64,000 bases of DNA from Halobacteriales archaeon YIM A00010 (GTDB lineage Archaea > Halobacteriota > Halobacteria > Halobacteriales > Haloarculaceae): contig JAKCFJ010000001.1 of NCBI GenBank assembly GCA_025041175.1, positions 2,187,526 through 2,251,525 of the forward strand, given 5' to 3'. Under the pieces are notes generated by a model that was not told the DNA's origin, did not search any database, and saw only the letters and a list, made by a program, of their open reading frames with translations. Positions 1 through 64,000 of the stretch are shown here, piece after piece. Made by a program: the position numbers and the translations under genes. The stretch's first letter is position 1. The number at the start of each line of letters is the position of its first letter.

Positions 1-30
1 TAGTTTGGTGAGGGTGTTATATTGCGTACA

Positions 31-561
31 ATGGGAAAAGAAAAAGACAGTCCATCGGTCGAATCGGATGGAACGAATGGCGATGAAACGCTCCTATCAC
101 GCAGTCGGCGTCGGGTATTAAGGAACGTAGCAGCGGTTGGAATTTTGGGGATGACCGGCACAGCTACCATCACTGAAGCAGCCAATCTGGATTCCACGGA
201 ATCGGTCCGAACCATCGAGTCCAGAGAGCCGGTCCGTATCACAGAATCCACAGATCCGATACGTATCACGGAATCGAAGATGAAAGCCAATGATATGGAA
301 GCCCAGGCCGCACGGCTCGTGGTCGAGGGCGTAGCGGACTACAGCAACTACACAGTCGTAGCAGACGGGACGCTCACAGCAGGATCGTATGCCGAGGCTG
401 GCGACGATGTCAACACCGTCGATCCCAACACCGCCTATGGAGAGGTTCAGGACAAAAATCCTGGTAACGGCGTGGATGAATGGGGTTTCATTGATGACTA
501 TTATTACACCGTCGGTGTTACGGTCACGGTTACCTCAGGAGTAATCGACGTTTATTATTGA
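31..561 (+). CDS. Tat-exported hypothetical protein
   Basis: Not recognised as a named family. The N-terminus has a twin-arginine stretch (SRRRVLRN) followed by a hydrophobic, Gly/Ala-rich segment, so export by the Tat system is likely. Next come three imperfect copies of a short unit like PVRITES (about residues 55-85), then a C-terminal part rich in Tyr, Thr and Val with a beta-sheet look. A TTG at position 22 is in frame, but the ATG at 31 is taken as the start. No lipobox Cys is visible, so the protein would be released or held by other means. AT-rich DNA follows the stop. Confidence 0.6.
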   Translation: MGKEKDSPSVESDGTNGDETLLSRSRRRVLRNVAAVGILGMTGTATITEAANLDSTESVRTIESREPVRITESTDPIRITESKMKANDMEAQAARLVVEGVADYSNYTVVADGTLTAGSYAEAGDDVNTVDPNTAYGEVQDKNPGNGVDEWGFIDDYYYTVGVTVTVTSGVIDVYY

Positions 562-600
562 CAAACATTTCCCAATTATATAAAATATTTGAAATTTCAC

Positions 601-783
601 TCACAGCATGGCGTTCACGAGTGAGATGACGGTGATGAGAACGGCAGCCGTGAGCAAAATCGCCCCGAGCATGAAAAGAGACGTGTGCAAGAGGCGGTAG
701 CGACGCGTATCGGACGAAGAGCGCCGTCGGCTGCGTTGCCGGCGCTTCTCTCGCGGAGGTCGACCACCGGATGCATCCACCAT
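601..783 (-). CDS. Small single-span membrane protein
   Basis: A 60-residue protein with a very basic N-terminal half (several Arg/Lys clusters) and one hydrophobic helix near the C-terminus (about residues 35-57). The ATG at 783 is preferred over an in-frame start at 846 because the extra residues are unremarkable. Basic tail plus one helix suggests an N-in membrane peptide. No family recognised. It is transcribed convergently toward the exported protein at 31-561. Confidence 0.5.
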   Translation of the reverse strand: MVDASGGRPPREKRRQRSRRRSSSDTRRYRLLHTSLFMLGAILLTAAVLITVISLVNAML

Positions 784-965
784 GCCCCCTACTACGACGG
801 TTAACGGTAAAACAGTCCGGTCGAGCGACTGCACTGCACGACACAAATCACGAGACAGATAGCTCAGATTGCACCTGTTTTGTTCTCGTTGTGTCTGATT
901 GATCTAATACTCCCTATGCCGTCACGAAGATACATTACAGTGGGCAGAGAACAGTAGGCTTGGCC

Positions 966-1859
966 ATGAGCGCCAGCAGTTCCACCTACGCCAACGACGT
1001 GCTGGTATCGGCCGACTGGGTCGAGGACCGCCTCGATGCGTTCGAGGCGGACTCGCCGGACCTGCGGTTAGTCGAAGTGAACAGTCCCGAGTCGCCCGAC
1101 GAGGACTTTCCCTCGCGGTACGAGGAGGGACACATCCCCGGCGCGATCGGATTCCAGTGGGACGAGGATCTCTCCGACGCGGTCGAGCGGGACATCCTCG
1201 ACAAAGCGGCGTTCGAGGAGAGGCTCGGCGCGGCCGGGATTACCGAGGACTCGACGGTCGTCTTCTACGGAGACGGCTGGATCGCAAACTGGTTTGCGCT
1301 GTTCGCCTACTGGGAGTTCAAATACTACGGCCACGAGGATGCTCGCGTCCTCGACGGTGGCAAAGACTACTGGGTGAACAACGACTACCCACTCACCGAC
1401 GATGTCCCCGACCACCCAACAGTGGCGTACACCGCCCGCGGTCCGTTCGAAAGCATTCGTGCGTACAAAAACGACGTGGAACAGGCCATGGAAAGCGGGC
1501 TCCCGATGGTAGACGTCCGTTCGCCCGAGGAATTCACCGGCGAGATCATCGCACCCGAAGGGCTACGGGAAACCGCCCAGCGCGGCGGCCACATCCCCGG
1601 CGCGAGCAACATTCCGACTGCGTCGGTGCTCGACGACGACGGCACGTTCAAAAGCGCCGACGAACTGCGCGAGCTGTACGCCGAAAACGACGTTACCGAG
1701 GACCAGGCCGTCGTGACCTACTGCCGCGTCGGGGAACGCTCCTCGATCGCGTGGTTCGTGCTGACCGAACTGCTCGGATTCGAAGACGTGGAAAACTACG
1801 ACGGCTCGTGGACCGAGTGGGGCAACACGATCCGAGCACCGATCGAACAAGGGGAATAG
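966..1859 (+). CDS. Sulfurtransferase (two rhodanese domains)
   Basis: Two tandem rhodanese domains of the thiosulfate/3-mercaptopyruvate sulfurtransferase type, moving sulfane sulfur through a persulfide on the catalytic Cys. The C-terminal domain carries the active loop CRVGERS with the Cys at about residue 253. The N-terminal domain has YGDGWIAN at the matching place and no Cys, the usual inactive partner domain. Both domains keep the GHIPGA motif. About 297 residues is normal for the family. The ATG at 966 is preferred over an in-frame TTG at 960. It stands alone, with AT-rich gaps on both sides. Confidence 0.9.
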   Translation: MSASSSTYANDVLVSADWVEDRLDAFEADSPDLRLVEVNSPESPDEDFPSRYEEGHIPGAIGFQWDEDLSDAVERDILDKAAFEERLGAAGITEDSTVVFYGDGWIANWFALFAYWEFKYYGHEDARVLDGGKDYWVNNDYPLTDDVPDHPTVAYTARGPFESIRAYKNDVEQAMESGLPMVDVRSPEEFTGEIIAPEGLRETAQRGGHIPGASNIPTASVLDDDGTFKSADELRELYAENDVTEDQAVVTYCRVGERSSIAWFVLTELLGFEDVENYDGSWTEWGNTIRAPIEQGE

Positions 1860-2123
1860 TTATCCACAACCCTGCCAACACATCCAAACGAGTAACCGGC
1901 AACAGAAGAAGCAGGAGTACATCAAACGAAAACAGAATCATACTATAATCAAAACCACGTGAACGTATTTCATCGACAATGAAGGAAGTAAATAGACGGA
2001 TAGTATCGGTTTGCTACAACAAAAGCCATAAAACACGATCCGGCAATAGTACTAGTAGAACGGAATGATGTCCGCGACGAATACGGAGAAGCGTCAATCT
2101 TCAGAGATGGAAAGAGCAGCACT

Positions 2124-2996
2124 ATGAGTTTGAAAGGAGCGTTAGCGAGCCGGCGAGGCTTTCTTGGAAGCGTGGCAGTCGGCGTTCTGGGAGGGGTTGC
2201 AGGCTGTTTGGGTGATGGAGGCGACACACAGGATTCGTCTTCATCACAGACGGACGAAAGCGAGACGCCAACGGAGTCCGATCCGGGAACGGTGGTGAAA
2301 ACCGCCCCCGGAGAGGACACGCCGACAGAGACGGCAACAGAGACTCCGACCCCATCGGAAGATCCGCTTTCGCCCTCATTTCGGCCGGAGTCGGGAACGA
2401 CGGAGTACGGGATCGATCTGGCGGGCGTCCCAGTGCTAACCGAGGCATCGGATCCGCCGGTCGACATCTACTACTGGTCGGATTACCAGTGTGAGTTCTG
2501 CAAGCAGTTCGAGATGAGCAAGAACGGTGCGCTGCCACAACTCATCCGCAACGAGATCGCCGATGGATCGGCTCGGATCGTCTTTCTCCACTATCCGAAC
2601 TACGGGGACCACTCGTGGACCGCCGACGTGATGGCCAAATGTCTCTGGCAACAGGTGAAAGATAACGATCCGGGCCTCTTCTGGGAGTGGCACCGCACTG
2701 TCTTCGAAAATCAGGGTCTTGACGGGGGAGACTGGTCTTCACGGGACAGCCTCCTCGGATACGCCCGTAACATTGAGGGGATTGACGCTCGTTCTCTTGA
2801 CCAGTGTATGCAACAGAATCGCAAGCAGCACGAGAAGGATATCAAACAGGAACGACAGCGTGCTCGGGATGAGGGGTTCTCGGACACGCCCGGATTCGTG
2901 CTGTACCACCCGAAATCGGATCAGAGCACCTCCTTTTTCGGGGCACAGCCCTACTCCACCTTCCAACAACAGATCGGCGCGTACCTCAATCAATAA
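2124..2996 (+). CDS. DsbA-like thioredoxin-fold lipoprotein
   Basis: A Tat lipoprotein: RRGFLGS at residues 10-16 and lipobox AGC with Cys about 28. A Thr/Ser/Glu-rich linker (about 30-90) leads to a DsbA-type thioredoxin domain with CEFC at about 123-126. The family oxidises or isomerises disulfides outside the cell. The stop is 3 bp before the start of a membrane protein that itself has a CxxC, suggesting an operon in which the membrane protein exchanges electrons with this one. That pairing is inferred from context. The linker is typical of haloarchaeal lipoproteins held at the cell surface. Confidence 0.85.
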   Translation: MSLKGALASRRGFLGSVAVGVLGGVAGCLGDGGDTQDSSSSQTDESETPTESDPGTVVKTAPGEDTPTETATETPTPSEDPLSPSFRPESGTTEYGIDLAGVPVLTEASDPPVDIYYWSDYQCEFCKQFEMSKNGALPQLIRNEIADGSARIVFLHYPNYGDHSWTADVMAKCLWQQVKDNDPGLFWEWHRTVFENQGLDGGDWSSRDSLLGYARNIEGIDARSLDQCMQQNRKQHEKDIKQERQRARDEGFSDTPGFVLYHPKSDQSTSFFGAQPYSTFQQQIGAYLNQ

Positions 2997-2999
2997 TCC

Positions 3000-3575
3000 A
3001 TGAGTAGCGACGTCAAGACGTACACACGAACCGGCGCGGATCGAGTCGAACGATTCGGTGGGGAGTTGTTTGCGGCGCTGGCATACCCGTTTCGGTCGGT
3101 GGGTGGTGTGCTGCTCACCACCGGGGTGGCCGCGCTCGCCTTTTTCGTGCTCATCCTGTTCGCACAGTCGATGGGCGTGATCAACATGGTCCTCAACACT
3201 CCCGAACTCATCACCGTGGGATACTTCGAGAGCATCTTCATGATGAACATCACGACCATCTACGAGTCGTCGGGACTGCTGCCGATCGGGATGAACGTCG
3301 TGTACGCGGTGTTGACGGGTATCGCCATCACGAACATGATCGCTCAGCTTCGGATGCTACAGATCGGGAGTCTCTCCAACATCGGCGGCATCATCCCTGG
3401 ACTGTTCGCCGCGGGCTGTGCGAGCTGTGGCCCCGGACTGTTCGCCATCTTTGGTGTCACGGGAGCTGTTTCGTTCATTCCGTTCCAAGGAACCGTGCTC
3501 CGGGTCGCCGGAATTGGCATATTCCTCCTGTTTCTCGGCTTCGCCGGCGATCCCCGTGAGTGCCGAATCGACTGA
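3000..3575 (+). CDS. Membrane protein with GCASCGPG motif, DsbA partner
   Basis: A protein of 191 residues with about four membrane segments (about 35-57, 95-117, 130-160 and 167-182). The striking feature is a Cys pair in GCASCGPGLF at about residues 140-143, inside or beside a membrane helix, as in membrane thiol oxidoreductases. The start lies 3 bp after the stop of the DsbA-like lipoprotein, so the two are very likely co-transcribed. A role in recycling that protein is inferred, not shown. I do not recognise a named family; it does not look like DsbB or VKOR by the visible motif. Confidence 0.7.
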   Translation: MSSDVKTYTRTGADRVERFGGELFAALAYPFRSVGGVLLTTGVAALAFFVLILFAQSMGVINMVLNTPELITVGYFESIFMMNITTIYESSGLLPIGMNVVYAVLTGIAITNMIAQLRMLQIGSLSNIGGIIPGLFAAGCASCGPGLFAIFGVTGAVSFIPFQGTVLRVAGIGIFLLFLGFAGDPRECRID

Positions 3576-3821
3576 GGTGAACCGTGATCCCCGCTCGTTG
3601 GTCGTAAACCACGAAGCGCCCAGCAAGGGGAGGTTCACACTTTTGAGACCAGTCACAGCCATCGCCAACCATCGCATCACTGTTTATTATAACCTCAATA
3701 CACAGTACCTACAAACTATATTTTAGCATGAAATAGGACTGTCTCCCGATCGCTTCAATAATATTTCAGATTGCTACCCCCTATAATTATGATCCGGCGG
3801 ATTCTTGATCCAACTATTCAT

Positions 3822-5084
3822 ATGAAACACCCATCGAATCGGCGTGAATTTATTGCAACGATCGGATCTATCGGTGTAACGTCTCTTGCCGGGTGTTCGT
3901 CGATCTTCGGCGGAGACGAGGAATCAAACCCATTCATCTCCGACAACGGATCCAACTCCAGTGACAGCAACGGCACGACCAACACTCTCGACGCTCCCGG
4001 TCAATCTATAGACAAATTCAATGATATATCATCAAAATGGGAGATAAAATACGGTAAGCTAACGACCACCAATCAGGACGCGTTCCAGGGCGATCAGTCG
4101 GTGGTCCTCAAACCGAAGAAGAACGGAAAAAAGACTGTCGCCAAGATCTCTCGCACGTACTACCCGGAGGCGTTGGATCTTAGCGGCCACGATCTCTCTC
4201 TGGCAGTGAAGGTGAACAAGCCCGACGGCATCAAGGTCGCGGCGGAGATCATCGCACCCGCCCAAAGTTCCATGCTCACCACAACTCGGCACATTCCAGC
4301 GGAGTTGGATGGGTGGGTCCGGTTCGATCTCGGATACACCGGAAAACGGGGCGAGCCGGTGCTGGACAACGTTTCGGAGGTCAACATCCAGATCGGGCCG
4401 ACGGAAAAGCCGTTCGAGGTGTTGATCGACGATCTGCGGAGGGTGCCCAGCGCGAACACAGGGAAGGTGATGTTCCAGTTCGACGACGGTCACGTGAGCG
4501 TGCACGAAACCGTGTATCCCCTGTTCAAGGAGCGAGACTTGTCCGGTTCGGTCGCCGTCATCCCGAGCGCGGTCGGGGGCGACGACCGCATCACCGAGCA
4601 GATGATGCGCGAGATGGACCAAAACGGCTGGGACATGATCGGTCACGCCAGCGAACTCCTTCCCGACCACTCACCCGAAGAACAGAAACGGATCCTCCAA
4701 CAGACGAAACAGTATCTCGATGTGAAGGGGTTCAAAGACGGCGCTGAGCACTTCGTCGTCCCCTACCACCGGATGAACGACGCGACGCTCGAACACATGG
4801 ACGAGCTGTTCGAGACGTCCTACCTTCAGGGAGGATCACCCAACAACGCCAACCGGCCCAGCAATCCCGCCTTCATTTCCCGTGTGAACGGGGAATCCAT
4901 CCGTGGCACCCGCAGGATTATCAACATGGCCGCCGAATTCAATCAGTTAGCCGTTGTCTACTTCCACGAAATCGGTGGCGACGGACTGCCCGTGAACGCC
5001 CTCAAGAAAATCCTCGATCACGTCGACGACAAAGAGATAGACGTCGTTACGCCCTCTCAGTTCGTCGATAGCAACGGCTGGTAG
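3822..5084 (+). CDS. Polysaccharide deacetylase-family lipoprotein
   Basis: A Tat lipoprotein (NRREFIATIG, lipobox Cys about 25) with an N-terminal beta-rich region of about 200 residues that could bind carbohydrate. The C-terminal NodB-type deacetylase domain starts with FQFDDGH, the metal-binding Asp-Asp motif, and continues with IGHASE carrying a further His ligand. The family removes acyl groups from surface polysaccharide. The ATG at 3822 is chosen because it places the signal peptide at the N-terminus; an in-frame start at 3771 adds 17 unrelated residues. The gene stands alone in AT-rich flanks. Confidence 0.8.
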   Translation: MKHPSNRREFIATIGSIGVTSLAGCSSIFGGDEESNPFISDNGSNSSDSNGTTNTLDAPGQSIDKFNDISSKWEIKYGKLTTTNQDAFQGDQSVVLKPKKNGKKTVAKISRTYYPEALDLSGHDLSLAVKVNKPDGIKVAAEIIAPAQSSMLTTTRHIPAELDGWVRFDLGYTGKRGEPVLDNVSEVNIQIGPTEKPFEVLIDDLRRVPSANTGKVMFQFDDGHVSVHETVYPLFKERDLSGSVAVIPSAVGGDDRITEQMMREMDQNGWDMIGHASELLPDHSPEEQKRILQQTKQYLDVKGFKDGAEHFVVPYHRMNDATLEHMDELFETSYLQGGSPNNANRPSNPAFISRVNGESIRGTRRIINMAAEFNQLAVVYFHEIGGDGLPVNALKKILDHVDDKEIDVVTPSQFVDSNGW

Positions 5085-5511
5085 CCGGACAGACAACCAC
5101 TATTCGGCATGATACCACGCACCACACCATCGGAAAAGTTAATATAATTGCGATTATACGAAGAGACACATCGTGTGTTGGTGATACGAATGGTGAACAC
5201 GCTTTCCACACAACGGCTGTTTGTTGCTGCTACTGAGGGATTCGGGGACAGTGCAGGATGGTTCCCGAATACCTCTCGGGGCAAACGTGTGGATATGCGT
5301 CGTTCATCGCTTTGCCCACACGCTCGTTCCGTCACCGCCTCCGCGCACGCGGCGTAACGTCGCATTGCGGGTCCGTTCCTCGGTCATCTCATCCCGGAGA
5401 GGGATGAGTCCCGACGCTGGGGATCGGTGGAGGGACGGACTGTTCTGTGATCGACGATCAGCTGCGTAGCGTCCGTGTTTCGATCCGAGCCGAATTGACC
5501 ATCTGACCGAG
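5085..5511. other. Gap with one hairpin, no gene seen
   Basis: Together with the tRNA-like sequence that follows, this is a gap of nearly 500 bp. Short open frames exist on both strands, but none has a start signal or recognisable protein. A hairpin with an 8-bp stem (CTCATCCC / GGGATGAG) lies at about 5388-5408. The first 80 bases are AT-rich. Confidence 0.4.
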
Positions 5512-5581
5512 ATTCCCGTGGTGTATCAGGTACGCACGCGGCCATACGGCCGAGGACCGAGTTCGAGCCTCGGCGGGAACG
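5512..5581 (+). other. tRNA-like sequence lacking a normal anticodon loop
   Basis: Seventy bases fold as a cloverleaf. The acceptor stem is TTCCCG / CGGGAA with one outer mismatch. A D-arm GTGT/GCAC has a loop containing GG. A perfect T-arm CCGAG-TTCGAGC-CTCGG follows, ending 2 bases before an ATG. The anticodon arm is CGGCC-ATAC-GGCCG: a good 5-bp stem but only a 4-base loop, so no anticodon can be read. The TGGTGTA segment resembles haloarchaeal tRNA-Gly/Asp/Glu. It is either a decayed tRNA or a tRNA-like leader of the next gene; chance folding is possible. Confidence 0.4.
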
Positions 5582-5582
5582 T

Positions 5583-5885
5583 ATGACAATGGAGGACCCG
5601 ATTCTCGTTGTCACGGCGAGCGTCGATCTCACCCTTTGGGTGCCTCGTGGAGCGGCGGGTGATCTCACTGCTGGCGCGATGGACGTCCTCACGAGCGCCA
5701 CACCCATCGTCGCCGTCGAGGAGCTCGACGTGGTGGGCTGTCGACCAACTGCGACGGACATTCGCGTCGATCTCGCTTCCGATGTCCGGGTCCGCACAGC
5801 AGGGACCGACGCTGACACCGTCGAAGCCGCGCTCTGTGACGGCTTTGGCATCCTCACAGCGGAGGTGGCTACAGTCAGTACGTAG
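5583..5885 (+). CDS. Hypothetical protein upstream of DsrE
   Basis: A 100-residue acidic protein with haloarchaeal composition (many Asp, Val, Ala) and no membrane segment or Cys cluster; two Cys are scattered. It starts 2 bases after the tRNA-like sequence and ends 50 bases before the DsrE-family gene, in the same direction, so the two may share a transcript. No family recognised. The composition supports a real gene, but nothing else does. Confidence 0.5.
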   Translation: MTMEDPILVVTASVDLTLWVPRGAAGDLTAGAMDVLTSATPIVAVEELDVVGCRPTATDIRVDLASDVRVRTAGTDADTVEAALCDGFGILTAEVATVST

Positions 5886-5935
5886 CTCCTCGATGAAGCC
5901 CCGAGCTTTACGTACCCAGAAAGAGATCCGTCGGT

Positions 5936-6298
5936 ATGCAATGCACGACCACGATCGGACCGGACAACGCGACGCGAGCAGTACTCCCGTTCATCGCGGC
6001 CAAGGGCGCGATGGAACACGGAGCGTCGACGGAGTTCTTTCTGATGCAGGAGGCGACGTATCTCGGCAGCGAGCGCCACACGAACCTCAATGAACTGCAG
6101 TCACCGGGATTGCCGTCGGTCGCCACCGTGCTGGACGCGCTCCTCGAGAACGATGCGATCGGAGAGGTGATCGTCTGTGAGCCGTGTGCGACCGCCCGGA
6201 ACGTCACTGCGGACGATCTCCACGAGTGGGCGGCGTTCGGCGACGCAGCGGACCTTTACACACAGCTCGAGCGCAACGATAACACCGTTTCCTTCTAG
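5936..6298 (+). CDS. DsrE-family sulfur-relay protein
   Basis: A 120-residue protein with the DsrE/DsrF-like fold: a conserved Asn-Ala-Thr-Arg near the N-terminus, the loop EFFLMQEATYL after the second strand, and VIVCEPCATARN with two Cys before the C-terminal helix. Family members carry sulfur as persulfides or bind small ligands. The TAG stop is followed at once by a T6 tract in a dispersed repeat (6299-6382), which may end the transcript. The upstream small gene runs in the same direction. Confidence 0.75.
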   Translation: MQCTTTIGPDNATRAVLPFIAAKGAMEHGASTEFFLMQEATYLGSERHTNLNELQSPGLPSVATVLDALLENDAIGEVIVCEPCATARNVTADDLHEWAAFGDAADLYTQLERNDNTVSF

Positions 6299-6382
6299 CC
6301 CACCTTTTTTGCGCGAAAAAAAGCCGCTCACTCCGTTCGCGGTGAGTGTACTCACGCGACCGCTAACCGCCTCCGCACCGCG
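6299..6382. repeat. T-tract/GTGAGTAC repeat, copy a
   Basis: It begins directly after the DsrE stop with CCCACCTTTTTTGCG, then AAAAAAAGCCGCTCACTC, then GGTGAGTGTACTCACGCG and GC-rich DNA. It is an inverted copy of the repeat at 7429-7552 and related to those at 52566-52700 and 53738-53877. T tracts on both strands would suit transcription termination between the convergent DsrE and asparaginase genes. Confidence 0.75.
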
Positions 6383-6475
6383 TCCGCTCCGCTCGCGCAC
6401 ACAAGCTGCCGTTGCGGGAACGACGCGCTCGTGAAAGCGTGTTCGACCGAAGGCGTTGCGCTCTTTGACGCTCGT

Positions 6476-7330
6476 TCACCCGTGTGTGCTGCTCGTCTGC
6501 ATCGTTTTCGTGTTGAATGCGTGTCCCACGGTTCCTTCGTGGTCCATAACCACGATCCCCGCTTTTCCATCGGTGAGTTCTTCGAGTTCTTCGATGGCAA
6601 GCTCGGCGGCGTCCTGGGGGTTGCGTCCGAGTTCGAGGTGGTCGACCGCCCGCCGTGCGAGCGTCACACGGACGATTTCCTCTCCCTCGCCGGTCGCGCT
6701 CGCCCCGCCGGCGTGCGTGCAGTAAAACCCCGAGCCGACCTGTGGCACGTCCCCAACGCGCCCGGCGAGCGCACACCACCGCCCGCCCGTGGAGGTACAG
6801 GCCGCAACCCGATCGCCGTCGGTCGCAACCGCCCCAACAGTGTCGGTTCCGTCGAACTGTTCCCGAACGAATCCCAACTGGTCGGCAACGGAGTCGGCGT
6901 CCGGCGCGTCGAGATCGGTCCAACCGTCGGTGGTCCGCTCGCTCCGGAGATCACTGTTGGTTTCGATGCCGAACGCGTCCGCAAGCTCGACGGCCTGCTT
7001 GCCCGCTATGAGAACGTGGGGCGTCTCCTCCATCACGACGCGAGCGGCCTCGCTGGCGTGTTCGACCCCAGGCATCGAACAGACGGCACCCACCGATCGG
7101 TCGCTAGTCATCAGACTAGCGTCGGTGCGCACGATCCCGTCCGATTGGATCGCCCCACCGACGCCGGCGTTGAACCGCGGCGATGATTCTAGCCGCCGAA
7201 CCGTCTCGATGACCGCATCAACCGGTGTTGTTTTGCGCTTGCCGGCCCCAACGGCCCGAGAAAGAACGGCGTGGCGCTGCTCAGGCTCGTCCAACGATCC
7301 CCCTGCTCCCCCGTGGGCGATGACATGCAT
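6476..7330 (-). CDS. Isoaspartyl peptidase / plant-type L-asparaginase
   Basis: An Ntn-hydrolase of the plant-type asparaginase family (284 residues), which cleaves Asn or isoaspartyl dipeptides after self-processing. It starts HVIAHGGAGG, the family signature. The expected Thr nucleophile is in DTVGAVATD, followed by CTSTGG and GDVPQVGSGFY. The ATG at 7330 is chosen; the frame runs back through a repeat with no similarity. A TATA-like box lies 28 bp upstream, at the end of a MITE relic. The gene sits between two inverted copies of a dispersed repeat (6299-6382 and 7429-7552). Confidence 0.88.
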   Translation of the reverse strand: MHVIAHGGAGGSLDEPEQRHAVLSRAVGAGKRKTTPVDAVIETVRRLESSPRFNAGVGGAIQSDGIVRTDASLMTSDRSVGAVCSMPGVEHASEAARVVMEETPHVLIAGKQAVELADAFGIETNSDLRSERTTDGWTDLDAPDADSVADQLGFVREQFDGTDTVGAVATDGDRVAACTSTGGRWCALAGRVGDVPQVGSGFYCTHAGGASATGEGEEIVRVTLARRAVDHLELGRNPQDAAELAIEELEELTDGKAGIVVMDHEGTVGHAFNTKTMQTSSTHG

Positions 7331-7354
7331 ATTCTGACGTGAATCACCAGGACG

Positions 7355-7371
7355 GATATACTGTCGGTCAT
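7355..7371 (-). promoter_or_regulatory. MITE end relic carrying TATA box of asparaginase gene
   Basis: Positions 7358-7371 read ATACTGTCGGTCAT, identical to the ends of the elements at 14059 and 42250, and the next bases (CGATCCGTGAA) resemble the inside of the latter. No matching right end is nearby, so this is a solo end. On the minus strand it reads GACAGTATATCC, putting a TATA-like box about 28 bp from the asparaginase ATG, the usual archaeal spacing for a leaderless transcript. Confidence 0.55.
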
Positions 7372-7428
7372 CGATCCGTGAACACCTGGGACACCAATAG
7401 CTGGAACCCAGCGAGAGCGGTAGCGGTG

Positions 7429-7552
7429 GCGGAGGCGGTAGCGGTCGCGTGAGTACACTCACCGCGAACGGAGTGAGCGGCTTTTTTTCGCCCACGTTTT
7501 TTGCGCGAGGGTGAGCGAAGCTCACCCGAGCGGAAAAAAGGTGGTGGACGAA
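7429..7552. repeat. T-tract/GTGAGTAC repeat, copy b, with hairpin
   Basis: It reads GCGGAGGCGGTAGCGGTCG, then GTGAGTACACTCACCGCG, then GAGCGGCTTTTTTTCG, CCCACGTTTTTTGCG, a perfect 8-bp stem with GAA loop (7509-7527) and GGAAAAAAGGTGG. It is the inverted partner of copy a. It lies between the divergent starts of the asparaginase and methionine aminopeptidase genes, where a terminator is not expected. Confidence 0.8.
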
Positions 7553-7599
7553 AAAGGTGGGAGCGCAACGCATTTCCTCCGGTCGAACGGACGGAGTGT

Positions 7600-8496
7600 A
7601 TGAGCGACGTCGATCTCACTGAAGAGAGCTACGAAAAACACCGCGAGGCTGGCGAAATCCTCGCGGAAGTCCGCGAGGGGGCGGCCGCGCGCGTCGAAGT
7701 CGGGACGAGCCACCTCGAGGTCGCACAGTGGACCGAAGACCGGATCCGGGAACTGGGCGGCGAGCCGGCGTTCCCGGTCAATATCAGCGTCGATCACGAA
7801 GCCGCCCACGCGACACCCTCGATCGACGACGAAACCACGTTCGGCGAGGAGATGGTCAACCTCGACATCGGAGTGCACATCGATGGCTGGCTCGCCGACA
7901 CCGCGATCACCGTGGATCTCGCGGGGAACGACGAGCTGAAAGAAGCGTCCGAACAAGCGCTCGATGCGGCGCTCGAAACGGTCGAACCCGGCGTCCACAC
8001 CGGGACGATCGGCGCGGAGATCGAGAACGTAATCGACGGCTACGGCTTCAACCCCGTCGTGAACCTCACTGGCCACGGACTCGGTCACTGGAAACAACAC
8101 GTGCCACCGAACATCCCGAATCGAGCCGTCGATTCCGGCGTCGAACTCGAAGTGGGCAACGTGGTTGCCGTCGAACCGTTCGCCACTGATGGTAGCGGAA
8201 AAGTCAACGAAGGAGCCACAGAAGAGATCTTTGCGCTCGATCACGAACGCTCGGTTCGAAACCGTCGGGCCAGAAAAGCGCTCGAACAGATCACAGAACA
8301 GTTCAAAACGCTCCCGTTTGCGACCCGGTGGCTCGACGTCGACCGCGCCGAAATGGCCCTCCGACGGCTCCAACGCGCAGATGTCGTCCACAGCTACCCC
8401 GTCCTCCAGGAGAACGACGGTGCCCTCGTGAGCCAGAAAGAACACACCCTCATCGTCACCGAAAACGGCTGTGAAGTGACAACACGATCCCGGTGA
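7600..8496 (+). CDS. map: Methionine aminopeptidase, type II
   Basis: Removes the initiator Met from nascent proteins in the cytoplasm. The 298-residue protein shows the two-metal pita-bread site: His70 in AAHATPS, Asp89 in NLDIGVHIDGW, Asp100 in LADTAIT, His159 in LTGHGLGHW, Glu192 in VEPFAT and a Glu in SQKEHT near the C-terminus. The insert before the last ligand is the type II feature. The ATG at 7600 starts the family-like N-terminus. The frame extends upstream into a dispersed repeat and this extension is not used. Confidence 0.95.
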   Translation: MSDVDLTEESYEKHREAGEILAEVREGAAARVEVGTSHLEVAQWTEDRIRELGGEPAFPVNISVDHEAAHATPSIDDETTFGEEMVNLDIGVHIDGWLADTAITVDLAGNDELKEASEQALDAALETVEPGVHTGTIGAEIENVIDGYGFNPVVNLTGHGLGHWKQHVPPNIPNRAVDSGVELEVGNVVAVEPFATDGSGKVNEGATEEIFALDHERSVRNRRARKALEQITEQFKTLPFATRWLDVDRAEMALRRLQRADVVHSYPVLQENDGALVSQKEHTLIVTENGCEVTTRSR

Positions 8497-8548
8497 ACCG
8501 CCACACCGACCGCGAGACCCGATTCTAGGAGACCAAGCGGCTGGCTCC

Positions 8549-8761
8549 CTACCCGAGTGGGGGAATCGCCGGGGCCACCAGCGAAACGAACGAACTGGCT
8601 CCGAGTAGCCACAGAACCCCAGAGATGATCGCCACGATAATGACGACCTTGACCGCGAGGTTCAACAGAAACCGTCCGATGAGCAACACGGCTCCGACGA
8701 CGGCCAACGTGATGAAGATGTCTGGAACAGTGAACGACTGAAGCGCTACTACGCTGTTCAT
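8549..8761 (-). CDS. Small two-span membrane protein
   Basis: A 70-residue protein with two hydrophobic helices (about residues 13-33 and 36-60), nearly no charge outside a short connecting turn, and a Pro-Pro-Leu-Gly end. It runs convergently toward the aminopeptidase gene. No family recognised. A channel-like or accessory role cannot be guessed. Confidence 0.6.
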   Translation of the reverse strand: MNSVVALQSFTVPDIFITLAVVGAVLLIGRFLLNLAVKVVIIVAIISGVLWLLGASSFVSLVAPAIPPLG

Positions 8762-9133
8762 GATTGACGCACAGCGTCGGCCCAGTTAAATCATACCACT
8801 GTCGATGCGTGCTGAGAAAACGATCTGTCACCATTTGATTCACCCCTCAGATGACTGATTAAACCCCCGATCGTTTCCACTCCAGACCCAGCACCTCCCA
8901 CCGATTCGTAGACGTAACCTTCACTTTCACGCCGGTCTAAGAACCGTTATTGAGCAGGCGCGCAGGATACCAAACGTGCAGCCCACAACCCGTAGAGCTA
9001 CGTGTGATCACAGTATCACATACGTCCCAAGCCGTAGCGTTGAAATGACTTGCAGTCGGACCGGCCTTTCATCGATGATTCGAACCCACGACCAGCACCG
9101 AGTCGCCATCCCTTCCCGCACGGAGCGCACAGT
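8762..9133. other. Gap upstream of ribonucleotide reductase with a near-palindrome
   Basis: Holds no credible gene. At 9000-9025 an interrupted palindrome is visible: ACGTGTGAT, a 6-base centre, then ATCACA followed by TACGT. It lies about 110 bp before the reductase ATG and could be an operator. It does not match the bacterial NrdR box, and no cobalamin-riboswitch-like conserved box was seen. Confidence 0.4.
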
Positions 9134-12100
9134 ATGAGCCAGCCACAACAGTCCGCAGAGGAGATCACCCTGCCGATCAAGCGAACTGAAGAAGAGACAC
9201 TCGAAGGACGGATGACCGAAAACGCGTACAACAACATCCTGCCAGCGCGCTACCTGCGCAAGGATGCTGACGGTGCGCTCGTCGAGTCCCAAGAGGAACT
9301 GTTCGAGCGGATCGCAGAGAACATCGCGCTCTCCGAAGCGGTGTTCGAAAGCCAACGGCGGGATATCGAGATCACCGTCCAGCCCGACCAACTGAAACCG
9401 GACCACCCGCGCCGCGACGAACTCGCCGCCGAAGTGTTCGGCGCCGGCGTGACGGTCGAGGACGACGACGAAACCACGCTTTCCGTCTACAACGTCAACA
9501 AGTTCGCCTACGAAACGGTCGTCCCCGAACTCCCGACGGAGATCGCTGACCACGTCGAATCCACCGCCAGCACGTTCCGTGAGCTGATGGAGCGCCTTTC
9601 TTTCATCCCGAACTCGCCGACGATCATGAACGCCGGCGACGAACTCCAACAGCTCTCTGCCTGTTTCGTGATGTCGCCGGACGACGACCTGACCGATATT
9701 CACGAAACGGCAAAAAACGCTGCAGAAGTCTTTCAGAGCGGCGGCGGCTGCGGGTATGCGTTCTGGCAGCTCAGACCCTATGGAGACCCCGTTGGCTCGA
9801 CTGGCGGCATCGCCTCGGGACCAATTACCTTTATGCGGACGTACGATCAATTGTGTGAGACGATCGCCCAGGGCGGCACCCGTCGGGGGGCGCAGATGGG
9901 CGTCATGCGCGTCTCCCATCCCGACGTCATCGAGTTCATCCATTCGAAAAACAAGGACGTTTCGCTGGCCCACTGTCTCCGCCTGAACGATCCCGACGAT
10001 TACACGTACACCTCCTTTTCGGAGGCGCTCGAAGAGGCCCGCGGACTCATCGACGAGGACGGCCGCGTGCCCAAACACCTGCGCAACGCGGTCGAGGGGC
10101 ATCTGTCGAACTTCAACATCTCCGTCGGCGTCACGGACGGATTCATGGAAGCGCTGTATGCGGGCGAGGAGTTCACGTTTACCAACCCGCGAACCGGCGA
10201 GCCACACACCGCTACCGCCGAAACCAAGGAGATGTACGAGCGCTACGATCTCGGCGAACACATCGAGATCGGTGAAGAGCTGTCGATCCCAGCCGAGCTC
10301 ATCTGGGAGCGCATCATCGACGGCGCACACGAAAACGGCGAACCCGGCGTGATCTACCTCGAACGGGTGAACAAAGAACACTCCTTCGACGTGGAAGAAC
10401 ACCCCGACCACGAGATTTTAGCAACAAATCCATGCGTGACGGGGGATACGCTCATCAGCACCGAGCACGGATTGGTTCCGGCTGAAGAGCTGTACGAGCA
10501 GGGTGTCGCCACCGACGTCGTCGTCGACGGACGGCTGAGCGAAGATGGCACAAAAGAAGCCAGCAGCGTCTACAAAACCGGCGAGAAGGACGTGTACGAG
10601 CTGACCACCGAGGAAGGGTACGAACTCCGGCTCACCGCTGATCACCGCGTGATGACCGATTCGGGTTGGGTCGAAGCTCAGAACCTCGACACCGGTTCCG
10701 ACGTCCACATTCAGAACCACAAAGGCGAATTCGGACGGCACGGATCGTCCCAAGAGGGGAGAGTGTTCGGCTGGCTCGTCGGTGATGGTCATCTCAAACA
10801 CGGTGAAGAGCGTGCGGTGTTGAACTTCTACGACGAGGACACCGAGATCTCCGAGCAGTTCGCGGCGGACGTAAACGAGATCGTCCGCGAACCCGTCGGG
10901 AACGCCGACTACGAGATCGGTGTCAACGAAATCAGCCGCAGTGACGACTACCGTGGTGCCCAGGCACTCGAACAACGGATCCGATCCACCCGGCTGTACG
11001 AGGTGGCCGAAGAAGCCGGTTTGACAGAGGAAAAACTGCAGGTACCTGATGCCGTCATGCGCGGTAGCGAAGCGATGGCTCGTGGGTTCTTACAGGCGCT
11101 GTTCACGGCCGATGGCAGCGTACAGGGATCGCAGGAGAAAGGATTCTCCGTGCGACTGTGGAGCACCGGGACCGACCTCCTAAAAGACGTACAGCAGCTG
11201 CTGTTGAACTTCGGAATCAAGAGCACGCTCTACGAAGATCGAAAATCAGCAGGGACGAAGAAACTGCCCGACGGCAACGGTAGCACGACGTCGTACGACG
11301 TGAAAGCGGGACACGAGCTCGCGATCACCTCGAGTGATCTGCTCCGATTCGACGAGGAGATCGGATTCCTGCTCGAAACGAAAAACGAGAAGCTGCAAAG
11401 CTGCGTCGAGAGCTACGGACGCGGTCCATATCTGGGCCGGTACGAAGCCACGGTCGAGTCGGTCAAACCTGACGGTCACGAGGCAGTGTACGATCTGACT
11501 GAGCCGGACACCCACTCGTTCATCGCCAACGGTATTACTGTCCATAATTGCGGAGAACAACCGTTGGAGGAGTACGAGGCGTGCAACCTCGGGCACATCA
11601 ACCTCTCGACACTCGCTGCGCGCGATGCACCCGACTGGCGGGTGTGGGCGGACGAACACGCAGCGGAGTACGACTCACAGGAGGCGGCAGTCGAGGCGTT
11701 CCTCGAAGAGGCGATCGACACGGCGGAGTTCGATCGGCGTATCGAGTTGGGCACGCGCTTTTTGGAGAACGTGGTGACGATGTCGGATTTCCCGGTCCGT
11801 GAGATCGAGGAGAAAGTCCGGGAGATGCGGAAGATCGGACTCGGAATCATGGGGCTGGCACAGCTGTACATCCAGCTGGGAATCGGGTACGGTTCGGACG
11901 TGGGCAACGAGGTGGCCCGCCAGCTCATGGTCCACATCAACCACCACTCGAAATGGACCTCCCACGAACTGGCCCAAGAGCGCGGGAGCTTCGACGACTG
12001 GGACGACTCGAAGTACGCGAATCCGCTCGAATACCAGGAGTGGTTCGAGCACCAGACCGGGCTGTCGGCCGAGGAGTGGGAAGAGGGCTTCCCGATCCGG

Positions 12101-13333
12101 AACCACAACACGGTAACGATTGCGCCCACCGGAACGACCTCGATGGTTGGAAACACGACGGGTGGGTGTGAGCCGATCTACAACGTCGCCTACTACAAGA
12201 ACGTCTCCGACGACGTGCAGGGCGACGAGATGCTCGTGGAGTTCGACGACTACTTCCTGCGCGTGTTGGAGGCCAACGACATCGACGTCGAAACGGTGAA
12301 GGCCGAAGCAACCGAGCAGATGGCGAACAACGAGTTCAACGGCGTGGATTCGTTGTCGACGGTGCCCAGCGCCATCAGCGAGCTGTTCGTTGTCACCGCC
12401 GACGTTACGGCCAAAGAACACGCCGCCGTCCAGTGTGCCTGTCAGGACGGGGTAGATTCCTCGATATCGAAGACGGTGAACGCACCGAACGACTCCACGA
12501 TGGAAGACGCAAAGGAGGTGTTCGAGTACATCTACGACCACGGTGGGAAAGGCGTCACCTACTACCGGGATGGCACGCGTTCGAAGCAGGTGTTGACGAC
12601 GCGCGCCGACAACGCGGAGTTCGCCGACGAGCGCGAAGCCGCAGCGACGATCGTCGAACAGATCCACGAGGTGTTCGGTAACGTTGAGGCGTTCCTCGAC
12701 AACGAGAGCGTCAGGGACGAACTCGAAACGGACATCGAGAACCTGCTCAAGGGTCGGGCCGGCAGCGCGTACGCGCGCGAGCGGCCACGGCCGAACGTGC
12801 TGTCGGGCGTAACCCAGCGCATCGACACCGGCTACGGAAAGATATACGTCAACATTAACGAGGACGAGAACGGCGAGCCGTTCGAGCTGTTCGCCACGAT
12901 CGGCAACTCGGGAGGCTTCACCGCATCCTTCACCGAGGGGTTGGCCAAAACCATCAGCTACGCGCTGCGCTCGGGCGTCGATCCCAACGAGATCGCCGAA
13001 GATCTCCAGGGCATCCGCAGCCCGAAGGTCGCGTGGGACAAAGGCGAACAGATCAACTCCATTCCGGACGCGATCGGCGTCGCGATGCGGCGGTATCTCG
13101 ACGACGAGATCAGTAAACCCTACCCGCAACAGCAACACCTGACGGAAGTCGCCGAGTCTGCATCAGCGGAGGCTGACTCCGAGAACCGGTCGGTGGACAC
13201 CGCCGACACATCCGACACCCAATCGCTCATCGACGCCGGGGAAAACCCCGAATGCCCCGACTGTGGCTCGATGGCGTTGTACTTCAGCGAAGGCTGCAAA
13301 ACCTGTGAGAACTGCGGCTGGTCGGAGTGTTGA
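9134..13333 (+). CDS. B12-dependent ribonucleoside-diphosphate reductase with intein
   Basis: Class II (adenosylcobalamin) reductase that makes deoxyribonucleotides from ribonucleotides. The host protein is interrupted at NPC/GEQPL, the conserved active-site strand, by a 372-residue intein (codons 434-805). Either side reads as one enzyme: SPTIMNAG, QSGGGCGYAF, TRRGAQMG before it and EYEACNLGHIN, APTGTTSMVGNT after it. The C-terminus has a zinc-finger-like tail, CPDCG and CKTCENCGWSEC, typical of archaeal class II enzymes. The ATG at 9134 is used; the frame runs 28 codons further upstream without similarity. The gene is single, so reducing partners must be elsewhere. Confidence 0.93.
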   Translation: MSQPQQSAEEITLPIKRTEEETLEGRMTENAYNNILPARYLRKDADGALVESQEELFERIAENIALSEAVFESQRRDIEITVQPDQLKPDHPRRDELAAEVFGAGVTVEDDDETTLSVYNVNKFAYETVVPELPTEIADHVESTASTFRELMERLSFIPNSPTIMNAGDELQQLSACFVMSPDDDLTDIHETAKNAAEVFQSGGGCGYAFWQLRPYGDPVGSTGGIASGPITFMRTYDQLCETIAQGGTRRGAQMGVMRVSHPDVIEFIHSKNKDVSLAHCLRLNDPDDYTYTSFSEALEEARGLIDEDGRVPKHLRNAVEGHLSNFNISVGVTDGFMEALYAGEEFTFTNPRTGEPHTATAETKEMYERYDLGEHIEIGEELSIPAELIWERIIDGAHENGEPGVIYLERVNKEHSFDVEEHPDHEILATNPCVTGDTLISTEHGLVPAEELYEQGVATDVVVDGRLSEDGTKEASSVYKTGEKDVYELTTEEGYELRLTADHRVMTDSGWVEAQNLDTGSDVHIQNHKGEFGRHGSSQEGRVFGWLVGDGHLKHGEERAVLNFYDEDTEISEQFAADVNEIVREPVGNADYEIGVNEISRSDDYRGAQALEQRIRSTRLYEVAEEAGLTEEKLQVPDAVMRGSEAMARGFLQALFTADGSVQGSQEKGFSVRLWSTGTDLLKDVQQLLLNFGIKSTLYEDRKSAGTKKLPDGNGSTTSYDVKAGHELAITSSDLLRFDEEIGFLLETKNEKLQSCVESYGRGPYLGRYEATVESVKPDGHEAVYDLTEPDTHSFIANGITVHNCGEQPLEEYEACNLGHINLSTLAARDAPDWRVWADEHAAEYDSQEAAVEAFLEEAIDTAEFDRRIELGTRFLENVVTMSDFPVREIEEKVREMRKIGLGIMGLAQLYIQLGIGYGSDVGNEVARQLMVHINHHSKWTSHELAQERGSFDDWDDSKYANPLEYQEWFEHQTGLSAEEWEEGFPIRNHNTVTIAPTGTTSMVGNTTGGCEPIYNVAYYKNVSDDVQGDEMLVEFDDYFLRVLEANDIDVETVKAEATEQMANNEFNGVDSLSTVPSAISELFVVTADVTAKEHAAVQCACQDGVDSSISKTVNAPNDSTMEDAKEVFEYIYDHGGKGVTYYRDGTRSKQVLTTRADNAEFADEREAAATIVEQIHEVFGNVEAFLDNESVRDELETDIENLLKGRAGSAYARERPRPNVLSGVTQRIDTGYGKIYVNINEDENGEPFELFATIGNSGGFTASFTEGLAKTISYALRSGVDPNEIAEDLQGIRSPKVAWDKGEQINSIPDAIGVAMRRYLDDEISKPYPQQQHLTEVAESASAEADSENRSVDTADTSDTQSLIDAGENPECPDCGSMALYFSEGCKTCENCGWSEC
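10433..11548 (+). mobile_element. Intein with LAGLIDADG homing endonuclease
   Basis: An in-frame 372-codon insert. It starts at Cys (CVTGDTLIST, splicing block A), has TADHRVMT (block B), ends in GITVHN, and is followed by the host Cys of CGEQPL, as protein splicing needs. Two LAGLIDADG-type helices are present (VFGWLVGDGHL and RGFLQALFTADGS), each ending in an Asp-Gly, so the homing endonuclease looks intact. Removing the insert restores the reductase motif NPCGEQPLEEY exactly. Confidence 0.93.
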
Positions 13334-13401
13334 TCTGAGTCAATCGGCCACCGCGCCACTGGCATCGAAAGCGTTTGTTCGCAGGAATCCCTCTATGCGG
13401 T

Positions 13402-13521
13402 ATGGACGGAGCCGGAGGCCGCCCGTGTCCGGTCTGTGAAGAGCCGATGATCCACCGCCACTGCAAGTACGTCTGTCCACATCACGGGATCGTCTACGAC
13501 TGTGCCGACACGTTTTGGTGA
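13402..13521 (+). CDS. 39-residue zinc-finger protein (HVO_2523 type)
   Basis: A very short gene that reads MDGAGGRPCPVCEEP then MIHRHCKYVCPHHG and ends CADTFW. It has two Cys pairs plus His residues for one or two zinc sites, and matches from memory the HVO_2523 family of haloarchaeal micro-proteins. The function is unknown. It follows the reductase gene by 68 bp in the same direction. Its stop codon lies inside the first repeat unit of a hairpin array, and its last 8 coding bases reappear as a hairpin arm downstream. Confidence 0.8.
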   Translation: MDGAGGRPCPVCEEPMIHRHCKYVCPHHGIVYDCADTFW

Positions 13522-13630
13522 CGTTCACGAGAGCAAGCTCTCGTGGGCCAGCCAAAACGCTTCGCGTTTTGGCGACGTTCACAAGATCAAAGATCTTGTG
13601 AGCCAACCGGAACTCGGAGAGTTCCGGTGA
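13511..13630. repeat. Hairpin array 1 (four 9-bp hairpins)
   Basis: Four adjacent perfect hairpins: 13526-13545 (CACGAGAGC, loop AA), 13552-13572 (CCAAAACGC, loop TTC), 13580-13600 (CACAAGATC, loop AAA) and 13607-13627 (CCGGAACTC, loop GGA). All have 9-bp stems. Spacers alternate between a GACGT type and a GCCA type. Stem sequences are unrelated. CGTTTTGG at the end of the preceding gene recurs as the right arm of the second hairpin. Confidence 0.9.
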
Positions 13631-13702
13631 CGTGGTGGACAGCAAACGCTTGCGCCGGGGAGCGAACAAATCATTATTCTGCGGGAGGATGTACAGGGTG
13701 AT

Positions 13703-14059
13703 GTGACCGACGACCCGGTGGAACTCGGCGTCCAACTGCTCGAACGGCTCGAACACGCGGAGCTGTCGCTCGCAGAAACCATCGATCGGCTGGAGACGAT
13801 CACGAGCCACCCCGCCACGACGCGCGAAATTCTAGAAACCGCTCGAGCGCGTGGTGTGATCGAGCGGGATGGGGACACCGTTACGCCGACCGAGGGCCAG
13901 TTCCTCCGATTCCAGAGCGAAGTGTTCACGAAGGAGGGAGAGTTCACTTGCCAGCGGTGTGGCGCGAGTATCTCGACAGGCCATTTCATGCGCCTCCCGG
14001 CCGGAGAGCACGGTCCCTTCGGCTCGACCTGCATCCGAAAAGTAACCGGCCGGGAATGA
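13703..14059 (+). CDS. DUF5830-like protein
   Basis: A 118-residue protein that I match from memory to the haloarchaeal DUF5830 family; the function is unknown. The N-terminal half is helical and resembles a winged-helix region (LSLAETIDRLETI, TREILETARARGVI). The C-terminal part has CQRCG and STCIRKVTGRE, likely a zinc ribbon. It starts with GTG, preceded by a purine-rich GGGTGAT. The TGA stop supplies the first A of a MITE-like element (14059-14167). Confidence 0.7.
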   Translation: MTDDPVELGVQLLERLEHAELSLAETIDRLETITSHPATTREILETARARGVIERDGDTVTPTEGQFLRFQSEVFTKEGEFTCQRCGASISTGHFMRLPAGEHGPFGSTCIRKVTGRE

Positions 14060-14167
14060 TACTGTCGGTCATAGGCCTGTCACCATGGGGTGGCCTGTTC
14101 GATATAGTCCTCGCCACGAGAACCCATTCACACCACTATGGAGTGACGTAATTATGACCGACAGTAT
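14059..14167. mobile_element. MITE-like element A (109 bp)
   Basis: Perfect 14-bp terminal inverted repeats ATACTGTCGGTCAT / ATGACCGACAGTAT enclose 81 bp with no coding content. The same ends bound the element at 42250-42352 and occur singly at 7358. The left end starts on the last base of the upstream stop codon. No clear target duplication was found. Confidence 0.8.
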
Positions 14168-14201
14168 GAACCAACGACAGCGGTGGCTCGACATGAGAAG
14201 G

Positions 14202-14206
14202 TTAAA
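14202..14206 (+). promoter_or_regulatory. TATA-like box of tRNA-Met
   Basis: TTAAA lies 28-32 bp before the mature 5' end of the tRNA, the usual archaeal distance. A purine-rich GAGGAGGA follows. The box lies just beyond the right end of MITE-like element A. Confidence 0.5.
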
Positions 14207-14233
14207 GAGGAGGAATGCGGTAGGAGCAAGTGA

Positions 14234-14374
14234 GCCCGGGTGGCTTAGCTGGACATAGCGCCGCACTCATAGGGTTACGAGACCGTGCGGTACCAACCGC
14301 ATCCCACTGAGGTCGTGCCGAGGCCTCGTACCTGGGATATGCGGAGATCGTGGGTTCGGAGCCCACCCCGGGCA
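14234..14374 (+). tRNA. tRNA-Met (CAU), with intron
   Basis: Elongator-type tRNA-Met. The acceptor arm GCCCGGG pairs with CCCGGGC before the final A. The anticodon stem CCGCA/TGCGG encloses CAU at 14268-14270. An intron of about 67 bases (14272-14338) splits the gene one base after the anticodon, the canonical archaeal position cut by the tRNA-splicing endonuclease. Haloarchaeal elongator tRNA-Met commonly has such an intron. The T-arm is GTGGG-TTCGGAG-CCCAC. CCA is not encoded. Confidence 0.93.
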
Positions 14375-14473
14375 TACTTTAAAAATTCGACACACTATTG
14401 CGATTTCAGTGTATAAAATACTTCTACAGCACTCGCTACTCCGGGAGATTGCCGTCATGTTTGAAGGTAGTAT

Positions 14474-14836
14474 TTAGGAAATGTCATCCTCGAGATCGAA
14501 GTCCTCTGAGCCTGCGACCAGCACAACCGCCTCCTTTGCTGGAGCGTACATCGTCATTTCTGTTCCCGTTTCCGAATACCCGACGCCGGCTGGCTCGATG
14601 AGACCGGCGTCCTCTAACTTCGTAAGGTGGTAGTGAACGTTCTGAAGGGAAGTATCGATTATCTCTTGGATTTCTGTTGAAATTGATGGTTTCTTATAGA
14701 TAATCGACAGTATTTTCCGTGTCGTCGAGGCTGCCAACACCTCGAACGCTATGTCGGCTACATCATCATCCAACTCGATGATTCTCGGATCGTCTGGAGA
14801 GACCTGCACCTCTCCCTGTAGTGGTAGTAAGCTCAT
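14474..14836 (-). CDS. ArsR-like winged-helix regulator
   Basis: A 120-residue protein with one winged helix-turn-helix domain: STTRKILSIIYKKPSISTEIQEIIDTSLQNVHYHLTKLEDAGLI at about residues 36-80 has the ArsR/HTH_20 pattern, where the recognition helix follows the Ser/Leu-Gln-Asn turn. The C-terminal tail is acidic. The ATG at 14836 is used; an upstream in-frame ATG at 14914 adds residues from AT-rich DNA. It faces tRNA-Met. The target is unknown; an autoregulatory role is common in such proteins. Confidence 0.7.
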   Translation of the reverse strand: MSLLPLQGEVQVSPDDPRIIELDDDVADIAFEVLAASTTRKILSIIYKKPSISTEIQEIIDTSLQNVHYHLTKLEDAGLIEPAGVGYSETGTEMTMYAPAKEAVVLVAGSEDFDLEDDIS

Positions 14837-15367
14837 CTTATATAGATACACAACTATTGTATTTAAACCTTGTATACTAATACAATTTATTAGCGTATTT
14901 ATATGTCTTACCAACAGCTTCTGATTGATAAGTAAATTCTGAAAAACGCCGTTTAGTCGGAAAAGATGCCCTGTAACCGATGATTGTCGAGATATGCTAT
15001 TCTCTATGATAAAAATGAATGTTGTCGTTATCCGATACGTTGGTACAGATGACGGGGGGATTCAGTACAACCACATATATTTTCAGTAGCTATTGATGAC
15101 GGCTTCCGTGAAGACCGCGAGCGCGACCTCGCTGCTGTCGTTCTCTTGGGGATGGACAACACGGAGGGCGGGACAGCCCCACGCTTCCGTAGGCAACGGG
15201 GTCAGTGAAGCCTGGAGGTACTCACTCCTGGACGTGGCTGGTATATGCACCGAATAATTATTACATATACCAGCATAATCATGATACATGTACCGGAGTT
15301 GCCGAACACAGCGCGCCGACTACTTCGCTTACGAACGACCATTCACGGTGTTTGGACGGGTGGGTCG
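14837..15367. other. 531-bp gap: AT-rich, with a GC-rich island
   Basis: The first 240 bp are AT-rich with no gene. Positions about 15100-15235 are clearly GC-richer and open on the minus strand (15083-15289). The frame resembles no family I can name; it could be the decayed 3' end of an insertion sequence. An imperfect hairpin (CCTGGAG / CTCCTGG) lies at about 15211-15231. Confidence 0.35.
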
Positions 15368-15562
15368 ATGATCGCTTCCGTTGCTCACCCCGTTCTTCAG
15401 ATGGGGGGCGGTCAGTTCGCCTCGCTCGCAGTCGTGTTCGTCATTCTCGCGCTCGTTGCGTACTTCCTCGGCGCGCGGGGGATTGCGGGACTGACGATGA
15501 GAATCGCGTACATACTCATCATCATCTTCATCGTGCTAGCGATCCTCTCGTTTTTCCTGTGA
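15368..15562 (+). CDS. DUF1328-like small membrane protein
   Basis: A 64-residue protein with two hydrophobic helices joined by a Gly-rich turn (LGARGIAGL), the layout of the DUF1328/YtjA family: a first helix of Val/Ile/Leu, a GIAG turn, a second helix rich in Ile. The function is unknown. The ATG at 15368 is used, because the upstream 41 in-frame codons have no hydrophobic or conserved content. It ends 67 bp before the dehydrogenase gene, in the same direction. Confidence 0.65.
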   Translation: MIASVAHPVLQMGGGQFASLAVVFVILALVAYFLGARGIAGLTMRIAYILIIIFIVLAILSFFL

Positions 15563-15629
15563 GAACGGGGCATGAGGCCCGTTCTCTGGTAAACGCTTTT
15601 GTCGTGGCTTTCTCACGTACCACAGGGTA

Positions 15630-16679
15630 ATGACAGATGTTACCAACGAGAGACGTGAGGAGACCGTCGGGGTCGTCGGTGCCGGGCGCGTCGGTCAGTG
15701 GTTCGTGCGGAAGCTGGTGAGGGCCGGCTATGAGCCGGTCGTGTTCGACGTGGACCCAAAAGCAGTGGCCGAAGCCATCGATCGCGGCGGGACCGCCGGC
15801 AATCATCCCGCGGACGTAGCGACTCAGGCCGATGTCATCGTTCTCGCGCTGCCGACCAAAGCGGATGTCGAGACCGTGATGGAAGGAACGGACGGCATCC
15901 TCGCTATCCTCGAATCAGGACAGGTCGTCATCGACACGGGAACGACGCCCCCGGATGTCGCCGTCCACTACCAGAAGATATGCCACGAGCGCGGTGCCGG
16001 ATACGTCGATTGTGGAATCACGCGCCACGGACCGGGCGCATCGGATCGCGGGGACGAACCGAGCTACACGATGTTCGTCGGCGGAGACGCTGGTGATTAC
16101 GAACAGATAAAACCGGTTATCGAAGCTCTCAGTAACACACACGAATTTTTCGAGGGGATCGGAAACGGCCACACCGTCAAGATGGCGGTCGTGCTCCGAG
16201 CGACCTGTCGAGCAGCGATGGCTGCGGAGGTGTGTGAATTTCTTTCGAACAACGCGATCGATCCCGGGCGTGTGGTGTCGCTGCTCGACTGGGAGGTTCC
16301 CGAACCGTACGTCGATCCGTCGTATTTCACGGCTCGGGGCTTCGAGCGGGCCGTCCACACCGACGACGGCGACACTGAAGCGCGTGGATTCGGTGTCGAT
16401 CGGGGTGCTCGTGCTCGACTGGAAACGTCGGAGTGGGCGAAAGACCCAGCAAACGCGCTCGCAACCGCCCACGCGTCGGGCAGCCACGTGCCGATGTTGA
16501 CCGCGGCGTTTCAGGTGGTGCGGCTCACCGAACGGTACGGCGCTGCACTCACGGACCACGACCTCGAATTCGGATCTACGGAGTGGCGGCTGTTTCACCT
16601 CCGCTCGGTGTATCGGGCGCTCGCCCGACCCCAAGAGGAGTGGCGCAGGCTCAGCCGGTGGACCGACGGTCAGGACTAG
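15630..16679 (+). CDS. NAD(P)-dependent oxidoreductase, hydroxyisobutyrate dehydrogenase type
   Basis: A 349-residue enzyme of the beta-hydroxyacid dehydrogenase family. It has an N-terminal Rossmann fold with GVVGAGRVGQWF (Gly-x-Gly-x-x-Gly) at about residues 13-24, and LALPTKADVE at the end of the cofactor domain. IGNGHTVKMAVV holds the catalytic Lys region, followed by the all-helical C-terminal domain. About 50 residues longer than the classical enzyme; the extra residues lie near the C-terminus. The substrate cannot be read. No operon partner is evident. Confidence 0.75.
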   Translation: MTDVTNERREETVGVVGAGRVGQWFVRKLVRAGYEPVVFDVDPKAVAEAIDRGGTAGNHPADVATQADVIVLALPTKADVETVMEGTDGILAILESGQVVIDTGTTPPDVAVHYQKICHERGAGYVDCGITRHGPGASDRGDEPSYTMFVGGDAGDYEQIKPVIEALSNTHEFFEGIGNGHTVKMAVVLRATCRAAMAAEVCEFLSNNAIDPGRVVSLLDWEVPEPYVDPSYFTARGFERAVHTDDGDTEARGFGVDRGARARLETSEWAKDPANALATAHASGSHVPMLTAAFQVVRLTERYGAALTDHDLEFGSTEWRLFHLRSVYRALARPQEEWRRLSRWTDGQD

Positions 16680-16830
16680 AAGCGTAGTGAGAACGACCAA
16701 GCCACGCAGTAGCAGCGAGACACGTCCCGGCTGGTCCATCTCGATCGTTCCCGAGGAGAGAGATCATGCGTGAAGGCACCGAGACGCACAGTTCCACAAG
16801 GATTTTACTCGATCCATCTGAAAATCGGCC

Positions 16831-17436
16831 ATGCCTGGCCCACGCTTTCTGGAGGGAGAGATCGTGACCCTCCGGCCGATCGAACGGGAAGACATCGATT
16901 TTCTCCACCGCGTCATGAACGACCCGAGGGTGTGGCGGCCCGCAGTCGACATCGATCCAATGAACTACGAACAGGGATCGGAGTTCTTCGAGACTGTGAT
17001 TTCCGATTCCGATGGCGTCCACTGTCTTGCCTGCGATGGGGAGGAACCGCTGGGCGTCGTCTCCCTGACGGGGTCCCAGTACGGCCCGGACGAAACCGTT
17101 CGGTCGCGGGATGCAGAACTCGCCTACTGGTTCGCGCCCGAGCACCACGGAGAGGGGTTTGGGTCGGACGCCGCTGCCCGGATGGTGCAGTACGCCTTCG
17201 AGGACCGGAACCTTCGGCGGGTCAGCGCCCGTGCCGGGAGCTTCAACGACGCCTCGATCGGGCTGCTCGAATCGCTGGGATTCGAACTGGGCAAGACGTT
17301 CCTGCTCGCTACGCTGCGCGGGCGTGCGACTCGCTGGCTCAAATCCAGCTCACCATTCGCTCACTCACAAAGAGTTCGCTCGCTCATGGACTCGCTGGGA
17401 TTCGAACACGAGGGGACCCGGCGTCAGGCGGCGTGA
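16831..17436 (+). CDS. GNAT acetyltransferase, damaged mosaic C-terminus
   Basis: An acetyl-CoA-dependent N-acetyltransferase of the RimJ/RimL-like GNAT group: VTLRPIEREDIDFL at the start, HHGEGFGSDAA as the acetyl-CoA loop, and SIGLLESLGFE near the end. After that motif 40 extra codons intervene, ending in a second SLGFE; the DNA TCGCTGGGATTCGAAC occurs at 17272 and 17392. A TGA at 17434-17436 then stops the frame, yet the same frame continues FRGEYHDMRLYGLLREEW to a natural TGA at 17491-17493, the typical GNAT ending. The gene therefore looks like a recombinant with a nonsense mutation. Activity is doubtful. Confidence 0.7.
   Translation: MPGPRFLEGEIVTLRPIEREDIDFLHRVMNDPRVWRPAVDIDPMNYEQGSEFFETVISDSDGVHCLACDGEEPLGVVSLTGSQYGPDETVRSRDAELAYWFAPEHHGEGFGSDAAARMVQYAFEDRNLRRVSARAGSFNDASIGLLESLGFELGKTFLLATLRGRATRWLKSSSPFAHSQRVRSLMDSLGFEHEGTRRQAA
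17272..17407. repeat. 16-bp direct repeats 120 bp apart within GNAT gene
   Basis: TCGCTGGGATTCGAAC occurs at 17272-17287 and 17392-17407, exactly 40 codons apart and in frame. It codes for the same peptide of the acetyltransferase motif. The spacer has no similarity to the GNAT core. Confidence 0.85.
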
Positions 17437-17534
17437 TTTCGCGGTGAGTATCACGATATGCGCTTGTACGGCCTGCTACGCGAGGAGTGGTGAACGGGTC
17501 TCTCGGAGTGCTTCGAGACTGAGCATGGCGTGGT

Positions 17535-17993
17535 TCAGCGGCGCTGTTCGTCGTCGTGGACCAAGCCGATCCGACGACGGAGGCGGGCGTAGCCGTGTCG
17601 CCAGACCAACCAGTAGCTGACAGGTGATGCAGCGAACATATATACTGGAAGATACACGGCCAGTATGAACGGATCCGGAGGCGTAAGCATACTTGCAGCA
17701 ATGAAGCCACTAACAACCGCAAGTCCTAGCGTGCCCACAACCCGTTCACGCCGTGAGGCTGGCTCCGACCGGCCACCGATTCGGTGGCGATACAGTAGGT
17801 ATCCGAGCGGAAGGAGGGGAACAGACAAACTCCCGATCGCCCAGACCACCGCCGAGTCACTCGTGCGCTCGGTGGCATCGAGATACACCCAGTACGCAAA
17901 ACACAGCCCCCCCACCTGAAGCAGCAGAATGGTACTGATAAATAGGATTTTGGAACGCAAACCGACCCCGTGAAACACCTGCATCACAGACAT
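17535..17993 (-). CDS. Hypothetical membrane protein
   Basis: A 152-residue protein with about four membrane segments: a first helix after the N-terminus (ILFISTILLLQVGGLCFAYW), one at VVWAIGSLSVPLLPLGYLLY, one at LGLAVVSGFIAASML and a last at AVYLPVYMFAASPVSYWL. Basic loops and a basic C-terminal tail lie between and after them. The ATG at 17993 is used; another ATG 9 bp later is possible. No family recognised. It faces the damaged acetyltransferase gene. Confidence 0.55.
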   Translation of the reverse strand: MSVMQVFHGVGLRSKILFISTILLLQVGGLCFAYWVYLDATERTSDSAVVWAIGSLSVPLLPLGYLLYRHRIGGRSEPASRRERVVGTLGLAVVSGFIAASMLTPPDPFILAVYLPVYMFAASPVSYWLVWRHGYARLRRRIGLVHDDEQRR

Positions 17994-18241
17994 GAATACC
18001 GTGAATTGTAATAGTGATGTAATACATTTTATGATAGATGGGTTTCGACCAGCAGAGTGCGTCCCGACTAGCGTGAATATGTCTGTAGACGTGCCGAAAG
18101 GTAACCGATATCGATACTCCCCAATACCGGTTTCCGCTCCCACCGATGTACGCGACCCCGACGTGACTCTCGCTGCCCCACATTGCGGCAAGACACACTC
18201 TGAGACGAACGTTTTTACTCGTAGAAATTTATTGTCAAATA

Positions 18242-19042
18242 ATGAAATTTTCTGCACAGATCGGCATCTGGACCGACTACGAGCACATCGAGCGCGAAGG
18301 CGTTGCCGAGGTCATCACCAAGGCTGGCGAGACAGGAGTCGATGGGATCGAGATTTTCTCTCAGCACCTCGCGTACTATCACGACAGACCCACCGACCTC
18401 GCGACCGAACTGGCCGCTGCTGGGTTGGACCTGTCGGGCGTTTACTTCAACGTCGACTACGAGGACGCCGACGAATACGTCGAGGAAGCCGAGCAACTTG
18501 CCAAGACGCTCGCCGCTGTTGACGGTGACTACCTGATCGTGGGTGCTGGGCCGGACCTGGACGACGATGTGACGCCCACCACGGCGGATTTCGAGGCCAT
18601 GGCCGACATGCTCAATCGAATCGCGGCTCGATCCGGTTTCCACGGGATCGGGACGGTTATCCACCCCCATCGTGGACAGCTGGTCGAGACGCCCGAACAC
18701 CTCGAATCACTGCTGGCGGCCGGACTCAATCGAGAGGCTGTCGGCCTCTGTCCCCACGCCACCCACCAGTTCGCAGTCGGTGCAGACCCCTACACCATTT
18801 ACGAAGATCACGCCGACTGGGTGCGGTATCTTCATGTGAGCGACGCCACGGAGAACGCCGATGGTGAACTCATGGGCGAGGGGGTCCTTGATCAGCACCG
18901 CCTGCACGACCCGCTGTTCGAGGCGGGTTACGACGGGTGGGTCGTCGTCGAGGGGCGCACCGACCACACGACAACCGCCGAATACGTCGATCACGCGCTA
19001 GCGTACGTCCGCGACGAGTTCGCTGGAACGGGACGGGAGTGA
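18242..19042 (+). CDS. Sugar phosphate isomerase/epimerase (xylose isomerase-like TIM barrel)
   Basis: A 266-residue TIM-barrel protein of the AP endonuclease 2/IolE-like group. Visible marks are an N-terminal strand MKFSAQIGIWTDYE, GVDGIEIFSQH, IHPHRGQLVETPEHLESLL, the metal-type GLCPHATHQFAVGAD with Asp and His, YLHVSDATE, and a C-terminal WVVVEGRTDH Glu. Enzymes of this group isomerise or dehydrate sugars and inositols with one metal ion. It is followed after 5 bp by an Idh/MocA oxidoreductase, the usual partner, so a two-gene sugar operon is likely. A TTTTTA box about 28 bp upstream could be the promoter. Confidence 0.82.
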   Translation: MKFSAQIGIWTDYEHIEREGVAEVITKAGETGVDGIEIFSQHLAYYHDRPTDLATELAAAGLDLSGVYFNVDYEDADEYVEEAEQLAKTLAAVDGDYLIVGAGPDLDDDVTPTTADFEAMADMLNRIAARSGFHGIGTVIHPHRGQLVETPEHLESLLAAGLNREAVGLCPHATHQFAVGADPYTIYEDHADWVRYLHVSDATENADGELMGEGVLDQHRLHDPLFEAGYDGWVVVEGRTDHTTTAEYVDHALAYVRDEFAGTGRE

Positions 19043-19047
19043 GTCCG

Positions 19048-20061
19048 ATGTCCGGAAACGACTACGGTGTGGGCGTTATCGGCACAGGCATCATCTGGGA
19101 CCGCGGCCACTGGCCAGCGATTCAGCAGTTAGACAACGTCACCGTCCGGGCCGTCCACGACATTGATGACGAGCGCAAGCAGGAAGTGGCGGCAGAGGCT
19201 GGCGCTACCGCAGTCGACGACGCCGAGAAAATCTTCGCCAACGATGCGATAGATATCGTTGCCCTTCTCACGCCACCGTTCGCTCGCGTCGACTACGTCA
19301 AGCGAGCCTGCAACGCAGGAAAACACCTGATGGCCGAGAAGCCGCTGGCTCGAACGCTCGAAGACGCACTAACCATCCACGATGCCGTCCGCGAGAGCGG
19401 CGTGGAGTGTTTCGTCCCGTTTGGAAGGACCTCCAGCGCGACCATGACGGACGCTGTCGAGATAATCGACTCCGAGTTGATCGGTGAGCCGAGGGTCTTC
19501 TCCCACAGTAGCCTCTCGACGCCGTACAGTTGGGTCCCGCTCGATCATTGGATGCACACGATGGAGCAAAGCGGGGGACCGATCTTCGATTACTCGATCC
19601 ACTACATCGACTTCGCTCGGGCATGCATGGACACGGAGGCAGAGGCAGTAAGCTACAACGGGCGTGCCACGACTGGGCGCGTGGACAGCGATGACCACGC
19701 GACACTCTCGATCTTTTACGACGACGGCCGCCTCGGCGAGTTCACGAAGTCGTGGGCCTACCCTCCAGGCGTCGACCGCTGGAACCAAGGAACCGAGATC
19801 ATCTGCGAAGAGGGCGTCATCGTCCTTGGCTCGGACCTCACTGTTCACACGCCCGACGGCACGTGGACGTTCGACGCCGACGAGAACCGCGCTGGCCGGG
19901 AGCGGACCTACCGCAATCTGATCGCTGGTATCGAGAACGGCGACGTCCTCCTCGCTGACGAGACCGACGGTCTACGAGCGATCGAGATCCTCGACGCCGC
20001 ACTCACATCGCGCGAACGCGGCGAGCGCGTTCCCGTCGAATTACATCGCACTGGCGACTAA
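19048..20061 (+). CDS. Gfo/Idh/MocA family oxidoreductase
   Basis: A 337-residue NAD(P)-dependent sugar or inositol dehydrogenase. It has an N-terminal Rossmann fold (GVGVIGTGIIWDRGHWP), AEKPLAR with the conserved Glu-Lys-Pro of the family at about residue 97, and PIFDYSIHYIDFARA with the catalytic His region in the C-terminal beta-sheet domain. The ATG at 19048 sits 5 bp after the stop of the TIM-barrel isomerase, implying coupled translation. The pair probably converts one cyclitol or sugar; the substrate is not evident. Confidence 0.82.
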   Translation: MSGNDYGVGVIGTGIIWDRGHWPAIQQLDNVTVRAVHDIDDERKQEVAAEAGATAVDDAEKIFANDAIDIVALLTPPFARVDYVKRACNAGKHLMAEKPLARTLEDALTIHDAVRESGVECFVPFGRTSSATMTDAVEIIDSELIGEPRVFSHSSLSTPYSWVPLDHWMHTMEQSGGPIFDYSIHYIDFARACMDTEAEAVSYNGRATTGRVDSDDHATLSIFYDDGRLGEFTKSWAYPPGVDRWNQGTEIICEEGVIVLGSDLTVHTPDGTWTFDADENRAGRERTYRNLIAGIENGDVLLADETDGLRAIEILDAALTSRERGERVPVELHRTGD

Positions 20062-20216
20062 GCGTCCCATTCCGTAGCTCGCTGGCTCGGATGAAGCAGA
20101 CCGAGAACCCCGACCAAAACGCCGACAATCAACGTCATAAAACCGATCGTGGACGTTACACTCCAAGCAGGAATCAAAAATCCCCCAGCGACGGTACGGA
20201 GTGGTCCGAGTGACAT
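20058..20216 (-). CDS. Small membrane protein, 3' overlap with oxidoreductase
   Basis: A 52-residue protein with hydrophobic segments (about residues 9-20 and 21-41) and a polar end. It overlaps the convergent oxidoreductase gene by 4 bp at the stop codons. The ATG at 20216 is chosen; an in-frame start at 20258 is possible. No family recognised, and the call rests mainly on the hydrophobic pattern. Confidence 0.45.
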   Translation of the reverse strand: MSLGPLRTVAGGFLIPAWSVTSTIGFMTLIVGVLVGVLGLLHPSQRATEWDA

Positions 20217-20440
20217 GTCCGATTCACGGCTGACGTTGCTACCACATGGATAAACCAATTTCCGATGGAGGAAACAGGCGTGAGTGCGTGTCGATTCGGG
20301 CCGGTCATGACGATACTACCGTTGTGGCTGCAAACTGAACTGATCATGGCTCATAGGAAAGCACCGACGAGGAAGCCCACGGTTACGCAACCGAGTGAGC
20401 GAAAGGTTGTTATCGATTCCACAGAATAGATAATACTGTG

Positions 20441-21109
20441 ATGGCTGGATCATCAGTGCATGGGGACCGGCCAGCTGGTTCTCAAACGGACTTCACGACC
20501 GTGACGGAGTTGCTCGCCCGACCACGCCTCGCACATCTCTATACGGAGCTTCTGAAGCGGGACGAGTGGACGGCCACACGATCGCTCAGCGAGACGAGCG
20601 TGTTCTCCCAATCGACGGTGTACGACGACCTCCATTCCTTGCGCCAGACCGCGCTCGTGGAAGTCCGCGAGGAAGGGCGCGAGCGGCACTACCGGGCGGA
20701 ACCGTTCAAAGTGGGCATCATCACGGCTGGTGAGCCACAGTTGACGACGATCATCCCCACGATTATCGCCGTCATCGGTCAGCAAGTCGCCGACGACGAT
20801 ATCTCCCAATTCGTCGAAGAATACGGTGTCGAACGGTTAATCAACGTGGTCGCGTACGTCAAACCGTACATCGACGGGCGGATGACCGAACGGCTTGCGG
20901 CCCGCGAACTCGATCTTCCGACGATCGTCGGGACGACGATACTGATCGCGCTCGAAGACACGGTTCGAGAGATGCGAGAGATCGATCCGTTTTTCGACGA
21001 TCTCCGGGATGCAACCGAAGACGACGGACGACAGCCATCCCAGGAGATCCAGTTCGACGATAATACCCGTGTCGTGTTCGAGCCCGAGGACACCGACGAA
21101 TCCGAATAG
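20441..21109 (+). CDS. HTH regulator paired with a PIN-domain gene
   Basis: A 222-residue protein with an N-terminal winged helix-turn-helix: LLARPRLAHLYTELLKRDEWTATRSLSETSVFSQSTVYDDLHSLRQTALVEV, where the Ser-Thr-Val-Tyr turn leads into the recognition helix. The C-terminal half is mostly helical and acidic. It ends 2 bp before a PIN-domain ribonuclease-like gene, so the two are almost surely co-transcribed. This fits a regulator/antitoxin plus toxin pair; that is inferred from order and domains. A GTG at 20438 directly precedes the ATG used. Confidence 0.7.
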   Translation: MAGSSVHGDRPAGSQTDFTTVTELLARPRLAHLYTELLKRDEWTATRSLSETSVFSQSTVYDDLHSLRQTALVEVREEGRERHYRAEPFKVGIITAGEPQLTTIIPTIIAVIGQQVADDDISQFVEEYGVERLINVVAYVKPYIDGRMTERLAARELDLPTIVGTTILIALEDTVREMREIDPFFDDLRDATEDDGRQPSQEIQFDDNTRVVFEPEDTDESE

Positions 21110-21111
21110 CG

Positions 21112-21636
21112 ATGGTCGATCTGTCTCCGACGACGACGTACCTCGCGGATGCGAACCTGTTTATCCGGGCAGGGACGCCGAATCGACCGGCTGCACAGGC
21201 GCTGCGCGCGTTTTTCGTACGCGAACCGTGGACGCTGGTGATCCACCCTGCCGTCGCCACCGAGCTGACCCACGAGACGAGAACGTATCCTCGACACCGG
21301 ACCCTCCAACGGGCGATCGAGGAAGGCTGGGCGACGATGGCGACCGTTCCCGACGATCCGATGGCATCCCTCGAGAAGCGGGCCAGAACATGTATCGCTG
21401 CAAAGACGAACCGATCACCATCTGCGATCGAAAACACGGATATCCAACTCGTCGTGCTGGCTGCCGACCGGCTCGAACGCGGTATCGATACCGATATCGG
21501 CGTCATCACCAACGACATTGCGGCCGGCACCTGCTTCGACAGCGTGCTCACCGACGCTGGTTACGAACGATCGGAGTACATCGATGCGAAGCAGTTCCTC
21601 ACGAGGCTCCGCGACTGGCATACAGCAAACGCGTGA
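21112..21636 (+). CDS. PIN-domain protein (putative toxin ribonuclease)
   Basis: A 174-residue protein with the PIN fold: TTYLADANLFIRAG at the N-terminus has the first catalytic Asp, AVATELTHE the acidic Glu, NTDIQLVVLAADRL the third acidic residue and VITNDIAAG the last Asp region. PIN proteins are Mg-dependent RNases, often VapC-type toxins. It is longer than a classical VapC (about 130). The upstream HTH gene ends 2 bp before it. The Asp in the last motif fits a working site. Target RNA unknown. Confidence 0.72.
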   Translation: MVDLSPTTTYLADANLFIRAGTPNRPAAQALRAFFVREPWTLVIHPAVATELTHETRTYPRHRTLQRAIEEGWATMATVPDDPMASLEKRARTCIAAKTNRSPSAIENTDIQLVVLAADRLERGIDTDIGVITNDIAAGTCFDSVLTDAGYERSEYIDAKQFLTRLRDWHTANA

Positions 21637-21741
21637 TAGTCATGTTCGCCTTTACCTGATTTCAACCCCAGCAGACAGAAACCATCGACACCTCGTATCC
21701 GAGGCCGAAGCTATATCTCGGTGCCCCCGTCGCCTGTTGGC

Positions 21742-22842
21742 ATGCGAATAACGGGCGTCACCCAGCACCACATCGAGCACGCGATGGACGAGCCGTTTCA
21801 CCCGACGTGGATCCCGGGCTACCCACAAGCGACCCACGAGGCAGAGCTGTTCGAGATCGAGACCGACGAGGGGATCACGGGCATTGCAGCCAGTCCGAGC
21901 TTCGCGGGTGGGCTGAACTACGAGGACCAGCTGTCGTACTTCCTGTTGGGCGAGGATCCCCACAACGTCGAGGGGATCCTCCGAAAGCTCGAGGGGTTCA
22001 ACCTCGTCGGGCCGCGCCCGTGGCACGTCGAACACGCGTTGTGGGACATCATCGGCAAGGACGCGGGCAAACCGGTGTACGAGCTGTTGGGCGCGGAAAG
22101 CCGTGAAATTCCGGTGTACGCCAGCACCGGACAACTGATCGACGCAGACGAACGCATCGACTACGTCGAGGAGCGCGTGAGCGAGGGGTACGAGGCGGTG
22201 AAGCTGCGGGTCACCGAACCCGAACACATCGAGATCGTGCGGGCGGTACGAGAAGCGTTTCCCGAGCTGACGCTGATGGTCGACGCGAACAAGGGGTGGG
22301 CGGTCCGGGTGATGGAAGAAGAACGCCAGTGGTCGTTTGCCGATGCGCTAACGTTCGCCCGCGAGCTGGAGGAGATCGGCAACGTTGCGTGGCTCGAAGA
22401 GCCGCTTCCCCGCCACGACTTCGAGGGGTACGCCCGGCTCCGGCAAGCGACCGACGTGCCGATCGCCGGTGGGGAGTTTAATAATGGGCAGTGGCAGCTC
22501 CGGGAACACCTCACCCACGACTCGCTCGACGTTCTCCAGCCCGACGCCGCGCTCGCAACCGGCATCAAACGGGCCACCGAGACCGCCGCGATGGCACGCC
22601 AACACGGCGTGGAGTTCGTGCCACACACGTGGACCAACGGGCTGGGCTTCGTCGCAAACCTCCACGTGATGACCGCCGCCGGCAGTCCGTGGTGTGAGTT
22701 CTCGATCGACCCGCCGTGGACGCCGGCAGTCCGGGATTTCCTCCTCACTGAGACGGTCGAACACGACAGTGGTCACATCACCGCGCCCGACGGTCCAGGA
22801 CTCGGCGTCGAACTCGAGAGAAGTGTGCTCGAAGATCCGTAA
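21742..22842 (+). CDS. Mandelate racemase/muconate lactonizing family enzyme
   Basis: An enolase-superfamily enzyme of 366 residues. A capping domain precedes the barrel. The barrel shows EAVKLRV (catalytic Lys strand), VDANKGW (first metal Asp), VAWLEEPL (second metal Glu), PIAGGEFNN (third metal Glu) and EFVPHTWTNGLG with the His. Such enzymes abstract a proton next to a carboxylate, often in sugar-acid dehydration or racemisation. The substrate is uncertain. The ATG at 21742 gives the family start. It is not near the other enolase-type genes at 49.5 and 56 kb. Confidence 0.82.
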   Translation: MRITGVTQHHIEHAMDEPFHPTWIPGYPQATHEAELFEIETDEGITGIAASPSFAGGLNYEDQLSYFLLGEDPHNVEGILRKLEGFNLVGPRPWHVEHALWDIIGKDAGKPVYELLGAESREIPVYASTGQLIDADERIDYVEERVSEGYEAVKLRVTEPEHIEIVRAVREAFPELTLMVDANKGWAVRVMEEERQWSFADALTFARELEEIGNVAWLEEPLPRHDFEGYARLRQATDVPIAGGEFNNGQWQLREHLTHDSLDVLQPDAALATGIKRATETAAMARQHGVEFVPHTWTNGLGFVANLHVMTAAGSPWCEFSIDPPWTPAVRDFLLTETVEHDSGHITAPDGPGLGVELERSVLEDP

Positions 22843-22925
22843 CACCCGAGATTCGATTACAGAAATCGAAAAGAAATGTGGCTCGACCGAAGAAGTGTTT
22901 TGCCTGGGGTTCTTCGGTTGAACTA

Positions 22926-24170
22926 ATGAAAGCGAGCACCACCGACCCGCTGGACACCGAGCGCATCAGAGCGGACTTTCCAGTCCTCCAGCGGGAGATC
23001 GACGGCACACAGCTCGTGTATCTCGACAACGCCGCGACCAGTCAGACGCCCGAGCCGGTCATCGACACGATCGCGGAGTACTACCGGACGTACAACGCAA
23101 ACGTTCACCGCGGGCTTCACCAGCTGAGCCAGGAGGCCTCGGTCGCCTACGAGGAGGCCCACGACCGGGTCGCCGAGTTCATCGGCGCGTCGGGCGGGCG
23201 CGAGGAGATCGTCTTCACGAAAAACACTACCGAGGCAATGAACCTCGTCGCCTACGCGTGGGGACTCGCCGAGCTCGGTCCCGGCGATGAGATCGTTCTG
23301 ACCCAGATGGAACACCACTCCTCGCTGGTCACGTGGCAACAGATCGGCAAAAAGACCGGCGCGGAGGTGAACTACATCCGGATCGACGAGGACGGCTACC
23401 TCGATATGGATCACGCGCGCGAGCTGATCACCGACGACACGGCGATGGTGAGCGTCGCCCACGTCTCGAACACGCTGGGGACGGTGAATCCGGTCGCAGA
23501 CCTCGCTGATGTCGCCCACGACCACGGCGCGTACATCTTCGTGGACGGTGCCCAATCGGTGCCCCACCAGCCGGTCGACGTGGAGGCGATCGACGCCGAT
23601 TTCTTCGCGTTCTCGGGACACAAAATGTGCGGCCCAACGGGCGTCGGCGTGTTGTACGGCAAGCGCGAGCTGCTCGAATCGATGCAGCCGTACCTCTACG
23701 GCGGCTCGATGGTCCGGAAAGTGACCTACGAGGAAACGACGTTCGAAGAACTGCCGTGGAAGTTCGAGGGAGGAACGCCGGTCATCAGCCAAGGCATCGC
23801 GCTCGCGGCCGCGTGTGATTATCTCGACGAAATCGGACTAGAACGCATCCAGCGCCACGAGCACGCACTCGCACAGTACGCCTACGACCGGCTCACCGAG
23901 TTCGACGACATCACGGTGTACGGCCCGCCCGGCGACGACCGGGGGGGGCTTGTCTCCTTTAACCTCGACTCCGTCCACGCACACGACCTCTCAAGCATCC
24001 TCAACGACCACGCGGTCGCTATTCGCGCGGGCGATCACTGCACCCAGCCGCTCCACGACACGCTCGGCACCGCAGCCTCGGCGCGGGCGTCGTTTTACCT
24101 CTACAACACCCGCGAGGAAATCGACTCACTCATCGAGGGGATCGACGACGCGCGCACGCTGTTCGCGTGA
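22926..24170 (+). CDS. sufS: Cysteine desulfurase SufS
   Basis: A PLP enzyme of 414 residues that takes sulfur from Cys for iron-sulfur cluster assembly. Marks of the SufS group are YLDNAATSQTP, THR-like region NANVHRGLH, QMEHHSSLV, the PLP Lys in SGHKMCGPTG (Lys233) and the persulfide Cys in RAGDHCTQPLH (Cys372). The SufU gene follows after 103 bp on the same strand, and the two act together. The ATG at 22926 is used because the 16 codons upstream in frame are not conserved. Confidence 0.95.
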   Translation: MKASTTDPLDTERIRADFPVLQREIDGTQLVYLDNAATSQTPEPVIDTIAEYYRTYNANVHRGLHQLSQEASVAYEEAHDRVAEFIGASGGREEIVFTKNTTEAMNLVAYAWGLAELGPGDEIVLTQMEHHSSLVTWQQIGKKTGAEVNYIRIDEDGYLDMDHARELITDDTAMVSVAHVSNTLGTVNPVADLADVAHDHGAYIFVDGAQSVPHQPVDVEAIDADFFAFSGHKMCGPTGVGVLYGKRELLESMQPYLYGGSMVRKVTYEETTFEELPWKFEGGTPVISQGIALAAACDYLDEIGLERIQRHEHALAQYAYDRLTEFDDITVYGPPGDDRGGLVSFNLDSVHAHDLSSILNDHAVAIRAGDHCTQPLHDTLGTAASARASFYLYNTREEIDSLIEGIDDARTLFA

Positions 24171-24273
24171 ACAGCCGCGAACGAGAGCGAACCCTTCGGA
24201 CGCGATCGGTGTGCCATGACACAAAATCACTCACGATACGTTTTTCCGGCTTTACGTCCTATCGAAGACAACG

Positions 24274-24690
24274 ATGGGACTGGGCTCCGATATGTATCGC
24301 CAGCAGATTCTCGATCACTACAAGAATCCCCGTAACTACGGTGAACTCGAGGATCCGACGTTTTCACACACTGGCGAAAACCCGACTTGTGGCGACACGA
24401 TCCGGATCGATATCGTGCTCGCGGACGACGAGGAAACGATCGAACGAGTGGCGTTCTCCGGGGACGGCTGTGCGATCAGTCAGGCCAGCGCCTCGCTGCT
24501 CACCGAACAGCTCCGCGGAATGACGCTTACCGAACTCCACGAACTCGACCGCGACGATGTGATCGACATGCTCGGCGTCGAGATCAGCCCGATGCGCGTC
24601 AAATGCGCCGTACTCGCCGAGAAAGTCGCACAGGACGGCGCGAAGATCCACACCGGCGAGTTCGAGATCGACACCACGCAAACCGAATAG
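24274..24690 (+). CDS. sufU: SufU-type iron-sulfur assembly protein
   Basis: A 138-residue protein of the IscU/SufU family. It keeps three Cys ligands (Cys39 in NPTCGD, Cys66 in GDGCAIS, Cys111 in VKCAVLA). The N-terminus MYRQQILDHYKNPRNYG is the family signature. SufU accepts sulfur from SufS through a zinc-bound site or acts as scaffold. The insert between Cys66 and Cys111 typical of SufU is visible. It follows SufS closely. The other SUF genes (sufBCD) are not in the window. Confidence 0.93.
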   Translation: MGLGSDMYRQQILDHYKNPRNYGELEDPTFSHTGENPTCGDTIRIDIVLADDEETIERVAFSGDGCAISQASASLLTEQLRGMTLTELHELDRDDVIDMLGVEISPMRVKCAVLAEKVAQDGAKIHTGEFEIDTTQTE

Positions 24691-24886
24691 TTCACTCATC
24701 GAAACGTTCTGTTCCGAATCAGTTGCGTTAAGACACGTCTGTAGCGGCCAGAAGATCTATGCAGCATCCAAAAATCATATTCAATAATGGTGGAACGAAC
24801 CATCCAATGTATTTACTGAATGGAGGTAGTTTTCTCATCCACGAAACGGCGTTCGACACGACCGATCGGCAACGGGAGGGCTGTCG

Positions 24887-25978
24887 ATGAAGCGTCGAAC
24901 GTTCGCCCTTCTGTTGGCGGCCGGCCTTGCGGGCTGTAGCACCCAGAGCGAGGAGGAACCGCCGGAGACAGCCGGGCCAGGAGCCGAGACGAAAACGCCA
25001 ACGGAATCCGAACGGACGACCACCCCGCCGGAGTCACCGGCACAAACCACGGGAGTGAGCGCCACGGACACCCCATCAGACTCCGGGATGGAGATCGACG
25101 GCGTAGCGGTCCGCCGACAGGAGACGTCGCTTCAGGAAGTGTCCTACGACGAACGGCCGACAATCTTCGTCAACCGGTGGAAAGAGCCGTCGTGTCGGTT
25201 CAACGTGTCGGAAGTCGATTCCCTCCCAAACCTCCAGAAGACCACGATCAACGGGGAGCAAGGACACATGCCGGTACGGACATCGCGGTCGATCATGAAG
25301 CTGCTCTACTGCTACCGCCAACTCGACCGGGAGTCCTACCTCGAGAAGGCGATCGAGATATCCGACGCGTATCTGGACGCTGCCACCCGAAACGACGGGG
25401 CGCTGTATTTTCCCTACACGATGAAAAAAGGCGGCGCTGGCGTGACGCTCATCCCGCCGTGGTACTCGGCGCTCACCCAGGGCACGTCGCTGTCGGCGTA
25501 TCTCAGGCTGCACGAAGCGACGGGCGAGAAACAGTACCGGGAGACGGCCGACGCGGTGTACGAGAGCTTCCGGTCGCTCAAGCGTTCGACCGATGGGCCG
25601 TGGACCACGATGGTCGACGAGGAAGGGTATCTCTGGTTCGAGGAGTACCCCCACGACCCGCCGACGCACGTGCTCAACGGCTTTCTCACCGGACTGTGGG
25701 GGGCGTACGAGTACTGGCTGCTCACCAAGGACAACGACAGCCGAGCGCTGGTAGAAGCGGCGATCACCACGATCAAACAGTACGTTGAGGAGTTCCGCGA
25801 GCCGGGTGAGGTGAGCTGGTACGCGCTCAACCGCGGCTACCGGGGCAACGAGTTCTACCACGCGATGCACATCCTCCAACTCCGGAAGCTCCACCAGATC
25901 ACCGGCGACCCGTACTTCAAAAAGATATCCGGGACGTTCGAGGAAGATAACCCCGAGGAAGCGGGGATGAGGAAATAG
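24887..25978 (+). CDS. Lipoprotein with glucuronyl C5-epimerase-like domain
   Basis: A lipoprotein of 363 residues: MKRRTFALLL...AGCS with lipobox Cys 17, then a Thr/Pro/Glu-rich linker to about residue 65. The rest resembles the C-terminal domain of D-glucuronyl C5-epimerase, an (alpha/alpha) barrel: PPWYSALTQGTSLSAYLRLHEATG, WFEEYPHDPPTHVLNGFLTGLWGAYEYW and NEFYHAMHILQLRKLHQITGDPYF. That family epimerises uronic acids in polymers. Here it would act outside the cell on glycan, perhaps uronate-containing surface glycans; this is inferred. Confidence 0.75.
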   Translation: MKRRTFALLLAAGLAGCSTQSEEEPPETAGPGAETKTPTESERTTTPPESPAQTTGVSATDTPSDSGMEIDGVAVRRQETSLQEVSYDERPTIFVNRWKEPSCRFNVSEVDSLPNLQKTTINGEQGHMPVRTSRSIMKLLYCYRQLDRESYLEKAIEISDAYLDAATRNDGALYFPYTMKKGGAGVTLIPPWYSALTQGTSLSAYLRLHEATGEKQYRETADAVYESFRSLKRSTDGPWTTMVDEEGYLWFEEYPHDPPTHVLNGFLTGLWGAYEYWLLTKDNDSRALVEAAITTIKQYVEEFREPGEVSWYALNRGYRGNEFYHAMHILQLRKLHQITGDPYFKKISGTFEEDNPEEAGMRK

Positions 25979-25989
25979 AAAGGACGCGA

Positions 25990-27018
25990 CTATTCTGGTT
26001 TCAATCCGTCCCCTTCGACACGCATGACGGACTCGCCGTCGGGGAGGTTCGGCGCGTCGACCAGCTTGACAATGCGCTTGTTCGCCTTGGACTTGCGGAG
26101 GTAGATGCGGAACGTGGATTTGTGGCCGAGGATGTTGCCACCGATGGGTTTCGTGGGATCCCCGAAGAAGGCGTCCGGATTCGATTGGACCTGGTTCGTC
26201 ACCACGACGGCCGCGTTGTACAGGTTACCGACCCGGTCGATGTCGTGGAGGTGTTTGTTGAGCTTCTGCTGTCGGTTGGCCAGCTCTCCGCGGCCGACGT
26301 ACTCCGCTCGGAAGTGAGCGGTGAGCGAATCCACACACAACAGCCGCACGGGGTACTCACTATCTTCGTGTTCGCTCGCGATCTCCTGGGCTTTCTCCGT
26401 GAGCAGGATCTGGTGGTTGGAGTTGAACGCCTTTGCGACGTGAATGTGGTCGAGAAACGTCTCGATCAGTTCGGACAGCGCCTCCTCATCGCCCGGATCG
26501 CCCTCGATTTCCCGGTCGTCCATCGCGGCGGCGATGAGCGGGTCGTCCAACCCACGCACCATCTCGTCGATGCGCTCGGGGCGGAACGTGTCTTCAGAAT
26601 CCACGAAGATGGCGCTCCCGCCCAACCCACCCACCTCCGGCGGAAGCTGGACGTTCACCGACAGCTGGTGGGTGACCTGTGATTTGCCCGCGCCGAACTC
26701 CCCGTACACCTCCGTGATCGACTGGGTCTCGACGCCATCGCCGAGCATCTCGTCCACCTCCGACACCTGGGTTTGGAGCTTCCCGATCCGCTCGCGGCGC
26801 TCGAGCACCGCGGCACCCGTTTCGAATCCGCCGATGTCTGCGGACTCCCGTGCGGCCTGAATGATGTCGTTAGCAGTGCTTTCGCCCACGTCAGCGGTGT
26901 TCGACAGCTCCGCCGGGCTTGCAACCGCGATCCCCTGAAAGGAATCGTACCCGTTCTCCTGCAGCTTCTCCGCCGTCGCCGGACCAACGCCCGGGAGGTT
27001 CTCTAAGTCTGTCGCCAT
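25990..27018 (-). CDS. radA: DNA repair and recombination protein RadA
   Basis: The archaeal RecA/Rad51 strand-exchange ATPase, 342 residues. The N-terminus has helix-hairpin-helix motifs ([15 protein letters not shown]). The core shows Walker [10 protein letters not shown] at about 106-114, Walker B LLCVDSLT and the L2-region sequence [13 protein letters not shown]. The typical RadA ending [11 protein letters not shown] is present. No intein is found in it, though some haloarchaeal radA genes carry one. The ATG at 27018 is used; the frame extends 9 codons upstream. It is transcribed away from a PspAB gene located upstream. Confidence 0.96.
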
Positions 27019-27171
27019 GGCTGTCCGTTGTTCCCCATCCCTCATAAAAACTCGTTAACACCCTAGTGAAAGTGAAACCATGAGACAGAAGCCGGATGGG
27101 TACAACGAGCGAAAAAACGTCCGAGCAACGAGGGGTCGTTTACCAAATCACAGGCGCTAATGCCCCTTCCC

Positions 27172-27771
27172 TCAGCCCCACGGATCGCCGGTGCCGTCGG
27201 GCCAGAGCGGGTACCAGTATTCGGTGTCGTCTTCGAGTTCGAGTTCCCCCTCGAGCGCGGTTTGGAGTTTGAACTCGGCGCTGGAGTCGCGTTCGTTGCC
27301 GGGGCGGGGTGCAAACGGGTAGTACGCGCCACGCCGGAACGAGTACACCCAGTAGACGGAAGCGTCCTTTCGGAAGGCAAAAACGGCGGCGAGCAGGCGG
27401 CTGCCAAAGCCCTCCTCCACGAACGTATCGGCAGCGAAATGCATGCTGGTGATCAGGTCTTCGAAATCCGGGTCGTCGAGAATGACCCACTCATACCCGT
27501 GTGAATCGGTGTTGAACCGCGCCTCGGTCCCCGTTTCCTGCCGTCCGGCTTCGAGGATGCGTTTGACCTCCCGCTCTGCTTCCTCGAAAGCCGCGCTGTC
27601 GACGTTCGAAAAACAGAGCGCGGCCTCACCGGTCGGCGCGTAGCCGAGTTCGGCCTCCATCGTGAGGTACGCGGTGCTCATGCCGAACAGATCCTCGGGA
27701 TCGGCCGCGCGGGTGGCGTCCGCCTCGGCGCTGAGACCGAGCACCTGTCGGATCGAATCGAAAACTCCCAT
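27172..27771 (-). CDS. pspAB: PspA-associated protein PspAB
   Basis: A 199-residue protein that matches PspAB, a family seen with PspA-type envelope-stress proteins in actinobacteria and archaea: MGVFDSIRQVLGLS start, DLFGMSTAYLTMEAELGY, and SHGYEWVILDDPDFEDLITSMHFAADTF. The fold is thought to be alpha/beta; the biochemical role is unknown. It ends about 150 bp before the radA start, on the same strand. No PspA gene is in the window. Confidence 0.85.
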   Translation of the reverse strand: MGVFDSIRQVLGLSAEADATRAADPEDLFGMSTAYLTMEAELGYAPTGEAALCFSNVDSAAFEEAEREVKRILEAGRQETGTEARFNTDSHGYEWVILDDPDFEDLITSMHFAADTFVEEGFGSRLLAAVFAFRKDASVYWVYSFRRGAYYPFAPRPGNERDSSAEFKLQTALEGELELEDDTEYWYPLWPDGTGDPWG

Positions 27772-27995
27772 GTATCACTCACGGGCGTGGGGCGGTTTGG
27801 GGTTTTCTATGCTGTCAGCAACGGGTGATTCTTCGTCCCACCGAACGTCGGAAAGCGTCGAGGGGAGAGTTGTGCGAGGCGCTGTTCGGGGACTGGGTTG
27901 TTCATCGATGAGGGCCTTGTTTAGACGCGGAGCAACAGTCAGTTCCTTTCCCTGATGACGCTATGAATCAGCCGCTCAATGAACCTGCGAGTGTA

Positions 27996-28207
27996 TCAGT
28001 CACTGAAAAGCCAGTTGCCAAGAAAGGTGATGACCGCGAAGCCGAGTCCAAAGACGGCCCGAGAGGTGCCGCGGTTGCGAATGGCTCACCGCTAATAGCT
28101 ATCTGTGCACCAATGGACGTGAGACTCGGAATGACCGCGGCGAGGACGAACCAGAGCAGTGGTCGCGCCTCCAACCATTCGTTGGCGGTTTGGTGGGAAC
28201 CACTCAT
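27996..28207 (-). pseudogene. Small two-span membrane protein with frameshift
   Basis: The frame from 28207 starts MSGSHQTANEWL, has one membrane helix, and then becomes Pro/Ser-rich and unlike a protein end. From about 28090 the next frame reads AIRNRGTSRAVFGLGFAVITFL then GNWLFSD and stops at 27996-27998. Together they make a normal two-helix protein of about 70 residues, so a one-base indel near 28080-28095 is likely. No programmed-shift signal is seen. It might also be a sequencing error. Confidence 0.55.
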
Positions 28208-28318
28208 ATACACTCAACCAACTATATCTTATTCCCTGGCATCAAAAATATTTCCTCGCAACAGGAATTGACTCACGCTCTGTACTGAACGATAGGCGGG
28301 CCTCGGTACTGACCGGAA

Positions 28319-28862
28319 TTAGGGAGCACGTTCGATATTTCTCACAGCTGCTTTCAGAACGAGATCTCGGAACTGTCCGAACCACGTCCGTGCCCGGAGC
28401 GTGTCGCCGTAGCACTGCTTGAGCGGGAAGAACACGGCCTCGACGATAGACCGTCGGAGATAGGTATCATCGTCATGTCGGGCGTTATGCGCCATATCCA
28501 GCGAGGAAAACGCCCGATGTTTGATCACTGGCCGAACATCGGCGTCCCGACGTTCTTGGTGGAGGGCATCCGAATCATACCTTTGTCAGCGATAATAGTC
28601 TGGAGCTGGTTGAGAGTTCGTGTGAGTACCTGCCGTCCAACGTGGGTATCGTGTGGCTGCTTCATCGAACAGTGAATATCCAGCATGGTACTGGTTTCAC
28701 CGTCTACCAACGCCATCATCTTCACCGATCTGACGGTGTAGTCTGTCCGATTTGTGTAGTGATGGCTTGCCAAGTACCGGTCGAAGCCAGTTGCGTCGAT
28801 AGCCTGCACCTGGCCGGTATCGTGAAGATTGGCGGAGAGTCGCAGAGGGTGCGCCAGACCGC
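28319..28862 (-). pseudogene. Decayed IS5-type transposase
   Basis: Parts of a DDE transposase of the IS5/ISH1-like group. The first part (28862-28560) reads LHDTGQVQAIDATGFDR with the first Asp, TNRTDYTVRSVKMMALVD, LDIHCSMKQPHDTHVG and IIADKG. A missing base at about 28588 shifts the frame, after which GYDSDALHQERR, IKHRAFSSLDMAHNARHDDD and RARTWFGQFRDLVLKAAVRNIE run to the TAA at 28319. The N-terminal half and element ends are missing, so it cannot transpose. A copy of its tail is at 50600-50690. Confidence 0.8.
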
Positions 28863-28913
28863 CATCTTAAGCTGCTGCTTCCGTGCGCACACGGTCGTAA
28901 AACGACGCCAGAT

Positions 28914-29780
28914 TCACGCGAACTGGATTTCGCGCTCCATGTCCTGGAGCCGTTCGATCCGTTGTTCGGTGCTCGGGTGGGTGCTGAACAGCCGCATGAT
29001 GGATTTCCCCTTGACCGGAATGATGAAGAAGGCGTTCATCTCCGACTGTTCGCGCATGTCCTGATCGGGAACCTTGTCCATCCGGCCCGAGATCTTCATG
29101 AGCGCGGAGGCGAGCGCGCTCGGGTTGCCGGTGATCATCGCCCCGCCCCGATCGGCGGCGTACTCGCGGTAGCGCGAGAGCGCCCGGATGAGGAAAAAGG
29201 AGACGATCCAGACGACCAACGAAACGAGGATGGCGACGAGTGCGCCGGGGCTGTCGTCGTCCCCACCGCCGGTGAACAGCCACCCCCACCGGACGACCAT
29301 GAACGCGATGGTCGAGAGGAACGAGGCGATCGTCATCACCATCACGTCCCGGTTTTTGACGTGGGCAAGCTCGTGGGCCAACACGCCCTCCAGCTCCTCT
29401 TGGTTCAGCGTGTTCATGATGCCGGTGGTGACGCAGACGGTCGCGTCGCTCTGGGAGCGACCGGTGGCGAATGCGTTCGGGACCCGGGAATCCGTGACCG
29501 CGACCGTCGGCTTCGGGAGGTCTGCCTGCTGTGAGAGCCGCGAGATCGAGGCGTGGAGTTCGGGGTACTCATCCTCGCTCACCTCGCGTGCGCCCATCGT
29601 GTACAACGCGAGCTTGTCGCTGAAAAACAGCTGACCGAGCAAAAACACGCCCACCACGGGCATGACGATCCACATTCCCGCTCTTGCCAGTATCGCGACA
29701 AAGACGATGTACAGGGCGAACAGCAGGAACATCGTGAGGGCCATCCGCCCCCGGAGGTTCCAATCCGATTGCCACTCCAT
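28914..29780 (-). CDS. htpX: Membrane zinc protease HtpX
   Basis: A metalloprotease of the M48 family (288 residues) that degrades misfolded membrane proteins. Two membrane helices lie at about residues 12-33 and 36-55. HELAH at 136-140 holds the two His and the catalytic Glu. REYAADRGG at about 206 gives the third metal ligand Glu. Two more helices follow at about 147-166 and 180-197. The C-terminal STHPSTEQRIERLQ motif is typical. It lies just beside the transposase relic. Confidence 0.93.
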   Translation of the reverse strand: MEWQSDWNLRGRMALTMFLLFALYIVFVAILARAGMWIVMPVVGVFLLGQLFFSDKLALYTMGAREVSEDEYPELHASISRLSQQADLPKPTVAVTDSRVPNAFATGRSQSDATVCVTTGIMNTLNQEELEGVLAHELAHVKNRDVMVMTIASFLSTIAFMVVRWGWLFTGGGDDDSPGALVAILVSLVVWIVSFFLIRALSRYREYAADRGGAMITGNPSALASALMKISGRMDKVPDQDMREQSEMNAFFIIPVKGKSIMRLFSTHPSTEQRIERLQDMEREIQFA

Positions 29781-30134
29781 ATCCAGAATACACGGTCAGG
29801 AACATATAGCCCCTCCGCTATGCGATCAGTGACAGCACAGCACACAGCCATGGTGGGCACGACGCCTTCGATGTTCGTCGAACAATCGGCGATGAAACGC
29901 AAAGCGGCGGCTGTGTCGTTTGAGAGGCATGTCGCACACAAATCAAAGGGCGCGCCCGGCCCGGTCCCGCCCCCGCCACGCTGGACAGATACGGGACCGT
30001 CTAGAACGAAACAGAGGGGCTACATGACCGTTTCGACGTGTGCCCAATGTGTCCGGTCGCCGGCGAAGACAATAGTTCGACGCGGAGCGATCCGAGTGAG
30101 ATGGTTTAAACGCGCCGCGACAGTACCATCACCA
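29781..30134. other. 354-bp gap between divergent htpX and nmd3
   Basis: GC-rich with open frames on both strands, but none shows a recognisable protein. The only clear signal is a TATA-like TTTAAA at 30105-30110 before nmd3. Confidence 0.4.
30105..30110 (+). promoter_or_regulatory. TATA box of nmd3
   Basis: TTTAAA in GC-rich surroundings, 25-30 bp before the nmd3 ATG at 30135. This spacing suits a leaderless transcript, common in haloarchaea. Confidence 0.6.
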
Positions 30135-31250
30135 ATGAGTTCCGGCGAGTTCTGTCCTCGGTGTGGCGATCCGATCGAGCCGCGAGCGGAGCCCCTCCCC
30201 GGCAACCCGAGCGGCCGTCGGGCACAGCTGTGTGATGCGTGCTACTTCGAGGAGTTCGATCTCGTGGACGCGCCGGAGGAGCTCGTCGTTCGGATCTGTT
30301 CCCGCTGTGGGGCGGTCGAGCGCGGCGAGCAGTGGGTCGACATCGGCGCAGAGGATTACACGGACGTGGCCATCGAGGAGACCACAGAAACCCTCGGGAT
30401 TCACGTCGACGCCAGCGACGTGGAATGGGTGGTCGATCCCGAACAGATCGATCAGAACACGGTCGAGATGCACTGTTATTTCACGGGGATCGTTCGCGAG
30501 ACGGCGATCGAGACCGAGCACAGTGTTCGGGTGCGGTTCAGCCGGGAAACGTGTACGCGCTGTTCGCGCATCGCGGGCGACTACTACGCTAGCACCGTCC
30601 AGGTCCGCGCCGGGGACCGCACGCCGACCGAGGAGGAAACAGCCCGCGCCACCGAGATCGCCCGCGAACTCGTCGCCAAGCGCGAAGCGACCGGCGACCG
30701 CAACGCCTTCATCACCGAGATCAGCGATCGCCCCGGAGGAGTGGACGTGCGCCTCTCGACCACACAGCTCGGTCGGACCGTCGCCGACCACATCCAGCGG
30801 GAACTCGGTGGAACGGTGACGGACTCGCAGACGCTCGTCACCGAAGACGAGGACGGCAACGAGGTGTACCGGGTTACCTACGCCGTCCGGCTCCCGCCGT
30901 TTCCCCCCGGAGCCGTCGTCAAACCGGACGGTGAGGTCCCGATTCTCGTTCGCAGCGCTCGCGGCAATCTGAAAGGACAACGACTCACGACCGGGGAGCA
31001 GTACGAGGCCGACGCCGAGGACGGGATCACACCCGACGCCCGCCGACTCGGTGACGTCGCCGACGCTCGAGAAACAACGCTCGTCGCCGTCGAAGACGAC
31101 CACGCTGTTCAGGTGCTCGATCCCGACACCTACGAGGCAAAAACCATTCCGCGCCCGTCGTATCTCGATCCCGAGACAGACACCGTGAGCGTCCTGAAAC
31201 ACGCCGACGGGCTGCACGTGCTTCCAGAGAACGCGATCGAAGATTCGTGA
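30135..31250 (+). CDS. NMD3-family ribosome export/biogenesis protein
   Basis: A 371-residue archaeal homolog of eukaryotic NMD3, which binds the large ribosomal subunit. The N-terminus has zinc-binding Cys pairs: FCPRCG (7, 10), LCDAC (33, 36), ICSRCG (55, 58) and TCTRC later. Next is the long conserved NMD3 domain with FITEISDRPGGVDVRL, and the C-terminus has further beta-rich domains. The exact archaeal role is unproven. A TATA box at 30105 fixes the start at 30135. The frame is open far upstream but without similarity. Confidence 0.9.
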   Translation: MSSGEFCPRCGDPIEPRAEPLPGNPSGRRAQLCDACYFEEFDLVDAPEELVVRICSRCGAVERGEQWVDIGAEDYTDVAIEETTETLGIHVDASDVEWVVDPEQIDQNTVEMHCYFTGIVRETAIETEHSVRVRFSRETCTRCSRIAGDYYASTVQVRAGDRTPTEEETARATEIARELVAKREATGDRNAFITEISDRPGGVDVRLSTTQLGRTVADHIQRELGGTVTDSQTLVTEDEDGNEVYRVTYAVRLPPFPPGAVVKPDGEVPILVRSARGNLKGQRLTTGEQYEADAEDGITPDARRLGDVADARETTLVAVEDDHAVQVLDPDTYEAKTIPRPSYLDPETDTVSVLKHADGLHVLPENAIEDS

Positions 31251-31308
31251 GACCCGGGGTTCGAACATCGCCACTACCAGGAGAACCAGAGAGGGCGGTC
31301 GGCGTGGG

Positions 31309-31569
31309 TCACTCGCGCTGGTCGCGGTACACGACGACGTCCTGACCGGCTCGGCGGACGGTAACAGCAACGTCGCCATCGAGCCGCCTGCTCGCCGACC
31401 GGATCGTGGTCTCCAACTGGGCGAGCTGATCGGCGTCCGGATCGCAGTCAGCGAGGGACCGACACTGATCCGCGAGCGAGGCCAATCGTTCGCTGACGAG
31501 TCCGCTCTCTACCGTTTCGCTCGCCTCTTCGAGTCGAATGCTTGCGCGCCGGAGGGTCTCACCGCTCAT
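31309..31569 (-). CDS. Hypothetical helical protein downstream of helicase
   Basis: An 86-residue protein with two amphipathic helices that look able to coil (about residues 4-28 and 37-58), then a basic C-terminal strand pair (VAVTVRRAGQDVVVYRDQRE). It runs in the same direction as the helicase and starts 108 bp after it. An in-frame ATG at 31602 is another possible start. No named family could be assigned with confidence. Confidence 0.55.
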   Translation of the reverse strand: MSGETLRRASIRLEEASETVESGLVSERLASLADQCRSLADCDPDADQLAQLETTIRSASRRLDGDVAVTVRRAGQDVVVYRDQRE

Positions 31570-31676
31570 ACTATCTTCCACGTGGATATCAAATATAATC
31601 ATTCTGATCCGCGGTTTGGGATCAAGGACGAACGACGCTCCCGATCGGACCACAGCCTCGACGATTCGGCGGGTGA

Positions 31677-33392
31677 TCACTGCCAAACGTCGTCGAGGGG
31701 ATGATCTTCGATCGAGGTGGTGGTCGAAGAAGCGTTCGATCGACGCCCGGGGGAGTCCGAGAGCGCTGCGCTCGGATCGAACGCCGGAAGCTCCGGGGCA
31801 TCCATGCGGTCGATCTGCGCTTTGAACCACGGCGGGACGTCGTGGCGCGCCCGCTCGAACAGATCCAGGAGGCTATCGTCTGCGAGGTAGGTCGCGCCGT
31901 AGTCGGAAGGGGATCTGACGACGCGGCCACAGGCTTGAATCACGGTGCCTAGCGCGCTGCGGTAGTACCACCCCCACTGACCGTCGTCGAGCCGGCTGGC
32001 AACGCGCGAATCACGCGTGTTCGGAAACGGCGCCTTACACAACACCTGCCACCGGGCGAGATCACCCACCAGATCGAGCGCTTCCTCCATCTTCACCGAC
32101 AGCAACACCGTCGATGTATCGCGCTTCCACGAGGAGAGAACAGCGTCACGATCCGCCCGTTCGTGCGACCGAACGCGATCCTCGACCCCGAAGTCGGACA
32201 GCAGCGACCCGAGCTGCTCAGCGATCGCGTAGGAGTGACAGTGAACGATGCCTTTCTCACCGGAATGGTGTTGCATGAGACGAACGAGGAGGCGAGCGAT
32301 CTTCGGGAGCGTCTCGTCGCGGCGTTCGTACGTCATTTTCCCCTGCGTCACGTCGAACAGCGGTCGGTTTTCGACGGGGAACGTGTGTTCGACATCGACG
32401 AGCGCCACGCGGGACGGGTCGAGCCCCGTCTGGTGACAGAACGCGTCTTTGTTCAGGATGGTCGCCGAAAGCAACGCGAACGACGCGGCGCGGTCCCAGA
32501 CGGTGTGAGTGAGGTACCGCTCGGGGTTCATCGGTTTGATCGTGAGGGGCGAGCCGTCGCCAGCGTGCTGGTCGGCGATCCACGTCGTCGCGCTCTCGGG
32601 ATCGCGGGCGTCGGTGACGAACCACTGCAGCTCACCCACGAGTTCGGCCAGCCGGTCGCGCGCGGCCGTCTCCGTGGCGCTGAGTTCGGGTTCGCGCTGG
32701 AGTTCGTGGCGCTTGCGATCACAGACGGAAGCGAGGGTGTCGGCGTACTCGATGGCACTATCCACGCCAGAGATCTCCGGGGCAGGGGTGCGATCCCAGA
32801 CGGGGACGGTGTCGGGACCGAGTTCGATCGTGGCGTACATCTCCGCCCAGTCGGCGAGACCGTGGGCCTCGTCGATGACGAGCACGTCGCGCTGGCCGAA
32901 CACCTCCGAACCGGCCGTCTGCATGAAATACGCCAGCGTCATCGCAGCGATCGGGCGGTTGGCCGCGAGATCCCGGTCCGAAAAGTACGGACACCGGTGT
33001 TTGACGGGACAATCGAACCCCGTCTCGCGGGCACACGGCGCGCGATCGACCGGCGTCGTCGTCTCGCCCGGCAGGACACACGAGTAGTTGCCCTTCCCCC
33101 GGATGACGTTTAAATCCTCGAGCAAGGGATCGGTCGCCACGTCGTCCAGCTGTGAGACCTGGGGCGTGGTGTAGTACGCCCCGATCGGCTGTCCCGGCTC
33201 GGCCTCCCCGGCTCGACGGGCACAGCCGGCGATCGCGCGCGCGAGCAACGACTTGCCGCTGCCGGTGGGCGCACGCACGAGCACCACGTCGTTGCCAGCC
33301 TCGAACGCCGCCCGAACGTCGTCGAGGGCGTGTCGTTGGGCACCGCGGTACGCGTCGGCCGGAAATTCGGATTCAATGCGCGTTGGATTCAC
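31677..33392 (-). CDS. XPD/DinG-like ATP-dependent DNA helicase
   Basis: A superfamily 2 helicase of 571 residues. Walker A APTGSGKS is at 41-48 and the DEAH box DEAHGLAD at 174. Between them four Cys (105, 120, 128, 134) match the iron-sulfur cluster of the XPD/Rad3/DinG class. Motif VI QACGRVVRSPSDYG is near the C-terminus. Such helicases unwind 5' to 3' in repair. It could depend on the SUF system also encoded here. The C-terminal tail is rich in Ser/Pro. Confidence 0.9.
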   Translation of the reverse strand: MNPTRIESEFPADAYRGAQRHALDDVRAAFEAGNDVVLVRAPTGSGKSLLARAIAGCARRAGEAEPGQPIGAYYTTPQVSQLDDVATDPLLEDLNVIRGKGNYSCVLPGETTTPVDRAPCARETGFDCPVKHRCPYFSDRDLAANRPIAAMTLAYFMQTAGSEVFGQRDVLVIDEAHGLADWAEMYATIELGPDTVPVWDRTPAPEISGVDSAIEYADTLASVCDRKRHELQREPELSATETAARDRLAELVGELQWFVTDARDPESATTWIADQHAGDGSPLTIKPMNPERYLTHTVWDRAASFALLSATILNKDAFCHQTGLDPSRVALVDVEHTFPVENRPLFDVTQGKMTYERRDETLPKIARLLVRLMQHHSGEKGIVHCHSYAIAEQLGSLLSDFGVEDRVRSHERADRDAVLSSWKRDTSTVLLSVKMEEALDLVGDLARWQVLCKAPFPNTRDSRVASRLDDGQWGWYYRSALGTVIQACGRVVRSPSDYGATYLADDSLLDLFERARHDVPPWFKAQIDRMDAPELPAFDPSAALSDSPGRRSNASSTTTSIEDHPLDDVWQ

Positions 33393-33663
33393 GGTCGTGT
33401 GGCTCCGTTTGGACGAACAGCCGTGTGAATCACTCGATCACGAGGTGCCGGTTCGACTCGAACGAAACGGGGCGAGCGCACGTCCGTTCCCGGACGGCTC
33501 GTGTGTAGCGTGTGAATTGTCGGGGGTACCGCCCCATCGTATAAAAACCTCGGTGACACGCAGCCAGCAGTCCGACACCGCGATCGATGTCCCTCGATTC
33601 GATATCGTCAGCCTCGTACGAATCACGTTGTGTCATCCGGCGGGAAGCCGACGCGTCGGCATT

Positions 33664-33764
33664 TATACTGTCGGACAGAGCCACGTCTGGATTGCGGGAA
33701 TATCCAGCTGCTGTCTGGCGGTTCACCAGCATCTGATATTCAATCACCTCTGTCCGACAGTATA
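33664..33764. mobile_element. MITE-like element D (101 bp)
   Basis: Perfect 17-bp inverted ends TATACTGTCGGACAGAG / CTCTGTCCGACAGTATA, with a further inner inverted repeat (GAATATCCAGCTGCTG against CAGCATCTGATATTC). It shares ATACTGTCGG with elements A and B but differs inside. Outward, the right end reads GACAGTATATGC, 26 bp before the next ATG. The left end reads GACAGTATAAATG on the minus strand. Both look like TATA boxes. Confidence 0.8.
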
Positions 33765-33766
33765 TG
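33761..33766 (+). promoter_or_regulatory. TATA box in MITE end, for the 33790 gene
   Basis: TATATG overlaps the outer edge of element D and lies 24-29 bp before the ATG at 33790. No other AT-rich box is at this distance. Confidence 0.5.
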
Positions 33767-33789
33767 CGGCGTGAGCGCATGGCTCGAAT

Positions 33790-34698
33790 ATGCGCGTACT
33801 CGTCACGGGTGCGACCGGATTCGTCGGCAGCCGTCTGGTGCCCGCGCTGCTCGATGGGGGACACGAGGTGGTTGCGCTGGTCCGCGATCGGGAGCGATAC
33901 GACCAGCCCGCAGGCGTGACTGTCATCGAGGGGGATCTACTCGAGGTGGGGAGCTTCGAGCGCGCGCTGTCAGGGATCGACGCGGCGTACTACCTCGTCC
34001 ATTCGATGCGAACCGACGGCTCGTTCGAAAAATGTGACCGTCGAGCGGCGCGCAACTTCGTCCGGGCGACCGACGGGTCGGACCTCAACCGCGTCATCTA
34101 TCTCAGTGGACTCGGAACGACCGCGAGCCGACTGTCGAACCACCTCCGTTCGCGCCGCGAGGTCGAGCGGATCCTCGACGCCGGCGACTACGATCTGACG
34201 ACCCTCCGGGCAGCGATCATCGTCGGTACCGGAAGCGCCGGCTACGAAATCATCCGCCGGCTCGCAACCCGGTTTCCCGTGCTGATCGCTCCCACAGGGA
34301 TCGACACCCGGTGTCAACCGATCGCCATCGACGACGCCATCGAATACCTCGTCGGCGTGCTCTCGGTGCCGGAGACGGCAGACGGCACGTTCGAGATCGG
34401 TGGGCCGGACGTGCTCACCTACAGGGAGATGCTGCGACGAATCGCGCGCGTAACGCGGGATCGAACGCCGCTGATCGTGACGATTCCAGTCGATTCCTCG
34501 CGGTTGTCCGGGCGCGGCGTGGCGTTGCTGACCGGCGTGTCACCCCGCGTCGCCACACCGCTGCTCGACGGACTCGACGACCCGGTCGTCGCAACCGATA
34601 CGCGCATCCAGACGCTCATCCCGATCGAACGAACGCCGTTCGAGCAGGCGCTCGAACGGACGGTCCCACCGGACGACACGCGGAGCGAGAGACGATGA
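33790..34698 (+). CDS. NAD(P)H-binding protein of the atypical SDR (NmrA/NDUFA9-like) group
   Basis: A 302-residue Rossmann protein. It starts MRVLVTGATGFVGSRLV, the Gly-x-x-Gly-x-x-Gly motif of the extended/atypical short-chain dehydrogenases. YLSGLG takes the place of the classical Tyr-Lys site, and IAIDDAIEYLVGVL is typical of the NDUFA9-like group. The role may be cofactor binding or quinone-linked reduction. The stop overlaps the next start (ATGA), so a membrane protein is coupled. Its promoter may come from a MITE end. Confidence 0.75.
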   Translation: MRVLVTGATGFVGSRLVPALLDGGHEVVALVRDRERYDQPAGVTVIEGDLLEVGSFERALSGIDAAYYLVHSMRTDGSFEKCDRRAARNFVRATDGSDLNRVIYLSGLGTTASRLSNHLRSRREVERILDAGDYDLTTLRAAIIVGTGSAGYEIIRRLATRFPVLIAPTGIDTRCQPIAIDDAIEYLVGVLSVPETADGTFEIGGPDVLTYREMLRRIARVTRDRTPLIVTIPVDSSRLSGRGVALLTGVSPRVATPLLDGLDDPVVATDTRIQTLIPIERTPFEQALERTVPPDDTRSERR

Positions 34699-35420
34699 CA
34701 GAAAAGCAGATCGAATTCGGTGAGGCGTGGGTGTACGAGAGCATCGTCGCCGCCCTTCCCGGTATCGACCTTTCGAGACCGGTCGCAATAACCATTCAGC
34801 TCGGCTTCTTCGAGGTGGGGATCCTGCTGGCAGCGTGGTACTACGATCTCTGGTCGGCGGTCATCCCCGGGACGGCAGCGATCCTCGTCGCTGCCATCGG
34901 AAGCGTCGAGATGCTCCGGATCTCCACGCTGGTTCGGGGCCAAGCCATGCCCGAAACCTACCGGCGGCTCCTGTTCGGATCGGGCGTGGAAGTCGTGTTG
35001 AGCGTGCTCGCGTTCGTCGCCATCGTCACCCACCTGTTCGTCTTCGACGACCAACGCCTCATCACCCGGCTCATGGGTCCGCAGCCGCCGATCGCCATCG
35101 TGTATCTGCTGTTGTTGATCCTCTGGGACGTCTGCTATCGCATCGGAACGGGCTGGTGGACCTCCGTCACGGCGCTGTGGCGGTCGTGGCGCTACTACAC
35201 CCAGTTCGACGCACGAACTGCTCGCGCACTCCGTCGGGCCGACGTCGAAAACGTCACGTTCGGCGCTCTCCAACTCCTGTTACTCCCGTTTCTTCCACAA
35301 CAACCCGTGCTCGCAACCGCGCTCGTCTCTCACGTCGCTGCCGTCGGCGTCGTCACTGGGGCGTCGATCCTCCTCCTAACGCGTCGAATCGTGGAAGTCG
35401 AGGACACTAGTTCGATTTGA
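34695..35420 (+). CDS. Polytopic membrane protein coupled to NAD-binding protein
   Basis: A 241-residue protein with about five or six membrane helices and an N-terminal amphipathic stretch. Notable pieces are FFEVGILLAAWYYDLW, VEVVLSVLAFVAIVTHLFVF, IAIVYLLLLILWDVCYRIG and a last helix before a short acidic end. It starts inside the stop codon of the upstream NAD-binding protein gene (ATGA), implying translational coupling and a joint membrane redox or transport function. No family recognised. Confidence 0.65.
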   Translation: MTEKQIEFGEAWVYESIVAALPGIDLSRPVAITIQLGFFEVGILLAAWYYDLWSAVIPGTAAILVAAIGSVEMLRISTLVRGQAMPETYRRLLFGSGVEVVLSVLAFVAIVTHLFVFDDQRLITRLMGPQPPIAIVYLLLLILWDVCYRIGTGWWTSVTALWRSWRYYTQFDARTARALRRADVENVTFGALQLLLLPFLPQQPVLATALVSHVAAVGVVTGASILLLTRRIVEVEDTSSI

Positions 35421-35580
35421 TCTGCTTGAACTTATCGAGGAGTACCTCCGTAGAGTCACCGGAGTCATACGTGAGCGTCCCGCGGTACTCCACCCGCTCG
35501 TCGTCAAAATCGGCGTCGACAACGCCGTTTTTCGCTTCACGACGTTCGTACTCGTCCTCGTCAAAGGCACCCATTGACAT
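35407..35580 (-). CDS. DUF5786 family protein
   Basis: A 57-residue acidic haloarchaeal protein. The opening MSMGAFDEDEYERREAKN and the end STEVLLDKFKQIKSN match DUF5786 as I remember it. No function is known; the size and charge suggest a small cytoplasmic binding protein. Its 3' end overlaps the convergent membrane protein gene by 14 bp. An in-frame start at 35601 is less likely. Confidence 0.75.
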   Translation of the reverse strand: MSMGAFDEDEYERREAKNGVVDADFDDERVEYRGTLTYDSGDSTEVLLDKFKQIKSN

Positions 35581-35763
35581 GGTATGAATAATCCTTACCA
35601 ATTGAAGCTTATCAATGTAACGGTGGTTCTAGTTAAAAATGAAAACTGTTAGCGCTGACTGATTGATAGGCGTACGGAGTACAACGAACGCAATCCGCGG
35701 GGAACAGCCGGTGGGGCGTGCGAGAGCGGAATCGATAAACTCGTCGGAACCCTACCCGCGAGC

Positions 35764-36768
35764 GTGGCAGGTCCGCTCCGGTTTCGGGTGTCGATGTCCT
35801 CGTGGTCGGTGAACCGCGTTCAGCGCGATCTTCTCGCGCCGCTCGATTCGACGTTTGGTGCAACGCTCAGTCAGTCGTCCGTTCCGGGGTCGTTCGAAGG
35901 CTGTCGACTCGACATGGGGAACGGCGATTTCGCGCTGTTCGCGTGGCGAACGGAGCCAGGAACAGCCCACGTCGGCTACTGGCTCGGAAACACCGAAACC
36001 CCCGAAGCACTCTGGCACACGGAGAAGATCGGTATCGAGGCGGCTCCGAGCCCGCTCGTGCAGTGGGCACACGACGAACTCCTCGCGGATCTCCGCGAGC
36101 AAGATCCGTGGCTGGCGGAGTACCGCCACCTCAGCTGGTTTTTCCTTCCCGTGTTCCACTCGAAAGACGGCCGGGAGAGCACGCGCACGTTTTTCCGCGA
36201 CCACGCCGCCGGCTTTCCCGATGCGGGGCGCGAGGAAGCGCTCGAGTTTTATGAGGAGATCCTCCATACGGGGATACTCGACCCGTACCGGGAGACGATG
36301 GCCGGGAAGGTCGGGACCAGTCCCCACGTCGATCTCGCGCGAATGAGCGCCGCGATGGGCGAGTTCACTGCCGCGAAGCTCCTCCACGAGTCGGGGCACG
36401 CGTTCGTCCCCGAGGTCGAACTCGACAGCGGCCACGCGCTCGATTTCAGGGTGCCCGACGCCGACGTGCTCCTCGAGGTCACGCGCCCCCGTCCACCGAC
36501 CCGCCGAACCGTCGACACGCCCGCCAGAGCGCTCAAACAGACCGCTGCGGCCAAAACCGACGACCAGCTCGACGCACACCCCGACGCGTTGTTGCTCGTC
36601 GACTGCTCGTCGTTCCGAGACGACCAGTGGAACGCCGTCAAAGGCGAACAGCCCCGGCTCCCTCACGCTCCGGCGGTCGTCTTTCGGGCGCGACCGAACG
36701 GCTCGGTCGAAGGGTACGCCGTGGGGGAGCCACCGCTCGGTCTGGACCGCTCGTTGCTGTGGGTGTAA
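35764..36768 (+). CDS. DUF5784 family protein, possible nuclease fold
   Basis: A 334-residue protein matched from memory to haloarchaeal DUF5784. Near residue 215-245 the sequence ESGHAFVPEVELDSGHALDFRVPDADVLLEVTRPRPP has an Asp, a strand, then Glu-Val-Thr, like the PD-(D/E)xK nuclease core, though the Lys is absent or replaced. That comparison is mine and weak. The gene starts with GTG at 35764. It is alone, with a DUF5786 gene diverging upstream. Confidence 0.65.
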   Translation: MAGPLRFRVSMSSWSVNRVQRDLLAPLDSTFGATLSQSSVPGSFEGCRLDMGNGDFALFAWRTEPGTAHVGYWLGNTETPEALWHTEKIGIEAAPSPLVQWAHDELLADLREQDPWLAEYRHLSWFFLPVFHSKDGRESTRTFFRDHAAGFPDAGREEALEFYEEILHTGILDPYRETMAGKVGTSPHVDLARMSAAMGEFTAAKLLHESGHAFVPEVELDSGHALDFRVPDADVLLEVTRPRPPTRRTVDTPARALKQTAAAKTDDQLDAHPDALLLVDCSSFRDDQWNAVKGEQPRLPHAPAVVFRARPNGSVEGYAVGEPPLGLDRSLLWV

Positions 36769-36832
36769 GAGCACTGCCGGGAACCGATCCGCAGAATGCG
36801 GGTGTGTCGTGCGGTATCATGGAATAACAACA

Positions 36833-36839
36833 ATTATAA
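36833..36839 (+). promoter_or_regulatory. TATA box of ABC export operon
   Basis: ATTATAA lies 23-29 bp before the ATG of the permease gene at 36862, in a short AT-rich stretch (AACAACAATTATAAC). Confidence 0.6.
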
Positions 36840-36861
36840 CACTCTGTTGAGACATCAGCGT

Positions 36862-37749
36862 ATGCGCTGGTTTCCGCTCGCCCGCAAGGAGTTTCGCGGG
36901 ATCGTTTGGTACAAGGGAACGTGGTTGTTCACCGCGTTGCTCGTGTACTTCGGCTATCAACCGAGCTACCGGGGGTATCGGGGGATCGGTCCCGACATCA
37001 CGATCGCGTACATACAGAACTTCGCGACGCTGTTGCTCCCGTTGGGAGTGTTGTTGTTGAGCTACCGCTCGATCATCAAAGAACGGCGGTCCGGGAGCCT
37101 GAAGATCCCGTTGGGGTTGCCACTGACGCGGACCGACGTGTTGCTCGGAAAGATCGCCGGTCGGACGGCCGGTCTGGGCGCTTCGGTGCTCGTGGCGTGT
37201 CTCGCGCTCGGATCCTACGGACTCGTGAGATACGGGCTGTTTTCGCCGCTGCGGTTCGTGGCCGTGGTGCTCGTGACCCTGTTGTACGTCGTCATGCTCG
37301 TGTCGATCGCCACAGCGATATCGGCGGTCACACGCCGGGCCATCACCGCGACGACGGCCGTCTTCGCGGGCGTGTTCCTCCCGCTGTTCGCGTTTTGGGA
37401 TCCGATCATCAGAATGGTGAACAACACGTTCTTGGGCTCTGCGTCCGGTCCGCAGGGGTTCGACCCGGGCGGACCGTACTTCCTGTTGCTCCGTCTGGCA
37501 CCGGGAAACGCCTACACCGTGCTCACGAACTGGATACTGGGCGTCGGCAACACGGTACGGGGGTACGAGGGCGTGCTCCGGATGACCGAATCACCGGCTA
37601 TGTACGTCAATCTCACAATGGTCGAGACGGCGCTACAGGACCCGCCGATCTATCTTCACGAGGCGGGCGGGCTGTTGATCCTGCTCGGATGGGCGGCCGT
37701 CCCGCTCGGGCTTGCGTGGGTGCGGTTCACGCGAGGTGATGTCCTATGA
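36862..37749 (+). CDS. ABC transporter permease
   Basis: A 295-residue membrane protein of the ABC-2 export type: N-terminal cytoplasmic segment (RWFPLARKEFRGIV), then about six helices with LLLPLGVLLLSYRSIIKERRSGSLKIPLGLPLTRTDVLLGKIAGR, the classical segment of NosY/ABC-2 permeases. The ATG at 36862 follows a TATA box. The stop overlaps the ATPase start by 4 bases (ATGA). A Tat lipoprotein follows, so the operon is likely a small exporter with a surface partner; what it exports is unknown. Confidence 0.85.
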   Translation: MRWFPLARKEFRGIVWYKGTWLFTALLVYFGYQPSYRGYRGIGPDITIAYIQNFATLLLPLGVLLLSYRSIIKERRSGSLKIPLGLPLTRTDVLLGKIAGRTAGLGASVLVACLALGSYGLVRYGLFSPLRFVAVVLVTLLYVVMLVSIATAISAVTRRAITATTAVFAGVFLPLFAFWDPIIRMVNNTFLGSASGPQGFDPGGPYFLLLRLAPGNAYTVLTNWILGVGNTVRGYEGVLRMTESPAMYVNLTMVETALQDPPIYLHEAGGLLILLGWAAVPLGLAWVRFTRGDVL

Positions 37750-38510
37750 GTGAAACGAGCGAACACAGCATCGAACTCCGGAATCTGACGAAACGCTTCG
37801 ACAACACCGTCGCCGTCGACGATCTCTCGCTCACGGTGATGGACGACGAAACGTACGGCTTTCTCGGCCCGAACGGAGCGGGGAAATCGACGACGATCAG
37901 TATGCTTCTGGACTACCGGCGGCCGACCGAGGGAACGGCACGGGTGCTGGGTCAGGATCCACACACCGACGGCGCACAAATGCGCGCCCGAATCGGGCAT
38001 CTCCCGGATCGGTACAGCCTCTACGACAATCTGTCCGCCCGTCGGCACCTGCGGTTCGTTATCGACACGAAAGGCGCGGCCGACGATCCCGAGGTGCTGC
38101 TCGAACGGGTCGGGCTTGCCGACGTGGTCGACGATCCCGCCGGAACGTTCTCACAGGGGATGGAACAGCGGCTCGCGCTCGCCATGGCGCTCGCCGGCGA
38201 TCCGGAGCTGCTCATCCTCGATGAGCCGTTTTCGGGGCTCGATCCGCACGGCGTCCGAACGGTCCGTGACATCGTTCACGAGGAACGCGAGCGGGACACT
38301 GCGGTGTTCTTTTCGAGCCACATCCTCGGACAGGTCGAACTTGTCTGTGACAGGCTCGGCATCCTCCACAACGGGCGGCTCATCGCGGAAGGCACACTCG
38401 AGGAGCTCAAAGAGAACATCGGTGCGGACGAGGACGCCTCGATTGAGGACATCTTCGTCGAATACACCAACGACTCCGTGCGGGCCACGACGGAGGGGGT
38501 CTCCCGATGA
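37746..38510 (+). CDS. ABC transporter ATP-binding protein
   Basis: A 254-residue ATPase: Walker A GPNGAGKST at 41-49, signature FSQGMEQR, Walker B LLILDEPFSGLDP and the switch SSHILGQVE. It works as a dimer that drives the permease encoded just before it. ATGA overlaps link it to both neighbours, so the three proteins are made together. The C-terminal 30 residues are acidic, as usual for haloarchaeal ATPases of this type. Confidence 0.93.
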   Translation: MSETSEHSIELRNLTKRFDNTVAVDDLSLTVMDDETYGFLGPNGAGKSTTISMLLDYRRPTEGTARVLGQDPHTDGAQMRARIGHLPDRYSLYDNLSARRHLRFVIDTKGAADDPEVLLERVGLADVVDDPAGTFSQGMEQRLALAMALAGDPELLILDEPFSGLDPHGVRTVRDIVHEERERDTAVFFSSHILGQVELVCDRLGILHNGRLIAEGTLEELKENIGADEDASIEDIFVEYTNDSVRATTEGVSR

Positions 38511-39217
38511 AACGCCGCGCGCTGCTGGGGACTATCGGCGCGTCGATGGCCGGGTTGGCGGGCTGCCTCGGAGCAAGCGAATACACGCTGTCCGAACCCG
38601 ATGTCGAACAGACCGACGCCCCGCTCCGGATCGACGCCTCTCTCTCCGGAAAGGACGTTACGATCGACGGGCCCGCAACCCTAACGCTCACCCTAGAGAA
38701 CACGGGGGAAGATCCGCTCCAGATCCGCGCCATGAACCTCTGGCCGTTCGGCCTACCGGCGCTGCAGGCCACGGACGACCAGGAGTACAGCGGACAGATC
38801 CTGCTGCTATCAGAGCGCTATGACGAAGTCGACAGCGTGAACGTCTCTGTCAGCGGCGGATTCAGGAGCGTGAATACACGAAGCGATCCGGTCTCACAGA
38901 TGCTCGAACCGGCAGATCCGGTCTCACAGGAGTACACCATCCGCGGCGATGTGATTACGATGGACGGAACGTACGAGCTGCAGAGATACGGTCAGGGTAC
39001 GAGCGGTTTCGTCGGCCGTGGCCAACAGGGCAACGTCACGGCCCAGCAGAACAACACGACGGCTCAACCGGACAACGAGACGATACAAAAGCGTCCCGAA
39101 CAGGACGCTGCGAGGCATCTGTTAGAGTACCGACCACAGGACGGCGAGGAGTACCACGCGTATCAGCCGTCGGTTTCGGTCACCGTCTCCACTAAAAGCC
39201 TCATCCCGGATCTGTAG
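38507..39217 (+). CDS. Tat lipoprotein of the ABC operon
   Basis: A 236-residue lipoprotein: KRRALLGTIGASMAGLAGC, lipobox Cys 20. The next part looks like a beta-sandwich (TLTLTLENTGEDPLQIRAMNLWPFG). A low-complexity Gln/Asn/Thr segment with several NxT sequons lies near residue 170-195, possible glycosylation sites. The DNA GATCCGGTCTCACAG occurs twice 30 bp apart (about 38886 and 38916), repeating the peptide DPVSQ. The gene overlaps the ATPase stop. It may be the surface subunit of the exporter. Confidence 0.7.
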   Translation: MKRRALLGTIGASMAGLAGCLGASEYTLSEPDVEQTDAPLRIDASLSGKDVTIDGPATLTLTLENTGEDPLQIRAMNLWPFGLPALQATDDQEYSGQILLLSERYDEVDSVNVSVSGGFRSVNTRSDPVSQMLEPADPVSQEYTIRGDVITMDGTYELQRYGQGTSGFVGRGQQGNVTAQQNNTTAQPDNETIQKRPEQDAARHLLEYRPQDGEEYHAYQPSVSVTVSTKSLIPDL

Positions 39218-39222
39218 CCGGC

Positions 39223-39510
39223 TCAAAACGAGATCTGCTCGTACCCTCGCTCGCCGGACGCGACAGGATCCCGGTCGGAGTAGAACTTGCGCCCGATCGC
39301 TTTGTCGCTGACCGCTCCGTAGACGGCCAGCCGCGCCGCTTCGGCGTTGGGGTACGTTTCGTTCCCCACCCGCGAGAGCGCCGTTTCGATGGTCTCGCTC
39401 CCGTTGGGTAGCATCAGTTCGAGATCGCCGTATTCGTCGATCAGTTCCTGCGTCGTTGCCGGATAGCTGTGGGTCTCGAACCGCTCGTTCGCCTCGGTGA
39501 ATAGGCGCAT
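39223..39510 (-). CDS. DUF5789 family protein
   Basis: A 95-residue haloarchaeal protein of DUF5789, recalled from YPATTQELIDEYGDLELMLPNGSETIETALSRVG and ARLAVYGAVSDKAIGRKFYSDRD. The function is unknown. It is convergent with the ABC operon, with 5 bp between stops. The ATG at 39510 is followed by a good family-like start (MRLFTEANERFE). Confidence 0.8.
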   Translation of the reverse strand: MRLFTEANERFETHSYPATTQELIDEYGDLELMLPNGSETIETALSRVGNETYPNAEAARLAVYGAVSDKAIGRKFYSDRDPVASGERGYEQISF

Positions 39511-39628
39511 ACCTCAACTAATCCACCAAACCTTCATAAAAGTTCAGTATGAATTCACCAAGTTCCATTAGTCCCATTAAAGACGATTAAATATTCGGAG
39601 TATTGGTTCTGGAGGACGTAGGGCGGGT

Positions 39629-40411
39629 ATGGTCGTCGCCGATTTACACGTGCACACGACGAACTCGGACGGGGAGTTAGAACCGGGCGCAGTCCCAAAG
39701 GCAGCCGCCGCGGGGGGTGTGAGCGTCGCCGCGATCACCGACCACGACCGGCTGATTCCGTCGTTGTCGGCACCGATCGAGGAGATCGACGGCGTAACGA
39801 TCGTCCACGGGATCGAACTCCGGGTAGAGGCAAACGGGCAGCGGATCGATCTGCTCGGATACGGGGTGCGGCCGACGGACGCGCTCTCTGCGGAGTTGGA
39901 TCGGCTGCAGGCCGACCGCATCGAGCGCGCCGAGGAGATCAAAGAGCGCGTCGAGCGCCGGACGGGCGTAGCGCTGGATTTCGACGTACATCCAGGGGTC
40001 GGACGGCCCCACATCGCGCGCGCCATCGAGCGGAGCGCGATCGACTGCGATTACCAGGGCGCATTCGACCGGTTGATCGGCAACGACGGGCCGTGTTTCG
40101 TCCCGCGCAGCGTCCCGTCGTTCGGTCGCGGGCGTGCGCTGTTGGCCGATGCGTGCGGGCTGGTGAGCCTCGCGCACCCGCTCCGGTACGGTGATCCGGC
40201 CGCCGCGTTGGCGCTCACCGCCGACCTCGACGGCGTGGAGTACCACTACGACTACGGCCGCGCGGTCGATCTCGCGCCGGTCGAACGGGCGATCGACGCG
40301 AACGACCTCGTCGTTACCGGCGGGAGCGACGCCCACGACCGAACGCTCGGCCGGGCCGGATTGGACCGCGAAGAGTACCACCGGTTCCGCGACCGGTGTG
40401 GTCTCCAATGA
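39629..40411 (+). CDS. PHP-domain phosphoesterase
   Basis: A 260-residue metal-dependent phosphoesterase. DLHVHT at residues 5-10, ITDHD, IHGIE-like IVHGIEL, ASLAHP-like VSLAHPLRYG and GSDAHDRTLG give the PHP metal ligands in order. Family members hydrolyse nucleotides or polyphosphorylated substrates, such as 3',5'-nucleoside bisphosphates. The aminotransferase gene follows after 77 bp, same direction. The start ATG at 39629 begins directly with the first strand. Confidence 0.85.
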   Translation: MVVADLHVHTTNSDGELEPGAVPKAAAAGGVSVAAITDHDRLIPSLSAPIEEIDGVTIVHGIELRVEANGQRIDLLGYGVRPTDALSAELDRLQADRIERAEEIKERVERRTGVALDFDVHPGVGRPHIARAIERSAIDCDYQGAFDRLIGNDGPCFVPRSVPSFGRGRALLADACGLVSLAHPLRYGDPAAALALTADLDGVEYHYDYGRAVDLAPVERAIDANDLVVTGGSDAHDRTLGRAGLDREEYHRFRDRCGLQ

Positions 40412-40488
40412 CGGTACAGTGAGACCCGCCATCACACGAGAAGTAGTACCACACCACTCATATATCCACGCAGCGCGGGCTACGAGAC

Positions 40489-41610
40489 ATGCCACAGTTT
40501 TCATCTCGTGTCGAAGCAGTGTCGATCAGCGGGATCCGGGAGGTGTTCGAATCGGCCGGCGAGGACGCGATCAACCTCGGGATCGGTCAGCCCGATTTTC
40601 CGACGCCCGACCACGCGAGAGACGCCGCCACCAACGCCATCGAGGCGGGGACGGTGGACGGCTACACCTCAAACAAGGGAAACCGGTCGCTCCGGGAAGC
40701 GATCGGGGAAAAACACGAGCGGGACAACAAGTTCACTGTCGATCCGGCGAACGTGATCACCACTGCGGGCGGGAGCGAAGCGCTCCACCTCGCGCTGGAG
40801 GCCCACGTCGAACCCGGCCAGGAGGTCATCATCCCGGATCCGGGGTTCGTTTCCTACGAAGCACTCACCCACATCGCGGGAGGAACGCCGACACCGGTCG
40901 GTCTGCGGGATGATCTGACGATGGATCCGGCGGCCGTCGAACGCGCGATCACCGAGGACACTGCGGCCTTTGTCGTCTGTAGCCCGGCAAACCCGACGGG
41001 AGCGGTCCAATCGAAGGGGGACATGCGCGCGTTCGCGCGGATCGCCGACGAGCACGACGTGGTGTGTGTCTCCGATGAGGTGTACGAGCAGATCGTGTTC
41101 GACGGCGACCACCACTCACCGATGGCGTTTGCAGACACCGACAGCGTGGTCGTCGTGAACGCGTGCTCGAAAGCGTACTCCATGACGGGATGGCGGCTGG
41201 GCTGGGTCGCTGCCAGCCACGAACGCACCGAACGAATGCTCCGCGTCCACCAGTACATCCAGGCCTGCGCGAGCGCACCGGCCCAATACGCCGCCGAAGC
41301 CGCGCTCACCGGTCCCCAGAGCGTCGTCGATCGGATGGTGTCGGCGTTTGAGGAGCGCCGCGACGTGCTGCTCGATGGGCTTTCGGACATCGGTCTCGAA
41401 ACGCCAACCCCCCACGGAGCGTTCTACGCGATGCCAAGAGTGCCCGACGGCTGGGTCGATGCGGTGCTCGACCGGGACGTTATCGTCGTCCCCGGCGAGG
41501 CGTTCGGTGACCGCGGCAGCGGCCACGCACGCATCTCCTACGCCACCGGAACGGAATCCATCAAAGAGGCGCTCGAACGCATGGACGACGCAACTACCGC
41601 CGTCCGGTAA
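40489..41610 (+). CDS. Class I/II pyridoxal-phosphate aminotransferase
   Basis: A 373-residue PLP enzyme like archaeal aspartate/aromatic aminotransferases. Features: LGIGQPDFPTPDH near the N-terminus, the Tyr-Thr region GYTSNKGNRSLREA, CSPANPTGA, SDEVYEQIVFD, and the PLP Lys in NACSKAYSMTGWRLGW (about residue 227). The C-terminal Arg of RISYAT binds the substrate carboxylate. Substrate preference cannot be told. It follows the PHP gene. Confidence 0.9.
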   Translation: MPQFSSRVEAVSISGIREVFESAGEDAINLGIGQPDFPTPDHARDAATNAIEAGTVDGYTSNKGNRSLREAIGEKHERDNKFTVDPANVITTAGGSEALHLALEAHVEPGQEVIIPDPGFVSYEALTHIAGGTPTPVGLRDDLTMDPAAVERAITEDTAAFVVCSPANPTGAVQSKGDMRAFARIADEHDVVCVSDEVYEQIVFDGDHHSPMAFADTDSVVVVNACSKAYSMTGWRLGWVAASHERTERMLRVHQYIQACASAPAQYAAEAALTGPQSVVDRMVSAFEERRDVLLDGLSDIGLETPTPHGAFYAMPRVPDGWVDAVLDRDVIVVPGEAFGDRGSGHARISYATGTESIKEALERMDDATTAVR

Positions 41611-41965
41611 ACGCGAACAGCCCGATCTCCCGACGCACACCGCTTGCTACCGCTTTTCCCGACGACTGACTCAACCCGATCAGCCGTGCGAACCGATTAC
41701 CCACCGTAACGAATCCGAGAATAATAATGATTTATCCTTGATGTGAATAACCCACGTAGACTGTAATGATTCCAAACCATCACGAAAATTCGGATGAGCA
41801 TGCTAGATCATTGGGGTTCAAGGATTAACGCGGATATTGTTACCACTTCTCAATTCCAATCAGTAATATGAAGCTTTTTGTATCTGGACAGTGAATGGGT
41901 TGATGAGAGAGCGGGTCGCGTCACCGTCGTTACGAGGTGGTCGTCGGTCCGCCCGGAGTACATCC
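41611..41965. other. AT-rich gap, no gene seen
   Basis: 355 bp. Positions about 41710-41890 are AT-rich compared with the neighbours. No open frame with credible start or composition was found, and no clear inverted repeats. Confidence 0.4.
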
Positions 41966-42250
41966 ATGATGCCACCACAACCACCTACGCCCCAGGATCG
42001 TCCGATCGAATACCCCCTCACGCCCGATACGTCGTCGCTGCTCGTGTTGTTCGGGATGGCGCTCGCCATGCCGGTCGTGCTGTGGGTGCTGGCCGAGCCG
42101 GTTCGGGCAGTCGGGATCGCCGCCGTCGTCGGTGCGACCGTCCTCCTCGTTCGCGCCGCGCGGCGGTTCCACCGCGCTGACCACGCGTTCCACGTCCCCG
42201 GAACCGGAGTCGACATCGAGATCTCGGTGCACCGATCGAGCCGGCACTGA
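41966..42250 (+). CDS. Small membrane protein before MITE B
   Basis: A 94-residue protein with a Pro-rich N-terminal stretch and two hydrophobic helices (about residues 26-44 and 49-64), followed by a basic segment RAARRFHRADHAF and a short strand-like tail. No family recognised. The TGA stop (42248-42250) shares its last base with the MITE-like element B. Several in-frame starts exist upstream; the one at 41966 is used because the earlier residues are low-complexity. Confidence 0.5.
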   Translation: MMPPQPPTPQDRPIEYPLTPDTSSLLVLFGMALAMPVVLWVLAEPVRAVGIAAVVGATVLLVRAARRFHRADHAFHVPGTGVDIEISVHRSSRH

Positions 42251-42352
42251 TACTGTCGGTCATCCGTCCGTGAATCGACGGTGGCGGGAACATGGAGCAA
42301 TGGCCTGACTGAACAGGCCATCGAGTGGTCAACGATCCATGACCGACAGTAT
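42250..42352. mobile_element. MITE-like element B (103 bp)
   Basis: The same 14-bp ends as element A (ATACTGTCGGTCAT / ATGACCGACAGTAT). The centre has a 7-bp hairpin TGGCCTG / CAGGCCA (42301-42320). The inner sequence next to the left end (CCGTCCGTGAA) resembles that next to the relic at 7358. It begins on the last base of a stop codon, as element A does. Confidence 0.8.
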
Positions 42353-42488
42353 GAGCATCGAGGCGGGAATAGCGAGCAGTCTGTCGTCTGCGATCCGAAA
42401 ACAGTCTAGATTTCTTCGGTGAGAACGAAAGAGCCACCGTTTCGGTCGGCCGCCGACCGTCCGGAGCGCTCGTCCGGGAGATGGCTAT

Positions 42489-42496
42489 CGATTTAA
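42489..42496 (+). promoter_or_regulatory. TATA-like box before leader ORF and regulator
   Basis: CGATTTAA sits about 31-38 bp before the leader ORF ATG at 42527 and about 100 bp before the regulator ATG. Transcription from here would start near 42518, just ahead of the leader. Confidence 0.35.
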
Positions 42497-42526
42497 GTAG
42501 ATAGCTCTCGGACACTCGCCGTGTTC

Positions 42527-42598
42527 ATGTCCGTATCGAGCGTCGTGACAGACAACGGGTGTCCCTTCGTCCGGTTTCACCACCGTCAGGAGGAATGA
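42527..42598 (+). CDS. Possible 23-residue leader peptide
   Basis: A short frame MSVSSVVTDNGC then PFVRFHHRQEE ending in TGA at 42596-42598. That TGA overlaps the ATG of the winged-helix regulator (ATGA), the coupling layout seen elsewhere in the window. A TATA-like box lies upstream. It contains CAGGAGGAA, which also serves as the ribosome site of the next gene. Being so short, it could be chance. Confidence 0.35.
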   Translation: MSVSSVVTDNGCPFVRFHHRQEE

Positions 42599-43032
42599 CT
42601 GACGGCAGAGAGGGGCAAAGCCCCTCAGGAAACCGGCCGCAGGCCGGTGACAGAGCGGAGCAAAGCTCCGCAAGCAGCCGGGCGAAGCCCGGCGACAGCG
42701 AGGTGCGGGAGGTCGCCGCCCTCCTCGAAGACGAATACACCCATGCGATTCTCATCCACACGAGCACACAGGGGATGTCCGCCACCGATCTGAGCGAGGC
42801 GTGTGACGCGTCGGTCTCGACCATCTATCGGCGCATTGAACGCCTCCAGGAACACGATCTGCTGTCCGAGCAGTTGAATCTCGACCGGGACGGACACCAC
42901 TACAAGACGTACGCGGCACGGCTCGACCGGATCGAGATCGAACTGGTCGACGATGGATTCGAGATCGAGATCACGTACCGGCCCGAGGACGCCGCCGACC
43001 GGTTCACCGATCTCTTCGAGGGGTTACGATAA
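42595..43032 (+). CDS. Winged-helix regulator with hairpin-encoded N-terminal repeat
   Basis: A 145-residue DNA-binding protein. Residues about 38-90 form the winged helix: VREVAALLEDEYTHAILIHTSTQGMSATDLSEACDASVSTIYRRIERLQEHDLL. The ATG at 42595 has GGAGGA just upstream. Residues 5-34 are two copies of a 15-residue unit with pattern R..QS....R...GD, encoded by four 7-bp hairpins. They are absent from what I know of such regulators. Two small membrane genes follow within 1-2 bp, so the three form an operon. Confidence 0.8.
   Translation: MTDGREGQSPSGNRPQAGDRAEQSSASSRAKPGDSEVREVAALLEDEYTHAILIHTSTQGMSATDLSEACDASVSTIYRRIERLQEHDLLSEQLNLDRDGHHYKTYAARLDRIEIELVDDGFEIEITYRPEDAADRFTDLFEGLR
42610..42693 (+). 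repeat. Hairpin array 2, translated in frame
   Basis: Four perfect hairpins with 7-bp stems and 3-base loops: 42610-42626 (GAGGGGC, AAA), 42632-42648 (ACCGGCC, GCA), 42655-42671 (GCGGAGC, AAA), 42677-42693 (GCCGGGC, GAA). Spacers alternate AGGAA, GACAGA, AAGCA, GACAGC. Each pair plus spacers is 45 bp, exactly 15 codons, so the frame stays open. The first hairpin is 15 bases after the ATG. Confidence 0.92.
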
Positions 43033-43033
43033 C

Positions 43034-43426
43034 ATGTACGGACGTTCGATCACACCGCTGCAGCCCGCAATTGACGCGACGGGAGGATCGGTGCTCGTCG
43101 TGGTGCTCGCGCTCGTCGGCCTGCTTCTCACCGCCGCGTTGTCGCTTGTGGTCGCCTACCTGATCGTGCGAGGCTACCGACGAAACCGGAATCGCGCCCG
43201 GTTGTATCTGGCGATCGGACTCGTGTTGCTCACCACCGGGCCGATCGTGATCCAGCTCCTGCTCACGAATTTCACCCCGGCGTCCCAGGTCAGCCGCTCG
43301 GCCGCCGCAAACGCGAGCAAACTCCTCGGTCTCGGCGCGATGCTGTACGCGATCTACGGCGGGATGTCTCCACGAACGACCGGGACTAACGCCGATCGCT
43401 CCGATCGGGTGAGGGACGAGCCATGA
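43034..43426 (+). CDS. Membrane protein of regulator operon (1)
   Basis: A 130-residue protein with three hydrophobic helices (about residues 17-43, 55-75 and 90-107). A basic loop GYRRNRNRARLYLAIG lies after the first; the same motif GYRRNESRPMLYLALG is in the next gene, so the two are paralogs. Starts 1 bp after the regulator stop. Its end overlaps the next gene by 4 bases. No named family is claimed. A membrane sensor for the regulator is a natural guess. Confidence 0.65.
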   Translation: MYGRSITPLQPAIDATGGSVLVVVLALVGLLLTAALSLVVAYLIVRGYRRNRNRARLYLAIGLVLLTTGPIVIQLLLTNFTPASQVSRSAAANASKLLGLGAMLYAIYGGMSPRTTGTNADRSDRVRDEP

Positions 43427-43734
43427 CCGGGTCGCTGTTTCAGCCGCTGGTCGGGATCGGATCCTCGACGGGACTGGTGGCCCTGTTCTCGGCCGCCGTC
43501 GCCGTGGTCGGTGTGTTCGTCGCGTATCAGGCCTACCGCGGCTACCGACGGAACGAGAGCCGTCCAATGCTGTATCTCGCGCTCGGTATCGTCCTCCTGA
43601 CCGCGGTTCCGGTGGGCGTCCACCACGGACTGGGCGGGCTGACGACGGCGACGGAGGCGGAGATCCTGCTCGGGATCACCGCCGCACACCTCGGTGGCGT
43701 GGTCGCCGTCCTCTACGCGCTCACCAGGGCGTGA
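43423..43734 (+). CDS. Membrane protein of regulator operon (2)
   Basis: A 103-residue protein with three hydrophobic helices and the loop AYRGYRRNESRPMLYLALGIVLLT, a clear relative of the preceding gene. Its ATG lies inside the stop of that gene (ATGA). It ends 7 bp before the stop of a convergent sensor-domain gene. With the regulator upstream, the three genes may form a membrane-linked regulatory unit; this is inferred from order alone. Confidence 0.62.
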   Translation: MTGSLFQPLVGIGSSTGLVALFSAAVAVVGVFVAYQAYRGYRRNESRPMLYLALGIVLLTAVPVGVHHGLGGLTTATEAEILLGITAAHLGGVVAVLYALTRA

Positions 43735-43741
43735 TGAGCGA

Positions 43742-44482
43742 TCAGTCGTGGACGAGCGGCGACCAGTAGCGCGGTGTCCGCAGCATGATCCGCGCGTACC
43801 GGCCCCACACCCACGCGAGGGCGTTTCCCAACTGCAACAGGACGAACGTCAGCACGAGACCACCCAACGCGACGAGCAGCGCACCCGGGAGCGTCTCGAT
43901 CTGCCACGAACCGAGCCGAAACGTCGTTGTGAGACCGACCAGAAGGGTGTCCCACCCGAACAGGAAATTCAGCGTGAATTCGCCGGGCGGCGGACCGTAC
44001 GCGACGACGGGCGCGTCCGTGTAGTACAGCGGAGCGAGCAGAAAGCTGCCGGCTGTCGCTGTCACCGAACCCAGAAGTCCGAACGCGACGCTGCCGTAGA
44101 CGTACTCGCTCAGCAGGTACGCGATGGCCTTCCACGTCTGATAGTCGCTCACGAGCCGTTTGAGCCGGGTCCAGAAATCGCCGTCGGTGGCGTCGGTCAT
44201 TGGAATCTCGATTCCCAGCAGCACGCGGACCAATCGCCGTTCGAACCCGGCCAATCCCACAGCGAGCACGAGAAAGGACACGAAAATCGGAATCCCGACG
44301 AGGACGACCACGAGAGATAGCCCGAGCGCGAATCCAGCCGTTAGCAGCGTGAAGTAAAAGACACCCAGCGGAAACATCACCACGAGATAACAGAGATTGC
44401 GATACGTCTGCCCACGGAGAGGAGCGCGGAGTCCCCGCTTGAGGCTGTTCCCGTGCGGTTCGGAGGACGATCGGGTTGACAT
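43742..44482 (-). CDS. Sensor-domain membrane protein
   Basis: A 246-residue protein with a short polar N-terminus and four or more helices. The order (TYRNLCYLVVMFPLGVFYFTLLTAGFALGLSLVVVLVGIPI, then FERRLVRVLLGIEIP and WKAIAYLLSEYVYG) matches the putative sensor domain found ahead of histidine kinases in actinobacteria and as a stand-alone protein in haloarchaea. The frame is open far upstream, but the ATG at 44482 is the family-like start. It diverges from halocyanin. Confidence 0.7.
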   Translation of the reverse strand: MSTRSSSEPHGNSLKRGLRAPLRGQTYRNLCYLVVMFPLGVFYFTLLTAGFALGLSLVVVLVGIPIFVSFLVLAVGLAGFERRLVRVLLGIEIPMTDATDGDFWTRLKRLVSDYQTWKAIAYLLSEYVYGSVAFGLLGSVTATAGSFLLAPLYYTDAPVVAYGPPPGEFTLNFLFGWDTLLVGLTTTFRLGSWQIETLPGALLVALGGLVLTFVLLQLGNALAWVWGRYARIMLRTPRYWSPLVHD

Positions 44483-44674
44483 TGATCTACGCTCGGACAC
44501 TGCGTTGTGCGTCCGTTCGAGTCCTTGGATGTGGGACCGCTTAACCCGTGTGGATACGCCGACGGAAGCGAGCGCCAACTGCAAGGTAATAAAACTTTCG
44601 CACAGCTGCTTCGATGGCGACTGTGCTTCTTGCGTTATTCCGTCCGCTCCCGAAGGTCGTTCGAGGACAAAGCA

Positions 44675-45244
44675 ATGACCGCAAAACGCAACAACAACGC
44701 ACAGTCCGGTTCTGTTTCCCGGACGAGAGACGAGATGGATCAAGCGGGGACGGACCCGATCAGCCGGTTGGGGCGGCGACGGTTCCTGTGGGCGAGCGGT
44801 GTCGTGCTCGCTGGCTCGTTCGCAGGCTGTCTCGGTGGCGCGAACGAGGAGTCGGACGATGACGACGACGGCCCGAGCAGCGTCGACGAGTGGCTCGCAG
44901 ACACTGGTAATCACGACTCCGTCGAGGACGTGACCGGCGAATCCGCCGTCACCGTCGAGGTCGGTGCAAAGGGGAACGACGGCGCGAACGCGTTCGCCCC
45001 GGCCGCAATTTCGATCACGCCGGGAACGACGGTGACGTGGGCGTGGGTCGACGGCTACCACAACGTTGTCGACACCGACGGGCAGTTCGATAGCGGCGAG
45101 CCCGAACAAAACGCGACGTTCGAACACGCGTTCGAGACGGCTGGAACGGCCTACTACTACTGCAAGCCACACGAGTCGATGGGGATGAAGGGAGCCGTCG
45201 TTGTCGAGGACGGCGCGACCGAGAACGGAGTGGACGGACAATGA
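44675..45244 (+). CDS. Halocyanin (blue copper lipoprotein)
   Basis: A 189-residue Tat lipoprotein: RRRFLWASGVVLAGSFAGC, lipobox Cys 52, then an acidic linker. The plastocyanin-like domain has copper ligands His129 (YHNVV), Cys163 (YYYCKPH), His166 and Met169 or 171. Halocyanins carry electrons at the outer membrane face. The two membrane genes downstream overlap in series, so an electron-transfer module is possible. The ATG at 44675 is chosen; the frame opens earlier but without a signal peptide. Confidence 0.92.
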   Translation: MTAKRNNNAQSGSVSRTRDEMDQAGTDPISRLGRRRFLWASGVVLAGSFAGCLGGANEESDDDDDGPSSVDEWLADTGNHDSVEDVTGESAVTVEVGAKGNDGANAFAPAAISITPGTTVTWAWVDGYHNVVDTDGQFDSGEPEQNATFEHAFETAGTAYYYCKPHESMGMKGAVVVEDGATENGVDGQ

Positions 45245-45882
45245 CGACCGAAAACAGCGACGACGTGACCGGTCGGACGGCAGCACAATCTTCGTGGTTG
45301 GAGTGGACACCACGACAGACGAAATCGACGGCGCTCTGCGGCGTCCTCGGAGGCCTCGGCGTGCTTCTCAGCACCGAGCTTCCGGTCAGTGGGTTCGGGG
45401 ACCAAAGCGCCGCCGGCGTCGGTAGCGTGCTGTATCTCACCGGACACGTCCTGATCGCGGTCGCGGTGCTGGCGGCCAACGCCCGGTATGCCACCAGCTA
45501 CGGACGTGGTGGATACAGCATGGCCGTCTTGCTGGTGCTGTCACTGGTGGGCTATGCAGGGATCATCACCACTCTCGTGGGAACCACAGTCGGTGATCTC
45601 CTCCTCCCGATCGGGGCACTCGCCGGAACCGCATACATGGCGATCCGGCTGTTCGGGACGCTGTATGGACTCGCGCTCTGGTCCCAGACGAATACGAGTC
45701 GTCTCACAGCCGGCTCGTTCGTCGCGCTGTTCCCTGCGGTATTCTTGCTCGGGCCACTGATCCAGTTCGGCCTCCCGGGCACGTGGCTCGGAGTCCCGCT
45801 CGCTCTGGCGGGCGTGGCGCTCGGCTACGATCTCTGGAGGGCGGAGACGGCTACAGAACACGGACGGAGGGATCCGGCGTGA
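45241..45882 (+). CDS. Membrane protein coupled to halocyanin
   Basis: A 213-residue protein with about five or six helices and few charged residues in between. No heme-binding His pair or Cys motif is obvious. It starts inside the halocyanin stop (ATGA) and ends inside the start of the next membrane gene (GTGA). So the three are translated together, hinting at a role in halocyanin electron flow. No family recognised. Confidence 0.65.
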   Translation: MTTENSDDVTGRTAAQSSWLEWTPRQTKSTALCGVLGGLGVLLSTELPVSGFGDQSAAGVGSVLYLTGHVLIAVAVLAANARYATSYGRGGYSMAVLLVLSLVGYAGIITTLVGTTVGDLLLPIGALAGTAYMAIRLFGTLYGLALWSQTNTSRLTAGSFVALFPAVFLLGPLIQFGLPGTWLGVPLALAGVALGYDLWRAETATEHGRRDPA

Positions 45883-46397
45883 AGCGACGACGACTCGCGT
45901 TCGCGCTCGCGCTGGTTTATCTCTGGGTGGTGATGATCCACTTCGGTGCGCTCGTCTTCGAGACGTTCGTCATCTACCCCAACATCTTCCACGACGTTCC
46001 CCAGTCGCTCGAAACCACGATGACGTTCATGGCTGTCAGCGGACCACACGACTTCTTTCCGGTCGTGGGATCCCTCTCGCTGCTCGCTGGTAGTGGTGCC
46101 GTGATCGCGGGCTGGCGCGTGAAATCGGCGCGCTACTGGCTGTTGGGCAGCCTGCTCGTCATCGTTGCCGGCGAGTTCCTGCTGTCGGTGGCGTATTTCT
46201 GGCCCCGAAACACGATCATGTTCACGGAGGGTCTCGATGTCCACTCCGCCGCGTATCTGCAACAGGTCGCACAAGAGTTTCGGACGGGCCATTGGTTGCG
46301 GGTTGGGGCGAGCGCCGTCGCATCAGTGGCGTCGTTCGTGGGATTCTTGAAGCTCGATCGTCACCGAATCGCGCACACGATCGATCGAGATCGGTAG
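45879..46397 (+). CDS. Four-span membrane protein, third gene of halocyanin operon
   Basis: A 172-residue protein with helices at about residues 5-30, 55-75, 84-104 and 135-155, and an extracellular loop with HDVPQSLETTMTF. It somewhat resembles DUF1772-type four-helix proteins, but I am not sure. GTG start at 45879 overlaps the upstream stop. A 64-bp gap separates it from the UbiA gene. Confidence 0.6.
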   Translation: MKRRRLAFALALVYLWVVMIHFGALVFETFVIYPNIFHDVPQSLETTMTFMAVSGPHDFFPVVGSLSLLAGSGAVIAGWRVKSARYWLLGSLLVIVAGEFLLSVAYFWPRNTIMFTEGLDVHSAAYLQQVAQEFRTGHWLRVGASAVASVASFVGFLKLDRHRIAHTIDRDR

Positions 46398-46461
46398 GGC
46401 GCATCTGTTTTCCCGGTGGTGATCGCCGTGGATCGTTCGGCTGACAAGCACACCTCGCCCG

Positions 46462-47349
46462 ATGGCTTATTGGGAATCGTACTCACTCGTACGTATGGGA
46501 GTCACACGCCACGGGACGGGAGCGAGCGCCGCGCTCCGCGCGCTCGGCTCGCAGATCCACCCGGTGTTCATGCTGCCGGCAGTGGCGGCCAGCGCGTTCG
46601 GGGCGCTGTTGGCCCCCGACGTGACACCCGGGATCGCGGCGCTCCACGCGGGGATCGTCTTCTGTGAGCTGTACACCGCCCACGTCAAAGACGGCTACGT
46701 GGATTTCTACCGACGGGGAGAAGACGAGGACCACCCGTTGACCGCCCGTGGTTGTCGGCTCGCGCTCGTCGGTGCGTCCGCGCTCGTGTTCGTCGGACTG
46801 GGGATACTCGCCGTCGTGGTCGATCCGGTTGCCGCGCTGCTCACGCTCCCGGGGTGGCTCATCGCCTACTTCCACGCTCCACAGCTCGACACCCATCCCG
46901 TGAGCGCAACGATAGGCTACCCGCTCGGAATCACGACCACGATCGTGAGCGGCTACTACGCACAGGCGGGATCGCTGTCGGCGACGCCCATCGTCTACGC
47001 GCTCGTGTTCCTCGTGGTGCTGTCGGGGATCAAGATCATCGACGACGCGACGGATTACAGCTACGACCGATCGATCGACAAACGAACCGTGGCGGTCGTC
47101 GTCGGTCGCACGCGCGCTCGTCAGCTCGCCATCGCGCTCATGGCCGTCGGTCTCACGATCGTCGCCGTGGGAGCCCTACTAACCCCGATCGTTCCGCCCA
47201 GCAGCATCGTCGCCGTCCTCGCGTTCGCCGCCATCGCCGGTGTGGCGCGCAAGCGAAACGCGGCGCTGGCAACCATGATCCTCATCCGGGGAACGTACGT
47301 CTTTCTCGCGCTGCTGGTCGCAGCCGTCTGGTTCCACCCCCTGCGCTGA
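46462..47349 (+). CDS. UbiA-family prenyltransferase
   Basis: A 295-residue polytopic enzyme that joins isoprenoid chains to aromatic or other acceptors. Two Asp-rich motifs are visible: KDGYVDFYRRGED (Asp-x3-Asp) and IIDDATDYSYDRSIDKRT. Eight to nine helices follow the family order. The product (lipid, quinone or carotenoid, as in the LyeJ/bacterioruberin branch) cannot be told. A polyprenyl synthase lies convergently right after, which suits supply of its substrate. An in-frame ATG at 46495 is an alternative start. Confidence 0.8.
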   Translation: MAYWESYSLVRMGVTRHGTGASAALRALGSQIHPVFMLPAVAASAFGALLAPDVTPGIAALHAGIVFCELYTAHVKDGYVDFYRRGEDEDHPLTARGCRLALVGASALVFVGLGILAVVVDPVAALLTLPGWLIAYFHAPQLDTHPVSATIGYPLGITTTIVSGYYAQAGSLSATPIVYALVFLVVLSGIKIIDDATDYSYDRSIDKRTVAVVVGRTRARQLAIALMAVGLTIVAVGALLTPIVPPSSIVAVLAFAAIAGVARKRNAALATMILIRGTYVFLALLVAAVWFHPLR

Positions 47350-47414
47350 CGGAACAGCGAGACAGACGGCGAGCCGGGCAGCCGTCGTGTACGATGGGGG
47401 CAGACCGAATCGCG

Positions 47415-48275
47415 TTACCGTTCGCGGATCACGACGAACTCCGCGAGGTCGCGGAGATACTCGAACGCCTGTTGGCTCTGGGGGGTAGCGTTCGCGTCCA
47501 CGTCCGCCGCTGTGAGCGCATCGAGGGCAGCGTTGGCCTGGTCGCGCGCGCGTTGATTGGCCTGTTCCGGAGAGAGATCAGCGATCTGGACGAGCGATGG
47601 GCGTTCCATGGCAGCGTCCTGTCCGACCGGTTTCCCCAACGATTCCGTTTCTGCGGTCGCGTCGAGCACGTCGTCGCGGATCTGGAACGCCACACCGACC
47701 CGTTCTGCGTACTGCCCGAACGCCTCGACGGTGTACGGATCAGCAGCCGCAGAGATGGCACCGAGTTCGGCGGCTGCACGGAACAGCGCGCCGGTTTTTC
47801 GACGAGCGAGCACCATGTATTCGCTCTCCGTTTCGGGGCGAGCGACGAGTTCGGACGCTTCGCCCTCTCCGAGTTCGACCATCGCCTCCGAGACGACCTG
47901 CATTGCTCTTTCGTCCGCCGAAAAGAGATCGAACGCTTCCCCGAGCAGCCCGTCGCTCGCAATGATCGCCGGGCCGTACCCGAACTCGGTCCACGCGCTC
48001 GCAACGCCCCGGCGAAGATCGGAATCGTCGATGATGTCGTCGACGACCAGCGACGCGTTGTGAACGAGTTCGATGCCGACCGCGAAATCGAGCGCACCGT
48101 CGATCGTTCCACCGGTAGCCTCACACGCCAGAACGGTCACGGTCGGCCGAACACGTTTTCCCCCCGCCAACGAGACGTGTCGAACCTCCGAACCGAGCGA
48201 ACTCGGAGCCACGTCGTCGAGAACCGATTCCAACCGCTGCTCGACGCGGTCTCGCCGGGTCTGCAGATACTCCAT
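47415..48275 (-). CDS. Polyprenyl (geranylgeranyl-type) diphosphate synthase
   Basis: A 286-residue trans-isoprenyl diphosphate synthase. It has GGKRVRPTV near the N-terminus, the first Asp motif DDIIDDSDLRRG and the second QIRDDVLDA. It condenses IPP with allylic diphosphates; archaea need GGPP for lipids. The residue before the first motif that sets chain length (HNASLVV) is small, allowing a long product. The ATG at 48275 is used; 39 further upstream codons are open. It converges with the UbiA gene. Confidence 0.9.
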   Translation of the reverse strand: MEYLQTRRDRVEQRLESVLDDVAPSSLGSEVRHVSLAGGKRVRPTVTVLACEATGGTIDGALDFAVGIELVHNASLVVDDIIDDSDLRRGVASAWTEFGYGPAIIASDGLLGEAFDLFSADERAMQVVSEAMVELGEGEASELVARPETESEYMVLARRKTGALFRAAAELGAISAAADPYTVEAFGQYAERVGVAFQIRDDVLDATAETESLGKPVGQDAAMERPSLVQIADLSPEQANQRARDQANAALDALTAADVDANATPQSQQAFEYLRDLAEFVVIRER

Positions 48276-48466
48276 CGTTTCACATACTTCGTGGGGTGAG
48301 GTTTGTAGGTGACGAATGAGACAGTCCGTTTGCAACACGTCTCGGTAAGCCGAGCGTTGGGAGGACGGTTCGGGTGCTCGCCCGGTGACCAAACTGTGTG
48401 AATCGAGGGGACTCGCGTCCGAGTGAATCTATGCAATTAAGTAACGTCAGACCGGCTTCTAAACCG

Positions 48467-49474
48467 ATGGAGTACTACGCGGGCGTCGATCTGGGGGCGA
48501 CGAACACCAGGGCGGCGGTGGCCGACGCGACCGCGAGCGTCATCGGAGCCGCAACCCACCCGACCCCCCGAGGTCCCACCGGTATCGCTGTGACCGAAAC
48601 TGTGCTGTCGGCGGTGCGCGACGCCTGTGACGAGGCGGGAATCGACCCGGCGTCGATCAGTGTCGTGGGCGTCGGGACGATCGGGCCGCTCGATCTGGCG
48701 GCGGGCGTGATCGAAAACCCGGCTAATCTTCCGGACACCATCGATCGGATTCCGCTTTCGGGTCCGCTCGAAACCCTCATCGGTGGTGATCGGGTCGTTC
48801 TCCGGAACGACGCGGACGCGGGACTACTCGGTGAGCGGTTTTACGGCGAGCACGCGCCGGACGACATGATTTACGTCACGATTTCGAGCGGCGTCGGTGC
48901 CGGGGTCGCTGTCGATGGCTCGCTGCTGTCGGGGTGGGACGGAAACGCGGGCGAGATCGGGCACATTCTGGTCGATCCCAACGGGATGATGACGTGTGGT
49001 TGTGGGCGGGACGGCCACTGGGAGGCCTACTGTTCGGGCAACAACATCCCGAGATACGCCCAGCGGCTGTACGAACAACACCCGATGGAAACCGATCTGC
49101 CCCTTTCTGCGAGTGGCGATTCCTCCTCGGACGTTCCCTTCGACGCGGCGGAGCTGTTCGCCCACGCGGGAACCGATCCGTTCGCCGATTACGTCATCGA
49201 GCGCATCGGCGAGTGGAACGCGATCGGGATGGCAAACCTCGTTCACACGTACGCGCCGCTGGTCATCAACGTCGGTGGTGCAGTCGCGCTCAACAACCCC
49301 GATCTGATTCTCGATCCGATCAACGAACGGCTGTCGGAGATGGTGCTCACGAACGTGCCCGACGTGCAGCTGACGACGCTTTCGGGCGACGTCGTCGTCC
49401 ACGGGGCGCTGGCGAGCGCGCTGCTGGCAGACGGTCACACCCGTCCCGACAATCCGGAACAGTTCCGGAAGTAG
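48467..49474 (+). CDS. ROK-family sugar kinase
   Basis: A 335-residue kinase of the ROK type, probably glucokinase-like. It has the phosphate loop DLGATNTR (8-15), the catalytic Asp in RNDADAG (about 115), and the ROK zinc motif GHILVDPNG...CGCG...YCSG, with His166, Cys177, Cys179 and Cys189. GGAVALNNPD near the end is the ATP-domain motif. The start at 48467 is used; an ATG at 48431 is in frame. Confidence 0.88.
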   Translation: MEYYAGVDLGATNTRAAVADATASVIGAATHPTPRGPTGIAVTETVLSAVRDACDEAGIDPASISVVGVGTIGPLDLAAGVIENPANLPDTIDRIPLSGPLETLIGGDRVVLRNDADAGLLGERFYGEHAPDDMIYVTISSGVGAGVAVDGSLLSGWDGNAGEIGHILVDPNGMMTCGCGRDGHWEAYCSGNNIPRYAQRLYEQHPMETDLPLSASGDSSSDVPFDAAELFAHAGTDPFADYVIERIGEWNAIGMANLVHTYAPLVINVGGAVALNNPDLILDPINERLSEMVLTNVPDVQLTTLSGDVVVHGALASALLADGHTRPDNPEQFRK

Positions 49475-49489
49475 TGGGGGGCTTGTCTG

Positions 49490-50524
49490 CTACGACCAGC
49501 GCAGTCCGGTCGGCTGTTGTGGTGGTGTGAGCGGACTCGTTGGAAGGTCGCCCGCCAGCTCGGGATCGTTGTACGCCGCGGGGGCGACGTCGTTGGTGCT
49601 GTCGGGATAGAACAGCGAGGCGATCGCGTGGATGTGTTCGCGTCCGACGCCGAGTTCGAACTGGCCGCCGCCGTACATCGTGATTTCCCGGTTCTGGCAG
49701 TGTTCGATCGTTTCGAGCAGTGATTCGAGCGATCCGAACCGGGAGGGTTTGACGTTCAACACCGACGGTTCGAACGGTAGCGCTTCGACATCCTCGACCC
49801 CGTGGATCGGTGCATCCCACGAAATGCGCTCGGTGTGGTCGGCAAACAGCGCTTCTGTGGATTCGGTGAGCGCCGGATCCTCGATGATCGCCTCGGGGAA
49901 CCGCTCGACCACCCGCTCATACAGGTCGTGATCCGGTGACTGATCCACCTCGGTGCCTTCGTAGTGGCCTTTCAGATCGAGAATGCGAACCCGCTCCGTC
50001 TCGGCGAGCCGGTCGATGAGCTGTGGCGTCCACTCGCTCGTCGGGTCGAGCTTGAACTCGGTGTCAGGGTGGTGGTCGAGCAGCGTCTCGACGCGGTCGA
50101 ACGTCGGTGGCTCACCGAGGCGGGTGCTCACCACGAACCGAACCGGATCGTACTCCCGGTCTATGGCGGCCGCGAAATTCGTTTCGGCCTGTTTGAGCGC
50201 GAGATCCAGCGCGGCGCTCTCGAACCCCCACCGACGGTAGGCCTGCTCGGTCGGCTCGGGAGCGAGGTCCAACCCGCCGAGCGTCTCCGAAAACGTGCGG
50301 TGGGTGTGCGTCCCGGTGGGTGGCGTCGTAGGCTGGTCGACAAAGGCGTGGTGTCGCTCGCCCTCGTAGATCACGTCCTCGCCGTAGCCGACGGCGTCCT
50401 CACCGTGTAGCTCGATCGTCGTCGTCGTGCGCGTGAAGCCGCTCGACGTCGCGCGCTCGGTGAGCGTGAACTCGTAGTCCTCGATCGTCACCGGGAGATC
50501 CGCCAGCTGATCGTACAACGCCAT
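49490..50524 (-). CDS. Enolase-superfamily-like protein
   Basis: A 344-residue protein that resembles enolase-superfamily barrels. FKLDPTSEW, RILDLKGHYEGTEVD and PEAIIEDPALTEST correspond to barrel strands with Lys and acidic residues; the third metal ligand is unclear. The Lys-x-Lys motif is not intact, so activity may differ from the usual. It is known to me only as a haloarchaeal conserved protein. It converges with the ROK kinase; the ends are 15 bp apart. Confidence 0.6.
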   Translation of the reverse strand: MALYDQLADLPVTIEDYEFTLTERATSSGFTRTTTTIELHGEDAVGYGEDVIYEGERHHAFVDQPTTPPTGTHTHRTFSETLGGLDLAPEPTEQAYRRWGFESAALDLALKQAETNFAAAIDREYDPVRFVVSTRLGEPPTFDRVETLLDHHPDTEFKLDPTSEWTPQLIDRLAETERVRILDLKGHYEGTEVDQSPDHDLYERVVERFPEAIIEDPALTESTEALFADHTERISWDAPIHGVEDVEALPFEPSVLNVKPSRFGSLESLLETIEHCQNREITMYGGGQFELGVGREHIHAIASLFYPDSTNDVAPAAYNDPELAGDLPTSPLTPPQQPTGLRWS

Positions 50525-50599
50525 ACGTTTCACTGAACGGGCACGAACAAAAGGCTTAGTTCCGTTTTTTGGTGGATGTCACCGTGGCGTGAAAGAAGA

Positions 50600-50690
50600 C
50601 AGCAGCGGTATGCGATACGCTCCGGGCACGGACGTGGTTCGTAAACTCGTTCTGAAAGCAGCCGTGAGAAATCTCGAACTTGCTCTCTAA
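50600..50690 (+). pseudogene. Tail of a decayed IS5-type transposase
   Basis: About 90 bp that match the 3' end of the transposase relic at 28319-28862. CAGCGGTATGCGATACGCTC corresponds to the coding DNA for RYGDTLRART; GACGTGGTTCG then jumps over about 12 missing bases to CTCGTTCTGAAAGCAGCCG and TAA. Conceptually it reads VLKAAVRNLELAL at its end. No other part of the element is near. Confidence 0.75.
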
Positions 50691-50741
50691 CTTCGTCAAT
50701 TCAGGAGATGCACTTTTGGTGCAGGCGGTGTACGTCTCTGT

Positions 50742-51029
50742 ATGCCCGAAGAAGTCCTGTTCGAGTCAGAGAGTGACCAGACTCGAGAAGAAATCGCATC
50801 GTATCTTCGCAGTGTCGCTGATAAGCTCGAACAAGGAACTGCGATAACGCTCAAATCCGGTTCCAATTCCGTGACGATGGAGCCGCCATCCCGACCGACG
50901 TTCGAGGTCAAGGCCGAACGCGAGGGGCCGACAGACAGCCCCGGTGAATTGAGTATCGAGTTCGAGCTCGAATGGGACGAGAACGGCGGCCAGGGGAACA
51001 GCGAGAGTGGGCAGTTAGAAATCGAGTGA
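50742..51029 (+). CDS. Amphi-Trp domain protein
   Basis: A 95-residue protein of the amphi-Trp family: VLFESESDQTREEIASYLRSVADKLEQG and a C-terminal beta part with EFELEW containing the hallmark Trp. The function is unknown; the domain is common in haloarchaea and some bacteria. The acidic composition is typical. It starts about 50 bp after the transposase tail. Confidence 0.8.
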   Translation: MPEEVLFESESDQTREEIASYLRSVADKLEQGTAITLKSGSNSVTMEPPSRPTFEVKAEREGPTDSPGELSIEFELEWDENGGQGNSESGQLEIE

Positions 51030-51123
51030 ACAACCAGCGAGCAACCCACGTCGAATGGGAACTCATTGCGTTCTGTAATACCACAAGATATTCACTCTCG
51101 CTGAGAGAGGGGGAGACAGATGC

Positions 51124-51882
51124 ATGTCTTCTCGCAGGTCAGTACTCCTTGAGGAGATGGTATGGCCAGAGGTCGAATCAGCCCTCGATAACGGAACGCA
51201 GACAGCGATTGTGTCCGTCGGCTCCATCGAACAGCATGGGCCGCATCTGCCGTTGAATATGGACACATTGGACGGTGACGAACTTTCTCGACGGATTGCA
51301 GCGAAACTCGGAGATGCTCTCGCAGCCCCGACGATTCGCCCCGGCTGCTCCGGCCATCATATGGAGTTTCCCGGCACAATCACCGTCCCGCCTGAGACAC
51401 TGATGGATGTAATCCGGTCGTATTGTCGATCGCTGGACGAACACGGCTTCGAATATATCGTTCTCATTCCAACTCATGGTGGGAATTTCGGCCCTGTCAA
51501 GACCGTCGCACCTGATGTCGCCCGAGAAATTGACGCCAAGGTGATCCCCCTCGCCGACCTTGACGAGCATATGCAGCTACTGAACGAGGGTCTCAGAGAG
51601 GCGGGTATCGAGTACGAGCAAGATGTGATCCACGCTGGTGCAGCCGAGACGGCAGTAGTGTTGGCAGTTGACGAAGATCTTGTCAGGATAGAGAACATCG
51701 AATGCGGCCCCGAAGGGGGGATTTCTACTGCCCGCCTCCTGAGCGAGGGATTCAAAACAATCACCGAAAACGGTGTGCTCGGTGATCCGCGTGAAGCGAC
51801 CGCTGAGGCCGGTGAGACAATTATTCAGACGGTCGTAGCGACGTACGTCGATCACATCGAGAACGAACGTCGCTCGGTCTGA
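51124..51882 (+). CDS. Creatininase-family amidohydrolase
   Basis: A 252-residue metal-dependent hydrolase of the creatininase fold, which includes creatinine and formamide-type amidases. Its metal site residues are seen in SIEQHGPHLPLNMDT (Glu, His, Asp), CSGHHMEFPGTI (His) and PTHGGNFGP (His). AGAAETAVVLA provides the later Glu. Substrate unknown. Flanks are AT-rich, and codon use looks a little less GC-biased than in the core genes. It stands alone. Confidence 0.82.
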   Translation: MSSRRSVLLEEMVWPEVESALDNGTQTAIVSVGSIEQHGPHLPLNMDTLDGDELSRRIAAKLGDALAAPTIRPGCSGHHMEFPGTITVPPETLMDVIRSYCRSLDEHGFEYIVLIPTHGGNFGPVKTVAPDVAREIDAKVIPLADLDEHMQLLNEGLREAGIEYEQDVIHAGAAETAVVLAVDEDLVRIENIECGPEGGISTARLLSEGFKTITENGVLGDPREATAEAGETIIQTVVATYVDHIENERRSV

Positions 51883-51924
51883 TCGACTCATGCCGACTAC
51901 ATTCTGGTAAAGGATATAAAGTTT

Positions 51925-52086
51925 AACTGACTACCAATTCGTAGCGTCATTAGCGAATGAAAGCCACTTTCGACCCGCGTCTAAACAAGGTCAATGAGAG
52001 GAAGTGAATACAAGAGGTGGCCTCGTTCACGCGTGGGACGAGAGCGGTTTCCTTTTGCTAATGGCGCTGTGAATTAGGTAGTTGGT
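51925..52086. repeat. 162-bp element with imperfect 35-bp inverted ends
   Basis: The left end has ACTGACTACCAATTCGTAGC then GTCATTAGC; the right end, on the other strand, has ACCAACTACCTAATTCACAG then CGCCATTAGC. They agree at about three quarters of positions. No coding content lies between. It looks like an old MITE or remnant of an insertion sequence. It differs from the ATACTGTCGG family. Confidence 0.55.
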
Positions 52087-52142
52087 CTACGAACGTATCG
52101 AAAGAAGCTTGATTGTGTCAGCCATCGAGCCAAACATCCGAG

Positions 52143-52325
52143 ATGGACGACACAAAGGTCATCCAATTGATAACCCTGTGGTTCGTTATCCTAATTTATA
52201 TTCAGACAGGCTCTGAAAGTTCAGGGCCTGTAGTTACAGCTATTGACATTCTCGCCATTCTACTTGTGTATATAATTCCGCTTACTGTCATCGGGTATTT
52301 CGTTTGGCAACTCCTCGGAGAGTGA
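52143..52325 (+). CDS. Small membrane protein
   Basis: A 60-residue protein with two hydrophobic helices (about residues 6-22 and 32-56). It reads MDDTKVIQLITLWFV and ends VWQLLGE. AT-rich codons contrast with most neighbours, hinting at acquisition or weak selection. No family recognised. The hairpin array starts 92 bp after its stop. Confidence 0.45.
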   Translation: MDDTKVIQLITLWFVILIYIQTGSESSGPVVTAIDILAILLVYIIPLTVIGYFVWQLLGE

Positions 52326-52417
52326 ACGACTGACCGACCGGTTTGGAACGCCACTGTATTGATCGAAGTTGCGCTCGCGGGAACGCAAAAAATCTGCATT
52401 GCAAGAGCGAAGTGGTT

Positions 52418-52641
52418 CGAAAGAGCTTCGCTCTTTCGTCACTGAGCGGAGGGAACCTCCGCGAGGTCCGCAAGAGCAACGCTCTTGCGAGATGCCAAAA
52501 GACGCTCCGCGTCTTTTGTAGCACTCTTGCAGGCTCCCAGATGGACGGAGTCCATCTGAGAGGACCAAAAAAAGCCGCTCGCTCCGCTTCGGCTGCGAAA
52601 ATCGGAGATTTTCGCGCTCCCGAAAACGCGACGCATTTTCG
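52418..52641. repeat. Hairpin array 3 (seven hairpins)
   Basis: Seven hairpins: 52418-52438 (CGAAAGAGC, TTC), 52446-52462 (GCGGAGG, GAA), 52469-52489 (CGCAAGAGC, AAC), 52496-52518 (CAAAAGACGC, TCC), 52538-52558 (CAGATGGAC, GGA), 52595-52615 (GCGAAAATC, GGA) and 52621-52641 (CGAAAACGC, GAC, with one C-A mismatch). All loops have 3 bases. Between the fifth and sixth lies the T-tract part of repeat copy c. Nearby GCAAGAGC (52401) and CTCTTGC (52524) match arms of the third. Confidence 0.9.
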
Positions 52642-52700
52642 AGGACTCCGCTCGCGGTGGGTGTACTCACGCACCGCTCCGCCCCGCTACTGCCACCGCA
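52566..52700. repeat. T-tract/GTGAGTAC repeat, copy c, split by hairpins
   Basis: AAAAAAAGCCGCTCGCTCCG at 52566 and CCGCTCGCGGTGGGTGTACT then CACGCACCGC at about 52649-52677 are the two parts of the repeat found at 53738-53877 in inverted form. Two hairpins of array 3 sit between the parts. Confidence 0.7.
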
Positions 52701-52708
52701 ACCGCACG

Positions 52709-53272
52709 CTACGATTCTTTGTCAGTCGTCTGAGTAGATCCGTCGGCCTCACCGACGACGTGTGCCAGGTTGGGGTAGCGCTGCCGTAAGCCAGCGAGAT
52801 CACCGCGCTGGCGGTACTGACAGTACTTCGCGAGCGTTGCAACCAGACAGGTGGGAGCGTTCTCAGCATCCGATTTCTCGGTCATGGCGGCTGGCTCGCG
52901 CGAGTCGTCGGGGGTAAACACGGACTGCATCACGTCGCCATCGCGCTGCTCGTGGAAGCGCACGCACGCGCCGTTATCGAACCAGCATTCGACGATCGTC
53001 TCGCCCGCAGCGCAGTAGCGGGTGAACCGCGCGATACCGGGCAGCTCGTCGTAACCGCCCATTGTGGTCGCAAGCCCCGCCGTCGCCAGTATCTGTTCGA
53101 TCTGCATAGCATGCGCGCAGCCGGTCGACTGACAGGACCGACACCAGAGTCCCTCGCCCACGTCGATGCTGTGGTACAGCTCCGCTTTCGACACCACGTC
53201 CCGATCCTCGATGGCCGAGAGGTTGAGCACCTCACCCTGCCGATCCCGGAACTGGAACAACGGCAACGTCAT
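52709..53272 (-). CDS. Hypothetical protein with Cys cluster, between inverted repeats
   Basis: A 187-residue protein. CRSCQSTGCAHAMQ at about residues 44-57 looks like a zinc- or cluster-binding site with three Cys and a His. The middle has WFDNGACVRFHEQRDG, perhaps a beta-sheet. The C-terminal helix reads CLVATLAKYCQYRQRGDLAGLRQRYPNLAHVV. Its ATG overlaps the stop of a 48-residue zinc-finger gene (ATGA). No family recognised. Repeat copies c and d enclose the two genes. Confidence 0.6.
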   Translation of the reverse strand: MTLPLFQFRDRQGEVLNLSAIEDRDVVSKAELYHSIDVGEGLWCRSCQSTGCAHAMQIEQILATAGLATTMGGYDELPGIARFTRYCAAGETIVECWFDNGACVRFHEQRDGDVMQSVFTPDDSREPAAMTEKSDAENAPTCLVATLAKYCQYRQRGDLAGLRQRYPNLAHVVGEADGSTQTTDKES

Positions 53273-53415
53273 CGCCACCACCGCCCCAACGGACACCCCA
53301 TACGGTGTTCGAGCCGCGTGCGAACCGGCCGGCCACACACCTGACAGCGCTGGCGCTGTTCGTTTTTCTGATACGATGCGACACCGTTACATGCCTCTGA
53401 TTCGTTCCCTGTCAT
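53269..53415 (-). CDS. 48-residue zinc-finger protein
   Basis: A short frame MTGNESEACNGVASYQK, then QRCQVCGRPVRTRLEHRMGC and PLGRWWR. The CxxC plus later His and Cys form one possible zinc site. Its TGA (53269-53271) overlaps the ATG of the next gene in the pattern ATGA, the strongest argument that it is real. The composition (Arg-rich) resembles other haloarchaeal micro-proteins. The binding target is unknown. Confidence 0.6.
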   Translation of the reverse strand: MTGNESEACNGVASYQKNEQRQRCQVCGRPVRTRLEHRMGCPLGRWWR

Positions 53416-53737
53416 GGGTTTCTCTGTCGTGAGAACCCAGCGTCGGGTGCTGGAGTCACCCGGCGCGTTTCAAATGCGAACGCGCGGCCGAGACACGCTG
53501 GCGTTCTCATCTATCGTTCCTTGCCCCATCACACATAAAGGTACTGATGGAATGAGGAATGTTGTATCGTACTAACAACTCGTTGCTCCAGCAGTTGCTC
53601 GGAGAAAGGCAACGAACCGCCGGCATCGGACGTTATTACTGCCTGAAGCGAATTTCCGTCGAGGAATCACTCTGAAACGGTGGGAGGGGGAGAATCCTCC
53701 GCGAGCGGTGGCGGAGCGGTGCAGTGCAGTCGCAGTG
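53416..53737. other. Gap before repeat copy d
   Basis: About 320 bp with no gene seen. It has an AT-rich part near 53520-53580 and the GC-rich GGAGGGGGAGAATCCTCC near 53682-53699, a short palindrome-like stretch. Confidence 0.35.
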
Positions 53738-53877
53738 GCGGAGCGGTGAGTACACCCACCGCGAGCGCAGTTCCCGCGAGCGGAGCGAGCGGGAGCAAGC
53801 GAGCGGCTTTTTTTCGCCCACGTTTTTTGCGTGAGGGTGGCCTTCGGCCACCCGAACGGAAAAAAGGTGGTGGGCTA
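53738..53877. repeat. T-tract/GTGAGTAC repeat, copy d, with hairpin
   Basis: GGTGAGTACACCCACCGCG, a variable GC-rich insert, GAGCGGCTTTTTTTCGCC, CACGTTTTTTGCGTGAG, a perfect hairpin with 8-bp stem GGGTGGCC and TTC loop (53835-53853), and GGAAAAAAGGTGGTGGG. The right edge touches the TAG stop of the glucose dehydrogenase gene (CTAG). The T tract read on the minus strand right after that stop could end its transcript. Confidence 0.82.
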
Positions 53878-54927
53878 GAACTCCACAGCCGTTTTGATGG
53901 TGTGATCGTCGTCGGAAAAGGCCCGTTCGAACGCGTCGACGCCGACCACGTCGGTCACGAGATCATCGAGCAGCCACTCCGGCAGCGACTGGAGCGTCTC
54001 GACGGCGCGCTCGAAGTGCGTACGGCCGGAGTTGACCGTGCCGACGAGCGCTTTGTTGTGCAAGACCAGCTCCTCGTGGAGCGCCCCGCCGTCGATCTCG
54101 AACTCGTGAGTGCCCGGAACGCCCAAAAGCGCGCCCACACCGTTGGGAGCCAGCGCCTCCACGGTCTCGAAGGCGTGGGGCGCGTGGCCCGTCGCTTCGT
54201 ACACGAGATCCATCGGCTCATACCTGTCTGAAACGCTGCTGACTGGCGTTTGTCGGGAATCGATGTACGTCGCGCCCAGCGACTCGATGATGTCGATCGT
54301 CGGGTCGGGTCTGTCACGCCGGCCGAGGCAGTACGTGCGCTCGGTCCGCGACCCGAGCATAGCGAGCGTCAGCAGTCCGAGCGAGCCGTTGCCCAACACG
54401 AGCGAACTCTCGGGCGTCCACTCGAACGCCGAGCGCGAGGCGATCGCGTGTTCGAGCGCCTTCTCCGTGATGCTCACCGGCTCGACCAAAAACCCGTACT
54501 CAGCCACCGATTCCGGGATCGAGACGAGATACTCGGCCGGACTCGTGAAATACTCGCTCATGTACCCGTGTGCGCCGACGATCCCCCGCTCGTGGTACTG
54601 CCCCGTCGGTGCCATGTCCGCCTCCCCGCGCTCGAAATACTCGTTGTCGGGACCCGGCGGGCGTCGAACCATCGGCACGACCAGCTCACCCTCCGTAAAC
54701 TCAGTCCCGTTGGGATCTTCGACCACGCCGACCGCCTCGTGACCCAACACGAGATAGTCGTCCTCTGCGGGCGAGACGCCGTGTTCGCCCGCGATCACCT
54801 CGTGATCCGTCCCGTCCACGCCGACGCGCAACACGCGCACGAGCGCCTCACCCGCCGCCGGCGTCGGCCGCGGGACATCGATCAGCTCGGGGGAATCGCC
54901 GTCGTCGTACACTGCAATGGCATCCAT
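53875..54927 (-). CDS. gdh: Glucose 1-dehydrogenase (haloarchaeal Gdh)
   Basis: Zinc-dependent medium-chain dehydrogenase of 350 residues that oxidises glucose to gluconolactone, the first step of the semi-phosphorylative Entner-Doudoroff pathway. Zinc ligands Asp38 (GVDGTDHEV) and His63-Glu64 (VLGHEAVG) match the haloarchaeal enzyme, as do VPMVRRPPG and NGSLGLLTLAML for NADP binding. The aldolase gene diverges from it and the gluconate dehydratase follows that. The ATG at 54927 is used. Repeat copy d adjoins its stop. Confidence 0.92.
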   Translation of the reverse strand: MDAIAVYDDGDSPELIDVPRPTPAAGEALVRVLRVGVDGTDHEVIAGEHGVSPAEDDYLVLGHEAVGVVEDPNGTEFTEGELVVPMVRRPPGPDNEYFERGEADMAPTGQYHERGIVGAHGYMSEYFTSPAEYLVSIPESVAEYGFLVEPVSITEKALEHAIASRSAFEWTPESSLVLGNGSLGLLTLAMLGSRTERTYCLGRRDRPDPTIDIIESLGATYIDSRQTPVSSVSDRYEPMDLVYEATGHAPHAFETVEALAPNGVGALLGVPGTHEFEIDGGALHEELVLHNKALVGTVNSGRTHFERAVETLQSLPEWLLDDLVTDVVGVDAFERAFSDDDHTIKTAVEF

Positions 54928-55015
54928 CTCTCGGACCCTCTTCAAAAATACTTATTCTAATCCGAGTTAAACCTTTGTGGTGATGAAACGGGAGGGCTTA
55001 CGTGCGCTCCGCCGG
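54928..55015. promoter_or_regulatory. Divergent promoter region of gdh and KD(P)G aldolase
   Basis: Two AT-rich boxes lie in this 88-bp stretch. AAGTATTTTTG on the minus strand (about 54942-54952) is placed for gdh. GTTAAAC (54965-54971) on the plus strand would start the aldolase transcript near 54995, which favours the start codons at 55016 or 55028. ATTCTAATCCGAGT between the boxes resembles TATTCCGAGTAAGTA before the transporter at 57324. Confidence 0.4.
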
Positions 55016-55948
55016 ATGACACACACGATGACAACGCATGCACCGGCGCCCGGAGCGGACGATCCGCTCTCGCTTCGTGGCGTCGTTCCACCGACGATAA
55101 CGGCGTTCACCGAGGACGAATCGGTCGATCTCGAAACGACGGCCGCTCACGCGCGGTTCGTCGTGGATCGGGGCGCACACGGCGTCTTTCCGCTCGGAAC
55201 GAACGGCGAGTTCGCCCTGTTGACGCCCGAGGAGCGCGCGAGCGTGGCCGAAGCGGTCGTCACCGAGATCGACGGTGAGGTGCCGGTGATCGCGGGCGTC
55301 GGCGCACCGAGCACGCGCGCGACCATCGAACGCGCAGAGCGAGCCGCCAGCGCGGGCGTCGACGGGCTGGTTGTCGTCACCCCCTACTACTACCCGATCG
55401 ACAGCGCCGGGGCCATCGAACACTACCGCCGGGTGGCACAGTCGGTGTCGCTGCCGGTGTACGTGTACCACATCCCGAGCAAAACTGGCAACGCGTTGTC
55501 GCGCGAAACGCTCACCGAGATCGCCGCGCTAGATGGAGTTGCGGGCCTGAAAGACTCGAGTAAGGACGTCCCGTTGCTCGGGCAGGTGATCACCGACGCG
55601 CCCGAGGCGAGCTTCTTCGCCGGCTCGGACTCGCTGCTCGTCCCGGGGCTGGATCTGGGCTGTTGTGGCCTCGTCAGCGCCGTGGCGAACGCGTTCCCGG
55701 AGCTGATCGTCGAGCTGTACGAAGCCTACGACGAGGGAGACAGGGATCGAGCGCAAGCGCTGCAAGAGACCGTTTATTCGGTCCGGCGCGCGTTCAAACA
55801 GGGACCGTACCTCGCCGGCGTCAAGAGCGCGCTCTCGCTGCGAGGCTTTGACAGCGGACCGCTCCGAAGCCCCCTCCGCCGAATGAGCGACGCCGACGAG
55901 GCGGCACTCGCCGAGGATCTCGAACGGCTCGATCTCCTGAACCGCTAA
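55016..55948 (+). CDS. kdgA: KD(P)G aldolase (dihydrodipicolinate synthase family)
   Basis: A Schiff-base aldolase of about 310 residues. PLGTNGEFALLTPEER, VVTPYYYPID, the Tyr in VYVYHIPSKTGN and the Lys in GLKDSSKD mark the DHDPS/NAL fold. Next to Gdh and gluconate dehydratase it most likely splits 2-keto-3-deoxy-(6-phospho)gluconate to pyruvate. This assignment uses context. Start codons at 55016 and 55028 are both possible, as is 54977; the promoter favours the later ones. KDG kinase was not found in the window. Confidence 0.82.
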   Translation: MTHTMTTHAPAPGADDPLSLRGVVPPTITAFTEDESVDLETTAAHARFVVDRGAHGVFPLGTNGEFALLTPEERASVAEAVVTEIDGEVPVIAGVGAPSTRATIERAERAASAGVDGLVVVTPYYYPIDSAGAIEHYRRVAQSVSLPVYVYHIPSKTGNALSRETLTEIAALDGVAGLKDSSKDVPLLGQVITDAPEASFFAGSDSLLVPGLDLGCCGLVSAVANAFPELIVELYEAYDEGDRDRAQALQETVYSVRRAFKQGPYLAGVKSALSLRGFDSGPLRSPLRRMSDADEAALAEDLERLDLLNR

Positions 55949-55953
55949 TCATT

Positions 55954-55969
55954 TACTACGGTGCGAGTG
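55954..55969. promoter_or_regulatory. Possible TrmB-type operator before gluconate dehydratase
   Basis: TACT, 7 bases, then GAGTG, 11-26 bp before the dehydratase ATG. From memory, TrmB of Halobacterium binds TACT-N7/8-GAGTA at sugar-metabolism genes; this fits but for one base. Chance is not excluded. Confidence 0.3.
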
Positions 55970-55979
55970 AACGAAGAAT

Positions 55980-57218
55980 ATGGGACGAAAATACGACGCG
56001 CTTCGGGACCCGAACGCGGAGTATACGATGCGGGATCTGTCGGGCGAAACGATGGGCGTGACGCGCTCGCGCGGCGGTTCGCGCGACGTGGAGATCACCG
56101 ACGTGCAGACGGCGATGGTGGATGGAAACTTCCCGTGGACGCTCGTGCGCGTGTACACGGACGCGGGGATCGTCGGGACGGGAGAAGCGTACTGGGGAGC
56201 GGGCGTTCCGGAGCTGATCCAGCGGATGAAGCCGTTTCTGACCGGTGAGAACCCGCTGGACATCGACCGCCTGTACGAGCACCTGATCCAGAAGATGTCC
56301 GGAGAGGGGTCGATCGAAGGAGTGACGGTCACGGCGATCTCCGGGATCGAGATCGCGCTGCACGATCTCGCCGGCAAGATCCTGGAAATTCCCGCCTACC
56401 AGCTGCTCGGGGGGAAGTACCGCGACGCGGTTCGGGTGTACTGCGACTGCCACGCGGGCGATGAATCCGAACCGGAATCGTGTGCCAACGAAGCGGAACG
56501 CGTGGTCGAGGAGCTCGGCTACGACGCGTTGAAGTTCGATCTAGACGTTCCCAGCGGGCACGAAACCGATCGCGCCAACCGACACCTCAGCGATCCAGAG
56601 ATCGAGCACAAAGCCGAGATCGTCCGGACGGTCACCGAGCGCGTTGGCGACCGGGCCGACGTGGCTTTCGATTGTCACTGGTCGTTTTCGGCAGGGAGCG
56701 CCAGGCGGTTGACGCGCGCCATCGAGGACTACGACGTGTGGTGGCTCGAGGATCCGGTCCCGCCCGAGAACCACGACGTCCAGCGGGCGGTCACGCGGGA
56801 CACGACGGTTCCCATCACCGCCGGGGAGAACGTTTACCGAAAGCACGGACAGCGCCGGCTCATCGAGGAGCAGGCGGTCGACATCCTCGCGCCGGACCTC
56901 CCGAAAGTCGGCGGCATGCGGGAAACACGGAAGATCGCGGATCTGGCCGACACCTACTACGTTCCGGTCGCCATGCACAACGTTTCCTCACCGGTCGCCA
57001 CGATGGCCTCCGCGCACGTGGGCACAGCCATCCCGAACGCGCTGGCCGTCGAATACCACTCGTACGAACTCCCGTGGTGGTCGGATCTGGTCGAGGAAAC
57101 CGTGATCGAGGACGGCGAGATCGAATTCAACGAACAGCCCGGTCTCGGCGTGACGCTGGATCTCGACGTCGTCAGTGACCACCTCGTCGAAGGAGAAACG
57201 GTGTTCGACGAGGGGTAA
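55980..57218 (+). CDS. gnaD: D-gluconate dehydratase (enolase superfamily)
   Basis: A 412-residue enolase-superfamily dehydratase turning gluconate into 2-keto-3-deoxygluconate. GYDALKFDLDVPSG has the Lys strand, VAFDCHWSFSAG the first metal Asp, WWLEDPVPPENHD the Glu-Asp, PITAGENVY the third Glu, and VAMHNVSSPVATM the catalytic His. The N-terminal ALRDPNAEYTMRDLSGETM is typical of the archaeal enzyme. It lies 31 bp after the aldolase gene. With gdh it completes three steps of the pathway. Confidence 0.9.
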   Translation: MGRKYDALRDPNAEYTMRDLSGETMGVTRSRGGSRDVEITDVQTAMVDGNFPWTLVRVYTDAGIVGTGEAYWGAGVPELIQRMKPFLTGENPLDIDRLYEHLIQKMSGEGSIEGVTVTAISGIEIALHDLAGKILEIPAYQLLGGKYRDAVRVYCDCHAGDESEPESCANEAERVVEELGYDALKFDLDVPSGHETDRANRHLSDPEIEHKAEIVRTVTERVGDRADVAFDCHWSFSAGSARRLTRAIEDYDVWWLEDPVPPENHDVQRAVTRDTTVPITAGENVYRKHGQRRLIEEQAVDILAPDLPKVGGMRETRKIADLADTYYVPVAMHNVSSPVATMASAHVGTAIPNALAVEYHSYELPWWSDLVEETVIEDGEIEFNEQPGLGVTLDLDVVSDHLVEGETVFDEG

Positions 57219-57323
57219 CGAACGCACGTACCGCTTTCCATCGGGGCCCCGATAGTTCCTCGACCGGACGAGAAACCGTGTCAGTTCCCGAAAGCGTTTG
57301 TATTATTCCGAGTAAGTAAGCGT

Positions 57324-58559
57324 ATGGATCGTAGACCGCTGTTGACCGGGCGGCGATCTCGGGTGGCGTGGTGGGTTTTCGCGCTCGTGCTCGGCGCGAT
57401 TCTCGCGTACGTCGTCCTCACCTTTCTCGGTGCATTCGTGCTCGGAGTGTTCATCTATTATGCGACCCGACCGATCTACGAGCGGTTCGCCGGTCGGATT
57501 CCGCACCCAAACGTTGGGGTGGCGATCGCGCTGTTGACGATCTCGCTGCCGGTGCTCGTATTGATCGTCTACACCATCGGGGTTGCGATCACCCAGATCG
57601 CTGGAGCAGTACCGGACATCGGTCCGTACCGCGATCTGTTGTCGCCGTATCTCGATCAATCACCAGTGCATTCGCCCCAGGACGTGGTCCGTCTCGTCGC
57701 TAACGATCCACAACAGCTCAGACAGATCGTCACGGTGGAGACAGTAGAAGGGCTGTTTGGATCGATAGGGGCGTATCTGGGGATGGTGACCATGGGACTG
57801 CTCAAGGCGTTCATCGCGCTCGCCGTCGCGTTCTACCTGCTTCGGGACGACCACAAGCTCGCGGGGTGGGCACAGACGGCGCTGAGTCGAAACGACGAGA
57901 CGCTGATCGCCTACGGACGGGCCGTCGACCAGGATCTGAAAATCGTCTTTTTCGGCAACATCCTGAACGCGTTCGTGGTCGCCGTGACGGCGCTGTTTGC
58001 GTACAACGTGCTCAACCTCATCGCTCCCTCTGGCGGAGCGATCCCCTCCCCGACGCTGCTCGGGCTGTTGACCGGCGCGGCGAGTTTGATCCCGGTCATC
58101 GGAATGAAGATCGTCTACGTGCCGGTCGCGGCGTACCTCGGGGTCACTGCTGGCGCGGCCGACCTCCAACTCCTGTGGTTCCCGATCGCGTTCCTGCTGG
58201 TCTCGATACTCCTCCTCGACGGACTCACCGAGCTGATACTTCGGCCGTACATCTCCGGACGGAACCTCCACGTCGGTCTCGTGTTGTTCGCCTACATCCT
58301 CGGACCGCTCATGTTCGGGTGGTACGGGCTGTTCCTCGGACCGCTCCTTCTCGTGTTGATCGTCCATCTCGCCCGGATCGTGCTGCCGGATCTCATCCAC
58401 GGCGAACCGCTCTCACCGTCCGCCGTCGGGAGAGATCCCATCCCAAACGCCGATCCACCGGAACAGGAGCCGGAGTCGACACCGAGCGACGAGTCCGAAT
58501 CGGGTGCGGAGCCGGCCACCGATTCCGACAACGAGCCAGACGACGTTCCCGAGGAGTAG
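57324..58559 (+). CDS. AI-2E family (PerM-like) transporter
   Basis: A 411-residue membrane protein with about eight helices in the AI-2E/PerM order: two N-terminal helices, LLTISLPVLVLIVYTIGVAITQI, a cytoplasmic or external domain, then FLRDDHKLAGW-like FYLLRDDHKLAGWAQTALSRND and VTALFAYNVLNLIAP and LTGAASLIPVIGMKIVYVPVAAYLG. In this family some members act as transporters of small signals or cations. The C-terminal 50 residues are highly acidic. Its role near the sugar genes is unclear. Confidence 0.85.
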   Translation: MDRRPLLTGRRSRVAWWVFALVLGAILAYVVLTFLGAFVLGVFIYYATRPIYERFAGRIPHPNVGVAIALLTISLPVLVLIVYTIGVAITQIAGAVPDIGPYRDLLSPYLDQSPVHSPQDVVRLVANDPQQLRQIVTVETVEGLFGSIGAYLGMVTMGLLKAFIALAVAFYLLRDDHKLAGWAQTALSRNDETLIAYGRAVDQDLKIVFFGNILNAFVVAVTALFAYNVLNLIAPSGGAIPSPTLLGLLTGAASLIPVIGMKIVYVPVAAYLGVTAGAADLQLLWFPIAFLLVSILLLDGLTELILRPYISGRNLHVGLVLFAYILGPLMFGWYGLFLGPLLLVLIVHLARIVLPDLIHGEPLSPSAVGRDPIPNADPPEQEPESTPSDESESGAEPATDSDNEPDDVPEE

Positions 58560-58566
58560 CGCGGCG

Positions 58567-60342
58567 CTACTGGACGACACACGGCCCGGTCCGTCGCAAA
58601 ATGACTGTGTACTGGTCGGGACCCAGCTCCTGCTCGTCACCGTACTGGGGGATCTGTGGCACGATCCCGCCCCGGAGGGCGTCCGTCACTGATCCCGGTT
58701 CCGATGGACGGGCCACACGGTTCTCCGGTTGCTGGCCGAAGTCGGCGACGATCTCGTACCCCGAACCGTCGGACAGCAGCGTTTGAAGGTACGCGTTTCG
58801 ACCCGGATTGTTGCGGAGGAACGTGTCCGGGTTGAGATAGAAGAGATCACGGTAGCCCAACTGGATGTACTCCGGGCAGCGGCGGTTTCTGTCGTCGATG
58901 TCGCGGTCGGCAGCGACGGGGTATGAGACTTCCATCCCGTGAGGAATCGCCGCGTCCTGCATGTCGAGGCGGTAGGTTTCCATCGTCGCGTTTTCCGGTG
59001 CGTTTTGTTCCAGCCACACCGTCGCCTCGTCCCGGGGCTGCGTGGCGTATCCGAGATCGCCGACGACGCCGTACGCGCCGCCAGTCACCAACAGCACAGC
59101 GATCACGGGACGAGCGACCCCCGGGGAGCGCTCGGAGAGGCGCGAGAGCGTTGCTCCGACCAGGACCGCCAGGAGCGGAAACGTCGGGAGGAGATGATGG
59201 ACGCGCAGGTCGTGCCACGAGGAAAACAAAACGAGGTACGCGCCGATCCCGAGCAGCACGAGGAGGATTCCACTGGCTCCGGTCGATCGCTCGCGCAGCC
59301 GGGGGACGCTCGCTACCACGCCGAAGACGCTGCCGACGAACAACGCCAAACCGAGACCGTTGAGATAGTTCCGAAGATACCACCACCAGATCGGTGCGTC
59401 CGGACCGTAGTAGCGCTGTGGACCCGCCGAGGCCCCGTGGAGAAGCCGCTCGATGAGCGGATCGATACCCGAGACGAGTACGATCGGGAAGCCGAGAAGC
59501 ACCGCGAGCGCACCCAGCGCTGCACCAGCCACGAGCAGCCCGGGCCGCGCGAGCACAGCAACCCAGTCGTCGGCGTGGCGCGCACGGAGAAGGTACGCAA
59601 CGCCGATGAGGAACACGACCGGCGCAGCCGTGAACTTGAACGCCAGAGCCACGCCACCGGACAGGCAGCCGGCCAGAAACGGCACAGCGTCGCCCGTTTC
59701 GATGTACCGGAACGCGAGGTAGATGGAAAGTAAAACGAAAAACAGCGCTGGCATGTCCTCGCCCCCCTCGTGGGCGATGACGAGAAAGCCGTACGTGACC
59801 GTCAACACCGTCGCCGACAGCCGACCGGCCAACCGATCGCGCGTCATCGTCCCGATCCGGTAGGTGAGATACACTGACCCGACCGCGAAAGCGACGGAGG
59901 TGAGCCGGACGAGCGACAGGACCACCGTCCAGAACCACTCCGGCGTTTCGTGCCAGACGCCCCAAAAGCCGAACGTCGAATCGGGGTACTCGAAAGCGAG
60001 GATCGTCCCACCCTCCCCAACGAGAATCAGGACCACCACGACCGGCAGGAGGACGACGGCGTACAGATAGAACGTCGCCCCGAACGGAACGCGGCCCCAC
60101 GCGATTCCTTCTTTGAGCGACTCGGTGCCGGGATCGCTGAGGAACGTTCCGTACGCCACCAGCACGTCGAATATCCGGTCGCGCTCGTCCCGAGTGGCGA
60201 AGTTCGGAACGCGGTGCCAGAACCAAAACCCCGCCAGAACCGCCGCCGCCACGAGAACGTACAGGAGATACGGGTCCGAGCGGATGTCATCAGCTACCTG
60301 ACGCTTCACGCGGAACGGTAGCTCACGGAGAGACTGTAGCAT
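58567..60342 (-). CDS. GT39-like membrane glycosyltransferase
   Basis: A 591-residue protein with about ten to twelve membrane helices in the layout of the dolichyl-phosphate-mannose-protein mannosyltransferase group (GT39/PMT). The first external loop has PNFATRDERDRIFD, with an Asp/Glu pair at the place of the catalytic acids. HEGGEDMPALFFVLLSIYLAFRY and SSWHDLRVHHLLPTFPLLAVLVG are typical. The C-terminal 150 residues lie outside. It would add sugars from lipid carriers to proteins or lipids. It converges with the transporter. Confidence 0.78.
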   Translation of the reverse strand: MLQSLRELPFRVKRQVADDIRSDPYLLYVLVAAAVLAGFWFWHRVPNFATRDERDRIFDVLVAYGTFLSDPGTESLKEGIAWGRVPFGATFYLYAVVLLPVVVVLILVGEGGTILAFEYPDSTFGFWGVWHETPEWFWTVVLSLVRLTSVAFAVGSVYLTYRIGTMTRDRLAGRLSATVLTVTYGFLVIAHEGGEDMPALFFVLLSIYLAFRYIETGDAVPFLAGCLSGGVALAFKFTAAPVVFLIGVAYLLRARHADDWVAVLARPGLLVAGAALGALAVLLGFPIVLVSGIDPLIERLLHGASAGPQRYYGPDAPIWWWYLRNYLNGLGLALFVGSVFGVVASVPRLRERSTGASGILLVLLGIGAYLVLFSSWHDLRVHHLLPTFPLLAVLVGATLSRLSERSPGVARPVIAVLLVTGGAYGVVGDLGYATQPRDEATVWLEQNAPENATMETYRLDMQDAAIPHGMEVSYPVAADRDIDDRNRRCPEYIQLGYRDLFYLNPDTFLRNNPGRNAYLQTLLSDGSGYEIVADFGQQPENRVARPSEPGSVTDALRGGIVPQIPQYGDEQELGPDQYTVILRRTGPCVVQ

Positions 60343-60479
60343 ACGTCGTATCGACCACAGTTCGAAAAGCGACGACGGGACACATCAATGATCGGTATTT
60401 CCCTCGCCAGCTCCGACCGGTGCGTTTCGTTTCGAGCAATATTTGTTGGGGGCGTCCGTGTGTATCGTGTGCTACCTCT

Positions 60480-61694
60480 ATGCCGACAGTGACGCTCTCG
60501 GACGTTCGTGCGGCCCGTGAACGGTGTGACGATGAGTCGGTCGTGCGTCAGACCCCCATCGAGCAGAGTCGCTCGTTGAGCGAGATGTCCGGGGCAGACG
60601 TTCATCTGAAGATGGAACACCTTCAACGGACGGGATCGTTCAAAACGCGGGGCGCGTACAACAAGCTCACCCAGATCGCGGATGGCTACGACCGGGTAGT
60701 GGCAGCGAGCGCCGGCAACCACGCACAGGGCGTCGCGCTGGCGGCGACGAAGGTCGGCCTGGATTCGACGATCGTGATGCCCGAAAACGCGCCCCAGGCG
60801 AAGATCAACGCGACGCGCGGGTACGGTGCGGAGGTGGCGCTCGAGGGTCAGGATTTCCAGGCAGCCCTGAGCCACGCCCGAACCCTCACCGACGAAAAGG
60901 ATGCGGCGTTCATCCACGCGTACGACGATCCGGCCATCGTCGCCGGCCAGGGAACGCTCGGGTTGGAGATCCACGAGGCGCTCGAGACGGTCGAGACGGT
61001 GATCGTGCCGATCGGTGGCGGTGGCCTGATCGGCGGTGTCGCCACTGCGCTGACGGCGCTCGATCCGGACGTTCGCGTCGTCGGCGTCCAAGCCGAGGAG
61101 GCGGCCACCGTTCCCGACAGCCTCGATAAGGGGATGCCGGTCGGCATCGACCACCCACGAACGATCGCGGACGGCATCGCAACCGGCGGGGTTTCGGAGC
61201 TGACGCTCTCGCTCATCGAAAGCCACGTCGACGAGATCGTGCTCGTCAGCGACGAGCAGATCGCAAACGCCACGCTCATCCTTCTCGAACGGACCAAACA
61301 GCTCGTGGAAGGAGCCGCAGCGGCCTCGGTAGCGGCGCTGTTGTCGGGAGATCTCGACGTGACCGATGAGACCGTTGTTCCGGTTTTGGGCGGCGGGAAC
61401 ATCGACATCTCCCTTCTCCAGACCGTTCTCACCCACGCGCTGACCGACCGGTCACAGCTCCTCCGGTTCCGCGTGCGGATCGACGACCAACCCGGGAAGA
61501 TGGGAGAGCTGTCCTCCGTCATCGGGGAGTTGGGTGCGAACATCAGATCCGTCCGCCACGACCGGGCGGTCGAGGATCTCCACGTCGGGGAGGCGTATCT
61601 CGTCTTCGAGATCACCACCAACGGCACCGGACACGCGGAAAACATCATCGACGCCATCGAAGACCGGGGCTACCCCGTCGAACGCATGGCATAA
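60480..61694 (+). CDS. ilvA: Threonine ammonia-lyase
   Basis: A PLP enzyme of 404 residues that turns Thr into 2-oxobutyrate for isoleucine synthesis. The PLP Lys is in SFKTRGAYNK (Lys55), the phosphate loop in PIGGGGLIGG, and the Asn in SAGNHAQGVA. A C-terminal ACT domain (RFRVRIDDQPGKMGELSSVIGELGANI) suggests allosteric control by an amino acid. The ATG at 60480 is used. Single gene; other ilv genes are not near. Confidence 0.93.
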   Translation: MPTVTLSDVRAARERCDDESVVRQTPIEQSRSLSEMSGADVHLKMEHLQRTGSFKTRGAYNKLTQIADGYDRVVAASAGNHAQGVALAATKVGLDSTIVMPENAPQAKINATRGYGAEVALEGQDFQAALSHARTLTDEKDAAFIHAYDDPAIVAGQGTLGLEIHEALETVETVIVPIGGGGLIGGVATALTALDPDVRVVGVQAEEAATVPDSLDKGMPVGIDHPRTIADGIATGGVSELTLSLIESHVDEIVLVSDEQIANATLILLERTKQLVEGAAAASVAALLSGDLDVTDETVVPVLGGGNIDISLLQTVLTHALTDRSQLLRFRVRIDDQPGKMGELSSVIGELGANIRSVRHDRAVEDLHVGEAYLVFEITTNGTGHAENIIDAIEDRGYPVERMA

Positions 61695-61707
61695 ACGACC
61701 GGGAACG

Positions 61708-61748
61708 GTTCGATCGATTCGTTCGATTCGTTCGATTCGTTCGATTTC
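61708..61748. repeat. 9-bp tandem repeat ATTCGTTCG
   Basis: Three full and one partial copies of ATTCGTTCG, with flanking related bases, just 14 bp after the ilvA stop. It lies outside any gene. Such repeats vary by slippage. Confidence 0.8.
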
Positions 61749-61794
61749 GAGAGGTCGGCCATGAACGTTAACAGGGTGTCTCCGCCAGGTACGG

Positions 61795-61919
61795 ATGCCC
61801 TGCACGCCACGGGACAACCCCCTTGGTCCCGCCAAACACCGGCTGAACCGCTGCATCGACTGATGCACGCCGGAACAGCCGGTCCTGGGCGCGCCCACTC
61901 AGGTCCCCGTGCAGGGCAT
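61795..61919. ncRNA. Candidate 125-nt structured RNA or small inverted-repeat element
   Basis: ATGCCCTGCACG (61795-61806) pairs perfectly with CGTGCAGGGCAT (61908-61919), closing a GC-rich region. Inside are CCGGCTG/CAGCCGG around a nested TGCATC/GATGCA hairpin, a GGGAC/GTCCC hairpin, and a GGGCGCGCCC palindrome. Read either way it makes a multi-branched fold. ATTTCTTT follows on the plus side, like an archaeal terminator. No promoter was seen. It might be an RNA gene or a MITE; it is not a tRNA, and does not show box C/D or H/ACA signals. Confidence 0.4.
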
Positions 61920-62061
61920 TTCTTTCCATACCTCTCGATCCGTATCACTCACGTTCGCTGCAACGCCACGTGCGTTTCTTACTGAAGAAGAGTTCAGTAC
62001 GCAATCCTACAGAAATGATTTTCAGATTACATTAATTGTGGTGGCTGCCGTCGGTCGAGGC

Positions 62062-62193
62062 ATGATTGGGACTGTATCGGCCCTGCTACACGTGTTCGCG
62101 CTCGTGTTCCTGTTGGCGGTCAGCGTCTCGCTGTTCGTCGTCGCCCCGCTCGTGATCGTTTCTCTCGTCGTCGAACGGCTCGAATCGCGGTGA
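62062..62193 (+). CDS. 43-residue membrane peptide
   Basis: MIGTVSALLHVFALVFLLAV is followed by another hydrophobic stretch, then VVERLESR. One long or two short helices fill nearly the whole peptide. No family recognised. It runs toward the msrA gene, 25 bp from its stop. The call rests on hydrophobicity and an ATG after a purine-rich stretch. Confidence 0.45.
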   Translation: MIGTVSALLHVFALVFLLAVSVSLFVVAPLVIVSLVVERLESR

Positions 62194-62218
62194 CAGTGGG
62201 GTCGCGCTCGGTGCCGAA

Positions 62219-62749
62219 TCAGGTTCCTTCCGCTTTCGTCTCGAAGCGCTGTCTGACTTTCTCCACCTTCGGCTGTGCGTGCCTCTGGCAGTAGGCGTCG
62301 GAGGGGTTCTTTTCGAAGTAGTCCTGGTGATACTCCTCCGCCGGCCAGAACTGTTCGAGTGGTTCCAGCTCGGTCACCACGTCGTCGTCGTACTCCTCGT
62401 CGAGCGCGTCGATGTACGCCGCCGCAGTCGTTCGCTGCTCCTCGTCGTGATACAGGACGATCGATCGGTACTGGGTTCCGACATCCGGACCTTGCCGGTT
62501 GCGCTGGGTCGGATCGTGCGTCCCAAAGAACGTCTCCAGCAGTTCGTCGTAGGAGAGCACGCCCGGATCGAATTCGACTTGCACGACCTCGGCGTGGCCG
62601 GTTTCGCCCGAACAGACCGCCTCGTACGTGGGATCGTCTACGTGTCCCCCGGCGTACCCCGACGTGACTGACTCGACGCCCTCGAGCACTTGCATCGCGG
62701 CCTCAGTACACCAGAAACAGCCACCACCGAACGTTGCACGGTCGGTCAT
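62219..62749 (-). CDS. msrA: Peptide methionine-S-sulfoxide reductase MsrA
   Basis: A 176-residue repair enzyme that reduces methionine-S-sulfoxide in proteins. The signature GGCFWCTE holds the catalytic Cys11. GYAGGHVDDPTYEAVCSGETGHAEVV and DPTQRNRQGPDVGTQYRS are classic MsrA. The resolving Cys appears to be in the C-terminal AYCQRH. It is followed (upstream in coordinates) by a small membrane peptide on the other strand; no msrB is near. Confidence 0.95.
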   Translation of the reverse strand: MTDRATFGGGCFWCTEAAMQVLEGVESVTSGYAGGHVDDPTYEAVCSGETGHAEVVQVEFDPGVLSYDELLETFFGTHDPTQRNRQGPDVGTQYRSIVLYHDEEQRTTAAAYIDALDEEYDDDVVTELEPLEQFWPAEEYHQDYFEKNPSDAYCQRHAQPKVEKVRQRFETKAEGT

Positions 62750-62795
62750 ACCGATCGTAGACGACCGGTCGGTATGTATGTGGCGCGGGATCGAC

Positions 62796-63635
62796 TCACT
62801 CGCTCAGCCGTTGCATCTCCTCGGCCGTCAGATCGATGTCGGCGGCAGCGGCGTTCTCTTCGAGGTGATCGACGCTGGCGGTACCGGGTATCGGAAGCGT
62901 CACCGGCGAGTGGTGAAGCAGCCACGCGAGCGCGATCTGGTGGGGCGTTGCGTCGCGCGCCTCGGCCACCGCTTTGAGCGCGGGGTCCTCGACCGAACCC
63001 GAGCCGATGGGTGCCCACGGGATGAATCCGATGCCCGCATTCTCACAAGCGTCGAGCACGTCCTCGTCGTCGCGTGTAGCGATGTTGTACTGGTTTTGGA
63101 CGGTTGCAATCTCCGTGATATCTCGCGCTCGGTCGAGCTGTTCGACGGTGACGTTGCTCACGCCGAGGTGGTCGATCACGCCGTCGTCTTGCAGTTCGGC
63201 GAGCGCCGTGAGCGAATCCTCGAGAGAGACGTCCGGATCCGGGCGGTGGTACTGGTACAGATCGATCGTCTCGACGCCGAGGCGATCGCGGCTGCACAAC
63301 ACCGCGTTGCGGAGGTAGTCGGGATCGCCCCGTGGGAGCCAATCGCCGGCACGGTTCCGGAGGAGTCCACCCTTCGTGGCGATCGTCAGCTCCTCGGGGT
63401 AGGGGCGGAGCGTCTCGCGGATGAGCCGCTCGCTCACGCCCGGCCCATAGGAGTCGGCCGTATCGAAGAGATCGATACCGAGATCGACCGCGCGCCGAAG
63501 CACCGCCTTTGCGGCGTTCACGTCGGTCGGTTGGCCGATGATGTTCTCGCCAGTGAGCCGCATCGCGCCGAAGCCGAGCCGATTGACGGTCAGTTCCCCA
63601 CCGATGTCGAACGTTTCGGGAGTGGTATCTGCCAT
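62796..63635 (-). CDS. Aldo/keto reductase
   Basis: A 279-residue NADPH-dependent TIM-barrel oxidoreductase. The catalytic tetrad is visible: Asp58 and Tyr63 in DLFDTADSYGPG, Lys88 in TKGG and His130 in YQYHRPD. HLGVSNVTVEQL and IPWAPIGSG are family strands, and PIPGTASVDHLEENA binds cofactor. Reduces aldehydes or ketones; the substrate is not evident. The ATG at 63635 is used; the frame is open 21 codons further. It lies next to msrA, both antioxidant-like. Confidence 0.9.
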   Translation of the reverse strand: MADTTPETFDIGGELTVNRLGFGAMRLTGENIIGQPTDVNAAKAVLRRAVDLGIDLFDTADSYGPGVSERLIRETLRPYPEELTIATKGGLLRNRAGDWLPRGDPDYLRNAVLCSRDRLGVETIDLYQYHRPDPDVSLEDSLTALAELQDDGVIDHLGVSNVTVEQLDRARDITEIATVQNQYNIATRDDEDVLDACENAGIGFIPWAPIGSGSVEDPALKAVAEARDATPHQIALAWLLHHSPVTLPIPGTASVDHLEENAAAADIDLTAEEMQRLSE

Positions 63636-63688
63636 ACCGTGGCCAACGCCCGGTGACAAGTAAGGGGTTGTGGCATCGCCATCGGGGA

Positions 63689-64000
63689 TCACCGCCACTC
63701 GTTGAGCCGCGATCGGATCTCATACCCCGTGACCGACCCGTTGGCGCCGGTCGTGATCCGCCGGAGGCGGTCCCGCCGCCCGCTGAGCTCTGCAATGTCC
63801 TCGGCGGTGAGCCGCTCCTCCCGGTGGCGGTTGTAGCTCCCGATCCACGCGGGCTGATCGACGCCGCTCTCGTCGGTGACGTGTTCGTAATCGAGCGCCA
63901 CGACGTTCCCCGACTGCGAGATGCCGATCTGTCCCTCCCCGTCGAGTCCCAGACCCAACCCGGCGTCGTCGAGTCGCTCCTCGAACGTCGAAACGCGGCG
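63689..64000 (-). CDS. Hypothetical protein, 5' end outside window
   Basis: The last 103 codons of a gene whose start is beyond position 64000. It is open to the window edge: RRVSTFEERLDDAGLGLGL, then beta-like GQIGISQSGNVVALDYEHVT, a helical EERLTAEDIAELSGRRDRLRR, and the end SRLNEWR. No family recognised. The acidic composition is haloarchaeal. Confidence 0.6.
   Translation of the reverse strand, partial: RRVSTFEERLDDAGLGLGLDGEGQIGISQSGNVVALDYEHVTDESGVDQPAWIGSYNRHREERLTAEDIAELSGRRDRLRRITTGANGSVTGYEIRSRLNEWR

Follow-up and report, generated by a model that had tools for sequence, protein, structure and literature searches.

Hairpin arrays in a haloarchaeal genome as probable copies of small palindromic repeat families of the class Halobacteria

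The explanation that best accounts for the observations as a whole is that the hairpin arrays of Halobacteriales archaeon YIM A00010 are copies of small palindromic repeats belonging to the class Halobacteria; we regard it as probable. Their basic unit is two short hairpins with fixed linkers. Three arrays lie in the window, the whole 64,000-nucleotide stretch of DNA analysed here (Table 1). Array 2 is protein-coding, a point absent from the original prediction on this DNA.

The arrays are real. A mechanical scan for hairpins (perfectly paired stem of 7 bp or more, loop of 2-5, gap of up to 15) returned exactly three arrays with four hairpins in each (13526-13628, 42610-42693 and 52418-52518), together with the extra hairpins of the third cluster and both single hairpins that had been described. 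Such arrays almost vanish from shuffled sequence: in twenty first-order Markov, dinucleotide-based shuffles of the window, the mean number of hairpins in arrays was 0.2 and the maximum 2. In 800 kb sampled from the source genome there were 24 arrays of at least two hairpins, versus about two in shuffles; a few of the 24 resemble chance coding hairpins, and the canonical ones are set apart by their spacers.

Table 1. Hairpin arrays, single hairpins and the host gene of array 2 in the window.
Feature	Position (strand)	Composition	Context or basis
Single hairpin	7509..7527 (+)	GGGTGAGC-gaa-GCTCACCC	mechanical scan
Array 1	13519..13633 (+)	hairpins 13526-13545, 13551-13573, 13579-13601, 13606-13628	intergenic
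Host gene of array 2	42595..43032 (+)	helix-turn-helix (HTH) protein MTDGREGQSPSGNRPQAGDRAEQSSASSRAKPGDSEVREV...; ATG at 42595	PF12840 match, E 7e-07
Array 2	42604..42699 (+)	two tandem family-1 units, 42604-42654 and 42649-42699; four hairpins	
Array 3	52412..52525 (+)	GTGGTT-hairpin-TCACTGA-hairpin-GAGGTC-hairpin-AGATGC-hairpin-TAGCAC; four-hairpin form of family 3	intergenic
Hairpin	52538..52558 (+)	CAGATGGAC-gga-GTCCATCTG	inside separate dispersed repeat segment, about 52524-52591
Hairpin	52595..52615 (+)	GCGAAAATC-gga-GATTTTCGC	adjoins array 3; mechanical scan
Single hairpin	53835..53853 (+)	GGGTGGCC-ttc-GGCCACCC	flanked by poly-T and poly-A tracts

Each array belongs to a family with its own architecture. 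The unit of family 1, to which array 2 belongs, is GAC-AGC-hairpin A-GGCA-hairpin B-GAC (45 nt), with 7-bp stems starting with G/C and 3-nt loops. The array-1 type reads GACGTT-hairpin-GCCA-hairpin, and the spacers GACGTT and GCCA alternate along array 1. Family 3, that of array 3, has a two-hairpin form, GTGGTT-hairpin-TCATCA-hairpin-AACGAC, which reads the same on both strands; its fuller four-hairpin copies hold exactly 51 nt more, between TCA and TCA. Across the copies of each family, linkers and outer stem bases are conserved, while the inner 2-3 bp and the triloop vary. The statement that stems share no sequence is therefore correct within the window but does not extend to the genome, where outer stem bases and spacers are conserved per family. 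The repeat segment next to array 3 has further copies of its own in the source genome and in genome G003, at 94-98% identity.

These families are dispersed through the source genome (5.97 Mb in 7 contigs, analysed as sampled stretches). Array 1 has 36 matching stretches there and array 2 has 35, and the array-3 region has up to 59. Five other copies span all four hairpins of array 3 at 88-97% identity, in addition to partial ones, and relatives of array 1 occur on haloarchaeal plasmids from seven genera. The family-1 covariance model (R1) gave 103 matches in the source genome; in the wider sample it matched 254 of 292 genomes of Halobacteria and 66 of their 77 genera. For family 3, model R3 found matches in 134 of 145 Halobacteria genomes (56 of 59 genera). 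The scan of related haloarchaea that had been proposed thus found the array families dispersed in nearly all the Halobacteria genera sampled. Elsewhere in the phylum, R1 matched 2 of about 203 genomes, both weakly; the E-values come from a shortened calibration. One non-halobacterial genome of the same phylum (G441) gave nine weak R1 matches (best E 1.2e-6) and may carry an unrelated hairpin repeat. Among IMG/VR viral contigs there was no exact match to one family-1 and one family-3 pattern.

Two side observations concern this survey. G002 and G006 are entered as two different species; their first contigs share one length (3,915,224) and their gene matches lie at identical coordinates, which suggests duplicate or mixed assemblies. 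At several Halorubrum loci (L318-L321, L328-L331), an intergenic repeat of about 250 bp holds family-1 hairpins and then runs on as GACTGCCCCTTTGAGTCCCACC.

This distribution bears on the idea that each array was made in place from neighbouring DNA by template switching, as the original prediction had suggested. Loop inversions and perfect stems are in keeping with it, as are histidine-kinase arrays that repeat the host N-box NSVEHGS. Linkers, stem bases and boundaries are, however, common to hundreds of unlinked loci in 66 genera, and a purely local origin is accordingly very improbable. The arrays belong instead to dispersed families that occur across the class and keep fixed spacers and boundaries. 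The arms thought to be re-used from nearby DNA are better read as parts of the element. For example, the start of array 1 coincides with the stop codon (TGAC) that closes a small, zinc-finger-like reading frame upstream; the CGTTTTGGTGACGTT that opens the array overlaps this stop codon and corresponds to the family's right arm plus spacer. As the origin of the arrays, local template switching is thus mostly ruled out; it may still account for the turnover of their stems.

Family 1 often lies inside protein genes. Array 2 is in frame at the N terminus of its helix-turn-helix host, and orthologues of this host in three same-genus genomes (G001, G002, G004) are similar only from residue 44-46 on and lack the array. 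In-frame hairpins also occur elsewhere in the source genome, with seven in PEP carboxylase and two in ATP synthase subunit I, the latter gene being identified by eye. Of 70 loci examined in other genera, 47 are within real genes, as judged by a simple codon-usage score, and all use one of the six frames (+0). Among the 29 best-scoring loci, 25 are coding in frame +0, three are non-coding and the remaining one has a weak antisense call; a second set of 41, which took in weaker matches, has 22 coding loci, all in frame +0, and 19 non-coding. Because most loci from other genomes came from among the best-scoring matches, the coding fraction is not an unbiased census. The source genome provides exceptions, with five element matches in frame +1 at three loci, so the frame rule is strong and not absolute. 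By the same codon score, the ten best loci of family 3 are all non-coding, and this family looks intergenic.

The hosts of family 1 are central-metabolism and translation proteins and include valS (valyl-tRNA synthetase), purA (adenylosuccinate synthase), purD, leuC, lpd and MTA phosphorylase. The encoded peptide has about 15 residues close to DSEEQRSSGSRTQSGD and is hydrophilic and rich in Asp, Ser and Arg. Aligned with solved homologues, dihydrolipoyl dehydrogenase and MTAP carry the peptide as 15 and 17 extra residues, opposite an alignment gap. One might suppose that the peptide was selected as a useful hydrophilic linker, the palindromes being a by-product of codon choice, and its composition and single frame agree with this. 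Perfect pairing is also seen in intergenic copies, however, and synonymous freedom has not been used to break the stems, which leaves peptide selection the least credible of the explanations considered.

Other coding copies were noted in passing. At L316 (G000 C1 near 2,536,100), an IS200-type tnpA frame contains a hairpin-pair insert, NYHFVWC-RKSKIYCSQISDLRC-PKYRHAIL. Histidine kinases of several genera (L322, L327, L336, L346, L349) have tandem SVEHGSTSSR... arrays that start at the N-box NSVEHGS. The DNA of this N-box (GTCGAGC-acg-GCTCGAC) itself makes up hairpin one, as though the array had taken in a piece of its host.

Filled and empty versions of a single site were compared in the DUF7095 gene, the one gene on which the evidence for this polymorphism rests. 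The gene was taken from 40 named genomes, of which 32 gave readable sequences. The site is empty in Natronococcus, other outgroups and most Halorubrum species, and it is filled in nine Halorubrum rows by 39, 45, 63, 66 or 87 extra nt, all at one place. The filled H. coriense sequence reads GAG GAC / AGC AAG GGA CGC AGT CCC TCT GGC AGC CGG ACG CAG TCC GGC GAC / GAC GAA (slashes mark the ends of the insert), and the empty H. kocurii sequence reads GTC GAC GAT GAC GAG. On a tree of the gene built with the insert excluded, parsimony requires seven changes, at least four of them on well-supported branches, and the filled H. amylolyticum is the sister of the empty H. saccharovorum. The tree therefore points to repeated gain or loss of elements at one site. 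Hairpin number there ranges from two to four by species. Stems GAGGGAC and GAGGCGC are both present, as are stems with a single mismatch, and loops occur as inverse pairs (TAC/GTA, TGC/GCA).

Stem pairing is almost perfect even when the elements are chosen by sequence. A first count on alignment A1 was circular because perfect pairs had been required, and the count was therefore redone with model R2, which scores sequence only and so does not select for pairing. Among 70 in-register elements, all 14 pairs are Watson-Crick in 59; each of the other 11 has a single mismatch, which is G-T in three cases; these exceptions were counted by hand from the R2 listing, with eight elements of longer stems set aside. 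The same listing has 189 cells that differ from the commonest pair on both sides, versus 11 one-sided cells. On the coding strand, 77 of 156 loops are GNA and 21 are TNC. GNA loops form unusually stable DNA mini-hairpins.

The shape is thus kept while the stem sequence changes, as originally predicted: loops are inverted and both arms altered together, as template switching would leave them. Wobble intermediates are not favoured. This points to DNA, not RNA, as the relevant level and to changes that strike both arms at once. A published study describes multi-base compensatory changes and fully inverted loops as what template switching leaves behind (PMC8794818). The stems probably turn over by hairpin templating on DNA, by template switching or quasi-palindrome correction, with exchange between copies in addition. 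Gene conversion with other copies could be an alternative source of the loop inversions and stem swaps.

Selection for RNA structure, for example in a regulatory or terminator hairpin array, would also preserve shape. The bias of coding-strand loops to GNA is compatible with this, and the conserved linkers could be protein sites. G-U pairs are few, however, and wobble intermediates are not in excess; searches against Rfam gave no match. Furthermore, the intergenic family 3 is self-symmetric and the coding copies occur in housekeeping genes of many functions. We consider an RNA role improbable.

A model of insertion can be proposed from the boundaries of family 1, whose coding copies come after a GAC and close with one. 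A copy would be inserted after a GAC (Asp) codon and would itself end in GAC, keeping the reading frame. As the unit would thereby supply a fresh GAC target, head-to-tail arrays would follow. Module A (24 nt) and module B (21 nt) both have lengths divisible by three, and hairpins would be gained or lost singly in frame; this would explain the constant geometry of coding copies, since single modules keep the frame. After GAC, GRC and then GA. follow in 13 of 44 inserts (hand count), versus 3.4% of GAC codons generally; this bias may be due in part to some loops accepting inserts better than others. GAC is Asp when read on the coding strand, a residue common in halophilic protein surface loops; the opposite strand reads GTC, which is Val. 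Combined with selection against harmful inserts, this difference would explain the bias in frame and strand, and we propose that coding-strand copies survive because Asp-rich loops tolerate them.

What moves the elements is a separate matter, and no transposase or other mover was found. One possibility, to which we give some weight without favouring it, is that the hairpin feet and linkers are recognised by a transposase, either a single-strand one (HUH/Y1, RAYT-like) or another type, which inserts copies 3' of GAC, the elements being miniature REP- or PATE-like passengers. A hairpin with a short tag is like REP and IS200/IS605 ends (PMC3733652; PMC3119063), and the fixed boundaries, target motif and repeated gain or loss also fit. 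Presence of Y1 does not, however, track the presence or copy number of family 1, and we rejected Y1/IS200 transposase as the mover: four Halorubrum genomes (G025, G043, G045, G049) have at least 20 family-1 matches and no Y1 transposase, and four further genomes (G033, G048, G073, G081) have Y1 transposase and no family-1 match. Hairpins near one tnpA were likewise rejected as IS ends. One pair is the in-frame insert at L316 and the other appears inside the end hairpin; both look like targets rather than ends. Family-1 hairpins were clearly at the ends in none of the four Y1 loci inspected in the source genome.

It is also conceivable, though doubtful, that no enzyme is needed. A stalled polymerase with a GAC 3' end would switch to another copy, take up at least one hairpin module from it and return at the next GAC. 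The GAC on either side, the modules of 21 and 24 nt, the repeated gain or loss at one site and the failure to find a mover all agree with such microhomology copying. A homology of three bases would nevertheless not single out the element among all GAC-flanked DNA, and the class-wide conservation of linkers suggests that they are recognised by something. As a tentative extension of the repeat-family explanation, the elements may form a transposase-free, class-wide element that spreads by shape, with modules copied between GAC codons by template switching and stems rewritten pairwise. We hold this with rather low confidence. If true, essential proteins across the Halobacteria would be continually gaining loops, and having them reshaped, through a process based on DNA hairpins.

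A multicopy gene in the window was also observed. At 52709-53338 (-) there is a 209-aa gene with no Pfam match and a CxxC...CxH motif (SWIM-like, by eye). It has about 31 copies on contig 1 of the source genome, 65-86% identical and several with internal stops. A unit of about 1 kb including the promoter region is conserved, and copies are often near intergenic hairpin arrays. From its position near several intergenic arrays of the source genome, this gene may be a candidate mover.

The known kind nearest to the haloarchaeal families is the intragenic palindromic repeats, represented by the RPE of Rickettsia and by REPs. RPE are palindromic repeats in frame in unrelated housekeeping genes, to which they add peptide segments (PMC10969869; PMC3733652). 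Family 1 is likewise in frame and tolerated in unrelated genes, and its insert is absent from orthologues or homologues; RPE thus serve well as a working analogy. RPE are about 150 bp and reported in Rickettsia, and RPE-4 and RPE-6 are CGTC REPs; in contrast, family 1 is a 45-nt, two-hairpin, GAC-bounded unit found across a whole archaeal class, and its stems vary freely. GTAG/CGTC REPs are short conserved-foot stem-loops in dimers and clusters, many intergenic and some in ORFs, and their clusters can encode 43-82 residues; the available part of the account mentions no haloarchaeal family (PMC3733652). The feet of family 1 are GAC-AGC and GGCA, with no GTAG, and its A and B hairpins alternate, although hairpin B, read on the opposite strand, comes after GTC or TGTC, partly like CGTC. 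CGTC REPs have an 8-9 bp stem starting with A/T and a 4-5 nt loop, unlike the 7-bp G/C-started stem and 3-nt loop of family 1. GTAG REPs are associated with RAYT/Y1, which family 1 does not track.

Other comparisons are more distant. The PATEs and SMRs of Haloquadratum walsbyi are haloarchaeal, transposase-free small mobile repeats, and PATEs have near-terminal palindromes; these resemble IS605 ends, and the available part of that report describes no in-frame coding role (PMC3119063). The present families also occur in genomes without Y1 transposase. With respect to MITEs, family 3 has inverted ends (GTSGTT/AACSAC) and family 1 has none; the GAC flanking family 1 may be either a 3-bp duplication or part of the unit. 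PARCEL elements are tandem palindromic protein-coding repeats spread across taxa (PMC2996958). They have 75 nt and 25 amphipathic residues, whereas family 1 has 45 nt, 15 hydrophilic residues and two perfect hairpins. The RNA-gene hairpins of Monttinen and Loytynoja (2022; PMC8794818) show the same multi-base compensatory changes and fully inverted loops. They reflect a mutational process in single genes, whereas in the haloarchaeal families such a process would operate on dispersed repeats, protein genes included. We found no haloarchaeal in-frame palindromic family described in the open literature, with subscription journals outside this coverage, and several family-1 element peptides, searched as text in open papers, gave no hits.

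In-frame palindromic elements are known mainly from a few bacteria, and here they extend across a whole archaeal class. The filled and empty states in sister species provide a natural experiment on protein loops made by repeats and on perfect stem pairing. A systematic cause is also flagged for the odd 15-residue inserts in haloarchaeal proteins. Given that Halobacteria are culturable and genetically tractable, the mechanism is testable.

The single hairpin at 53835-53853 is a distinct recurrent intergenic element, also present beside other repeat loci, and the one at 7509-7527 is probably the same element, as judged by eye. At 53780-53870 and 7500-7530, as at many other loci, the GGGTGGCC-loop-GGCCACCC hairpin lies between CACCTTTTTT and AAAAAACGTGGG tracts, and this intergenic element may be a two-way terminator.
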